Source: Lachnospiraceae bacterium (GTDB lineage: Bacteria > Bacillota > Clostridia > Lachnospirales > Lachnospiraceae). Taken from it: DNA of 39,724 nt. Shown in pieces: positions 1 to 39,724 of this stretch. The notes under the pieces are model-generated. The model saw only the letters and a list, made by a program, of their open reading frames with translations, was not told the origin of the DNA and made no database searches. Location: NCBI GenBank assembly GCA_016288495.1, contig JAEEZH010000058.1:1-39724 (forward strand). The letters are read 5' to 3'. A program made the translations under genes and the position numbers. How positions within the stretch are numbered: position 1 is the first letter of the stretch; the number at the start of each line of letters is the position of its first letter.

Positions 1-2
1 CT

Positions 3-74
3 CGATACTGGATATCAGATAGCGGAAAACTGATCTTTCACAAAAAACTTGACGCACTCCTGCGGATGGTGTAG
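3..74 (+). CDS. possible 3' end of an upstream gene (partial)
   Basis: Frame 3 is open from the window edge to a TAG at 72-74 and would encode about 23 residues ending in LDALLRMV. The other two forward frames stop almost at once. The recA promoter begins some 65 bases downstream, so a gene ending here fits the spacing. The fragment is too short to assign to a family. It could equally be a chance open frame, so the call is tentative. Confidence 0.3.
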   Translation, partial: RYWISDSGKLIFHKKLDALLRMV

Positions 75-140
75 TATTCAGTTTAAGTGTGTTTGTCTTG
101 GCGGTTCGCCGTATTTTCAAAAATTAATTGTATAAATGTG
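75..140. other. intergenic spacer before the recA promoter
   Basis: This short stretch separates the possible upstream gene end from the recA promoter. A small GGCG-GTT-CGCC hairpin at 100-110 is followed by GTATTTT. It could be a weak intrinsic terminator, but the four-base-pair stem is too short to call with confidence. Confidence 0.3.
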
Positions 141-169
141 TTGACAAAAGCGAACAAATGTTTTATATT
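141..169 (+). promoter_or_regulatory. recA promoter (sigma-A type)
   Basis: A consensus -35 TTGACA (141-146) is followed, after a 17-base spacer, by a -10 TATATT (164-169). Transcription would start near 176, inside or just before the second LexA box. The match is close to the housekeeping consensus, which fits a gene that is strong when de-repressed. Confidence 0.85.
151..164 (+). promoter_or_regulatory. LexA (DinR) box 1 of recA
   Basis: CGAACAAATGTTTT matches the Gram-positive SOS operator pattern CGAAC-N4-GTTCG, with the right half-site weakened. It sits in the spacer between the -35 and -10 hexamers, so bound LexA would block RNA polymerase. Confidence 0.8.
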
Positions 170-177
170 CAATAAAG

Positions 178-191
178 CGAACAGATGTTTG
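178..191 (+). promoter_or_regulatory. LexA (DinR) box 2 of recA
   Basis: CGAACAGATGTTTG is a second SOS-type operator, 27 bases (about 2.6 helical turns) downstream of the first and just past the predicted transcription start. Two boxes suggest tight or cooperative LexA repression of recA and recX. Confidence 0.75.
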
Positions 192-218
192 AATCTGCAG
201 ACTTGATCGGAGGTTTTT

Positions 219-1283
219 ATGGAAAGAGAAGATAAACAAAAGGCATTGGACGCCGCACTGGCCCAGATAGAAAAGCAGTTCGGCAAGGGCTCGGTCATGA
301 AGCTGGGCGATGATAACCGTTCGATGAATGTGGAGACTATCCCTACCGGCTCGCTGAGCCTTGATATAGCACTGGGACTGGGAGGCATACCCAAGGGCAG
401 GATAGTGGAGATATACGGCCCCGAATCTTCGGGTAAGACCACAGTTACCCTTCATATGATAGCAGAGGTACAGAAAAGAGGTGGGATCGCAGGTTTCATA
501 GATGCGGAGCATGCGCTGGATCCCGTATATGCGAGGAATATCGGCGTGGATATTGATAATCTGTATATATCCCAGCCGGATTGCGGAGAGCAGGCGCTGG
601 AGATCGCGGAGACCATGGTGAGGTCCGGCGCCATCGATATCCTGGTTGTGGATTCCGTTGCGGCACTGGTACCGAAGGCGGAGATAGACGGGGATATGGG
701 TGATTCCCATGTGGGCTTGCAGGCCAGGCTGATGTCACAGGCCCTGAGGAAGCTTACCGCCGTTATCAGCAGATCCAACTGCAGCGTCATATTCATTAAC
801 CAGCTCAGGGAAAAGGTGGGCGTGATGTTCGGTAATCCCGAGACCACCACCGGCGGCCGTGCGCTTAAGTTCTATTCATCCGTGAGACTGGATGTGCGCA
901 GGATAGAGACGCTTAAGCTGAGCGGAGAAGCCATCGGTAACCGCACCAGGGTTAAGGTCGTAAAGAACAAGATCGCACCTCCCTTTAAGGAAGCGGAATT
1001 TGATATCATGTTCGGTACGGGTATATCCAGGACCGGCGATGTGCTGGACCTGGCTACCGATTGTAATATCGTGAATAAGAGCGGAGCCTGGTATGCCTAT
1101 AATGGCGAGAAGATCGGCCAGGGCCGTGAAAACGCAAAGATATTCCTTCAGGATAATCCTGCGGTATTTTCAGAGATAGAGAAAAAGGTGAGAGAACATT
1201 ACGGCATAGGTACTGAGGGCGGCGTACAGGGTGATACGCAGGAGAGCGCTTCGGACAGTGCCGATGTAAAGACAGGTAAATAA
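219..1283 (+). CDS. recA: recombinase RecA
   Basis: RecA forms ATP-dependent filaments on single-stranded DNA, drives strand exchange and stimulates LexA self-cleavage. The 354-residue length is normal for the family. The Walker A motif GPESSGKTT lies at residues 67-75. The core also shows [20 protein letters not shown], the L2-region signature, and the [17 protein letters not shown] segment. The acidic, low-complexity C-terminal tail (residues ~330-354) is typical. The ATG is preceded by a CGGAGG SD at 208-213. The gene is headed by a consensus promoter with two LexA boxes and overlaps recX by one base (TAATG), so the two are co-translated. Identification is secure. Confidence 0.98.
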
Positions 1284-1753
1284 TGGCTGCCAGAGATCTG
1301 TCCGAAAAAGGAGCAAAGCTTAAAGCTTTGAAGATACTGACCGACAGGGATAAGACCGAAAAGGAACTCAGGGATAAACTGGCGGGATTGGGTTATGATG
1401 ACGGCGCTATAGACGGTGCTGTGGAATATGTCAGAAGCTATGGTTATATCGATGATATGCGATATGCCGAGAATTATGCTTCGTACCGTATGGAGAGTAA
1501 AAGCCGCATGCAGCTTGCCATGGAGCTTCGCCGCAGAGGTGTCGATGAGGGGGTTATCGAATCCGTATTTGACAGGCTGTATGACGGTTTTGACGAAAGC
1601 GGACAGATCATCCGCCTTATTGAGAAAAAACTGAAAGGTAAATACCCTGACTGTCTTGAAAACATCAGCGATGAGAGGAAAAAGGCAGCTCTTTTCAGGG
1701 CTCTTAAGAGCAAGGGTTATTCCTTTGACTCCATACGTCATATCCTCACATGA
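1283..1753 (+). CDS. recX: regulatory protein RecX
   Basis: RecX binds within the RecA filament groove and limits RecA activity. The 156-residue product is all-helical in character and shows RecX-type repeats: KALKILTDRDKTEKELRDKL with GYDDGAIDGAVEYV at the N-terminus, then the hallmark YGYIDDMRYAENY, followed by RRRGVDEGVIE. Its start overlaps the recA stop codon (TAATG), the usual arrangement for translational coupling, so it shares the LexA-controlled promoter. The length is at the short end of the family but nothing appears missing. Confidence 0.93.
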   Translation: MAARDLSEKGAKLKALKILTDRDKTEKELRDKLAGLGYDDGAIDGAVEYVRSYGYIDDMRYAENYASYRMESKSRMQLAMELRRRGVDEGVIESVFDRLYDGFDESGQIIRLIEKKLKGKYPDCLENISDERKKAALFRALKSKGYSFDSIRHILT

Positions 1754-1817
1754 TCAGCCTGATCTTGCCCGGTACGCTGAAAGTTGCAGATAATCGTCTC
1801 TTATAGACAATCCCTAC
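1754..1817. other. recX-rny intergenic segment
   Basis: A short palindrome GATCAGCCTGATC follows the recX stop, but it has almost no loop and no T-tract, so it is not called a terminator. Nothing else recognisable lies before the rny promoter. Confidence 0.4.
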
Positions 1818-1846
1818 TTGACATAACTTCCTTATTGTTTTAAAAT
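1818..1846 (+). promoter_or_regulatory. rny promoter (sigma-A type)
   Basis: TTGACA (1818-1823), a 17-base spacer and TAAAAT (1841-1846) form a near-consensus promoter. The predicted start near 1853 gives an mRNA leader of about 135 bases before rny, unusually long for a housekeeping gene, and one that contains a strong hairpin. Confidence 0.75.
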
Positions 1847-1917
1847 TTTAATGTTGTGATTTCAATTATTGGAATTATTTTATATATATTCTGATAGTGG
1901 ATGATTCAATATCGCAT

Positions 1918-1961
1918 CCCGTGGTATGTACCATTTAATCGTTTCGCATCCATATCACGGG
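1918..1961 (+). promoter_or_regulatory. 11-bp hairpin in the rny 5' leader
   Basis: CCCGTGGTATG (1918-1928) pairs with CATATCACGGG (1951-1961) over 11 bp with a single G-U wobble, around a 22-base loop. No T-tract follows, so it is not an intrinsic terminator. It ends 16 bases before the rny SD. A role in mRNA stability or autoregulation by RNase Y is an inference only. Confidence 0.6.
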
Positions 1962-1989
1962 AATGACAATTTAATAAGGAGGTGCTCCT

Positions 1990-3540
1990 GTGGAAATAGG
2001 AATTGTTATCGGTGTAGCAGTTCTTGCAGTACTGGTGACCATCTTCTTTTCTGTTTCGTGGTGCAAGAAGTATAAAAAGGGCGTGGACGAAAAGATCGGA
2101 AACGCCGATACGAAGGCACGCGAGATCATTGATAATGCGCTGAAGACTGCAGAATCAAAAAAGAAGGAAGGACTTCTCGAAGTAAAGGAGGAATCCATCA
2201 AGGCTAAGAATGAGCTTGATAAGGAGATCCGCGAGAGGCGTTCCGAGATGCAGAGACTGGAGCGCAGAGTTCAGCAGAAAGAAGAAAGCGTCGATAAGAA
2301 GACCGAGGCTGTCGAAAAGAGAGAAGCGGCTCTCAGTGCTGCGGAAGCAAAGCTGGCAAAAAAGCAAGACGAGATTTCCAAGCTGAATGAACAGCGCATA
2401 CAGGAACTTGAACGAATTTCAGGTTTAACCTCCGACCAGGCAAAGGAACAGTTGTTTAAGTCGCTTGAAGAAGAAGTGCGTCACGAAGCCGCAGTCCTTG
2501 TTAAGGAATTGGATACAAGGGCCAGGGAAGAAGCCGACAAGAAGGCCAAGGAATACGTCGTCAATGCCATTCAGAGGTGTGCCGCTGAGCATACTGCCGA
2601 AGCTACCATCACTGTGGTCCAGCTTCCGAATGACGAGATGAAGGGACGTATCATAGGCCGTGAGGGTAGAAATATCCGGGCTTTGGAAACGGCTACCGGT
2701 GTGGATCTGATCATTGATGATACGCCGGAGGCAGTGATCCTTTCGGGATTTGATCCTATCCGCAGAGAGATTGCGAGGATCGCTCTTGAGAGACTGATCG
2801 TTGACGGACGTATTCATCCCTCCAGAGTGGAGGAAATGGTCGAAAAGGCGAGAAAGGAAGTGGAGACTTCTATCCGCGAAGCGGGTGATGAGGCAGCCCT
2901 TGAAGTGGGCGTTCACGGGATCCATCCCGAGCTTATCAGACTGCTTGGAAAGATGAAGTTCAGGACCAGTTATGGTCAGAATGCATTGAGACACTCCATC
3001 GAGGTGGCTCATTTGTCCGGACTTCTTGCCCAGGAGATCGGTGCTGATGTGAGAGTGGCAAAGAGAGCGGGTCTGCTTCATGATATAGGTAAATCCATAG
3101 ATCATGAGCAGGAAGGTTCACATATCCAGTTGGGTGTGGAGCTGTGTCGTAAGTATAAGGAATCTCCCGTGATCATCAATGCCGTTGAAGCACATCATGG
3201 AGATGTGGAACCCACATCCCTGGTGGCATGTATAGTACAGTGTGCTGATACTATTTCGGCCTCCAGACCCGGTGCCAGAAGAGATACCATTGACACATAT
3301 ACCAACAGACTTAACCAGCTGGAGGAGATATCCAATTCCTTCAAGGGAGTTGAGAAGTCCTTTGCGATCCAGGCCGGAAGAGAAGTTCGTATCATGGTGG
3401 TTCCTGAGCAGGTATCTGATTCCGATATGGTTATGCTGGCTCGTGACATATCCAAGAAGATAGAGTCCGAGATGGAATATCCGGGACAGATAAAGGTAAA
3501 TCTGATTCGCGAAAGCAGGGTTTCCGATATTGCGAAATAG
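1990..3540 (+). CDS. rny: ribonuclease Y
   Basis: RNase Y is the membrane-anchored endoribonuclease that starts mRNA decay in many Gram-positive bacteria. The 516-residue product has the expected order: an N-terminal membrane anchor (residues ~1-22), a long charged coiled coil (~30-190), a KH domain with [15 protein letters not shown], and an HD domain with [12 protein letters not shown] and [12 protein letters not shown]. The start is GTG at 1990, seven bases after the GGAGG of AAGGAGGTG (1976-1984). No in-frame ATG is better placed. It has its own promoter and is followed by a strong terminator, so it is probably monocistronic. Identification is secure. Confidence 0.97.
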
Positions 3541-3561
3541 ATTTGGTTTGCATTATGTTTG

Positions 3562-3595
3562 CGGCAGTCAGAGTATTCTGGCTGCCGTTTCATTT
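3562..3595 (+). terminator. intrinsic terminator after rny
   Basis: CGGCAG (3562-3567) and CTGCCG (3582-3587) form the outer stem, continued inward by CAGA/TCTG around a GTAT loop, and followed by TTTCATTT. It lies 20 bases past the rny stop. Confidence 0.85.
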
Positions 3596-3634
3596 CGGGA
3601 AATGCTTTCCTGCGGATCCGTGTAAAGGAGTACC

Positions 3635-4009
3635 ATGAATAAAAGAAAGATAGGAAGAGTATGGGAAGATGCGGCCTGTGCTTATCTGCAGCAGCAGGGG
3701 GTAGCCATACGACACAGAAATTTTAAATTATATCGTAAGGGTGAGATCGATATAATCGGGATGGACAGGGAAAAGACCCTGCTCTTCATCGAAGTTAAAT
3801 ACAGAAAAAATGCACATCACGGCAGCCCGGCAGAGGCGGTGGGACCGTCAAAGATAGCCAGTATATGCAGCTGCAGTGATTATTACAGGATCCGCTACGG
3901 GTTTTCGGATTCACAGAAATGCAGATTTGATGTGATCACCGTTACCGGAGCTGAACACAATGATATAAAATGGATCAAAAATGCTTTTGATTATGAAGGG
4001 AGAGGATAG
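3635..4009 (+). CDS. YraN family (UPF0102) protein
   Basis: This 124-residue protein belongs to the YraN family, a small endonuclease-like fold related to Holliday junction resolvases. Its precise role is unproven. It shows the family pattern: RKIGRVWEDAACAYLQQQG near the start, NFKLYRKGEIDIIGMD with the conserved GEIDII, then LLFIEVKYRKN carrying the ExK element of PD-(D/E)XK nucleases. The ATG follows an AAAGGAG SD. The gene lies immediately before rnhB, the usual neighbour in Firmicutes, and the rnhB start lies two bases after its stop. Confidence 0.9.
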   Translation: MNKRKIGRVWEDAACAYLQQQGVAIRHRNFKLYRKGEIDIIGMDREKTLLFIEVKYRKNAHHGSPAEAVGPSKIASICSCSDYYRIRYGFSDSQKCRFDVITVTGAEHNDIKWIKNAFDYEGRG

Positions 4010-4011
4010 AT

Positions 4012-4782
4012 TTGACCGCTATAAAGGAGATAAAGGCCGATTTTGACAGCAGGGATAAGCAGGATGTAAAAAGCCTGGAGGATTTTATCGAAAAATATTC
4101 GGAAGATACCAGAAGCGGAGTGGAGAGTCTTAAAACAAGGGCTGAGAAAATCATCGCAGCCATGGAAAAAGAGAAGGCCCGAATTTATGCCATGACCGAG
4201 TATGAGCGCAGATATCGTGATGAATATAAATATATCTGCGGTATAGACGAAGTGGGCAGAGGGCCTCTGGCGGGCCCGGTGGTGGCCGGAGCCGTGATAC
4301 TGCCGACAGACTGTGATATCCTCTACCTGAACGATTCCAAGCAGCTGTCCGCGGCAAAGCGGGAAGAGCTTTGCGCTGAGATAAAAGAAAAGGCCGTTGC
4401 CTGGGCAACAGCCGAAGTGTCGTGGGAGATCATAGATGAGATCAATATCCTGAACGCCACCTATGAGGCTATGAGAAGGGCTATACAGTCCCTGAATGTA
4501 ATACCGGATTATCTTTTGAATGATGCGGTGACGATCCCCGGGGTGGATATAGGTCAGTGTCCTATAATAAAGGGAGATGCGAAAAGCGTATCCATCGCCG
4601 CAGCATCCATCGTGGCCAAGGTGACCAGAGATGCAAAGATGACAGAGTATGACAGCATATATCCGGGATACGGTTTCGCTTCAAACAAGGGATATGGGAG
4701 CAGCGAACATATAAAGGCCTTAAAGGAACTGGGTCCCTGCCCGATCCATCGCAGATCCTTTATCTCAAATATTGTCCCGTAG
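4012..4782 (+). CDS. rnhB: ribonuclease HII
   Basis: RNase HII cleaves RNA in RNA-DNA hybrids and removes misincorporated ribonucleotides. The catalytic core begins at CGIDEVGRGPLAGPVVAGA, with the first Asp-Glu pair, and continues with YLNDSKQLSAAKREEL, IIKGDAKS and IAAASIVAKVTRDAKM, giving the remaining acidic residues. About 75 residues precede the core, as in the long Bacillus-type RnhB. The start is TTG at 4012, two bases after the yraN stop, with GGGAGAGG (3998-4005) as SD inside the yraN end. The 3' end overlaps the convergent prs gene by 18 bases. Confidence 0.95.
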   Translation: MTAIKEIKADFDSRDKQDVKSLEDFIEKYSEDTRSGVESLKTRAEKIIAAMEKEKARIYAMTEYERRYRDEYKYICGIDEVGRGPLAGPVVAGAVILPTDCDILYLNDSKQLSAAKREELCAEIKEKAVAWATAEVSWEIIDEINILNATYEAMRRAIQSLNVIPDYLLNDAVTIPGVDIGQCPIIKGDAKSVSIAAASIVAKVTRDAKMTEYDSIYPGYGFASNKGYGSSEHIKALKELGPCPIHRRSFISNIVP

Positions 4783-5946
4783 ATTATAACGACGGACGAT
4801 CTCCCGGATCTTGTCCGTGGGTGTGATGACTGACTGCAGGGTCACATCGTGATTCATAAAATCTATGATGGAAGCGATAAACTTGCTCATGTCAGCCTCT
4901 ATATGGTAGGGCCTGTTCCTCAGCTCCGGGTGATTGCTGGTTAAGTTCGTGGTGATGATCCTGTCGAACCAGCATTTTTCATAGGCTTCATCAAAGGCCT
5001 TGATGCCGCTGGTGAAGAGACCGAAGGTACAGCAGATGAATACCCGCTTGGCATTCATCTTTTTCAGCTGGCTGGCGGTATCGAGCATGGAATCCCCTGA
5101 GGCTATCATGTCGTCTACGATTATCACATCCTTGCCGTCTATGGCATCTCCCAGGAATTCATGGGAGATTATGGGGTTTTTGCCGTTGGTGACCTTTGTG
5201 TAATCACGGCGCTTGTAGAACATACCGGTGTCCACGCCCATTACGGAGGCGAAATATATGGCGCGGTCCAAGGCCCCTTCATCGGGGGAGATGACCACGG
5301 TGTGTTTTTTGTCAATGTTAAGGTCGTGCTCTGAGTTGAGCAGGGCTCTCAAAAACTGGTAAAAGGGAAGGAAATTGTCAAAGCCGCAGGTGGGAGTGGA
5401 ATTCTGTACCGAAGGGTCATGAGCGTCAAAGGTTATTATGTTTGAAACACCCATTTTGGACAGTTCCTCCAGCATCATGGCACAGTCCAGAGACTCCCTG
5501 GAGGTCCTTTTGTGCTGGCGTCCTTCATAAAGGAAGGGCATGATCACATTTATCCGGTGGGCTTTCCCGGCCACAGCGGCTATGAAGCGCTTCAGGTCCT
5601 GATAATGATCATCGGGAGACATATGATTCGTAAAACCGTTCATGGTGTAGGTCATATAATGGTTTGTCACATCCAGCAGGATGAACAGATCTTTTCCTCT
5701 GACGGTCTCGTGTATCTCGCATTTTCCTTCGCCGGAACCAAAGCGCGGCAGGGAAAAATCCAGCAGATAATTCTCCCTGACATATTCCATAAAGGCTGAA
5801 TTATCATGGTGAGGCTGGTTGATGCTGTGACGGTAGTTGACGAGATGACGGTTTACTTCGTTGCCCAGATTGCGGCTGGATTCAAGTACGCAGAGCCTTA
5901 AGGGGGCTACCGGGATCTTGTCTTCGAGATAATCAATGTTTGGCAT
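4765..5946 (-). CDS. prs: ribose-phosphate pyrophosphokinase, long form
   Basis: PRPP synthetase transfers pyrophosphate from ATP to ribose 5-phosphate, supplying nucleotide, His and Trp synthesis. Recognisable elements are the ATP-loop equivalent MPFLYEGRQHKRTSRES (canonical RQDRK), DAHDPSVQNSTP in place of the DLHA segment, a KRR flexible-loop motif in FYKRRDYTKV, and the PRPP-binding loop VIIVDDMIASGDS. At 393 residues it is about 75 longer than standard Prs. The extra sequence lies mainly at the N-terminus (~50 residues), with a short C-terminal tail. The ATG (5944-5946, complement) has an AGGAG SD six bases upstream. It is the only large gene on the minus strand and converges on rnhB with an overlap. 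Confidence 0.88.
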   Translation of the reverse strand: MPNIDYLEDKIPVAPLRLCVLESSRNLGNEVNRHLVNYRHSINQPHHDNSAFMEYVRENYLLDFSLPRFGSGEGKCEIHETVRGKDLFILLDVTNHYMTYTMNGFTNHMSPDDHYQDLKRFIAAVAGKAHRINVIMPFLYEGRQHKRTSRESLDCAMMLEELSKMGVSNIITFDAHDPSVQNSTPTCGFDNFLPFYQFLRALLNSEHDLNIDKKHTVVISPDEGALDRAIYFASVMGVDTGMFYKRRDYTKVTNGKNPIISHEFLGDAIDGKDVIIVDDMIASGDSMLDTASQLKKMNAKRVFICCTFGLFTSGIKAFDEAYEKCWFDRIITTNLTSNHPELRNRPYHIEADMSKFIASIIDFMNHDVTLQSVITPTDKIREIVRRYNLRDNI

Positions 5947-6019
5947 GTGTACTCCTGTTGTGATAATATACTATGACGATCATTTTTCAAAAACATCACC
6001 GACATAATAACACAATCTT
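5947..6019. promoter_or_regulatory. divergent promoter region between prs and the DUF512 gene
   Basis: These 73 bases must hold promoters for both directions. On the + strand TATACT (5967-5972) and CATAAT (6003-6008) are possible -10 elements, neither with a clear -35. On the minus strand a TATATT precedes the prs SD. No single pair of hexamers is convincing, so only the region is annotated. Confidence 0.4.
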
Positions 6020-7411
6020 ATGAAAAAAAACAGACACATAATTAAAAAAGTCGAGGCGGATAGCATTGCTGCCCAGATGGATATAGAAGCGGGTGATGAA
6101 CTGCTGGCTATCAATGATCAGGAGATAGAAGACATCTTTGATTACAGGTTTCTCATCAGGGATGAATACATCGAGGTGTTTATCAGAAAGACAGACGGAG
6201 AAGAATGGCTTTTGGAGATAGATAAGGATGAGGATGAGGACCTGGGGCTGGAATTCGAAAACTCCATGATGGATGAGTACAGATCCTGCCACAACAAGTG
6301 TATTTTCTGCTTTATCGACCAGATGCCGAAGGGGATGAGACAGACCCTGTATTTTAAGGATGACGATTCCAGGCTGTCCTTTCTTCAGGGAAACTATGTG
6401 ACGCTGACCAATATGTCCGACAGCGATATAGACAGGATATGCAGATACAGGCTGGAACCGATAAATATCTCGTTTCAGACTACCAATCCCGAGTTAAGGT
6501 GTAAAATGCTGGGAAACCGTTTCGCGGGGGAAGCCCTGAAAAAGGTGGACAAGCTGTATGAAGCCGGGATCGAGATGAACGGTCAGATCGTCCTGTGTAA
6601 GGGGATAAATGACGGGGATGAGCTTCGCCGTTCCATCAGGGATATGTGGTTGTATTTCCCTTATCTGCGAAGTGTGTCGGTAGTCCCTGTGGGACTTACC
6701 AGGTTCAGGGAGGGACTGTATCCCCTGGAACCCTTTGAAAAAGAAGACGCAGAGGAAGTGATAGACATCATAGAAGGTTTCCAGAAGGAATTTTACAGCC
6801 GCAGGGGGGCACATTTTGTGCATGCATCGGATGAATGGTATCTCGTTGCGGGCAGGGAACTGCCGGAAGCAGAACGCTATGACGGATATCTGCAGTATGA
6901 GAACGGCGTCGGTATGCTCCGGCTCCTGCGGGATGAGTTTGATATCGCCCTGAACGCCGCAAAGGCCGATGGCAAGGTGGATAAAAATAAGAAAAGAAGT
7001 GTTTCCGTGGCCACCGGAAAACTGGCCTATGCCACCATAGTGTCCATGGCGGAGCGTCTGATGGAGGTATTTCCCTTCGTTTTAGTCCATGTGTACTGCA
7101 TCGAGAATAAGTTTTTCGGCCAAAGGATAACCGTCAGCGGTCTGTTGACGGGCGGGGATATAATAGATGCGCTTAAGGATAAGGATCTGGGAGAGGTGCT
7201 TTTCCTGCCGGAGAATGTTTTGAGAAGCGGTGAAGAGGTGTTTCTTGACGATGTGACGGTCACTTTTATGCGTGAAACTTTACAAGTTGAGACAGATATA
7301 GTAAAATCAAATGGATTATGTTTTTTGGAGCAGCTCTGTGATGTCAGGATCGATCCTGAGATCTACGGGGATGCTTTCGGTGTGCAAAGAGAATTAAACA
7401 AATATGAGTAA
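6020..7411 (+). CDS. PDZ/radical-SAM DUF512 family protein
   Basis: The N-terminal ~65 residues form a PDZ-like domain ([20 protein letters not shown]). A radical-SAM-type cluster motif follows, [18 protein letters not shown], with cysteines at 90, 94 and 97. [20 protein letters not shown] is the next conserved block, and a C-terminal DUF512 domain completes the protein (463 residues). The reaction and substrate of the family are unknown. It commonly sits beside der in Clostridia, as here, where its last eight bases overlap der. No SD is visible before the ATG (preceded by AACACAATCTT), although the protein starts where the family usually starts. Translation may therefore be leaderless or inefficient. 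Confidence 0.88.
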
Positions 7412-8729
7412 ACCCATTGTGGCCGTGGTCGGAAGACCTAATGTGGGCAAGTCTACCTTGTTCAATGCACTGGCCGGAGAGAGAATATCAATAGTCAAGG
7501 ATACACCGGGCATCACCCGTGACCGCATATACGCTGATTCGGAATGGCTGGGACGTCCCTTTACCATGATAGATACAGGCGGAATAGAACCGGATTCGGG
7601 AGACATCATCCTGTCCCGTATGAGGGAACAGGCCCAGATAGCCATAGATACGGCCGACGTGATCCTTTTTATGGTGGATGTGCGTCAGGGACTTCAGGAC
7701 GCCGATTCAAAGGTGGCGGATCTTTTGAGACGTTCCCGCAAAAATGTGATCCTTGTGGTGAACAAGGTCGATGATTTCGAAAAATTCATGGCAGATGTCT
7801 ATGAGTTTTATAATCTGGGCATGGGGGATCCGGTTGCCATTTCTTCCAAAAACAAACTGGGACTGGGAGAATTGCTGGATGAGCTGGTGAAGTATTTTCC
7901 AGAGGGAAATGAATCCGAAGAGGAAGAGGATGAGCGTCCCAAGGTAGCCATAGTAGGCAAGCCCAACGTAGGGAAATCCTCCATCATAAACAAGCTTCTG
8001 GGACAGGAGAGACTCATAGTCTCCGATGTGGCCGGCACCACCAGGGATGCGGTGGACGCAGTGGCTGTCCATGACGGCAGGGAATATGTCTTTATAGATA
8101 CGGCCGGTCTGCGCCGTAAAAACAAGATAAAAGAAGAACTGGAGCACTACATGATACTCCGCACCGTGGCTGCGGTGGAGAGGGCGGATGTGGTCCTGGT
8201 GGTGATAGACGCCACTGAGGGCATTACCGAGCAGGATGCAAAGATCGCCGGGATCGCCCATGACCGGGGAAAGGGTATCATAATAGTCGTAAATAAATGG
8301 GATGCGGTGGAAAAGGATGATAAGACCATCTACCGTTTTACCGAGGATGTAAAGGATGTCCTTTCCTTTTTGTCCTACGCCGAAGTCATGTATGTGTCGG
8401 CCAAAAGCGGCCAGCGTCTTTTGAAGCTGTATGATTCCATAGATGCGGTGCTGCAGAACTGTACGCTGAGGGTGGCTACGGGCGTTCTGAACGAGATCAT
8501 AACCGAGGCGGTGGCTATGGTCCAGCCTCCTGCGGACAAGGGCAAGAGACTGCGTATCTATTATGCCACCCAGGTCTCCGTTAAACCGCCCACATTCGTG
8601 ATCTTTGTGAATGATAAAAAACTCATGCATTTTTCGTATTTGAGATATCTGGAGAACAGGATAAGGGAGGCCTTCGGTTTTGCGGGGACCTCGCTCAGAT
8701 TTTTGATCAGGGAGCGTAAGGAAAAATGA
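7404..8729 (+). CDS. der: ribosome biogenesis GTPase Der (EngA)
   Basis: Der is a tandem-G-domain GTPase needed for 50S ribosome maturation. Domain 1 shows GRPNVGKST (from residue 10), DTGG and NKVD. Domain 2 shows [19 protein letters not shown] and NKWD. The C-terminal KH-like domain contains [20 protein letters not shown]. The length of 441 residues is typical. The start overlaps the DUF512 gene by eight bases, and the stop overlaps plsY by four (ATGA), indicating one transcript. Confidence 0.97.
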
Positions 8730-9397
8730 TATATGCAGTCAGATTGATATGCGTGCTCATAGGGTATTGTTTCGGTCTTTTCCAGACAGCATATATTTAC
8801 GGGAGAATAAAGGGCTTTGATCTGAAGAATACCGGCAGCGGTAATTACGGTACCACCAATATGTTGAGGAGCAAGGGACTGAAGGCAGGTCTTCTCGTGC
8901 TCCTGGGTGATTCCTTTAAGTGTGTATTTGCAGTACTTGCGGTATGGCTCATATTCGGAAAGTCTTATTCCGATATATTTCCTTTGCTGAAGGTGTATAC
9001 GGCGGCAGGGGTCATACTGGGACATAATTTTCCATTTTACATGGGTTTTCGGGGCGGAAAGGGAATTGCCGCCACTGCCGGTCTTATCATGGTGATGGGC
9101 TGGACTTTTATGATACCGGAGCTCATTATTTTTGCCCTGGTGTTCGGCATATCCCATTACGTTTCCCTGGGGTCTCTGACCATTTATCTGTGGCTTTTTG
9201 CCCAGATAGTCATAATGGGTGAAATGGGATACGGACAGTTTGCGTCCATGACGCGGCCTGCCCTTATCGAAATGTATGTTGTGGTGCTGCTTCTGGTCAT
9301 CATGGCCTTTGTGAAGCACCGTGAGAATATCTCGAGGCTCCTCAGCGGGACCGAGAGAAAAACATATCTTACAAAGAAAAAGGAGAGTGATTCTTAA
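8726..9397 (+). CDS. plsY: glycerol-3-phosphate acyltransferase PlsY
   Basis: PlsY is a polytopic membrane enzyme that acylates glycerol 3-phosphate with acyl-phosphate, the first step of phospholipid synthesis in most bacteria. The conserved loops are present: [15 protein letters not shown] (motif 1), [17 protein letters not shown] (motif 2) and a later [13 protein letters not shown] loop. About five hydrophobic segments are visible in 223 residues, slightly longer than usual because of a polar C-terminal tail. The ATG overlaps the der stop. GpsA, which makes its substrate, is encoded two genes downstream. Confidence 0.95.
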
Positions 9398-10075
9398 ATG
9401 GAACCTTCAGTCGTAAAAAAGATGTCATTATCTTTTTCGATGATGATCTTTATCGCTTCACTATGCTTTTCATCCGCCTTTGTTGTCATGGGTGATGAAC
9501 TGGCTGAGGAGACCGACGGAGTGATGACCGAGGATGAGGCGGAAAAGGATAAAAGCTCGTCTTCTTCGACTTATCAGCGCCCGAAGGAACAGAAAGCAGT
9601 GGAATATACGGATGCCGATCTTAAGAAAAATACACAGATCGCTGATTCCTATAAAGCGATCATCTACGGAAATGAGGACTGGGATGATGTGGGCCCTGCA
9701 GTGGACGACGAGTATGGCGGACTTTCCGTCAAGGATTATAATGCTCTGGTGCGCATGACCTATGCGGAAGCCGGCGGAGAGGGAGAAGAGGGCATGCTCC
9801 TGGTGGCAAATGTGATCCTGAACCGCATGAAGAGTTATAAATATCCGGTTACGGTTTCGGCGGTCATATCACAGACCGGTCAGTTCCAGCCCTATGCAAA
9901 CGGCAGGTATTCCGAGGTGGAGCCCGATGCGGCTGCAGTCAGGGCAGTAAAGAGGGCGCTTTCCGGTGAGAATAACGCACCGGGCGTGCTGTATTTCAAA
10001 AGTGTCAATTCCAACGCCGTATGGTCGAACAAAGAAGTGGCATTCAGGTATAAGAATCATATCTTCTATTATTGA
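9398..10075 (+). CDS. secreted cell-wall hydrolase, SleB/CwlJ type
   Basis: The protein (225 residues) has an N-terminal hydrophobic segment, MSLSFSMMIFIASLCFSSAF, that serves as signal peptide or anchor. An acidic Ser-rich linker follows to about residue 100. The C-terminal Hydrolase_2 domain starts at LVRMTYAEAGGEGEEGMLLV, with the catalytic Glu in the YAEAGGE segment, and ends with the conserved FKSVNSNAVW and FRYKNHIFYY. Family members are peptidoglycan hydrolases that include spore-cortex lytic enzymes. Whether this one acts on spores or vegetative wall cannot be told. The ATG directly follows the plsY stop, with AGGAG 12 bases upstream inside plsY. Confidence 0.88.
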   Translation: MEPSVVKKMSLSFSMMIFIASLCFSSAFVVMGDELAEETDGVMTEDEAEKDKSSSSSTYQRPKEQKAVEYTDADLKKNTQIADSYKAIIYGNEDWDDVGPAVDDEYGGLSVKDYNALVRMTYAEAGGEGEEGMLLVANVILNRMKSYKYPVTVSAVISQTGQFQPYANGRYSEVEPDAAAVRAVKRALSGENNAPGVLYFKSVNSNAVWSNKEVAFRYKNHIFYY

Positions 10076-10155
10076 AAAATGGCCGACCTGTGTATCGTAT
10101 GATCATGGGCGGGAGTGTATGCATTAAGGATTTTGGATTAAGGGAGGATTCAGAG

Positions 10156-11175
10156 ATGATCGATTCTGAGGCAGTACGTATAGGTATAATAGGTGCAGGC
10201 AGCTGGGGTACGGCTCTGGCGTGGCATCTTTCAAATAAGGGACATTTTGTCACCATGTGGTCATCTCTGGCCGATGAGATAGATACACTGACGGAGCACC
10301 GTGAGCATATCAAAAAACTCCCTGGAGTGAAGCTTCCCGAGAATGTTTCCTTCACCTCCGTGATCTCCGAGGCGATAAATGATATGAAACTGGTCATAGT
10401 GGCCGTTCCTTCGCCCTACATCAGAAGCACGGCTAAGGAAATGAAGGAATATGTGACGGACGGACAGATAGTCGTAAACGTGGCAAAGGGTATAGAAGAA
10501 AGTACCCTGATGACGTTGTCGGCCATAATCCAGGAGGAGATACCCCAGGCAAAGGTGGCTGTGCTCACAGGCCCTACCCACGCCGAGGAGGTGGGAAAGG
10601 GAATGCCCACCGTGATCGTGGCCGGCTGCAGGGAACACGAAGTGGCAAAGCAGATCCAGGATATCTTCATGAGCGAGAGCCTGAGAGTATATTCCAATAC
10701 CGATGTACTGGGAATGGAAACGGGAGCAGCCCTCAAAAACGTCATAGCCCTTGCGTCCGGAGTGGCGGACGGAATAGGCTGCGGAGACAATCTTAAGGCC
10801 GCGCTTATCACCAGGGGAATACATGAGATGGTAAGGCTGGGCGTGGCCATGGGCTGTAATGCTGAAACCTTTTACGGACTGACGGGACTGGGAGATCTGA
10901 TAGTTACCTGTGCTTCCATGCATTCCAGGAACAGACGTGCCGGTATCCTCATCGGACAGGGCAAATCCGTTCAGGAAGCTATGGATGAAGTGAGCATGGT
11001 GGTAGAGGGCGTTTATGCAGCCAAAGCAGCCCTGAGCCTCGGTAAGAAATACGGTGTGGAGCTTCCCATAGTGGAAGAGATGAACCGGGTGCTCTTTGAA
11101 GGCAAGAGCCCTTCACAGGGACTTGCGGATCTGATGGGCAGATCCAAAAAGCCCGAGACCGATATACCGGTCTGA
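10156..11175 (+). CDS. gpsA: glycerol-3-phosphate dehydrogenase [NAD(P)+]
   Basis: GpsA reduces dihydroxyacetone phosphate to sn-glycerol 3-phosphate for phospholipid synthesis. The Rossmann motif IGIIGAGSWGTALAWHL is near the N-terminus, followed by NVAKGIEE, AVLTGPTHAEEVGKG, GAALKNVIALASGVADG with the catalytic Lys, and GLTGLGDLIVTC. The track extends the gene to a TTG at 10072, but AGGGAGG (10141-10147) lies eight bases before the ATG at 10156. Starting there gives 339 residues, the family's normal size. The upstream 28 codons have no family match and no SD. It sits close downstream of the plsY and hydrolase genes. Confidence 0.95.
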   Translation: MIDSEAVRIGIIGAGSWGTALAWHLSNKGHFVTMWSSLADEIDTLTEHREHIKKLPGVKLPENVSFTSVISEAINDMKLVIVAVPSPYIRSTAKEMKEYVTDGQIVVNVAKGIEESTLMTLSAIIQEEIPQAKVAVLTGPTHAEEVGKGMPTVIVAGCREHEVAKQIQDIFMSESLRVYSNTDVLGMETGAALKNVIALASGVADGIGCGDNLKAALITRGIHEMVRLGVAMGCNAETFYGLTGLGDLIVTCASMHSRNRRAGILIGQGKSVQEAMDEVSMVVEGVYAAKAALSLGKKYGVELPIVEEMNRVLFEGKSPSQGLADLMGRSKKPETDIPV

Positions 11176-11187
11176 TATAATTTGTTC

Positions 11188-11217
11188 TTGACATACAGGC
11201 ATTACCTGTGATATCAT
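11188..11217 (+). promoter_or_regulatory. infC operon promoter (extended -10)
   Basis: TTGACA (11188-11193) is separated by 18 bases from TATCAT (11212-11217), which is preceded by TGA, forming an extended -10. The spacer holds an inverted repeat ACAGG-CATTA-CCTGT (11195-11209) that could be an operator or coincidence. It drives infC-rpmI-rplT. Confidence 0.75.
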
Positions 11218-11224
11218 GCCTTTT

Positions 11225-11410
11225 GTTGTGTGTTGTCACACAGTTACAGGAAAGCAGAGTATCCCTCTCACCCGCCGGCTCAGCCGGGCGGCGTTAATAC
11301 TGATTGAGATCTTATCCGATCTTTATGGTCGGGTTTATCGGACGGTATATTCATGAGACGGATACGTATGTATCCGTTTTATTTTGTATTTTTTGATGGA
11401 GGGTAGGACA
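11225..11410 (+). promoter_or_regulatory. structured leader of infC-rpmI-rplT (attenuation candidate)
   Basis: The ~185-base leader contains successive hairpins: GTGTG-TTGT-CACAC, a GC-rich CCGCCGGCT/AGCCGGGCGG stem with a bulge, TCCGAT/ATCGGA, and a terminator just before the infC SD. In Bacillus this operon is controlled by ribosomal protein L20 binding a leader and promoting premature termination. The position and the terminator suggest an equivalent control here. A specific Rfam class was not verified. Confidence 0.6.
11358..11390 (+). terminator. leader terminator (attenuator) before infC
   Basis: ACGGATAC (11358-11365), loop GTAT and GTATCCGT (11370-11377) form a perfect 8-bp stem followed by TTTATTTTG. 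It ends shortly before the infC SD (11398-11402), so it can only be an attenuator or a terminator for the leader, not for gpsA. Confidence 0.8.
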
Positions 11411-11917
11411 ATTAACGACTTAATGATCAACGAGCAGATCAGGGACAGGGAAGTCCGGGTGATCGGCGAAGACGGCGAACAGCTGGGAATCATGTCGGCA
11501 GCTCAGGCGAGGGATCTGGCAGCTCAGGCAGGGGTGGATCTGGTAAAGATAGCTCCCCAGGCGCAGCCGCCTGTATGCAGGATCGTCGATTACGGCAAGT
11601 TCAGGTACGAACAGAGCCGTAAGCAGAAGGAAGCCAAGAAAAAGCAGAAGGTCATAGAGGTAAAGGAGATAAGGATGTCTCCCAATATTGACACCAACGA
11701 CCTGAACACAAAGGTCTCGGCGGCCAGGAAGTTCCTGGAGAAGGGAAACAGAGTAAAGGTTACTCTGCGCTTCCGGGGACGTGAGATGGCTCATATGCAG
11801 TCCGCAAAGCATATTTTGGATGAGTTTGCCGAGGCGCTCTCCGAAATAGCCACCATCGAAAAGGAACCTAAGGTAGAGGGAAGAAACATGACAATGTTTT
11901 TGACCGAAAAGAAATAA
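11411..11917 (+). CDS. infC: translation initiation factor IF-3 (AUU start)
   Basis: IF-3 binds the 30S subunit, keeps 50S off and checks start codons. The 168-residue product has the N-domain ([18 protein letters not shown], then [19 protein letters not shown]), the Lys-rich linker, and the C-domain ([13 protein letters not shown]). The track start (TTG 11384) lies in the leader terminator's T-tract and cannot be right. GGAGG (11398-11402) is spaced eight bases from an ATT at 11411, which opens the frame as I-N-D-L-M-I-N-E-Q. The next ATG (11423) is 20 bases from the SD. AUU starts are known for infC in other bacteria, where IF-3 represses its own translation. Confidence 0.9.
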
Positions 11918-11936
11918 TTTATGGAGGTTGATAATC

Positions 11937-12137
11937 ATGCCTAAGATTAAAACAAACAGATCAGCAGCGAAGCGTTTCAAGGTTACAGGAACCGGAAAGC
12001 TTAAGAGAAACAAGGCTTACAAGCGTCATATTCTCACCAAGAAGTCAGCTAAGACCAAGAGAAATCTGCGTAAGGCCGTTATAATCGACAGCTCGAATTT
12101 TAAGCCCATCAGGAAGATAACTCCTTATTTGCAGTAA
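11937..12137 (+). CDS. rpmI: 50S ribosomal protein L35
   Basis: The 66-residue basic protein begins [18 protein letters not shown], the standard L35 N-terminus, and continues with the [17 protein letters not shown] block. The track starts at TTG 11928, but that lies directly against the GGAGG SD (11923-11927). The ATG at 11937 is nine bases after it and matches the family. It is the second gene of the infC-rpmI-rplT operon. Confidence 0.96.
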
Positions 12138-12182
12138 AGAGAGTTATGAAGATCAGATAGTATTTGGAAAGGAGTTAAGAAA

Positions 12183-12539
12183 ATGGCAAGGATCAAAGGC
12201 GGTTTGAACGCAAGAAAGAAGCATAACAGAGTATTAAAACTGGCAAAGGGTTACAGAGGAGCCAGATCGAATCAGTACAGAATTGCAAAGCAGTCTGTGA
12301 TGAGGGCGCTGGCAGAGTCATACAGGGGACGCAAGGAGAGAAAGCGTCAGATGAGAACTCTGTGGATCGCCCGTATAAATGCAGCAGCGAGGATAAATGG
12401 TTTGTCCTACAGCAAATTCATGTTTGGATTAAAAGCTGCCGGAGTGGAGATCAACAGAAAGATGCTGGCAGAGATGGCAGTAAACGATCCCGAAGGATTC
12501 AAGAGTCTGGCCGACCTGGCAAAAGAAAAGGTTGCATAA
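12183..12539 (+). CDS. rplT: 50S ribosomal protein L20
   Basis: The 118-residue product begins [18 protein letters not shown] and contains [17 protein letters not shown] and [19 protein letters not shown], all diagnostic of L20. L20 binds 23S rRNA early in assembly and, in Bacillus, also represses its own operon through the infC leader, so it is the likely regulator here. An AAAGGAG SD precedes the ATG. A terminator follows. Confidence 0.97.
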
Positions 12540-12549
12540 ACTCTGAAAG

Positions 12550-12584
12550 AAGACCGCTCCACTTCATGAAGGTTGGGCGGTCTT
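12550..12584 (+). terminator. intrinsic terminator after rplT
   Basis: AAGACCGC (12550-12557) pairs with GCGGTCTT (12577-12584). The following AATGTTTTAT is only moderately T-rich. It ends the ribosomal operon 12 bases before the next ATG. Confidence 0.7.
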
Positions 12585-12595
12585 AATGTTTTATC

Positions 12596-14077
12596 ATGAA
12601 CAAGAAACAGATTAAAGGCTGGCTCAAGCATGGCGATTTTATACTGATAGATATAATCCTGATGCAGCTGGCCTTTATAATTGCATATTGGCTTCACGAA
12701 GAGCCGGGCAATCCCTATGACGATGAGCGTTATGCTTTTCAGGCCGTGGTCATAGGGTTATGTCAGCTTGTCATCATTCTATTTTCCCAGAATTACAAGA
12801 ATATCCTGAGACGCAGGTGGTTTGACGAGATGATGGCGGTCTGCAGGTATATGGGCGAGATCATCATAGCGGCCCTGCTCTTTATCTTCATCATTCACCG
12901 GTATGAATCCACATCCAGACTTCAGTTTGGTTTCACCTCGGTGCTGTTTATCGTTTTCTCTTATACCTGCCGCTGTCTGCGCAAGGTCATACTGTTCAGG
13001 ACCAGTGCTTCGAAAGCGGAGAACAGGTCTATCATCCTGATCACATCCTATTCGCTGGTCCATGAGGCCCTTCAGGGGCTGACCGCTTCGGACGCTTATA
13101 TAGACTTTAAGGTTAACGGCGTGGTCCTTCTGGATGAACCGAATGAGAACATGGAACAGGAGGCCATAGAGCTGGAGGCACAGCTGGATATCCCGGTGCT
13201 TCCCCTCAATGATGAAGCCATATTTGAGATGGGACACGGCTGGGTGGACGAGGTGTTCATCCTTCAGCCCGACGATCTGCCTTTCCCCAGACAGATCATG
13301 GATGATTTCATGGAGATGGGCATCACCGTGAACTATTCTGTTCCGGCCATCAACAACGATAAGTGGCCTGTGGCGGACATGCGCAAGCTGGGGCGTTTCA
13401 GGGTGCTTACCAACAGCATAAAATTCATATCCGCGGGAGATATGATACTGAAGAGGCTGATGGATATCGCAGGCGGTATTCTCGGCTGTCTTATGACGGG
13501 CATCATTTTTATCTTTATCGCGCCCATCATATATATTAAATCCCCCGGTCCCATATTTTTTAAGCAGGAGAGAGTGGGTCTTAACGGAAAGACCTTTAAA
13601 ATGTATAAATTCCGAAGCATGTATATGGATGCGGAGGAGAGAAAAGCCGCCCTCATGGCCCAGAATAAGGTGGAGGACGGTATGATGTTCAAGATGGACG
13701 ACGATCCGAGGATCATCGGCAGTGAGAAAAAGGATAAGAAGGGACGTCCCGTGGGTATCGGCAATTTTATCCGCCGTACTTCGCTGGATGAATTCCCGCA
13801 GTTCATAAACGTGCTCAAGGGAGACATGTCGCTGGTGGGTACCAGGCCGCCCACATTGGATGAGTGGCAGAAGTATGACATGTCCCACAGAGTGAGGATG
13901 AGTATAAGACCCGGTATCACCGGTATGTGGCAGGTCAGCGGACGCAGCTCCATCACTGACTTTAACGAGGTGGTGAGACTGGACCGCGAATATATAGAAA
14001 ACTGGAAACTGTCGCTGGATATAAAGATCCTGCTCAAGACCGTGGTGGTGGTGATCATGCGAAGCGGGGCTTCATAG
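12596..14077 (+). CDS. polyprenyl-phosphate sugar phosphotransferase (WbaP/BacTransf family)
   Basis: Such enzymes transfer a sugar-phosphate to undecaprenyl phosphate, the first step of exopolysaccharide or capsule assembly. Residues ~10-130 hold four to five hydrophobic segments, followed by a Rossmann-like central region (~140-260). The C-terminal catalytic domain starts at LKRLMDIAGGILGCL and shows GPIFFKQERVGLNGKTF, MYKFRSMY, RTSLDEFPQFINVLKGDMSL and GTRPP. The length (493) is normal for the two-part enzymes. No SD is visible before the ATG, which lies only 12 bases after the rplT terminator. No other polysaccharide genes are nearby, so the sugar cannot be inferred. Confidence 0.9.
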   Translation: MNKKQIKGWLKHGDFILIDIILMQLAFIIAYWLHEEPGNPYDDERYAFQAVVIGLCQLVIILFSQNYKNILRRRWFDEMMAVCRYMGEIIIAALLFIFIIHRYESTSRLQFGFTSVLFIVFSYTCRCLRKVILFRTSASKAENRSIILITSYSLVHEALQGLTASDAYIDFKVNGVVLLDEPNENMEQEAIELEAQLDIPVLPLNDEAIFEMGHGWVDEVFILQPDDLPFPRQIMDDFMEMGITVNYSVPAINNDKWPVADMRKLGRFRVLTNSIKFISAGDMILKRLMDIAGGILGCLMTGIIFIFIAPIIYIKSPGPIFFKQERVGLNGKTFKMYKFRSMYMDAEERKAALMAQNKVEDGMMFKMDDDPRIIGSEKKDKKGRPVGIGNFIRRTSLDEFPQFINVLKGDMSLVGTRPPTLDEWQKYDMSHRVRMSIRPGITGMWQVSGRSSITDFNEVVRLDREYIENWKLSLDIKILLKTVVVVIMRSGAS

Positions 14078-14104
14078 GCGGCATAACCATGGAGGAATGA
14101 TATA

Positions 14105-14608
14105 ATGTCCGAAAGACTGACAAGAGGCGATATAAAAAAGATAGAGGCTGAGATCGAAGAGCGCAAGCTGGTCATCCGGCCCAAGGCGATAGAGGACGTA
14201 AAGGTCACCAGAGCCCAGGGAGACCTGTCCGAGAATTTTGAATATCACGAAGCGAAGCGCTTCAAGAACCAGAATGAGAGCAGGATCAGATATCTGGAAA
14301 AAATGCTCAAGAACGCCCAGATCGTGGATGAGGATTCCAACGAGGATGAAGTGGGGATAAACAACACGGTAACGGTCCTGTTTGAAGAGGACGGTACCCG
14401 GGAGGAATACAGGCTGGTCACTTCCATAAGGGGTGATTCCATGAAGAATCTGGTGTCCATAGAGTCGCCCATAGGACGGGCTCTTCTGGGCAAAAAGGCC
14501 GGAGACAGGGTCAGCGTCAAGGTGAACGACGACTATTCTTATTTCCTTAAGATCTTATCCATAGACAAAACAGGGGACGATGAAGATCTGGAGATCAAAA
14601 AGTTTTAA
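14105..14608 (+). CDS. greA: transcription elongation factor GreA
   Basis: Gre factors enter the RNA polymerase secondary channel and stimulate cleavage of backtracked RNA. The N-terminal coiled coil carries the acidic tip GDLSENFEYHEAKRFKNQNE, with RIRYLEKMLKNAQI completing it. The C-terminal FKBP-like domain has SPIGRALLGKKAGDRVSV, the family signature. The length of 167 is slightly above the usual ~158. GGAGG (14091-14095) lies nine bases before the ATG. Confidence 0.93.
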   Translation: MSERLTRGDIKKIEAEIEERKLVIRPKAIEDVKVTRAQGDLSENFEYHEAKRFKNQNESRIRYLEKMLKNAQIVDEDSNEDEVGINNTVTVLFEEDGTREEYRLVTSIRGDSMKNLVSIESPIGRALLGKKAGDRVSVKVNDDYSYFLKILSIDKTGDDEDLEIKKF

Positions 14609-14649
14609 TTGCCCCGTTTTTCGTAAAAGTGGCAAGTGTTGCCCTGTTG

Positions 14650-14658
14650 TGGTATAAT
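14650..14658 (+). promoter_or_regulatory. extended -10 promoter of the dlt-like operon
   Basis: TG-G-TATAAT (14650-14658) is a perfect extended -10. The sequence 17 bases upstream, TGGCAA, is a poor -35, as extended -10 promoters tolerate. Transcription should begin at about 14665-14667, essentially at the ATG of the next gene, predicting a leaderless mRNA. Confidence 0.7.
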
Positions 14659-14666
14659 AACACGAT

Positions 14667-16205
14667 ATGCAGACAAATATTTTGGAATATCTGGAATACA
14701 GTGCCGGACGGCTTCCCGACAAGGTTGCCTACGGCGACATAAAGGATTCCTTACGCTATGGTGAGCTGCTGGCTCTCTCAAAGCGTATCGGGTCGGTGAT
14801 AGCGCGTTCTCTTGAGGGAGTCAGAGTGCCTGTGCCGGTCTTCCTTAAAAAAAGTCCGGCTGCCCTTGCCGGCTTTTTCGGCGTTCTCTATTCGGGAAAT
14901 GCTTATGTTCCCCTGGATGTGGAGATGCCCGCTGCCAGACTGTCGCTTATCAAAGAGAATCTGAAGCCTGCCCTGGTGCTTACCGATGAGGAGCACAGGG
15001 AGACTGCCTCCGCTGTATTCGGTGAAGATGTCAGGATCCTGACCTGCGAAGAGATCCTCAGGGAAGAAGCGGATGAAGCTTTGCTCGAGGGCATAAGGGG
15101 CAGACATCTGGATACGGATCCGGCTTATGTGCTCTATACTTCGGGATCCACCGGAGTTCCCAAGGGCGTGGTGGTAAGTCACAGAAGCCTTATCGATTAT
15201 ATGGAGAGCTTCTGTCCCGCCGTAGGCGTGAGGGAGGATGATGTGATCGCTTCCCAGGCTCCCTTTTATTTTGACGCCTCATTGATCGATATTTACTGCA
15301 CCCTCAAAATGGGTGCCACTCTTTATATAGTGCCGCTGGAGCATTTCAGCATTCCCATAAGGCTCATGGAGTTTTTACAGGAAAGAGGCATCACCATGAT
15401 CAGATGGGTGCCTTCCGCCATGGGTATAGTTTCCACCTTCAAGGCGTTTAAGTCATTAAGGCCGGACAAATTAAGGCTTATAATCTTCGGTGCCGAATCC
15501 ATGCCGATGAAGTGCTTCAATTACTGGAGAGAGAATTATCCCGAGGCCGATTTTGTGCAGATCTACGGCCCCACGGAGATCACGGGCATATGTACCTATC
15601 ATTTTATAAAGGGAGATGTGTCGGATCTTACTGTCCTGCCCATAGGCAGGGCTTTGAAGAACAGCGGGGTATTCCTGCTGGATGAAAAGGATGAGCTGAT
15701 AGATGAAAAGATGAGCGGACAGGTGGGAGAGATCTGTGTGAAGGGCACCTGCCTGGCCCACGGATATTACAACGATCCCGAGAGGACTGCAGCTTCCTTC
15801 GTGAACAATCCCCTGAACCCGTATTATCCCGAGCGGATATACCGTACCGGTGACATGGCGTCATACAACGGAAAGGGTGAACTTGTCTTTGCGGGACGCA
15901 GGGATTTCCAGATCAAGCACATGGGTCACCGCATCGAACTGGGGGAGATAGAGAACGCTGCCAATTCCCTGGAGGCGGTGAGACGCTGCGCCTGTTTCTT
16001 TGATGAGAAAAAAAACAAGATACATATGGTCTTTGAGCCGGAGTCCGATAAAGAAGCCGGAGCGGATGAGACATATCTTATAAATGCTTTGGGAGAGAGG
16101 CTTCCCAAATATATGATACCGAATGTATTTCACAGTGTGGATTCCCTGCCCCAGACGGCTACCGGCAAGGCAGACAGGGTGAGACTGAAGGAAATGTTTT
16201 TGTAA
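14667..16205 (+). CDS. amino-acid adenylating enzyme, DltA-like
   Basis: This 512-residue AMP-forming ligase should activate an amino acid and load it on the carrier protein encoded next. Motifs in order: LYTSGSTGVPKGVVVSH (~156-172), FDAS with the amino-group-binding Asp at 203, FGAESMP (274-280), YGPTE, YRTGDMASY, FQIKHMGHRIELGEIE and the C-terminal TATGKADR with catalytic Lys501. Overall it most resembles DltA, the D-alanine ligase of lipoteichoic acid modification. However, DltA has FCGE where this protein has FGAE (Gly275), and that Cys helps select D-Ala in DltA. The substrate is therefore open, though Asp203 argues for an alpha-amino acid. No SD precedes the ATG; it is probably leaderless. 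Confidence 0.85.
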   Translation: MQTNILEYLEYSAGRLPDKVAYGDIKDSLRYGELLALSKRIGSVIARSLEGVRVPVPVFLKKSPAALAGFFGVLYSGNAYVPLDVEMPAARLSLIKENLKPALVLTDEEHRETASAVFGEDVRILTCEEILREEADEALLEGIRGRHLDTDPAYVLYTSGSTGVPKGVVVSHRSLIDYMESFCPAVGVREDDVIASQAPFYFDASLIDIYCTLKMGATLYIVPLEHFSIPIRLMEFLQERGITMIRWVPSAMGIVSTFKAFKSLRPDKLRLIIFGAESMPMKCFNYWRENYPEADFVQIYGPTEITGICTYHFIKGDVSDLTVLPIGRALKNSGVFLLDEKDELIDEKMSGQVGEICVKGTCLAHGYYNDPERTAASFVNNPLNPYYPERIYRTGDMASYNGKGELVFAGRRDFQIKHMGHRIELGEIENAANSLEAVRRCACFFDEKKNKIHMVFEPESDKEAGADETYLINALGERLPKYMIPNVFHSVDSLPQTATGKADRVRLKEMFL

Positions 16206-16230
16206 ACGCAGGTTTAGAGGAGGAAAAATT

Positions 16231-16458
16231 ATGAAAGACAGGATTATCGAAATGCTGGAGGCGATCCATCCGGGGATCGATTATGAGACCGCATCTTCTC
16301 TGATCGACGACAGGATACTGGATTCCTTCGATGTGGTATCCCTGGTGGGAGATCTGATGGATGAATTCGACGTGGAGATCGGTGCCGATCTGATGGTGCC
16401 CGAAAACTTTAATTCCGTAGCCGATATAGTGGCTCTTATCGAGGGCCTGGAGGGCTGA
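16231..16458 (+). CDS. acyl/aminoacyl carrier protein, DltC-like
   Basis: This 75-residue acidic protein has the carrier-protein helix-2 motif ILDSFDVVSLV, with Ser32 as the phosphopantetheine attachment site. The tail ENFNSVADIVALIE matches DltC-type carriers. It would receive the aminoacyl group from the upstream ligase and present it to the MBOAT protein. A GAGGAGG SD lies about seven bases before the ATG. Its TGA overlaps the ATG of the MBOAT gene by one base. Confidence 0.9.
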   Translation: MKDRIIEMLEAIHPGIDYETASSLIDDRILDSFDVVSLVGDLMDEFDVEIGADLMVPENFNSVADIVALIEGLEG

Positions 16459-18044
16459 TGAGTTACGCATCTCTTTCCTTTGCCCTTTTTGTGATGGCTG
16501 CGCTGGTACTGTACTATATAGTTCCGGCCAGGTTCAGGTACATCATCCTTCTCATATTCAGTTATGTGTTTTATGTGATGGCCTGCAACAAATACGTGAT
16601 ATACATCATAGTCACCACGGTGAGCACCTATTTTGTGGGCGGCATGATGGACAGGGCCGATATATCGCTTAAAGAAGCGTTGGCCGCCGAGGGAGTACAA
16701 AAGGAAGAGAAAAAGGCTCTTAAGAAAAAGAACAAGAGCAGGAAAAAGACTTTGCTGACGGCGGCGCTGTTGTTCAATTTCGGGATCCTTGCGGTACTTA
16801 AGTACGGAGATTTTGTCATAGCGAATGTAAATCTCATAAAGCTGAACATCTTTCATTCCACGGATTTTATCGGTTTTATCAATCCCGTGCTTCCGCTGGG
16901 TATCAGCTTTTATACCTTCCAGTCTATGGGCTATCTCATAGATCTGTATTACGGAAAATATGAATATGAAAAGAGTTTCCTGAAGACCGCCCTTTATGTC
17001 AGCTATTTCCCGCAGATCATACAGGGCCCCATCAGCCGTTTCAACGAACTGTCAAAGACTTTGTTCACGGGGGCATCATGGGACAGCCTGAATCTGAAAT
17101 ACGGACTGTACCGGATATTCTGGGGGCTGTTTAAGAAACTGGTGGTCGCGGACAGAGTGGCCGTATACGTGACAAATACCATCGGTCAGTACAAGGAAGT
17201 GAGAGGGGTGTATCTGCTCATCGCCATCTTCTTTTATTCCATGCAGATCTATGGGGATTTTTCCGGAGGAATAGATATCACCATAGGCGTTTCCAGGCTG
17301 TTCGGGATAAATGTCACGGATAATTTTGACAGACCCTTTTTCAGCAAATCCGTTTCGGAGTACTGGAACCGCTGGCATATGACGCTGGGTACCTGGTTCA
17401 GGGATTATATCTTTTATCCCATGACGGTTTCCAAGGGGATGATAGACCTGGGGAAAAAGTGCAGGAAGATCTTCGGCGAAGCCCTAGGGAAAAGGGTTCC
17501 CATATATATAGCCATGTTTACCGTATGGTTTACCACGGGACTGTGGCACGGCGCCCAGTGGAGATATATCGTCTGGGGACTGCTGAATTTCCTCATCATC
17601 CTCATTTCCACCGAGTGTGAGGGCCTGTATGGACGGATAAACGCCCTTATGAAATGGGAGGGCACATTTGCCCAGCGGCTTTTCAGGGTGGTGCGGACCT
17701 TCCTGATAATGAGCTTCCTGAGGGTCTTTGACCTGTCATCCGAAGGCATATCACAGGCACTTTTCGTGATCAGAAAAGCCCTTACGGATATATCCGTCCC
17801 CGCCATGGATGTGATCACCGGGCTGGGACTGGATGAAAAGGAACTTAAGGCAGCTGTCATCGGGATCGTGATCATGTTTGTTTTTGATCTGATACAAAGA
17901 CGTGGCAGCGTTACCGACAGGGTAATGAAGGCTCCCCTCCCTTTGAGATGGGCCATCAGTGCGGCCCTGGTCATAGCCGTTGTGATATTCGGCAGTTACG
18001 GACCGGGATATGATGCCAGGACATTTATTTATCTTCAGTTCTGA
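16458..18044 (+). CDS. MBOAT acyltransferase, DltB/AlgI/PatB-like
   Basis: A 528-residue membrane protein with about ten hydrophobic segments. It carries the MBOAT hallmarks: FPQIIQGPISRF, YWNRWHMTLGTWFRDYIFYP with the conserved His307, and TGLWHGAQWRYIVWG with the catalytic His364. Residues ~85-105 form a very Lys-rich cytoplasmic loop. In dlt and alginate/peptidoglycan O-acetylation systems this protein moves an acyl group from a cytoplasmic donor across the membrane. It follows the carrier-protein gene with a one-base overlap, which fits use of the aminoacyl carrier as donor. Whether the product is DltB-like or PatB-like cannot be settled by eye. Confidence 0.92.
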   Translation: MSYASLSFALFVMAALVLYYIVPARFRYIILLIFSYVFYVMACNKYVIYIIVTTVSTYFVGGMMDRADISLKEALAAEGVQKEEKKALKKKNKSRKKTLLTAALLFNFGILAVLKYGDFVIANVNLIKLNIFHSTDFIGFINPVLPLGISFYTFQSMGYLIDLYYGKYEYEKSFLKTALYVSYFPQIIQGPISRFNELSKTLFTGASWDSLNLKYGLYRIFWGLFKKLVVADRVAVYVTNTIGQYKEVRGVYLLIAIFFYSMQIYGDFSGGIDITIGVSRLFGINVTDNFDRPFFSKSVSEYWNRWHMTLGTWFRDYIFYPMTVSKGMIDLGKKCRKIFGEALGKRVPIYIAMFTVWFTTGLWHGAQWRYIVWGLLNFLIILISTECEGLYGRINALMKWEGTFAQRLFRVVRTFLIMSFLRVFDLSSEGISQALFVIRKALTDISVPAMDVITGLGLDEKELKAAVIGIVIMFVFDLIQRRGSVTDRVMKAPLPLRWAISAALVIAVVIFGSYGPGYDARTFIYLQF

Positions 18045-18050
18045 GGTGAC

Positions 18051-19100
18051 ATGATAAAGTATTTAAGACCCATGGCGGCGGTGGTGATCACCGTGGCCTG
18101 CCTGATGATAGCGGACAGGGTGTTCACGCCGAAATACATAAAAGAAAATACCGACGGCCGGATAACAGGTGAGTTTTATACACAGGCAAAGGACCCCGAT
18201 GTGGTCTTCCTGGGGGCATCTACCGTACATTACTGCGTGAGCCCGGCCCATATGTGGAAAACTGCCGGATTTACTTCCTACGACCGCTCCAATGCGTCAC
18301 AGACCATGTGGCAGAGCTATTATATGCTGAAGGATACTCTCAGATACACAAAGCCTTCACTGGTGGTACTGGATATCAGCTTTGTGAGGAACGGTGAGGA
18401 ATTCATAGAGGAGCCGTCCAACCGTAAAGCCATAGACGGAATGAGGGATCCCGCATCAAAGCTGGGGGCCGTTCTGAGTTCAAAGGGGGAAGATGAGGAG
18501 GTCTTATCCTACTTTTTCCCGGTCCTTCGTTTCCATTCCAGATGGAAGGAGCTTAGCGGGGATGACTGGCTATATGCTTTTAAAAGAGCCGATGTGACCT
18601 ACGATGGTTATCTGATGGACTTTGGCATAGCTCCCGAGCAGCATATATATGAGAATTCGGAGCCTCCCCTTGAGGCCTTTCCGGCAAAATCTTCCGATTA
18701 TCTTCACAGGATCATCTCCCTGTGCAGGGAACAGGGGATACAGCTGTTTCTGATGCGGACGCCTTCGTTTCAGACGGGATGGTATGATGAATACGATGAG
18801 ATGATGGGGGATATCGGTGAGGCCGAGGGTCTTAACTATGTGAATTTCACAAAGTATGTGGATGATATGGGAGTCGATGTGAGAGTGGATTATATCGACG
18901 ACGGCCAGCATATGAATGTGGTGGGCGCCCATAAGTTTTCCGGATATCTGGGGGACTATCTTAGGGAAAATTATGATCTGCCCGTCCATACCGGTGACGA
19001 AGTGTCGGCGCGCTGGGAGCAAAAGCTCAGACGTTACGAACAGGCTGTGGAAGAAGGCATGGATGATTATGAAGGGGCTCTTGAGTCCCTGCAGATATAA
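18051..19100 (+). CDS. membrane-anchored SGNH-like hydrolase/transferase, DltD/AlgX-like
   Basis: The 349-residue protein has one N-terminal membrane segment (residues ~8-24) and an extracytoplasmic SGNH-like domain. FLGASTVHYCVSP provides the candidate nucleophile Ser57, and DDGQHMN provides the Asp284/His287 pair near the C-terminus. DltD, AlgJ and AlgX proteins of this type work with MBOAT partners to complete polymer acylation outside the cell. The gene starts six bases after the MBOAT stop with GAGGTG unusually close to the ATG. It is the fourth gene of the operon. Confidence 0.85.
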   Translation: MIKYLRPMAAVVITVACLMIADRVFTPKYIKENTDGRITGEFYTQAKDPDVVFLGASTVHYCVSPAHMWKTAGFTSYDRSNASQTMWQSYYMLKDTLRYTKPSLVVLDISFVRNGEEFIEEPSNRKAIDGMRDPASKLGAVLSSKGEDEEVLSYFFPVLRFHSRWKELSGDDWLYAFKRADVTYDGYLMDFGIAPEQHIYENSEPPLEAFPAKSSDYLHRIISLCREQGIQLFLMRTPSFQTGWYDEYDEMMGDIGEAEGLNYVNFTKYVDDMGVDVRVDYIDDGQHMNVVGAHKFSGYLGDYLRENYDLPVHTGDEVSARWEQKLRRYEQAVEEGMDDYEGALESLQI

Positions 19101-19124
19101 ATTTTGACGGAGATTATTTATCAA

Positions 19125-20342
19125 ATGGAGAGTTCAAGAGAGATTTCCTTAAACAGAGCAGGGCAGCTGAAGGCGGCGATGAGTGATTATGTCTCTTTCA
19201 GGAAGTCGCACATAGAAGAGGAAAAGAAAAAAGACGTGGCCGGTATGAAAAAACGCCTTCTGGAGTATTTCGGTGCCGGTGAAGATGAGTGGAACGACTG
19301 GAAATGGCAGGTTAAAAACCGCATATCCTCCGCCGATGTGATAGGTGAATTCTTAAGCCTTTCAGAGGAGGAGAAAAAGGGGATAACCGATGTGGAAAAG
19401 ACTTACAGATGGGCTTGCACCCCCTATTATCTGTCTCTCATGTCACAGTCGGACCATACCTATCCCATAAACAGGATGGCCATCCCCAGCATAATGGAGA
19501 TGGATGATTACGGCAGCGCCGATCCCATGGATGAAGAGCATACAAACCCGGCTCCCTGTGTCACCAGAAGGTATCCGGACAGGCTCATCATAAATGTTAC
19601 CAGCTCCTGCGCCATGTTCTGCAGACATTGTCAGAGGCGAAGGCTTATCGGGGAATGCGATTCCACCAGGTCAAAGGAAGATATCCTTGCGGCCATACAG
19701 TATATCAGGGAAAATGAAGAAATCAGGGATGTGCTGGTGACAGGCGGAGATCCCCTTCTTCTGGACGATTCATATATCGAATTTGTCCTCAGGGAGCTGC
19801 GTACCATAGAACATGTCCAGATATTGAGGATAGGTACCAGGGTCCCCGTTACCATGCCCCAGAGGATCACTCCTGAGCTTTGCGCGATGCTTAAGAAATA
19901 CCATCCGCTTTTTATCAATCTGCAGTTTAACCATCCTGACGAGGTGACCGTGGAGGCAAAGAGAGCCTGTACGGCCCTGGCAGACGCAGGGATACCCCTG
20001 GGTAACCAGATGGTGTTCCTTAAGGGGATAAACGATGATAAATATATAGTCAGGCTGCTGAATGAGAGGCTTCTGATGGCCCGGGTAAAGCCTTATTATA
20101 TTTTCCATCCCAAGCAGGTGATGGGTACCAGACATTTTTCCATCCGCATATCAGAGGGGCTGGAGATCATGCGCTATTTAAGAGGACAGACATCGGGACT
20201 TGCGATTCCCACATACATTCTGAATGCTCCCTTCGGCCTGGGAAAGATACCGCTGCTTCCAGAATACATAATCGAGAATTCCGGCGGTACGGTCAAGCTC
20301 AGGACCTGGGAGGGCGGAGAAATAGAGATAAATGAAGAATGA
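19125..20342 (+). CDS. radical SAM aminomutase, probable glutamate 2,3-aminomutase
   Basis: The protein belongs to the lysine 2,3-aminomutase family (PLP plus radical SAM). Numbered from this ATG, CAMFCRHC gives cluster cysteines 162, 166 and 169. RRR following it keeps the carboxylate-binding Arg, and NAPFGLGK keeps the PLP Lys374. In lysine aminomutase two Asp residues (293 and 330 of the C. subterminale enzyme) hold the substrate's epsilon-amino group. Here they are Lys330 (IFHPKQVMG) and Asn367 (ILNAP). The same Lys/Asn pair characterises the C. difficile glutamate 2,3-aminomutase, which makes beta-glutamate, an osmolyte. The C-terminal extension of lysine aminomutase is absent. Start: the track's TTG 19104 lacks an SD; GGAG lies 12 bases before this ATG. 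It is 24 bases from the SGNH gene. Confidence 0.85.
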   Translation: MESSREISLNRAGQLKAAMSDYVSFRKSHIEEEKKKDVAGMKKRLLEYFGAGEDEWNDWKWQVKNRISSADVIGEFLSLSEEEKKGITDVEKTYRWACTPYYLSLMSQSDHTYPINRMAIPSIMEMDDYGSADPMDEEHTNPAPCVTRRYPDRLIINVTSSCAMFCRHCQRRRLIGECDSTRSKEDILAAIQYIRENEEIRDVLVTGGDPLLLDDSYIEFVLRELRTIEHVQILRIGTRVPVTMPQRITPELCAMLKKYHPLFINLQFNHPDEVTVEAKRACTALADAGIPLGNQMVFLKGINDDKYIVRLLNERLLMARVKPYYIFHPKQVMGTRHFSIRISEGLEIMRYLRGQTSGLAIPTYILNAPFGLGKIPLLPEYIIENSGGTVKLRTWEGGEIEINEE

Positions 20343-23340
20343 TTATTTCCTGGAAAATGACATAAGGGTTAATGAGAGACTGACAAAAGCGCTGCTGTTT
20401 TTTGTTCCGCTGATCTTTGTTTTCTATCTTCTGGTCAGCCGGCATATCTTTTCTTTTTCCGCAGGGCAGGTAACCGCTCTGGTCCCTGCGTGCTGTTTCT
20501 TTTTGCTTTCGCCTTATATCATCAGCCGCTTTAAGGTAGACAATACCTTTCTCAAATATTATATAGTCATCGATATTTCCATCTTTGTGGCCTTTCTCAA
20601 TATGGTCCCCCAGAGCAGGCTTTATCTGGCCTGTGTATTGGGTGTTGTTATTTCCCTATTATATTTTGACCCCATACTGACGGCTTTTTCCGGGGTCATG
20701 AATTATCTGCTGCTTTTTGCCATTGTGCTCTATGAAGCCTTTCTTAAGACCGACAGTTACCGCAGCGCCTTTTCGTCGGCCTTTTTAGGTCTGGGGATCT
20801 ACACCATAGAGTTTCTCATAGTATCGCCGGTGGCATATTTTATAGCCCTTAACGTGAAAAAGCGGATAGAAGAGGAAAACCATCTGGCCATGAGGCTGGA
20901 GGGGGCCACAAAGAGATATGAGCTGGCCCTTGAAAGCTCCAGGGACGTGATCTATGAATACGACATAGCGGAGGACAGGTTTACCTATTACGGCGTGCTT
21001 CTGGGAAGCGATAAGAGAGACCGTGAAGAGGCCAGGGAGGCAGTGGTCATCGAGCATATGATGGTAATGCTCCAGAGCGGGCACGTGCTCCATCCCGATG
21101 ATGTACGTCTCATTGAGAGCATCATAGCCGGAAACGATCAGGATCTGGTCCAGATCAGGATGGTAAATGGGGATGATTTTGACTGGTTTGAGGTAGAGAG
21201 CAACCTGATTTATGAGGATAATTATGCGGTGAGGATCGTCGGAAAGATCAGAAACATCACCGAAGCGAAGCTTGAGGAACAGGAGTTTCTGCATACTTCC
21301 AGAAAGGATTCCCTGACCGGTTTCTACGATAAGATAGTGGGCGTCAGGATCATACGCAGACATATGACCCAGGTGGGCAGGACAGATACACAGCAGTTTC
21401 TGTATATAGCCCTTAAAAATGCGGATGAGATCGCCAAGACCTGCGGTCAGGTTTATCTGGACGCGCTCCTTCTGAGGCTGGCGGATATTCTCATTGAGGA
21501 GATCTCGGATATGGATCTGCCGGTACGCCTTTCCAGGACGGAATTTGTCCTCTATCTGGTAAACAGGAACCCTGCCATGACAGACCAGCTCATGGTGAGG
21601 ATCAGGACGGAGCTTTCAAGAGTCTTTGTCAGTGAGGATATTCCCGAGGGAATGAATATCAGGATGGATGTTTTTGAATCCCTTAATGCCCTGGAGGAGG
21701 GCACTCAGATCAGCGAGGCTGACAGGGGATATTATGACGGCGAGGCTGACAGCTACAGAAGCGATATGGTGAGCTTTGCCTTCAACCTGTTGGAGAGGTC
21801 AAAGGATTTCGAGAGTGCGGTCAATCTGCTGCTGGACCGTATAGGCAATATGTACCGCCTGGATTCCGTGAGGATCCTGAAGGGTACCTCCATCAGGAAT
21901 GTGTACAGATGTGTCTATGAATGGATATCCGTGGAGGCCGAGAATGACAGCATAGGAAAGATACTGGGCACGGATACGGACGTCAGCGGCCTGAGACAGA
22001 AGCCGGATGTATTTTTGTGCGACAGTGCGGATATCAGTGAGGACGGAGGCTATTTCCTGTTCCAGGGAGCCACTTTTAAGGGCGCCATGAGAGCGATGCT
22101 CGAGGATACCCTGATGGAGATCACGAATAGCATGGCCACCTTCATCGGAAAGAGATTCGCGGACAGTGCCAACAGGGCAAAATCCGACTTCCTTTCCTCT
22201 GTTTCCCATGAGATACGCACTCCCGTGAATGCCATAGCAGGCTATGCGGACCTGATACTTCAGGAGTCCACTTCAAACGTGGTGGAAAACTATGCCGAGA
22301 ATATAAAGACTTCCTCAAACAATCTGTTGGGTATCATCAATGATATCCTGGATCTGTCAAAGATAGAGGCCGGAAAATTCCAGATTGTTCCCGACAGATA
22401 TTTCTTCCATGAGATCGTTCAGGAAGTCAAAAACATCATGTATATCCAGATCGGTGAAGCTCCCGTTTCGCTGGTCACCAACATAGATCCGAACCTGAGC
22501 GACGGACTCATCGGAGACGGTATGCGCATCAGGCAGATACTGATAAACCTGTTGAACAATGCCATCAAATTTACCGAAGAGGGTGAGATAGGGCTGGATA
22601 TCAGCTGGACCATAACCGCTCCCGAAGAGGGCGTGATGACCTGTTGTGTATGGGATACCGGGATAGGTATCAGGGAAGATGAGGTGGACAAGATCTTTTC
22701 GGCCTATGAACAGGCGGATACCAGACGTAATCACCGTATAAAGGGAACAGGTCTGGGCCTTGCCATCACAAAGGAACTGGTGGAGCTGATGAACGGTTCC
22801 ATAAGAGTGGAGAGTGAATACGAGAAGGGAACGAGGATCACCTTCACCCTTCCCCAGGAGGTATTTGATCCCACCCCCTATGATTATAATGAGAGCAAGG
22901 AAGTCAAAGCCTCAAAGAAACCTGTGGTGCCCTTTACCGCACCCTGGAGCCGCGTGCTCCTGGTGGATGACAACCAGGTCAATCTGGAGGTTGCAAAGGC
23001 TCTGCTCAGCCACTATAAGGTTATGATGGAGACGGCTTCAAGCGGCCGTGAGGCCCTGGCCCTTCTGGAGCAGGATACCTTCTTTGACCTCATCTTTATG
23101 GATCACATCATGCCCGAGATGGACGGCCTGGAGACGGCAACTGCCATAAGAAAGAGCGGGAACCCCGTGCTGGAGAGTATTCCCATAGTGGCCCTTACCG
23201 CAAATGCGGCGGCCAGGGATATGGAAGAACAGTTTATCCTGGCGGGGATGAACGGGTATCTGCAAAAGCCCATTGACCTCAATGAGCTGGCAAAGGTGAT
23301 GGTACGTTTCATACCGGAAGAGAAGAAGGAAGTATCCTGA
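20332..23340 (+). CDS. hybrid sensor histidine kinase with degenerate GGDEF domain
   Basis: The 1002-residue protein has five or six membrane segments in residues ~17-190 and a PAS-like domain (~200-330, RYELALESSRDVIYEYD). A GGDEF-like domain (~335-450) begins DSLTGFYDKI, but its signature is replaced by SRTEF, so it cannot make c-di-GMP. A further region (~480-610) resembles a GAF-like sensor. The kinase core has phospho-acceptor His626 in SHEIRTPVNAIAGY, the N-box LLNNAIKF, and G-boxes DTGIGI and GTGLGLA. The C-terminal receiver has LLVDDNQVN and phospho-acceptor Asp924 in FMDHIMPEMDG. No HPt or output regulator is adjacent. It overlaps the aminomutase gene by 11 bases, implying co-transcription. 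Confidence 0.93.
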   Translation: MKNDYFLENDIRVNERLTKALLFFVPLIFVFYLLVSRHIFSFSAGQVTALVPACCFFLLSPYIISRFKVDNTFLKYYIVIDISIFVAFLNMVPQSRLYLACVLGVVISLLYFDPILTAFSGVMNYLLLFAIVLYEAFLKTDSYRSAFSSAFLGLGIYTIEFLIVSPVAYFIALNVKKRIEEENHLAMRLEGATKRYELALESSRDVIYEYDIAEDRFTYYGVLLGSDKRDREEAREAVVIEHMMVMLQSGHVLHPDDVRLIESIIAGNDQDLVQIRMVNGDDFDWFEVESNLIYEDNYAVRIVGKIRNITEAKLEEQEFLHTSRKDSLTGFYDKIVGVRIIRRHMTQVGRTDTQQFLYIALKNADEIAKTCGQVYLDALLLRLADILIEEISDMDLPVRLSRTEFVLYLVNRNPAMTDQLMVRIRTELSRVFVSEDIPEGMNIRMDVFESLNALEEGTQISEADRGYYDGEADSYRSDMVSFAFNLLERSKDFESAVNLLLDRIGNMYRLDSVRILKGTSIRNVYRCVYEWISVEAENDSIGKILGTDTDVSGLRQKPDVFLCDSADISEDGGYFLFQGATFKGAMRAMLEDTLMEITNSMATFIGKRFADSANRAKSDFLSSVSHEIRTPVNAIAGYADLILQESTSNVVENYAENIKTSSNNLLGIINDILDLSKIEAGKFQIVPDRYFFHEIVQEVKNIMYIQIGEAPVSLVTNIDPNLSDGLIGDGMRIRQILINLLNNAIKFTEEGEIGLDISWTITAPEEGVMTCCVWDTGIGIREDEVDKIFSAYEQADTRRNHRIKGTGLGLAITKELVELMNGSIRVESEYEKGTRITFTLPQEVFDPTPYDYNESKEVKASKKPVVPFTAPWSRVLLVDDNQVNLEVAKALLSHYKVMMETASSGREALALLEQDTFFDLIFMDHIMPEMDGLETATAIRKSGNPVLESIPIVALTANAAARDMEEQFILAGMNGYLQKPIDLNELAKVMVRFIPEEKKEVS

Positions 23341-23354
23341 TAAAGACAAAAAAA

Positions 23355-23384
23355 CGCTCCGGCATATGCCGGAGCGGTCTTTGT
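23355..23384. terminator. bidirectional terminator between the kinase gene and rpsT
   Basis: CGCTCCGGCAT/ATGCCGGAGCG (23355-23376) is a perfect 22-base palindrome. On the minus strand it is followed by an uninterrupted T-run (the A-run at 23348-23354), ideal for ending rpsT. On the + strand GTCTTTGT follows, weaker but usable for the kinase operon. Confidence 0.85.
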
Positions 23385-23401
23385 AAAAATGTGATGCACT
23401 C

Positions 23402-23668
23402 TTATGCCTCGATCTTATTGACTGCAAGGGAAAGACGTGACACCTTTCTGGATGCGGTGGACTTGTGCATAACGCCCTTTGAAGCGGCCTTTGAAAGAGC
23501 TGAGATGGCTCCCTTTAAAGCCTCATCGGCTGCTGCCTTATCCTTTGCATCCACGGCTGCATAGACCTTTCTGATGGCGGTCTTTACGCCGGATCTGATT
23601 GCCTTATTTCTCTCGTAACGGGTTTTGGTCACGAGGATGCGCTTTTTGGCTGATTTGATATTTGCCAT
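23402..23668 (-). CDS. rpsT: 30S ribosomal protein S20
   Basis: The 88-residue basic protein begins MANIKSAKKRILVTKTRYE and contains the helical SALSKAASKGVMHKSTASRKVSRL segment typical of S20, which binds 16S rRNA. The ATG (complement of 23666-23668) is five bases after GGAGG. It has its own consensus promoter and terminator, so it is monocistronic. Being divergent from lepA is a common arrangement in Firmicutes. Confidence 0.97.
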   Translation of the reverse strand: MANIKSAKKRILVTKTRYERNKAIRSGVKTAIRKVYAAVDAKDKAAADEALKGAISALSKAASKGVMHKSTASRKVSRLSLAVNKIEA

Positions 23669-23755
23669 GATAACCTCCGAAACATAACCATTTACTGTTC
23701 AAATCTGTGTCATGCTTTTTGAGACACGGAAAGCAAAGCAAAAGACACAACGAGT

Positions 23756-23784
23756 ATTCTATAAAAAAACGGTTGATTTGTCAA
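23756..23784 (-). promoter_or_regulatory. rpsT promoter (sigma-A type)
   Basis: On the minus strand TTGACA (complement of 23779-23784), a 17-base spacer and TAGAAT (complement of 23756-23761) match the consensus. The predicted mRNA leader is about 80 bases. It contains a small hairpin built on GTGTC/GACAC that could serve autoregulation by S20, which is speculative. Confidence 0.8.
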
Positions 23785-23808
23785 CACTGAAAGGAGACTT
23801 TTTATATA

Positions 23809-25614
23809 ATGGACAGCAGATTTATCCGAAATTTTTGCATAGTGGCCCATATCGACCATGGGAAATCCACTCTGGCCGACAGGATAATAGAAGGTACGGG
23901 ACTTCTGACCGACAGGGAAATGCAGGCCCAGGTACTGGACAATATGGAGCTGGAGCGGGAGCGGGGGATCACCATCAAGTCCCAGGCCGTGAGGACCATC
24001 TATAAGGCAAAGGACGGAAACGAGTATATATTTAATCTGATCGACACCCCCGGACATGTGGATTTCAACTATGAGGTGAGCAGATCCCTGGCCGCCTGCG
24101 ACGGAGCCATCCTGGTGGTGGACGCAGCCCAGGGGATCGAGGCCCAGACCCTGGCAAACGTGTATCTGGCCCTGGATCATGATCTGGACGTATTCCCGGT
24201 GATAAACAAGATAGATCTGCCTTCGGCGGACCCCCAGAGGGTAAAGGACGAGATAGAGGATGTCATAGGCATAGAGGCTCAGGACGCTCCCCTTATCTCT
24301 GCCAAAAACGGCATAGGTATAGATGAGGTGCTGGAGGCCATAGTCCATAAGATCCCTGCCCCGGTGGGGGATACGGACAAGCCCCTGAAGGCACTGATCT
24401 TTGATTCCATATACGACCCCTACAAGGGGGTGATCGTGTTCTTCAGGATCATGGACGGAAGCGTGCGCAAGGGCAGCCACGTGAGGATGATGGCCACGGG
24501 CGCCGAGTTTGAAGTGGTGGAGACCGGTTATTTCGGGGCCGGACAGTTCATTCCCTGTGATGAACTGACTGCAGGCATGGTGGGGTATCTTACCGCCAGT
24601 ATCAAAAACGTCAAGGATACCCGGGTGGGCGATACCATAACGGATGCCGATAACCCCTGTGACGAAGCCATGCCGGGATATAAAAAGGTCCAGCCCATGG
24701 TATATTGCGGGCTGTATCCCGCGGACGGCGCAAAATATCCGGATCTTCGGGATGCGCTGGAAAAGCTTCAGCTCAACGATGCTTCTCTTTTCTATGAACC
24801 CGAGACCTCGGTGGCTCTGGGCTTTGGTTTCAGATGCGGTTTTCTGGGACTGCTGCATCTGGAGATCATACAGGAGAGACTGGAGAGAGAGTATAATCTG
24901 GATCTGGTGACTACCGCTCCCGGAGTGGTTTACCGTATACACAAGACTGACGGGGAGATGATAGAACTGACCAATCCTTCCAATCTGCCGGACCCTTCGG
25001 AGATAGAATATATGGAGGAACCCGTGGTGGATGCCCAGATCATGGTGACCACCGAATTTGTGGGTCCCATCATGCAGCTGTGCCAGGAAAGACGCGGCGT
25101 CAGCAAGGGAATGGAATATATAGAACAGACCAGGGTCATGCTGTCTTACCAGCTTCCCCTCAACGAGATAATATATGACTTTTTTGACGCACTCAAGTCA
25201 CGGTCCAGAGGTTATGCTTCCTTTGAATATGAGCTTAAAGGCTATGAGACCGCCAAGCTGGTAAAACTTGATATCCTCATCAACAGGGAGGAGATAGATG
25301 CCCTTTCCTTTATCGTACATGCGGACAGTGCCTACGAAAGAGGCAGGAAAATGTGCGAAAAGCTTAAGGAGGAGATCCCCAGACATCTGTTTGAGATCCC
25401 TATCCAGGCAGCCATCGGTTCAAAGATAATCGCCAGGGAAACCGTAAAGGCCATGAGGAAGGATGTGCTGGCAAAGTGCTACGGCGGAGATATCACGCGA
25501 AAGAAGAAGCTTCTGGAAAAACAGAAGGAAGGAAAAAAGCGCATGAGGCAGATAGGAAATGTGGAGATCCCCCAGAAAGCGTTCATGTCCGTGCTGAAAC
25601 TTGATGAATCATAG
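23809..25614 (+). CDS. lepA: elongation factor 4 (LepA)
   Basis: EF-4 is a translational GTPase that binds ribosomes, back-translocates in vitro and affects initiation in vivo. The N-terminal G-domain shows [44 protein letters not shown] and [10 protein letters not shown]. The LepA-specific C-terminal domain shows [20 protein letters not shown] and [14 protein letters not shown]. The length of 601 is standard. AGGAG lies 12 bases before the ATG, a rather long spacing. The upstream region is shared with the divergent rpsT promoter. A + strand promoter was not convincingly identified. Confidence 0.98.
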
Positions 25615-25621
25615 TTTTTTC

Positions 25622-25651
25622 TTGATAATACAGGTGGAAATGTTGTAAAAT
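25622..25651 (+). promoter_or_regulatory. putative promoter of the HD/PilT gene pair
   Basis: TTGATA (25622-25627), an 18-base spacer and TAAAAT (25646-25651) lie just after lepA and about 30 bases before the HD-protein ATG. The match is good but not perfect. It suggests the pair is transcribed apart from lepA. Confidence 0.55.
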
Positions 25652-25681
25652 TGTTATATCTTGAGAAAAGGAGATTTCCGT

Positions 25682-26779
25682 ATGCTTTTTGTAAAAAACG
25701 CCGACCTTAAGGTGGGCATGAGACTTGCAAAACCCATATACAATAAAAAGGGAGTCCTTTTGTATGACCGTAACTCAAAGCTTACGGATCAGGGTATAGA
25801 TTCCGTTAAGAATTTCGGTCTCATAGGTCTGTATATCCTGGAACCGGCGGAGCCGGTACCTCCCATGAGTGAGGATGATATGGAATTTGAGCGGTTCCAG
25901 ACTGTGGCGGTATTCCAGATCAAGGATGAACTGGAATCCATCGTGAACTTGGGCAAGGCTCCCAAGATACAGATGTTTGTGGCGGAGATGGTAAAGCGCT
26001 ACGGCAGGCTCACGAAAAAGATAAATTTTGTACAGAATCTGAGGAGCAACGATGATTACGTGTTCAAACATTCATTGAACACGTCCATGCTCTGCGCCAT
26101 GATGGCACACGTTCTCAATGTACGTCTGGATGGGCAGAGTGAAGCGGTGATAGCGGGAGTGGTCCACGATGTGGGTAAGCTGAGAGCTCCCAAAGAACTG
26201 AAGGAAAAGGGAACTGCCCTTAATGATGAGGAGCAGGCCCAGATGGACAGATACGAGCGCGAAGGCTCTTCGCTGGTGGAGGAGGTATTTACTTCCCAGC
26301 CCAACATAAAACGTATAGTGGTCCAGTCTAATAAGGCCCTCAATGATTTTAAGCGCGGGATCCTGCCGGCCAACGGCCTGGACAAGATAGTGATCGGAGC
26401 CAGGATCCTTATGGTGGCCGAGACCTTTGATACCATGACGGCCATGAACGACTACAGAGAGCCTTCTTCCGAGATAAGCGCCCTTAAATTCCTTAAGGCC
26501 AATCCGGGGGTTTTTGACCCCAAGGTGGTTTCCGCTCTGGTGGACAGCATCAATTTCCTGACCAACGGCTGTACCATAGAGCTGACCAACGGAGAGAAGG
26601 GTCTGGTGATAGCGGCAAATGACGACGATGTGTTAAAGCCCATGGTGCTTCAGTTCTCCAACAATACCATCATCGATCTGGCCAGATCCAGCCTGGGACT
26701 GGAGATAAAGGATGTCATGAAGACCATGGACAACAGATGCGTGGTGGATAAGGAGATGCTCAAGAGCATTAATGTATAG
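25682..26779 (+). CDS. degenerate HD-GYP-like protein
   Basis: The 365-residue protein (from the ATG at 25682, eight bases after AAAAGGAG; the track's TTG 25661 overlaps the SD) starts with the N-terminal DUF3391-like pattern KNADLKVGMRLAKPIYNKKG seen in many HD-GYP proteins. The HD core keeps His130, His162-Asp163 and VVHDVGK, then LKEKGTALNDEE. The third metal His, normally in a THP segment, is Tyr191. The HHE-GxGYP segment is absent, replaced by VVQSNKALNDFKRG. The terminal ADxFDAMT is AETFDTMT. It is therefore unlikely to hydrolyse c-di-GMP and may be a binding or scaffold protein. It lies five bases upstream of the PilT-like gene. Confidence 0.8.
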   Translation: MLFVKNADLKVGMRLAKPIYNKKGVLLYDRNSKLTDQGIDSVKNFGLIGLYILEPAEPVPPMSEDDMEFERFQTVAVFQIKDELESIVNLGKAPKIQMFVAEMVKRYGRLTKKINFVQNLRSNDDYVFKHSLNTSMLCAMMAHVLNVRLDGQSEAVIAGVVHDVGKLRAPKELKEKGTALNDEEQAQMDRYEREGSSLVEEVFTSQPNIKRIVVQSNKALNDFKRGILPANGLDKIVIGARILMVAETFDTMTAMNDYREPSSEISALKFLKANPGVFDPKVVSALVDSINFLTNGCTIELTNGEKGLVIAANDDDVLKPMVLQFSNNTIIDLARSSLGLEIKDVMKTMDNRCVVDKEMLKSINV

Positions 26780-26784
26780 CCGAT

Positions 26785-27867
26785 ATGCTTGATCTGAACG
26801 CACTTCTGAAATATGCCGGGGAAAACGGCGCTTCCGATATACATATCACGGTGGGGGTGTCCCCGCTGATCAGGGTTTCCGGAAAACTGCGCCCCACGCC
26901 GTTCCAGAGGATGACGACAGCCGATACGCTGGAGGTCTTTCTCGGTATAGTTTCCCCTATTCAGAGAGACAAATTCGAAAACGCCGGTGAGATCGACCTG
27001 TCGGTATCCATTCCGGGAGCCGGCAGATACAGGGTTAACGCCTACAAGCAAAGGGGCAGCATCACGCTGGCTCTTCGTCTGGTGGAGATGGAGATACCCG
27101 ATCCCCAGATGCTGATGATACCCGATGTGGTGCTGGATCTGTGCAATAAACACAGAGGACTCATCATTATCTCGGGACCTTCAGGCAGCGGCAAGAGCAC
27201 GCTCATGGCCTCCATGATCGACCGTATCAACGAGGTCCGTCAGGCCTGTATAGTCACTTTGGAAGATCCCATCGAATACCTTCACAGCCATAAGAATTCA
27301 ATAGTGTCACAGCGGGAGATAGGGCTGGATACAGCTTCCTATCTGACGGGCCTTGGCGCTGCATTGAGGGAAGACGCAGATGTGATCAGCCTGAGTACCC
27401 TGCCGGATGAGGAAGTGGCCACCAGGACCTTCAGGGCCGCCCAGACAGGACGACTGATATTTTCGGCCATGTATACCACCGGCATTGTGGAGACCATAGA
27501 TTCCATCATAGCGCTTTTTCCCGAATATCAGCAGGAGATGGCGCGTAACCAGCTGGCATCATGCCTTCGGGCTGTGGTCACCAGACAGCTGTGCGACGGC
27601 GTAGGCGAGGGTGAACGTATCCCCGCTTACGGTATCATGCTGAACAACAAAAAGATAGCTTCATATATCCGTTCCGGTCAGACCCTGAAGATAATGGATG
27701 TGGTCAGAGAAAGCTCGGACCAGGGTATGATAAGCATGGACGATTCCCTTTTTGACCTTTGCAGGAGAGGTCTTATCTCATCTGCCACGACCCTCGCCCT
27801 GTCCATAGACCAGGAGAGCATGGAAGAACGCCTGGGAGAGAGCAGGAACGAGGCTTTGAATCAGTAA
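26785..27867 (+). CDS. PilT-like secretion ATPase lacking catalytic residues
   Basis: The 360-residue protein matches PilT retraction ATPases along its length: N-terminal SDIHITVGVSPLIRVSGKL, Walker A GPSGSGKST (131-139) and the Asp-box TLEDPIEYLHSH. However the Walker B segment, usually DVILVGEMRD with the catalytic Glu, reads DVISLSTLPD (Thr205 at the Glu position). The His-box, usually ATLHT, reads SAMYT. Both changes predict loss of ATP hydrolysis while nucleotide binding may persist. No pilin, PilB, PilC or prepilin peptidase gene is in the window. The ATG has no clear SD and lies five bases after the HD-protein stop, so translation is probably coupled. Confidence 0.82.
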   Translation: MLDLNALLKYAGENGASDIHITVGVSPLIRVSGKLRPTPFQRMTTADTLEVFLGIVSPIQRDKFENAGEIDLSVSIPGAGRYRVNAYKQRGSITLALRLVEMEIPDPQMLMIPDVVLDLCNKHRGLIIISGPSGSGKSTLMASMIDRINEVRQACIVTLEDPIEYLHSHKNSIVSQREIGLDTASYLTGLGAALREDADVISLSTLPDEEVATRTFRAAQTGRLIFSAMYTTGIVETIDSIIALFPEYQQEMARNQLASCLRAVVTRQLCDGVGEGERIPAYGIMLNNKKIASYIRSGQTLKIMDVVRESSDQGMISMDDSLFDLCRRGLISSATTLALSIDQESMEERLGESRNEALNQ

Positions 27868-27911
27868 GAATTCTTAAATATTTCCCATATTAAAAAAATT
27901 TATTTTTCCTC

Positions 27912-27941
27912 TTGACTTTTGCAGACTGTATGGTGTATATT
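27912..27941 (+). promoter_or_regulatory. promoter of the gntR-ABC operon
   Basis: TTGACT (27912-27917), an 18-base spacer and TATATT (27936-27941) fit a sigma-A promoter. The predicted start near 27948 falls inside an inverted repeat, as expected for autorepression by the encoded regulator. Confidence 0.65.
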
Positions 27942-27944
27942 AAC

Positions 27945-27965
27945 TGTACTACTTCGCATAGTACA
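27945..27965 (+). promoter_or_regulatory. probable operator of the GntR regulator
   Basis: TGTACTA-CTTCGCA-TAGTACA is a perfect inverted repeat with 7-base arms and a 7-base spacer, overlapping the predicted transcription start. YtrA-type GntR repressors typically bind such a palindrome in front of their own ABC operon. Confidence 0.75.
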
Positions 27966-27994
27966 CATAGAACACCAAAAAAGGGGGAATGATC

Positions 27995-28360
27995 TTGAAG
28001 ATAATAGACTACAGAGATCCGAAGCCTATCTATGAACAGATCGCAGACTATTACAGACAGATGATACTTTGTGGCGTGCTCCAAAACGATGAGCAGTTGC
28101 CGTCTGTAAGAACTCTGGCCATTGAACTGGGCACCAATCCCAACACGGTTCAAAAAGCTTTCGCTTTGCTGGAAAGCGACGGTTATATTTACGCTGTAAA
28201 GGGAAGAGGAAACTTTGTCAAGGCCGGGGATGACCTGACGCAGAAGAAGAGTCTGGAACTGGTGGAAAAACTGAAGCGGCTGTTTGAAGAGGCAAGGAGC
28301 ATTCATCTTAATGTGGATGAATTGATCAAAAAAGCAAAGGAGGGCATGAAAAATGATTGA
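27995..28360 (+). CDS. GntR family regulator, YtrA type
   Basis: A short GntR-type regulator (121 residues) consisting of a winged-helix domain and a small helical tail, as in the YtrA subfamily. DPKPIYEQIADYYRQMI, LPSVRTLAIELGTNPNTVQKA (recognition helix) and LESDGYIYAVKGRGNFV are the signature blocks. The track starts at ATG 27989, but AAGGGGG (27981-27987) nearly abuts it. TTG at 27995 is seven bases from the SD and gives MKIIDYRDPKP, the usual family start. The gene overlaps the ABC ATPase gene by eight bases and likely represses this operon. Confidence 0.9.
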   Translation: MKIIDYRDPKPIYEQIADYYRQMILCGVLQNDEQLPSVRTLAIELGTNPNTVQKAFALLESDGYIYAVKGRGNFVKAGDDLTQKKSLELVEKLKRLFEEARSIHLNVDELIKKAKEGMKND

Positions 28361-29261
28361 GATAAGCGGCCTGAACAAATCCTTTGAAGGCGGGATAAAG
28401 GCGGTGAACGATCTGAATCTGACCATAGCCGACAATCATGTATTCGGCCTCATCGGTACCAACGGAGCCGGGAAGAGCACACTGATGCGTATGATGTCAG
28501 GCGTACTCAAGGCGGACAGCGGAGATATAAAGGTGGATTCGGAGCAGGTTTATGAGAATCCGCAGGTGAAAAAGCAGATATTCTTTATCCCCGATGAAGC
28601 TTTCTTTTTCCAGTGGGCCGATGCGGATACCATGAAGAATTATTATGCCGGTATATATGAGGGCTTTGACACAGCGCGTTTTGATAAGCTGTTGGATGAG
28701 TTTAACCTGAAAAAAGGCAATAAGGTATATACCTATTCCAAGGGTATGAAAAAACAGCTTTCCCTGATCCTGGGGCTGTGCGCAAAGACCAGATATCTGT
28801 ACTGCGACGAGACCTTTGACGGTCTGGATCCGGTGATGAGGCAGGCGGCCAAGGCCCTGCTGGCAAAGGAGATAGATGAGAGGGATTTCACTCCGGTCAT
28901 CACCAGTCATAACCTGAGAGAACTGGAGGATATCTGCGAACATGTGGGACTCCTTCATCAGGGCGGAGTGCTTCTGTCAAAGGATATAGACGATATGAAG
29001 CTCAACCTGCAGAAGGTACAGTGCGTGTTTGCGGATGAGGGCAGGCGTGAAGAGTTTGAAAAGGCGCTTGATATCATGCTCCATGAGGAGAGAGGACGTC
29101 TGCATACCTATACCCTCCGGGGGGACAGGGAAACGGTAGAGGCTTTGTTTGCAAAAGAGGAAATGATATTCTTTGAGAATTTAAGTCTGACTCTCGAGGA
29201 AATATTTATAAGTGAAACGGAGGTGGCAGGATATGATGTCAGAAAACTCATCACAGGCTGA
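28353..29261 (+). CDS. ABC transporter ATP-binding protein
   Basis: The 302-residue ATPase has Walker A GTNGAGKST, the Q-loop region FIPDEAFFFQWAD, signature YSKGMKKQLSLILGL in place of LSGGQ, Walker B LYCDETFDGLD and a switch His in ITSHNL. The altered signature and the Thr after the catalytic Glu recur in ATPases encoded beside YtrA-type regulators. The partner permease is encoded next, overlapping by 29 bases. The substrate is unknown; related operons respond to cell-envelope antibiotics or export peptides. Confidence 0.9.
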   Translation: MIEISGLNKSFEGGIKAVNDLNLTIADNHVFGLIGTNGAGKSTLMRMMSGVLKADSGDIKVDSEQVYENPQVKKQIFFIPDEAFFFQWADADTMKNYYAGIYEGFDTARFDKLLDEFNLKKGNKVYTYSKGMKKQLSLILGLCAKTRYLYCDETFDGLDPVMRQAAKALLAKEIDERDFTPVITSHNLRELEDICEHVGLLHQGGVLLSKDIDDMKLNLQKVQCVFADEGRREEFEKALDIMLHEERGRLHTYTLRGDRETVEALFAKEEMIFFENLSLTLEEIFISETEVAGYDVRKLITG

Positions 29262-31404
29262 GACAAAGAAGGTGAAAGTTCCGGATGGCATGAGCCAGAG
29301 AGCCCTTTTTGCACGCAGAAAATGGGTGGTGGTCATAACTGCCATTTCATGCCTGCTGATCTATCCGGTTGCCTCTGTCATAGCATTTATCAGTACCATA
29401 AATCTGAATATGTTCGACACCTCGGTTCCCATGGGAGTGAGGCTGGTCAATGTATTCAACACGCTGATAAGCGGGAACCTGGTGGGATTCGCCGCAGCGG
29501 TCCTTCTGGCCGTGCTGACCGCGACCCAGGGCTTTGCCTATCTTTTTAACAGAGCTACGGTGGATTTTTATGAATCATCGCCCCATACGAAAAAGGAGAG
29601 ATTTACGGCGATATATGTAAACGGTCTGCTGATATTCTATATCTCGATAACAGTCAGCTTCATATTATGCTTTCTGTCCGCCGGCGTGATGGGGGCGATG
29701 AACAGCGCAATGATCCCCCAGGGTATCATACAGCTTCTGGAACTGATGCTCCTGTATTCGGCAGTATATTCCATCAGCACAGTCGCTTCCATGCTTTCGG
29801 GCAATCTGTTGGTGTCCATGCTGCTCAACGGTTTTTTGCTCCTGGTTGAGGACGTGTTCTATATGGCAGTGGATGCCTGCGGGGTTACCTATTACGCCAC
29901 CTGGTTTAATGGTAACGGTGAAGACCGTCTGCACTTTTTCTCACCCATGGCCTGCTATATCACTAACCATATGCCCGAATTCTACAGCGGCACGGAGCCC
30001 TTTGGCATGACGCTTGTCAGAAGTCATATTGAAAAGAATCTGGGTTTTGATATAAAACTCCTGCTGTTTTTCATAATATTTACAGTGGTTGCGTTCCTTC
30101 TGTATAAAAAGCGTCCCATGGAGTCGGCAGGCAGGCCTTTTGTCTACGTCAGGGTCGGATATGCCGTCAAGATGATCATCGCGGTCTTTACGGCACTGTT
30201 CACAGCCATTATGATGGAGAATGTGACAGGCGGCGATGTCCCGGTGGTCTTCGCGGGAGTCATCATAAGCTCGGCTCTGATCTGTGTGATGATGCAGGCA
30301 CTGCTGATAGACGGAAATGCAAAAAAGAAGCTGTATCACATCGCAATAAGTTCGGCTGTTATAATCGCCGTGGTGATAGTGTGCCGCTTTGATCTGACAG
30401 GCTATGAGAATTATATCCCGTCCGAGAACAGCATAGAAAGCTGCGGACTGATGAGTTATGATAACAATTGTCTGCCCTACTATGAAAAAAACGATTACGG
30501 CGTGTATGAGGAGATATACGACGGAGAAAAAAGATTAAATCTTATGATGCTGAAAAACATCAGCTATGTGGTGGAACTTGCACGTACGGGACAGCGGCTT
30601 AAGAGCGAGTATGACAGGACCTACAACGGATTTGCCAGGGCTTATATGCTGGATCTGGAAGAGGATGAGATAAACGGTCCCAACGGATGGAATTATGTGG
30701 TGGCTTACAATCTTAAAAACGGGAAGACGGTTTATCGTGTGATATACATTCCCGTGGATACGGATACGGCCCTGCTTGACAGGATCACCACTTCCCCGGA
30801 ATACAGAAGCACGGTCTTCCAGTGTGAAGAGGATTTCGTGAATGTGGTAGCGTCGGCAGGTGAACATCATAAGCTCAGCTTTTACAACGGCTGCAGGGAG
30901 AGCAAAATGATAGACGGAACCTACATAAGAGACTTTATGGAAGCATATAAAAAGGATATAGACGAAAAGTATTCCTATTCTGTATCGAGATTCCATCTGT
31001 CCAAGGGGACCGTCCAGTTTACCGGGGATGATGATTACCAGGATTATATATCCGGCGATATCTTTTATCTGAATTATCCGGTATACGATGACTACGAAAA
31101 TACAGTCGCTTTTCTGAAGCAGCACGGGATATATATGGATGAACAGGTCCCTTTGGATGTGATCGACAGCATCAGGGTGACGCAGACGGATGAGGATGGT
31201 AACAGCGAAGTGACGGAGTACGAGTCAGAGGAAGAGATTGAAAAGCTCATGCCGAAGTTGTATACTGATTTCGGTATGTGGGAATGGCAGGAGCCGAATC
31301 TGGTGGACTACGACAGGCAGGCTGAGATCTTTACCAAAAAAATGGTCTATGAGGATGAATATTTCGGCAGCGAAAATTATACCTTGTATTTCCTGAACGA
31401 ATAA
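29233..31404 (+). CDS. ABC transporter permease with large C-terminal domain
   Basis: The start is ATG 29233, nine bases after GGAGG (29219-29223). The track's GTG at 29212 precedes the SD. The 723-residue product has about eight membrane segments in residues ~30-400, arranged like ABC-2/YtrF-type permeases. A polar, probably extracytoplasmic domain of ~330 residues follows (from around ENYIPSENSIESCG). The C-terminal domain is rich in acidic and Tyr residues and resembles a domain of unknown function seen on similar Lachnospiraceae permeases; the family was not verified. It is the third gene of the gntR operon. Confidence 0.8.
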   Translation: MMSENSSQAETKKVKVPDGMSQRALFARRKWVVVITAISCLLIYPVASVIAFISTINLNMFDTSVPMGVRLVNVFNTLISGNLVGFAAAVLLAVLTATQGFAYLFNRATVDFYESSPHTKKERFTAIYVNGLLIFYISITVSFILCFLSAGVMGAMNSAMIPQGIIQLLELMLLYSAVYSISTVASMLSGNLLVSMLLNGFLLLVEDVFYMAVDACGVTYYATWFNGNGEDRLHFFSPMACYITNHMPEFYSGTEPFGMTLVRSHIEKNLGFDIKLLLFFIIFTVVAFLLYKKRPMESAGRPFVYVRVGYAVKMIIAVFTALFTAIMMENVTGGDVPVVFAGVIISSALICVMMQALLIDGNAKKKLYHIAISSAVIIAVVIVCRFDLTGYENYIPSENSIESCGLMSYDNNCLPYYEKNDYGVYEEIYDGEKRLNLMMLKNISYVVELARTGQRLKSEYDRTYNGFARAYMLDLEEDEINGPNGWNYVVAYNLKNGKTVYRVIYIPVDTDTALLDRITTSPEYRSTVFQCEEDFVNVVASAGEHHKLSFYNGCRESKMIDGTYIRDFMEAYKKDIDEKYSYSVSRFHLSKGTVQFTGDDDYQDYISGDIFYLNYPVYDDYENTVAFLKQHGIYMDEQVPLDVIDSIRVTQTDEDGNSEVTEYESEEEIEKLMPKLYTDFGMWEWQEPNLVDYDRQAEIFTKKMVYEDEYFGSENYTLYFLNE

Positions 31405-31425
31405 GACACAGGGAGATATCGTGTT

Positions 31426-32454
31426 ATGACCGATATCAGATCCATGTCCATGGAAGAACTGGAAGAGCTGGTTTTGTTCATGGGAGAGAAAAAATTCAGA
31501 GCAAAGCAGATCTATAAATGGCTTCATAAGGAACTGGCGGATGATTATGAAGCCATGAGCGATCTGTCGAAAAACCTGAGGGGAGAGCTTTTAAAAAGCT
31601 GTCCCCTTTATGGCGTACGGGAGATAAAACGTCTGTCTTCGGCAAAGGACGGCACGGTGAAATATCTCTTTGCCCTTCATGATGATAATGTGATAGAGAG
31701 CGTGCTCATGAGGTATAAGCACGGCAACAGTGTGTGTATTTCGTCCCAGGTGGGCTGCAATATGGGCTGCAGGTTCTGTGCATCCACGGTGGACGGCTGT
31801 GTCAGATCCCTGACGGCCTCCGAGATGCTTGCCCAGGTGTATGCCATACAGAAGGATTGCGGGGAGCGTGTGTCGAATGTGGTGGTGATGGGCAGCGGAG
31901 AACCTTTGGATAATTATGAAGCCCTGCTGCGGTTCATAAGGATGATATCGGATGAAAACGGCCTTAATATCAGCCAGAGGAATCTTACGGTGTCCACCTG
32001 CGGCCTGGTGCCTAAGATCAGGGAACTGGCGGATGAGAAGCTACAGATCACACTGGCCATTTCGCTGCATGCTCCCAATGATGAAAAAAGAAGGGAACTG
32101 ATGCCGGTGGCAAAGGTTTATTCCCTGGATGAACTGATGGAGGCCTGCAGGTATTATTTTGACAGGACCGGGAGAAGGGTGACCTTTGAATATGCCCTGG
32201 TGGCGGGCAGCAATGATTCCGATGAGGATGCATCGCAGCTCACAGCACTCCTTAAGGGCCTGGGAGCCCATGTAAATCTCATTCCCGTAAATCCGGTGAC
32301 GGAAAGCGGATTGAAACGCCCGGGGATAAAAAGCTGCGAGCACTTCAGGGATATGCTGCTTAAACATCATGTGAATGCCACCATACGCAGGGAACTGGGC
32401 AGTGATGTCAATGCTGCCTGCGGTCAGCTCAGACGCAGTCATCTGGGCGGATGA
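31426..32454 (+). CDS. rlmN: 23S rRNA (adenine(2503)-C2)-methyltransferase RlmN
   Basis: RlmN is a radical SAM enzyme that methylates A2503 of 23S rRNA and A37 of some tRNAs. The cluster motif CNMGCRFC places cysteines at 111, 115 and 118. VVVMGSGEPLDNYEAL and the C-terminal NAACGQL with the methyl-accepting Cys are present. The Gln-Val pair before the cluster (SSQVGC) is also as in RlmN. The length of 342 is normal. The start has a GGGAG SD about ten bases upstream. It is followed by a strong terminator. Confidence 0.96.
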   Translation: MTDIRSMSMEELEELVLFMGEKKFRAKQIYKWLHKELADDYEAMSDLSKNLRGELLKSCPLYGVREIKRLSSAKDGTVKYLFALHDDNVIESVLMRYKHGNSVCISSQVGCNMGCRFCASTVDGCVRSLTASEMLAQVYAIQKDCGERVSNVVVMGSGEPLDNYEALLRFIRMISDENGLNISQRNLTVSTCGLVPKIRELADEKLQITLAISLHAPNDEKRRELMPVAKVYSLDELMEACRYYFDRTGRRVTFEYALVAGSNDSDEDASQLTALLKGLGAHVNLIPVNPVTESGLKRPGIKSCEHFRDMLLKHHVNATIRRELGSDVNAACGQLRRSHLGG

Positions 32455-32529
32455 TTTATTGCAAAAATATCCCAAAGTGTTTATAAAGGAAACTGTTTTT
32501 TGATCTTTTGTAATACATAGTGCTGACAG

Positions 32530-32584
32530 TATGGCCTTGTGCCGGTGGATGATTTTCCACTTGACACAAGGCCGTATTTTATTT
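32530..32584 (+). terminator. intrinsic terminator after rlmN
   Basis: TATGGCCTTGTG (32530-32541) pairs with CACAAGGCCGTA (32565-32576) over 12 bp with one wobble, and a short inner GTGG/CCAC stem lies within. TTTTATTTATT follows. Confidence 0.85.
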
Positions 32585-32776
32585 ATTATTCTTAACATAT
32601 CGAGCGGATCAAAATCATTTCATATCCGTTCGCAGGATTTCATGGCGACGCGAATTTCATATCGTCGCAGGATCCCATTTTTACATATTTTAGCGGCACC
32701 GTTTTTTGTGTGTTTGTAGCGGTGTCACCGGAAAACAAAACTGCACTTTGCGCATGGCGCGGAAATGGAGGTGTGG
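32585..32776. other. rlmN-comM intergenic region with small hairpins
   Basis: Together with 32455-32529 this is the longest gene-free stretch (about 320 bases). It holds three consecutive short stem-loops: CGAGCGGAT/ATCCGTTCG, GCGACG/CGTCGC and GGCACC/GGTGTC. The first two are part of an imperfect direct repeat. No convincing promoter hexamer pair was found. GGAGG at 32767-32771 is the comM SD. Confidence 0.5.
32617..32678 (+). repeat. imperfect direct repeat upstream of comM
   Basis: Two copies, 32617-32643 and 32654-32678, share ATTTCATATC, then TCGCAGGAT, then CAT, differing by small substitutions and a two-base gap. Each copy's right end forms the 3' arm of a hairpin. A regulatory role is unproven. 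Confidence 0.6.
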
Positions 32777-34348
32777 ATGTATTTTTGCATCAATTCCTTC
32801 GCGTTGAGCGGCCTGTCGGTGCTGCCGGTATCCGTGGAGGCTGACATATCGGACGGCCTGCCGGTCATGGATCTGGTGGGCTATCTGGGCTCGGAAGTGA
32901 AGGAAGCAAGGGAAAGGGTGAGGACTGCATTAAAAAACAGCGGCTTTACCATTCCCGTCAAAAGGATCACCATCAATGTCTCTCCGGCGAGTGTCAGAAA
33001 GCAGGGGACTGCCTTTGACCTGCCCATCGCTTTATCCATGATGGTGTGCATGGACCTGATAGACAGGAATGCTCTGAGGGACTGCTGTGTGATGGGCGAG
33101 CTTAGCCTGAACGGTGATATCCAGGGGATAACCGGCGTGCTGCCCCGGGTCCTCAAGGCGAAGGAAATGGGCTACAGCGCCTGTTTTGTACCTGTTCAAA
33201 ACGCCGCAGAAGGGGCAATGGTGGACGGGATCTCGGTTTACGGCGTGGACTCGCTGCTGGGAATGTATGCTCATTTTTCAGGCGAAGCAGTGATCGAACC
33301 CGTAAAGGCTGATCTTGACCTGATATTGAAAAATGCCGTGGATAAAACAGATGAGGATTTTTCGGATATCAGGGGTCAGCCGCTGATCAAAAGATGTATG
33401 AAGATCGCGGCAGCGGGTCTTCACAACCTGCTTATGATAGGACCGCCGGGAGCAGGTAAGACAATGGCTGCCAGCCGTGTGGCGGGGATACTTCCGCCGC
33501 TTTCCGGAGAGGAATGTCTGGAACTGACCAAGATCTATTCCGTGGCAGGTCTTTTGCCGGAATGCGGGATGATCCTGAAAAGACCGGTGGTGAGTCCCCA
33601 TCATACCTGCACGCCCCAGGCTCTGGCAGGGGGTGGGAGCATTCCCAGACCCGGGGCCGTCTCCCTGGCCCATAAGGCGGTACTCTTTCTGGATGAATTG
33701 CCCGAGTTTAAAAAGGAGGCGCTTGAAATACTGCGGCAGCCTCTGGAGGAAAAGAAGGTACATATCGCCAGGGCAAGTGCCAACTATACCTATCCGGCGG
33801 ATTTTCTTCTGATCGCAGCCATGAACCCCTGCAGATGCGGTTATTATCCCGATATGACAAGATGCAGCTGCAGCGCCCGTGACGTGAAAAATTATATATC
33901 CCGGATCAGCGGGCCTTTGATGGACAGGATTGATCTGTGCATTGAGGTGGGAGAGATAAGCTACGATGAGCTGTCGGGGACTAAAGCGGATGAGCTGCAG
34001 GAGAATGGGGAAAGCCTCGTGGAGGAGAGCAGCGCGGATATACTGCGGGATGTGATGGCGGCAAGGGAAAGGCAGGAGTTTCGCTTTTCGAAAGAGGATA
34101 TCAGCGTGAATTCCGGGATGAGCTCTTCCATGGTGATGAAGTACTGCCAGCTGGGAAGAAGGGAAAACCTGCTTCTCAAGGAGGCATTTAAACGGCTGAA
34201 CATGTCGGCGAGGGCTTATCACAGGACCCTCAAGGTGGCAAGGACCATAGCGGATCTGGAAGATTCGGACCGGATAAGCGAGAAGCATCTGTATGAAGCC
34301 ATATCCATGAAGCTCCCGGATAAGACCTACGGAAATATGGGCGGATAA
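32777..34348 (+). CDS. comM: YifB/ComM family Mg chelatase-like AAA+ ATPase
   Basis: ComM is a hexameric helicase that promotes branch migration during natural transformation in Gram-negative bacteria. In Firmicutes the family is YifB and less studied. The 523-residue product begins with a Lon-like ChlI domain (VEADISDGLPVMDLVGY, VKEARERVRTALKNSGF, FDLPIALSMM). The AAA+ domain follows with Walker A MIGPPGAGKT, Walker B VLFLDELPEF and AAMNPCRCGYYPD, then the C-terminal domain LNMSARAYHRTLKVARTIADL. Start: the track's ATG 32765 overlaps the SD; GGAGG (32767-32771) lies five bases before ATG 32777. It is followed by dprA, the usual neighbour. Confidence 0.93.
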   Translation: MYFCINSFALSGLSVLPVSVEADISDGLPVMDLVGYLGSEVKEARERVRTALKNSGFTIPVKRITINVSPASVRKQGTAFDLPIALSMMVCMDLIDRNALRDCCVMGELSLNGDIQGITGVLPRVLKAKEMGYSACFVPVQNAAEGAMVDGISVYGVDSLLGMYAHFSGEAVIEPVKADLDLILKNAVDKTDEDFSDIRGQPLIKRCMKIAAAGLHNLLMIGPPGAGKTMAASRVAGILPPLSGEECLELTKIYSVAGLLPECGMILKRPVVSPHHTCTPQALAGGGSIPRPGAVSLAHKAVLFLDELPEFKKEALEILRQPLEEKKVHIARASANYTYPADFLLIAAMNPCRCGYYPDMTRCSCSARDVKNYISRISGPLMDRIDLCIEVGEISYDELSGTKADELQENGESLVEESSADILRDVMAARERQEFRFSKEDISVNSGMSSSMVMKYCQLGRRENLLLKEAFKRLNMSARAYHRTLKVARTIADLEDSDRISEKHLYEAISMKLPDKTYGNMGG

Positions 34349-34388
34349 AGAGGGATGTTTTCTGAAGACGGAAGATGGTGAGGATGGT

Positions 34389-35288
34389 ATGAGTGATGAT
34401 GAAAAAAACGGATGCAGATATGTCTGCAGACTGGATAAGGATTATCCCTACAGGCTGGAACGGCTGGCAAGGCCCCCTGCGGGGTTCTATGTGAGAGGAC
34501 GACTGCCGGATGAGAACGTGCCGACTGTGGCCATAATAGGCTCCAGGCTGTGTTCCCAGTATGGGCGGCTGGCGGCCGAGGAATTCGGGAGGACTCTTGC
34601 CCTTCACGGGGTTCAGGTGGTGAGCGGCCTGGCCAGGGGTATAGACGGTATCGCACAGAATGCGGCCTGTGATGCGGGAGGCAGCTCCTTCGGCATCCTG
34701 GGCTGCGGGGTGAACGTGGTTTACCCTTCCGAGAATAAAAGAATATATGAGAAGGTTCTGGAAAAGGGAGGACTGATCTCGCTGTTTGAACCGGACGCAA
34801 GGCCACAGAAGGCTTATTTTGCGGAAAGGAACAGCCTGATATCCGCCCTGTCGGACCTGCTTCTGGTGGTGGAAGCCAAGGAAAAGAGCGGAACCCAGAT
34901 CACCGTCGGGTGCGCGCTGGAGCAGGGCAGGGATATCTATGCGGTTCCCGGCAGGATCAACGATATCTGTTCGGCAGGCTGCAATGAACTGATAGCCCAG
35001 GGGGCGGGGATAGCCACAAGCCCTGAAAGCGTGCTGAACGCCCTGGGGATATATCCGGAATATGAATTCAGACAGGCAGTACCAGGCGGGGGAAGACCTA
35101 AGCTGGAGCGTCTGGAAAGGAAGGTTTATGAGCAGCTGGATCTGTACGCCATGCCCATGGACAAAATAGCCGTGCTGACACGGATCCCCGTGCCTGAGCT
35201 TTCCGCCATTTTGTTCCATCTGATGGTAAAGGGATATGTGAGAGAAGAGGGCAGGAATTATTATGCCCGGGTGCAAGATAATCTGTAG
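34389..35288 (+). CDS. dprA: DNA-processing protein DprA (short form)
   Basis: DprA loads RecA on incoming single-stranded DNA during transformation. The Rossmann core is clear: VAIIGSRLCSQYGRLAAEEF, VVSGLARGIDGIAQNAA, GCGVNVVYPSENKRIY, YFAERNSLISALSDLLLVVEA and GTQITVGCALEQGRDIYAVPG. A C-terminal winged-helix (DKIAVLTRIPVPELSAILFHLM) follows. At 299 residues it lacks the N-terminal SAM/HhH domain (~60 residues) common in Firmicute DprA. No upstream in-frame ATG extends it before the comM stop. The SD is a weak GGTGAGG five bases upstream. Confidence 0.93.
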   Translation: MSDDEKNGCRYVCRLDKDYPYRLERLARPPAGFYVRGRLPDENVPTVAIIGSRLCSQYGRLAAEEFGRTLALHGVQVVSGLARGIDGIAQNAACDAGGSSFGILGCGVNVVYPSENKRIYEKVLEKGGLISLFEPDARPQKAYFAERNSLISALSDLLLVVEAKEKSGTQITVGCALEQGRDIYAVPGRINDICSAGCNELIAQGAGIATSPESVLNALGIYPEYEFRQAVPGGGRPKLERLERKVYEQLDLYAMPMDKIAVLTRIPVPELSAILFHLMVKGYVREEGRNYYARVQDNL

Positions 35289-35306
35289 AAAAACAGGAGG
35301 GTGGAA

Positions 35307-38300
35307 ATGAAAAAAGATATAAAAGAATCAAATAAGATAATTGCATTTATTGTAGCTTTGAGCCTGCTGCCGGTACAGCTTTGTCCGGCTCTGACGGTCA
35401 GTGCGGCACAGGAAGAGATATGTGTTCAGGAAGAAACCGAATATGCTTCGGAGGAAACTGTATGTGTTCCGGAGGAAACCGGATATGCTTCGGAGGAAGC
35501 TGTATGTGTTCCGGAGGAAGCCGGAACTGAGAAGGAGGGTAAAGATGTATGCGTATCGGAGGAAACCGGGACCGGAGAGGAAAAGCTGTCTGCATCGGAT
35601 GAACAGGAGCAGGAAGATGACAGGCCGTACGATTGCATGGAAAACTGTGACAGCAGGGAAGAGGCATCCGTGAGCGGGAATGAAACTGAAGAAAAGAAGG
35701 AGGAGGTTTACGGAAGGAATGAAAATAAGGAATTATCCCCGGAATATAAGACCATTTCCGTAAATCTTGTAAGAAGGCAGGTGGCGCCGCTTACGGATTT
35801 CTTTCCCCAGGAGCTGCTGGGAGAACTGGATTTTTCCGTGGAAAAGGTGGCACGGCTTGTCAGTGTCAAAAACGGGAGCATAAGGGCAAAGAAAGCAGGA
35901 CGGACCTCCTGGGAGGTCATGCACGGTGAAGAAATATATCTGATCTGTCTGAATATTTACGAACCTGTATTTGAGAGATCAAAGTATACAGTGCTCAAGG
36001 GAGAGAGCATAAAATGCGGATTTGAACATGGGGATTTCAAGCCTGTATATTCCATTCCCGCAAAGTACGCGGACCGGGCCATGGTGGATGAAAACGGAGT
36101 GGTCACCGGACTTTCCAGGGGAAGAGCTGTTTTGTTATCCACGATAAACGGTGTACAGTACAAGACTAAGATAAGGGTAAGGGATCCCTATCTGTCCGTG
36201 ACAAAGGGCTGTGTGGCAAAAGGGGGAAAGCTCCGGATAAAGCTGAAGGATTCGGATAAGTCGGCATCCTGGAAGACTTCGGATGAGAATATAGCCTTGG
36301 TGGTAAAGGGGAGGATAAGGGGACTTAAAAAAGGTCAGTGCGTAATAACCTGTACCTATATGGACAGGGAGTATAACTGCGAAGTCCAGGTGGATGAGGC
36401 CGCCCTCACAACGGGAGAACTGGTGCTTAAATGCGGTGAGACAAAGCGTGTGGGAATTTACGGCATTTCCGACCCGGCATATGAGGAACACTGGTTTACA
36501 AGGAGCAAAAGCGGTGCCTTCACTTTGACCGACAACGGGGCAGTGACCGGAGTGAAAAAGGGCAGCGGCAGTATCTTTGTGCTGAGAGGTAAAAAACGTT
36601 ACAAGGTGAAGATAAAGGTGGTGGATGAGAAGGCAACGGACAATTCCTCCGATGAAAACTATGAGCTGATAAAGGTGATATGTGATGAAGATGCGAAATG
36701 TCATGATATCGTGGAAAAGGTATATGCCAATGAAGCCAATTCCATGTATGTGTTAAGGCAGGAACTGGGGCACGATCCCGAGGAAAGCTCTTTTGTACCT
36801 TCCACTTGTGTGGATCCGGCCTACAGTATCATGAAGTGCAGAAGATGCGGGCAGGAGAGCAGGGAGGATAAAAAGCTGACGGACTATCCTCTTAAGCAGC
36901 ATTCCCTGACAAACATCTCGGAAGGAAAGGGAAAAGGGGCCGGAAGCATATGGAGGTGTTCCGTTTGCGGGGGTGATTTTGTGCTGACAAGCGGCGGAGA
37001 TTATGTGAGACTGGACGATCCTCAGAAGGACAGTTCTTCCTCCTCGGGGAAAGACCATGATTCCTCCTCGGGGAAGGATGATGGTTCCTCCTCCGGCAAA
37101 GACCATGATTCATCTTCCGGAAAGGATGATGGTTCTTCCTCGGGGAAAGACCATGATTCATCTTCCGGAAAGGATGATGGTTCCTCCTCCGGCAAAGACC
37201 ATGATTCATCTTCCGGAAAGGATGATGGTTCCTCTTCGGGAAAGGACCATGGTTCCTCCTCCGGCAAAGACCATGATTCCTCCTCGGGAAAAGATCATGA
37301 TTCCTCCTCGGGAAAGGATGATGGTTCCTCCTCGGGAAAGGATCAGGGTTCCTCTTCCGAAAAAACATACGATCACTCCATCAGTTATGAGAATACCCTC
37401 AGCGCAAACAATCTGAACCCTTCGGGCTATGACGAAAAAGACGGTGTGATATATCTGACTCCTCTGTACCGGAGGGGCTATGAGTTCCTGGGGTGGTTTG
37501 ATGAAGACGGAAACGAGATCGACAGGATCTATACTTCCGATAAGAGAAACCGTGTGATAACAGCCAGATGGGAGCTGATCGAGTACAGGATAACTTATGA
37601 AGGCGATCCTGAAAAATGTGAGATGTCAAAGGACAATCCCACAACATATACGGTGCTGGATGATATCGAGCTGATAAATCCCGTTCCCCTGGAGGGGTAT
37701 GAGTTTTCCGGATGGACAGGGGGCGGTCTGACAGGGGAGACCATGAGAGTGGTGATACCTGCGGGGAGTGTGGGGAGCAGAACCTACAGCGCCCATTTTG
37801 TATACAAAAAATACAGGATAGACTATGTGATGAACGGAGGGGAAAATGATCCGGACAATCCTTCATATTATACGATGGACGATGAGATCGTCTTCAGGGA
37901 GCCCTTCAGGCAGTATTATTCCTTTGACGGGTTTTACACCTCCGGCGTGCTCAGTGCCGGTTCGCTGCTTGAAAAAATAGAGAAGGGAAGCACCGGGGAT
38001 CTGCGTCTTTACGCAAAGTGGAATAAAAATACCTTCATATACGAAGCTGAGGATGTGGATGCGGTGTACAATGCGGGGGGACATTCGGCGGATATAAGCT
38101 GCGATACTCCCGGGACGACCATAAGCTACAGGGATTCAAAGGATGAGACCTGGTCTTTCACAAAGCCGGTGTATATTGATGCAGGGGAGTATGTCACATA
38201 TTACAGGCTGGAAAAGGACAACTATGAGACTTTGACCGGGCATGTGAGCGTGACTGTGGATAAGGCACCGGGACAGGTCAGCGAGACTTCGGCGATAAAC

Positions 38301-39644
38301 AGCGTATACGACGGCAGTGCCAAAAAGCTGATGAATACGGCGAGCAGCAGCACGGGAAAGGTGCTGTACGGAATGGGAAATACATCCATCGGGAATTATT
38401 ATGAATACATTCCCACGGCCGTGGATGCGGGTAGTTATTATGTCTGGTATTACAGCGTGGGAGACAGGAATCATTATGATTCGGATAAGAAGTGTGTCAT
38501 CGCGAAGATAGATAAGGCAGAGGGCAGGGTAAAGACCGCCCCCACCGCCAAAAGCCTGACATACAACGGAGTATCCCAGACCCTGATCAATTCCGGCAGC
38601 GCCGAGGGCGGCACCATGCAGTACAGGCTGGGAAGTGCCTCATCCTTCGCTTCCTACCTGCCCACTGCAACGGACGCCGGAGTCTACACGGTGTATTACT
38701 ATTGCTCCGGGGATGCAAATCATTACGATTCTTCGATCTCTTCCGTAAATATAACAATAGCCAAAAAGAACATGAGCCTGGCAGTCACAAACGGCAGCTT
38801 CGGTTATACCGGTTCGTCAGGTACAGGAGGAGCAAAGGTGGTGGTAAATGAACCCGGCTCCGGCTATACCCTGACCTACGGAACCACCTTGGGGGTATAT
38901 GATAAAACCTCCATGCCTTCATTTTCGGCTGTGGGTACCCATACGGTATATTACAGGGTGGAGGCTGCCAACTATAATGTGGCCACCGGCAGCTTTACCA
39001 TCACGGTGGATAAAGGGACCGGCTCCTGTACGGCGCCCTCTGCCAGATCCCTTACCTATTCGGGAGCGGCCCAGTCCCTGGTAAACGCCGGGAGCAGTTC
39101 CACCGGGACCATGTATTACAGCCTGAAAGCCGACAGCGGCTTTTCCACCGGGATCCCCACGGCTGTAAACGCGGGCAGCTATACAGTGTATTACTATTCA
39201 AAAGGAAACTCCAATTACCATGATACGTCGCTCAGGAGCGTGAAGGTGACCATAGCAAAGGCGTCACTGAACATCAGCTACTCGGCCACTTCGTTTTATA
39301 AGACGGGATATCCCATTTATCCTGACATCAAGGTTTCCTCCTCTGCCAAACTGTCAGGAGACGAAAAGGTCTGCGTCTATATCAAGAATCCCAAGACCGG
39401 AGGCTGGTATACCTTTAAAGGGTCGGATGTCATCAATCCCGGATACAGCTCAAGCCTGCCCTTCACCTTTGTGCTGAAAAAGTCGAACTCATCCCATCTG
39501 ACGGAATACTATAACGTGGACGCCGGCACCTATTCCATGGATCTGAAGTCGGCGGTCCTGAACGGAGGGTACGGAGGAACCGACAGCGGCAATTTCAATG
39601 TGGTGACCACCACCTGTACATACACCATAGTGAACTACGGTTGA
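35307..39644 (+). CDS. large secreted multidomain repeat protein (Big-like, InlB-like, MBG-like)
   Basis: Start ATG 35307 lies six bases after AGGAGG (the track's GTG abuts the SD). The 1445-residue product has a signal peptide (IIAFIVALSLLPVQLCPALT, likely cut after VSA). A Glu/Cys-rich 14-residue repeat follows (~42-69), then bacterial Ig-like (Big2-type) modules (~150-450) with VVTGLSRGRAVLL and AVTGVKKGSGSIFV. A four-cysteine CxxC module (~501-556) and 14 copies of a DHDSSSGK-type octapeptide (575-686) come next. InlB/Flg_new-type repeats (~712-905, EFLGWFDEDGNE) and about five ~80-residue MBG-like repeats ending DAGxYTVYY...ITVDK complete it. There is no LPXTG or C-terminal anchor, so surface attachment is unclear. 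It lies 18 bases after dprA. Confidence 0.88.
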   Translation: MKKDIKESNKIIAFIVALSLLPVQLCPALTVSAAQEEICVQEETEYASEETVCVPEETGYASEEAVCVPEEAGTEKEGKDVCVSEETGTGEEKLSASDEQEQEDDRPYDCMENCDSREEASVSGNETEEKKEEVYGRNENKELSPEYKTISVNLVRRQVAPLTDFFPQELLGELDFSVEKVARLVSVKNGSIRAKKAGRTSWEVMHGEEIYLICLNIYEPVFERSKYTVLKGESIKCGFEHGDFKPVYSIPAKYADRAMVDENGVVTGLSRGRAVLLSTINGVQYKTKIRVRDPYLSVTKGCVAKGGKLRIKLKDSDKSASWKTSDENIALVVKGRIRGLKKGQCVITCTYMDREYNCEVQVDEAALTTGELVLKCGETKRVGIYGISDPAYEEHWFTRSKSGAFTLTDNGAVTGVKKGSGSIFVLRGKKRYKVKIKVVDEKATDNSSDENYELIKVICDEDAKCHDIVEKVYANEANSMYVLRQELGHDPEESSFVPSTCVDPAYSIMKCRRCGQESREDKKLTDYPLKQHSLTNISEGKGKGAGSIWRCSVCGGDFVLTSGGDYVRLDDPQKDSSSSSGKDHDSSSGKDDGSSSGKDHDSSSGKDDGSSSGKDHDSSSGKDDGSSSGKDHDSSSGKDDGSSSGKDHGSSSGKDHDSSSGKDHDSSSGKDDGSSSGKDQGSSSEKTYDHSISYENTLSANNLNPSGYDEKDGVIYLTPLYRRGYEFLGWFDEDGNEIDRIYTSDKRNRVITARWELIEYRITYEGDPEKCEMSKDNPTTYTVLDDIELINPVPLEGYEFSGWTGGGLTGETMRVVIPAGSVGSRTYSAHFVYKKYRIDYVMNGGENDPDNPSYYTMDDEIVFREPFRQYYSFDGFYTSGVLSAGSLLEKIEKGSTGDLRLYAKWNKNTFIYEAEDVDAVYNAGGHSADISCDTPGTTISYRDSKDETWSFTKPVYIDAGEYVTYYRLEKDNYETLTGHVSVTVDKAPGQVSETSAINSVYDGSAKKLMNTASSSTGKVLYGMGNTSIGNYYEYIPTAVDAGSYYVWYYSVGDRNHYDSDKKCVIAKIDKAEGRVKTAPTAKSLTYNGVSQTLINSGSAEGGTMQYRLGSASSFASYLPTATDAGVYTVYYYCSGDANHYDSSISSVNITIAKKNMSLAVTNGSFGYTGSSGTGGAKVVVNEPGSGYTLTYGTTLGVYDKTSMPSFSAVGTHTVYYRVEAANYNVATGSFTITVDKGTGSCTAPSARSLTYSGAAQSLVNAGSSSTGTMYYSLKADSGFSTGIPTAVNAGSYTVYYYSKGNSNYHDTSLRSVKVTIAKASLNISYSATSFYKTGYPIYPDIKVSSSAKLSGDEKVCVYIKNPKTGGWYTFKGSDVINPGYSSSLPFTFVLKKSNSSHLTEYYNVDAGTYSMDLKSAVLNGGYGGTDSGNFNVVTTTCTYTIVNYG
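35430..35513 (+). repeat. tandem 42-bp repeat near the 5' end of the secreted protein gene
   Basis: Two adjacent 42-base units (35430-35471 and 35472-35513) encode EETxYASEExVCVP and differ at only a few bases. Degenerate copies continue to about 35570. The repeat codes a Glu-rich segment with one Cys per unit just after the signal peptide. Confidence 0.8.
37029..37364 (+). repeat. 24-bp tandem repeat array (14 units) encoding an Asp/Ser-rich linker
   Basis: Fourteen 24-base units encode octapeptides of the DHDSSSGK / DDGSSSGK type. The two types alternate through most of the array, giving a 48-base higher-order unit. Identical 48-mers recur, indicating recent duplication. The in-frame length means copy-number change would preserve the reading frame and vary linker length. 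Confidence 0.92.
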
Positions 39645-39724
39645 GGGCTGTATTGAAGAGGTAAATAAAAAGATTTTGGCCGGGGATAAAAGATTGTTAA
39701 AAAAAAGACTTGTTTTTTTAAAAC
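39645..39724. other. downstream tail of the window
   Basis: The last 80 bases after the secreted-protein stop hold no ORF. A-run 39699-39706 and T-run 39713-39719 around GACTTG could form an AT-only hairpin resembling a weak terminator, but without GC pairs the call is uncertain. Confidence 0.3.

Follow-up and report, generated by a model that had tools for sequence, protein, structure and literature searches.

A PilT-family protein with degenerate catalytic motifs is conserved at one chromosomal site in two genera of Lachnospiraceae

Introduction

Among kinases and some AAA+ proteins, members without catalytic activity are well known. The locus described here raises the question of whether a PilT-family ATPase that has lost residues of its catalytic machinery is maintained as a non-hydrolysing protein or is simply decaying, and, if maintained, in what capacity. 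The gene is found in a contig of a Lachnospiraceae bacterium (assembly GCA_016288495.1, contig JAEEZH010000058.1), which was analysed over its whole stretch of 39,724 nucleotides, hereafter the window. This contig belongs to a 2.66 Mb MAG that is 82% complete, and the nearest named records, likewise Lachnospiraceae MAGs, come from goat omasum and sheep rumen.

In PilT-like ATPases the catalytic glutamate sits directly after an atypical Walker B motif, the Asp-box glutamate coordinates magnesium and the His box contacts the gamma-phosphate (McCallum et al. 2017, PMC5424180). The closed interface of PilT is formed by H230-T221, P271-D32 and R240, the open interface by L269-T221, G180-Q59 and R296, and both E204A and H229A substitutions in P. 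aeruginosa PilT abolish twitching (McCallum et al. 2019, PMC6858323), in line with a sequence-only reading of the window that had described the altered residues as needed for hydrolysis and inter-subunit sensing. Likewise, a natural R206S variant beside Walker B impairs the PilT of V. cholerae (Adams et al. 2019, PMC6762196).

Results

The gene encodes a full-length protein of 360 aa, with neither stop nor frameshift. Its features are given below, with counts from a census of 35 proteins sharing the degenerate motifs (hereafter pseudo-PilTs, the window protein included) against 39 canonical Lachnospiraceae PilTs.

26785..27867, + strand: putative PilT-family pseudo-ATPase, 360 aa (TIGR01420, AlphaFold2 model, PDB matches, 34 orthologues with the same losses)
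27175..27198, + strand: Walker A GPSGSGKS, residues 131-138, intact (K137 in 31/35, Arg in the other 4)
27256..27279, + strand: Asp box TLEDPIEY, residues 158-165, intact (E160 34/35, E164 35/35, D161 30/35)
27379..27408, + strand: degenerate Walker B and catalytic-Glu stretch DVISLSTLPD, residues 199-208 (E205 in 4/35 against 39/39 canonical relatives)
27445..27477, + strand: degenerate His box TGRLIFSAMYT, residues 221-231, with H223R and H230Y (H223 replaced by R/K in 35/35, H230 by Y/F/S/L in 35/35)
27583..27585, + strand: R267, fixed in the pseudo-PilT clade (R 35/35), Gln in canonical PilT (39/39)

The window protein is a member of the PilT/PilU family by descent, matching TIGR01420 with 350.5 bits over residues 4-343 against a curated cut-off of 319.1 bits, and its orthologues score 345-377 bits. 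A single-chain AlphaFold2 model (mean pLDDT 92.1) adopts the PilT fold, its best PDB matches all being PilT or PilU proteins (TM 0.85-0.93), with the PilU structure 9n32 among the close ones. Alignment with Geobacter metallireducens PilT (6OJX) displayed no numbering shift through the ATPase core, and published residue numbers can therefore be applied directly. On this numbering the catalytic glutamate (E205T), the adjoining arginine (R207P) and both His-box histidines (H223R and H230Y) are substituted, while the Walker A lysine K137 and the Asp-box glutamates E160 and E164 are present. The sequence-only reading had described a full-length, unshifted PilT-family gene with an intact Walker A and Asp box and an altered catalytic Glu and His box, and all of this is borne out to the letter; further changes that it had not listed are Q267R, R240S, P271D, H223R itself and the conversion of AIRNLIRE into KIASYIRS.

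The same protein is encoded at the same locus throughout the window's genus (four genomes) and in a second genus of Lachnospiraceae, where 31 genomes have it; the second genus was found when one of its members came up in a profile search of 397 genomes of the family, after which 48 of its genomes were searched. The gene is thus full length and open in at least 35 gut-type species (35 assemblies). An oddity limited to the window is ruled out by these searches, and sequencing error or local decay was rejected on the basis of the same losses across the 35 assemblies. No further genus with this form was seen in the 397 family and 392 order genomes, where the best 30 loci per search were read residue by residue and weak cases may hide. 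Within the window's genus the copies share 59-85% identity with the window protein, and their Walker B and His-box stretches read LSTLPD/AMYT in the window, LSAMPD/NMYT in G052, ISALSD/SMYT in G201 and VGDISD/SVYA in G200. The next relatives beyond the genus (42-47% identity) are canonical, with GEMRD and TLHT. Many Lachnospiraceae encode such a canonical PilT (44-47% identity) at the very chromosomal site of the pseudo-PilT, between LepA, HD, ComM and DprA, often with the same HD-GYP-like gene upstream as in the window.

A tree in which the Walker B and His-box columns had been removed grouped 21 representative pseudo-PilTs from both genera as one clade among canonical PilTs (SH-aLRT 100), and separate origins in the two genera are hence unsupported. 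A PilT encoded at the comM locus of another genus (genome G047, contig C4, L027 / L093, 8822-9916), reading GELKD, TLYT and GPAGGGKS, was considered as a sister intermediate and rejected, since it joins the clade only when the motif columns are used and falls among canonical proteins without them. Its genome also encodes a canonical PilT linked to pilB, and we take the comM-locus protein as a partial loss of independent origin; accordingly the parsimony count for H230 is two. Within the clade, the reconstructed history has H230 lost once at the base and the glutamate then lost up to four times, so that the His-box loss, which is universal, came first and the catalytic glutamate is the variable loss. 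Degeneration took place once in the common ancestor and the product was then kept across 35 species, which refutes simple decay of the window copy. The earlier reading had held that canonical orthologues would mark this copy as decaying; the distant orthologues at the locus are indeed canonical, yet the losses are clade-wide.

The census separates two sets of residues. In the pseudo-PilTs both histidines are always lost, H230 giving way to Y in 22, F in nine, S in three and L in one; R207 is kept in 4/35, R240 in 1/35 and P271 in 7/35, and the AIRNLIRE motif is degraded across the clade. In contrast, the close canonical relatives keep E205, H223 and R240 in 39/39 and H230 in 38/39. Among 83 canonical family relatives, a set defined by keeping H223 and E205, E205 is present in all and H230 in all but one, a contrast with the 35 pseudo-PilTs that chance is far from explaining. 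The arginine sensors R81 and R83 are retained in every pseudo-PilT, as are the open-interface residues L269 and G180 (both 35/35), with R296 of the open interface in 32/35, and while the Walker B stretch varies across the clade, TG(R/K) and R267 are constant. The pseudo-PilTs have thus preserved the nucleotide pocket and the open interface, but not the machinery by which ATP is hydrolysed and the interface closes. As for the orthologue check proposed in the sequence-only reading, the loss of both histidines proved invariant across the 35, whereas that of the catalytic glutamate is incomplete. Besides this clade, the only other PilT form among the loci read is one PilU-like extra copy (L227, 2124-3101, G417:C30), which carries TGR with intact GE and IHT and adjoins another canonical PilT; a crude rule first counted it as pseudo, and it was left out of the census.

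These residues bear on whether the protein is still an ATPase, another acidic residue together with the new Arg/Lys at 223 and 267 forming a different catalytic arrangement. In favour of this, the protein retains D199, Walker A, the Asp box and a pair of arginine sensors, and the newly acquired basic residues have become fixed within or close to the His-box and interface motifs. Nevertheless, position 205 is occupied by R, Q, T, G, M and others with no acidic substitute fixed in the clade, both His-box residues are gone, and P. aeruginosa PilT loses its function on substitution E204A or H229A (PMC6858323). We regard continued catalysis of this kind as highly improbable.

Within the window's genus, dN/dS values (NG86) range from 0.04 to 0.20, with dS near saturation and saturated for distant pairs; for pairs of the second genus they range from 0.02 to 0.17, some unsaturated (e.g. 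0.026 at dS 0.50), and canonical PilT copies of that genus display 0.01-0.05. The pseudo-PilT is therefore under purifying selection, somewhat weaker than that acting on active copies, and with open frames in 35 species and dN/dS of 0.02-0.2 it bears none of the marks of a pseudogene (frameshift, stop, neutral dN/dS). The second genus includes three genomes (G079, G439 and G404) in which the EAL-HD gene pair and ComM-DprA remain and the pseudo-PilT is missing between them, which indicates that the protein is dispensable there and that the pair does not need it.

Such clean absences would suit a slow decay in which a second PilT took over, motor function was lost and residual constraint alone persists; the canonical copies elsewhere in these genomes, the free drift of the Walker B stretch and the loss of the Walker A lysine in four of 35 orthologues point the same way. 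Against it, the protein is full length in all 35 species, its dN/dS does not greatly exceed the values for canonical copies, and the gene persists where no other PilT exists; moreover, the newly fixed R267 and R/K223 (each 35/35) are unexpected under decay. We consider slow decay improbable. As to the proposal that the gene is a maintained non-hydrolysing form and not a pseudogene, its maintenance is supported by the shared losses in two genera at the same site and by purifying selection; the absence of hydrolysis is what the substituted residues would predict.

The site itself has a conserved order, LepA - HemW - [EAL] - [HD] - PilT - ComM - DprA - TopA, in which HemW and TopA were named from sequence rather than by domain scan. 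In the window its markers are as follows.

23809..25614, + strand: LepA, upstream locus marker (Pfam; synteny)
25682..26779, + strand: HD-GYP-like protein (HD_5, Pfam 1.9e-17), with the GYP and second-half metal motifs lost (orthologue alignment)
32765..34348, + strand: ComM-type Mg-chelatase-like protein, downstream marker, displaced by an insertion (Pfam; synteny)
34389..35288, + strand: DprA, downstream marker (Pfam DNA_processg_A; synteny)

The insertion (27989-31404) lies between PilT and RlmN/ComM and encodes a GntR-family regulator, an ABC ATPase and a membrane protein of 730 aa (DUF6449); the block is not found at the corresponding place in the relatives read. Downstream of DprA, positions 35301-39644 encode a protein of 1447 aa that carries List_Bact (Flg_new) repeats and is probably located at the cell surface.

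In the window the HD-GYP-like gene ends 5 nt before the start of the pseudo-PilT, a spacing that suggests the two are probably co-transcribed. It lies directly upstream in all four genomes of the genus, and at each of the 17 pseudo-PilT loci read in their surroundings either an HD-GYP-like or an EAL gene stands directly upstream on the same strand. The HD-GYP-like protein keeps HD and lacks the GYP half in every genus examined, including beside canonical PilT, and the idea that its degeneration belonged to the same event as the PilT loss was consequently rejected; the neighbourhood of the two genes in other genera likewise means that their link predates the loss of activity. This family (window 25682-26779; L037, L038, L064, L067, L069, L071 and L074, the HD itself being deleted in the last) is associated with PilT loci and probably represents a relative of HD-GYP proteins that is not an enzyme.

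An EAL-protein gene is found upstream at 13 of 13 second-genus loci read in context and in G200, and the EAL protein beside the pseudo-PilT has intact EAL catalytic motifs and a degenerate GGDEF domain. It is a large PAS-GGDEF-EAL protein (L141 5102-8536, L142, L145-L152, L088 4549-7992; GGDEF reading RYEAD), which in some genomes is replaced by a 575-aa short form, the HD gene then being missing. The window locus lacks the EAL gene, of which no orthologue turned up in three of the four genomes of the genus; a conserved EAL partner in the window's genome was also sought and not found, only paralogues of about 36% identity being present.

Pilus genes were inventoried by genome searches. PilB is present in three genomes of the window's genus (G000, G052 and G201), PilC-type proteins are found in the genus, and all four genomes have a second PilT, with canonical motifs where readable (in G000 it is cut by a contig end). 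The search for other pil genes suggested by the sequence-only reading thus returned both PilB and a canonical PilT in the window's own genome. None of the inventoried genomes of the second genus yielded a PilB, and in five of them (G419, G420, G423, G435 and G438) only a Tad-type ATPase and the pseudo-PilT were found, with neither PilB nor canonical PilT. G420 is 99% complete in three contigs and has only weak Tad-type T2SSF matches, and the completeness of the other four is 65-90%. In these five genomes the pseudo-PilT is kept uncoupled from a type IVa pilus ATPase and from canonical PilT, and the company of PilB and PilC seen in the window's genome is lacking.

A small operon of the second genus combines pilin-like ORFs with genes for a canonical PilT-type ATPase and a PilC-type protein (L153 of G381:C13, 8306-12127; L152, 8892-13871; L156; L158), and in several genomes it is convergent with and directly beside the pseudo-PilT. 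No PilB was found among the genomes inventoried, several of which are 98-99% complete, and the operon is possibly a pilus system whose only motor is PilT-like.

A role as a pilus regulator, in which an inactive PilT joins or competes with canonical PilT at PilC on a type IVa pilus, either as a brake or as a PilU-like helper with reversed roles, would accord with the PilB and second PilT of the window's genus and with the adjacency of the canonical operon in part of the second. In V. cholerae, PilT and PilU still co-operate if PilT has no ATPase activity, and mutation of Walker B leads to hyperpiliation (PMC6821130, PMC6762196). This role is at odds with the five genomes described above and with the position of the gene in the window's genus, outside any pil operon and with no pilT neighbour; moreover, degradation has affected AIRNLIRE, R240 and P271, all of importance to retraction or to the closing of the interface. 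On balance a pilus regulator appears rather unlikely.

Discussion

That the pseudo-PilT is maintained and is not a motor is well supported. To account for it, we somewhat favour an ATP-binding, non-cycling pseudo-motor derived from PilT, which would stay nucleotide-bound and serve a c-di-GMP-type regulatory unit as a static ring or scaffold. The protein descends from a canonical PilT of the kind encoded between LepA/HemW and ComM/DprA in many Lachnospiraceae. It has kept the PilT fold and, most likely, ATP binding and contact with ring neighbours via the arginine sensors and open-interface residues, and it has lost the water-activating glutamate and the histidine for the gamma-phosphate, along with several closed-interface residues. 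With these losses the protein should not complete the open-close hydrolysis cycle and should be unable to drive pilus retraction. Purifying selection retains it, probably expressed together with the HD-GYP-like protein and, in most relatives, with the EAL protein, also in genomes that have neither PilB nor canonical PilT. Motor parts lost in a protein kept intact in at least 35 species, some without such a pilus, suggest that it has probably been re-used, and the likely job is a regulatory one; a signalling role is our best guess from the gene neighbourhood. The stronger form of the proposal, in which the ring has become a non-motor ATP-binding part of a c-di-GMP regulatory unit working in bacteria without a type IVa pilus, is put forward tentatively and is on the whole doubtful. 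Several observations weigh against the static pseudo-motor: four of the 35 orthologues retain the catalytic glutamate, and hydrolysis by an unusual arrangement is possible; the link to the HD gene is older than the loss of activity; the EAL-HD pair survives in some relatives that lack the pseudo-PilT; the EAL gene is not present beside the window copy; and in its own genome, with PilB and canonical PilT present, the protein could still act on a type IV pilus.

If the stronger form of the proposal is correct, no other clade of PilT/VirB11-type ATPases would have been known before to be maintained as pseudo-enzymes, as far as the literature searched shows: in the open-access literature, a search that counts as weak evidence, no report was found of a pseudo-ATPase or degenerate-Walker PilT, or of any branch of the PilT/PilB secretion-ATPase family conserved as pseudo-enzymes. 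The clade is a natural experiment in which the residues for ATP binding and ring contacts (kept) are separated from those for hydrolysis and interface closing (lost), a separation of direct relevance to the open/closed rotary model for pilus motors. Should the ring operate next to EAL and HD-GYP-like proteins in cells that lack pili, it would, moreover, illustrate a route from motor to regulator.

Among known systems, one of the closest is c-di-GMP control of pilus ATPases of the FimX/PilZ/PilB type. The likeness is an EAL-type protein encoded beside a PilT/PilB-family ATPase in most relatives, a likeness of gene neighbourhood, whereas the partner here is a PilT-type pseudo-ATPase. With the PilT retraction ATPases of G. 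metallireducens (PilT4, PDB 6OK2) and P. aeruginosa the protein shares the whole-length fold, domain order, Walker A, Asp box and arginine sensors; in contrast to these, it has lost the catalytic glutamate and the His-box histidines, its closed interface and AIRNLIRE are degraded, and it is encoded outside a pil operon and occurs in genomes without PilB. The natural R206S variant of V. cholerae MO10 PilT lost the arginine beside Walker B, where the window protein has proline, with reduced function (PMC6762196), but it is a single strain-level mutation in an otherwise identical PilT, whereas the changes described here are multi-residue and clade-wide. PilU, the PilT-dependent accessory retraction ATPase, is likewise a second PilT-like protein in a genome with canonical PilT. 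Known PilU proteins, however, keep Walker A and Walker B, and their ATPase activity matters (PMC6821130, PMC6762196), whereas the pseudo-PilT has lost the Walker B and catalytic residues, is present in five genomes without a PilT partner and, in the window's genus, has no pilT gene beside it.
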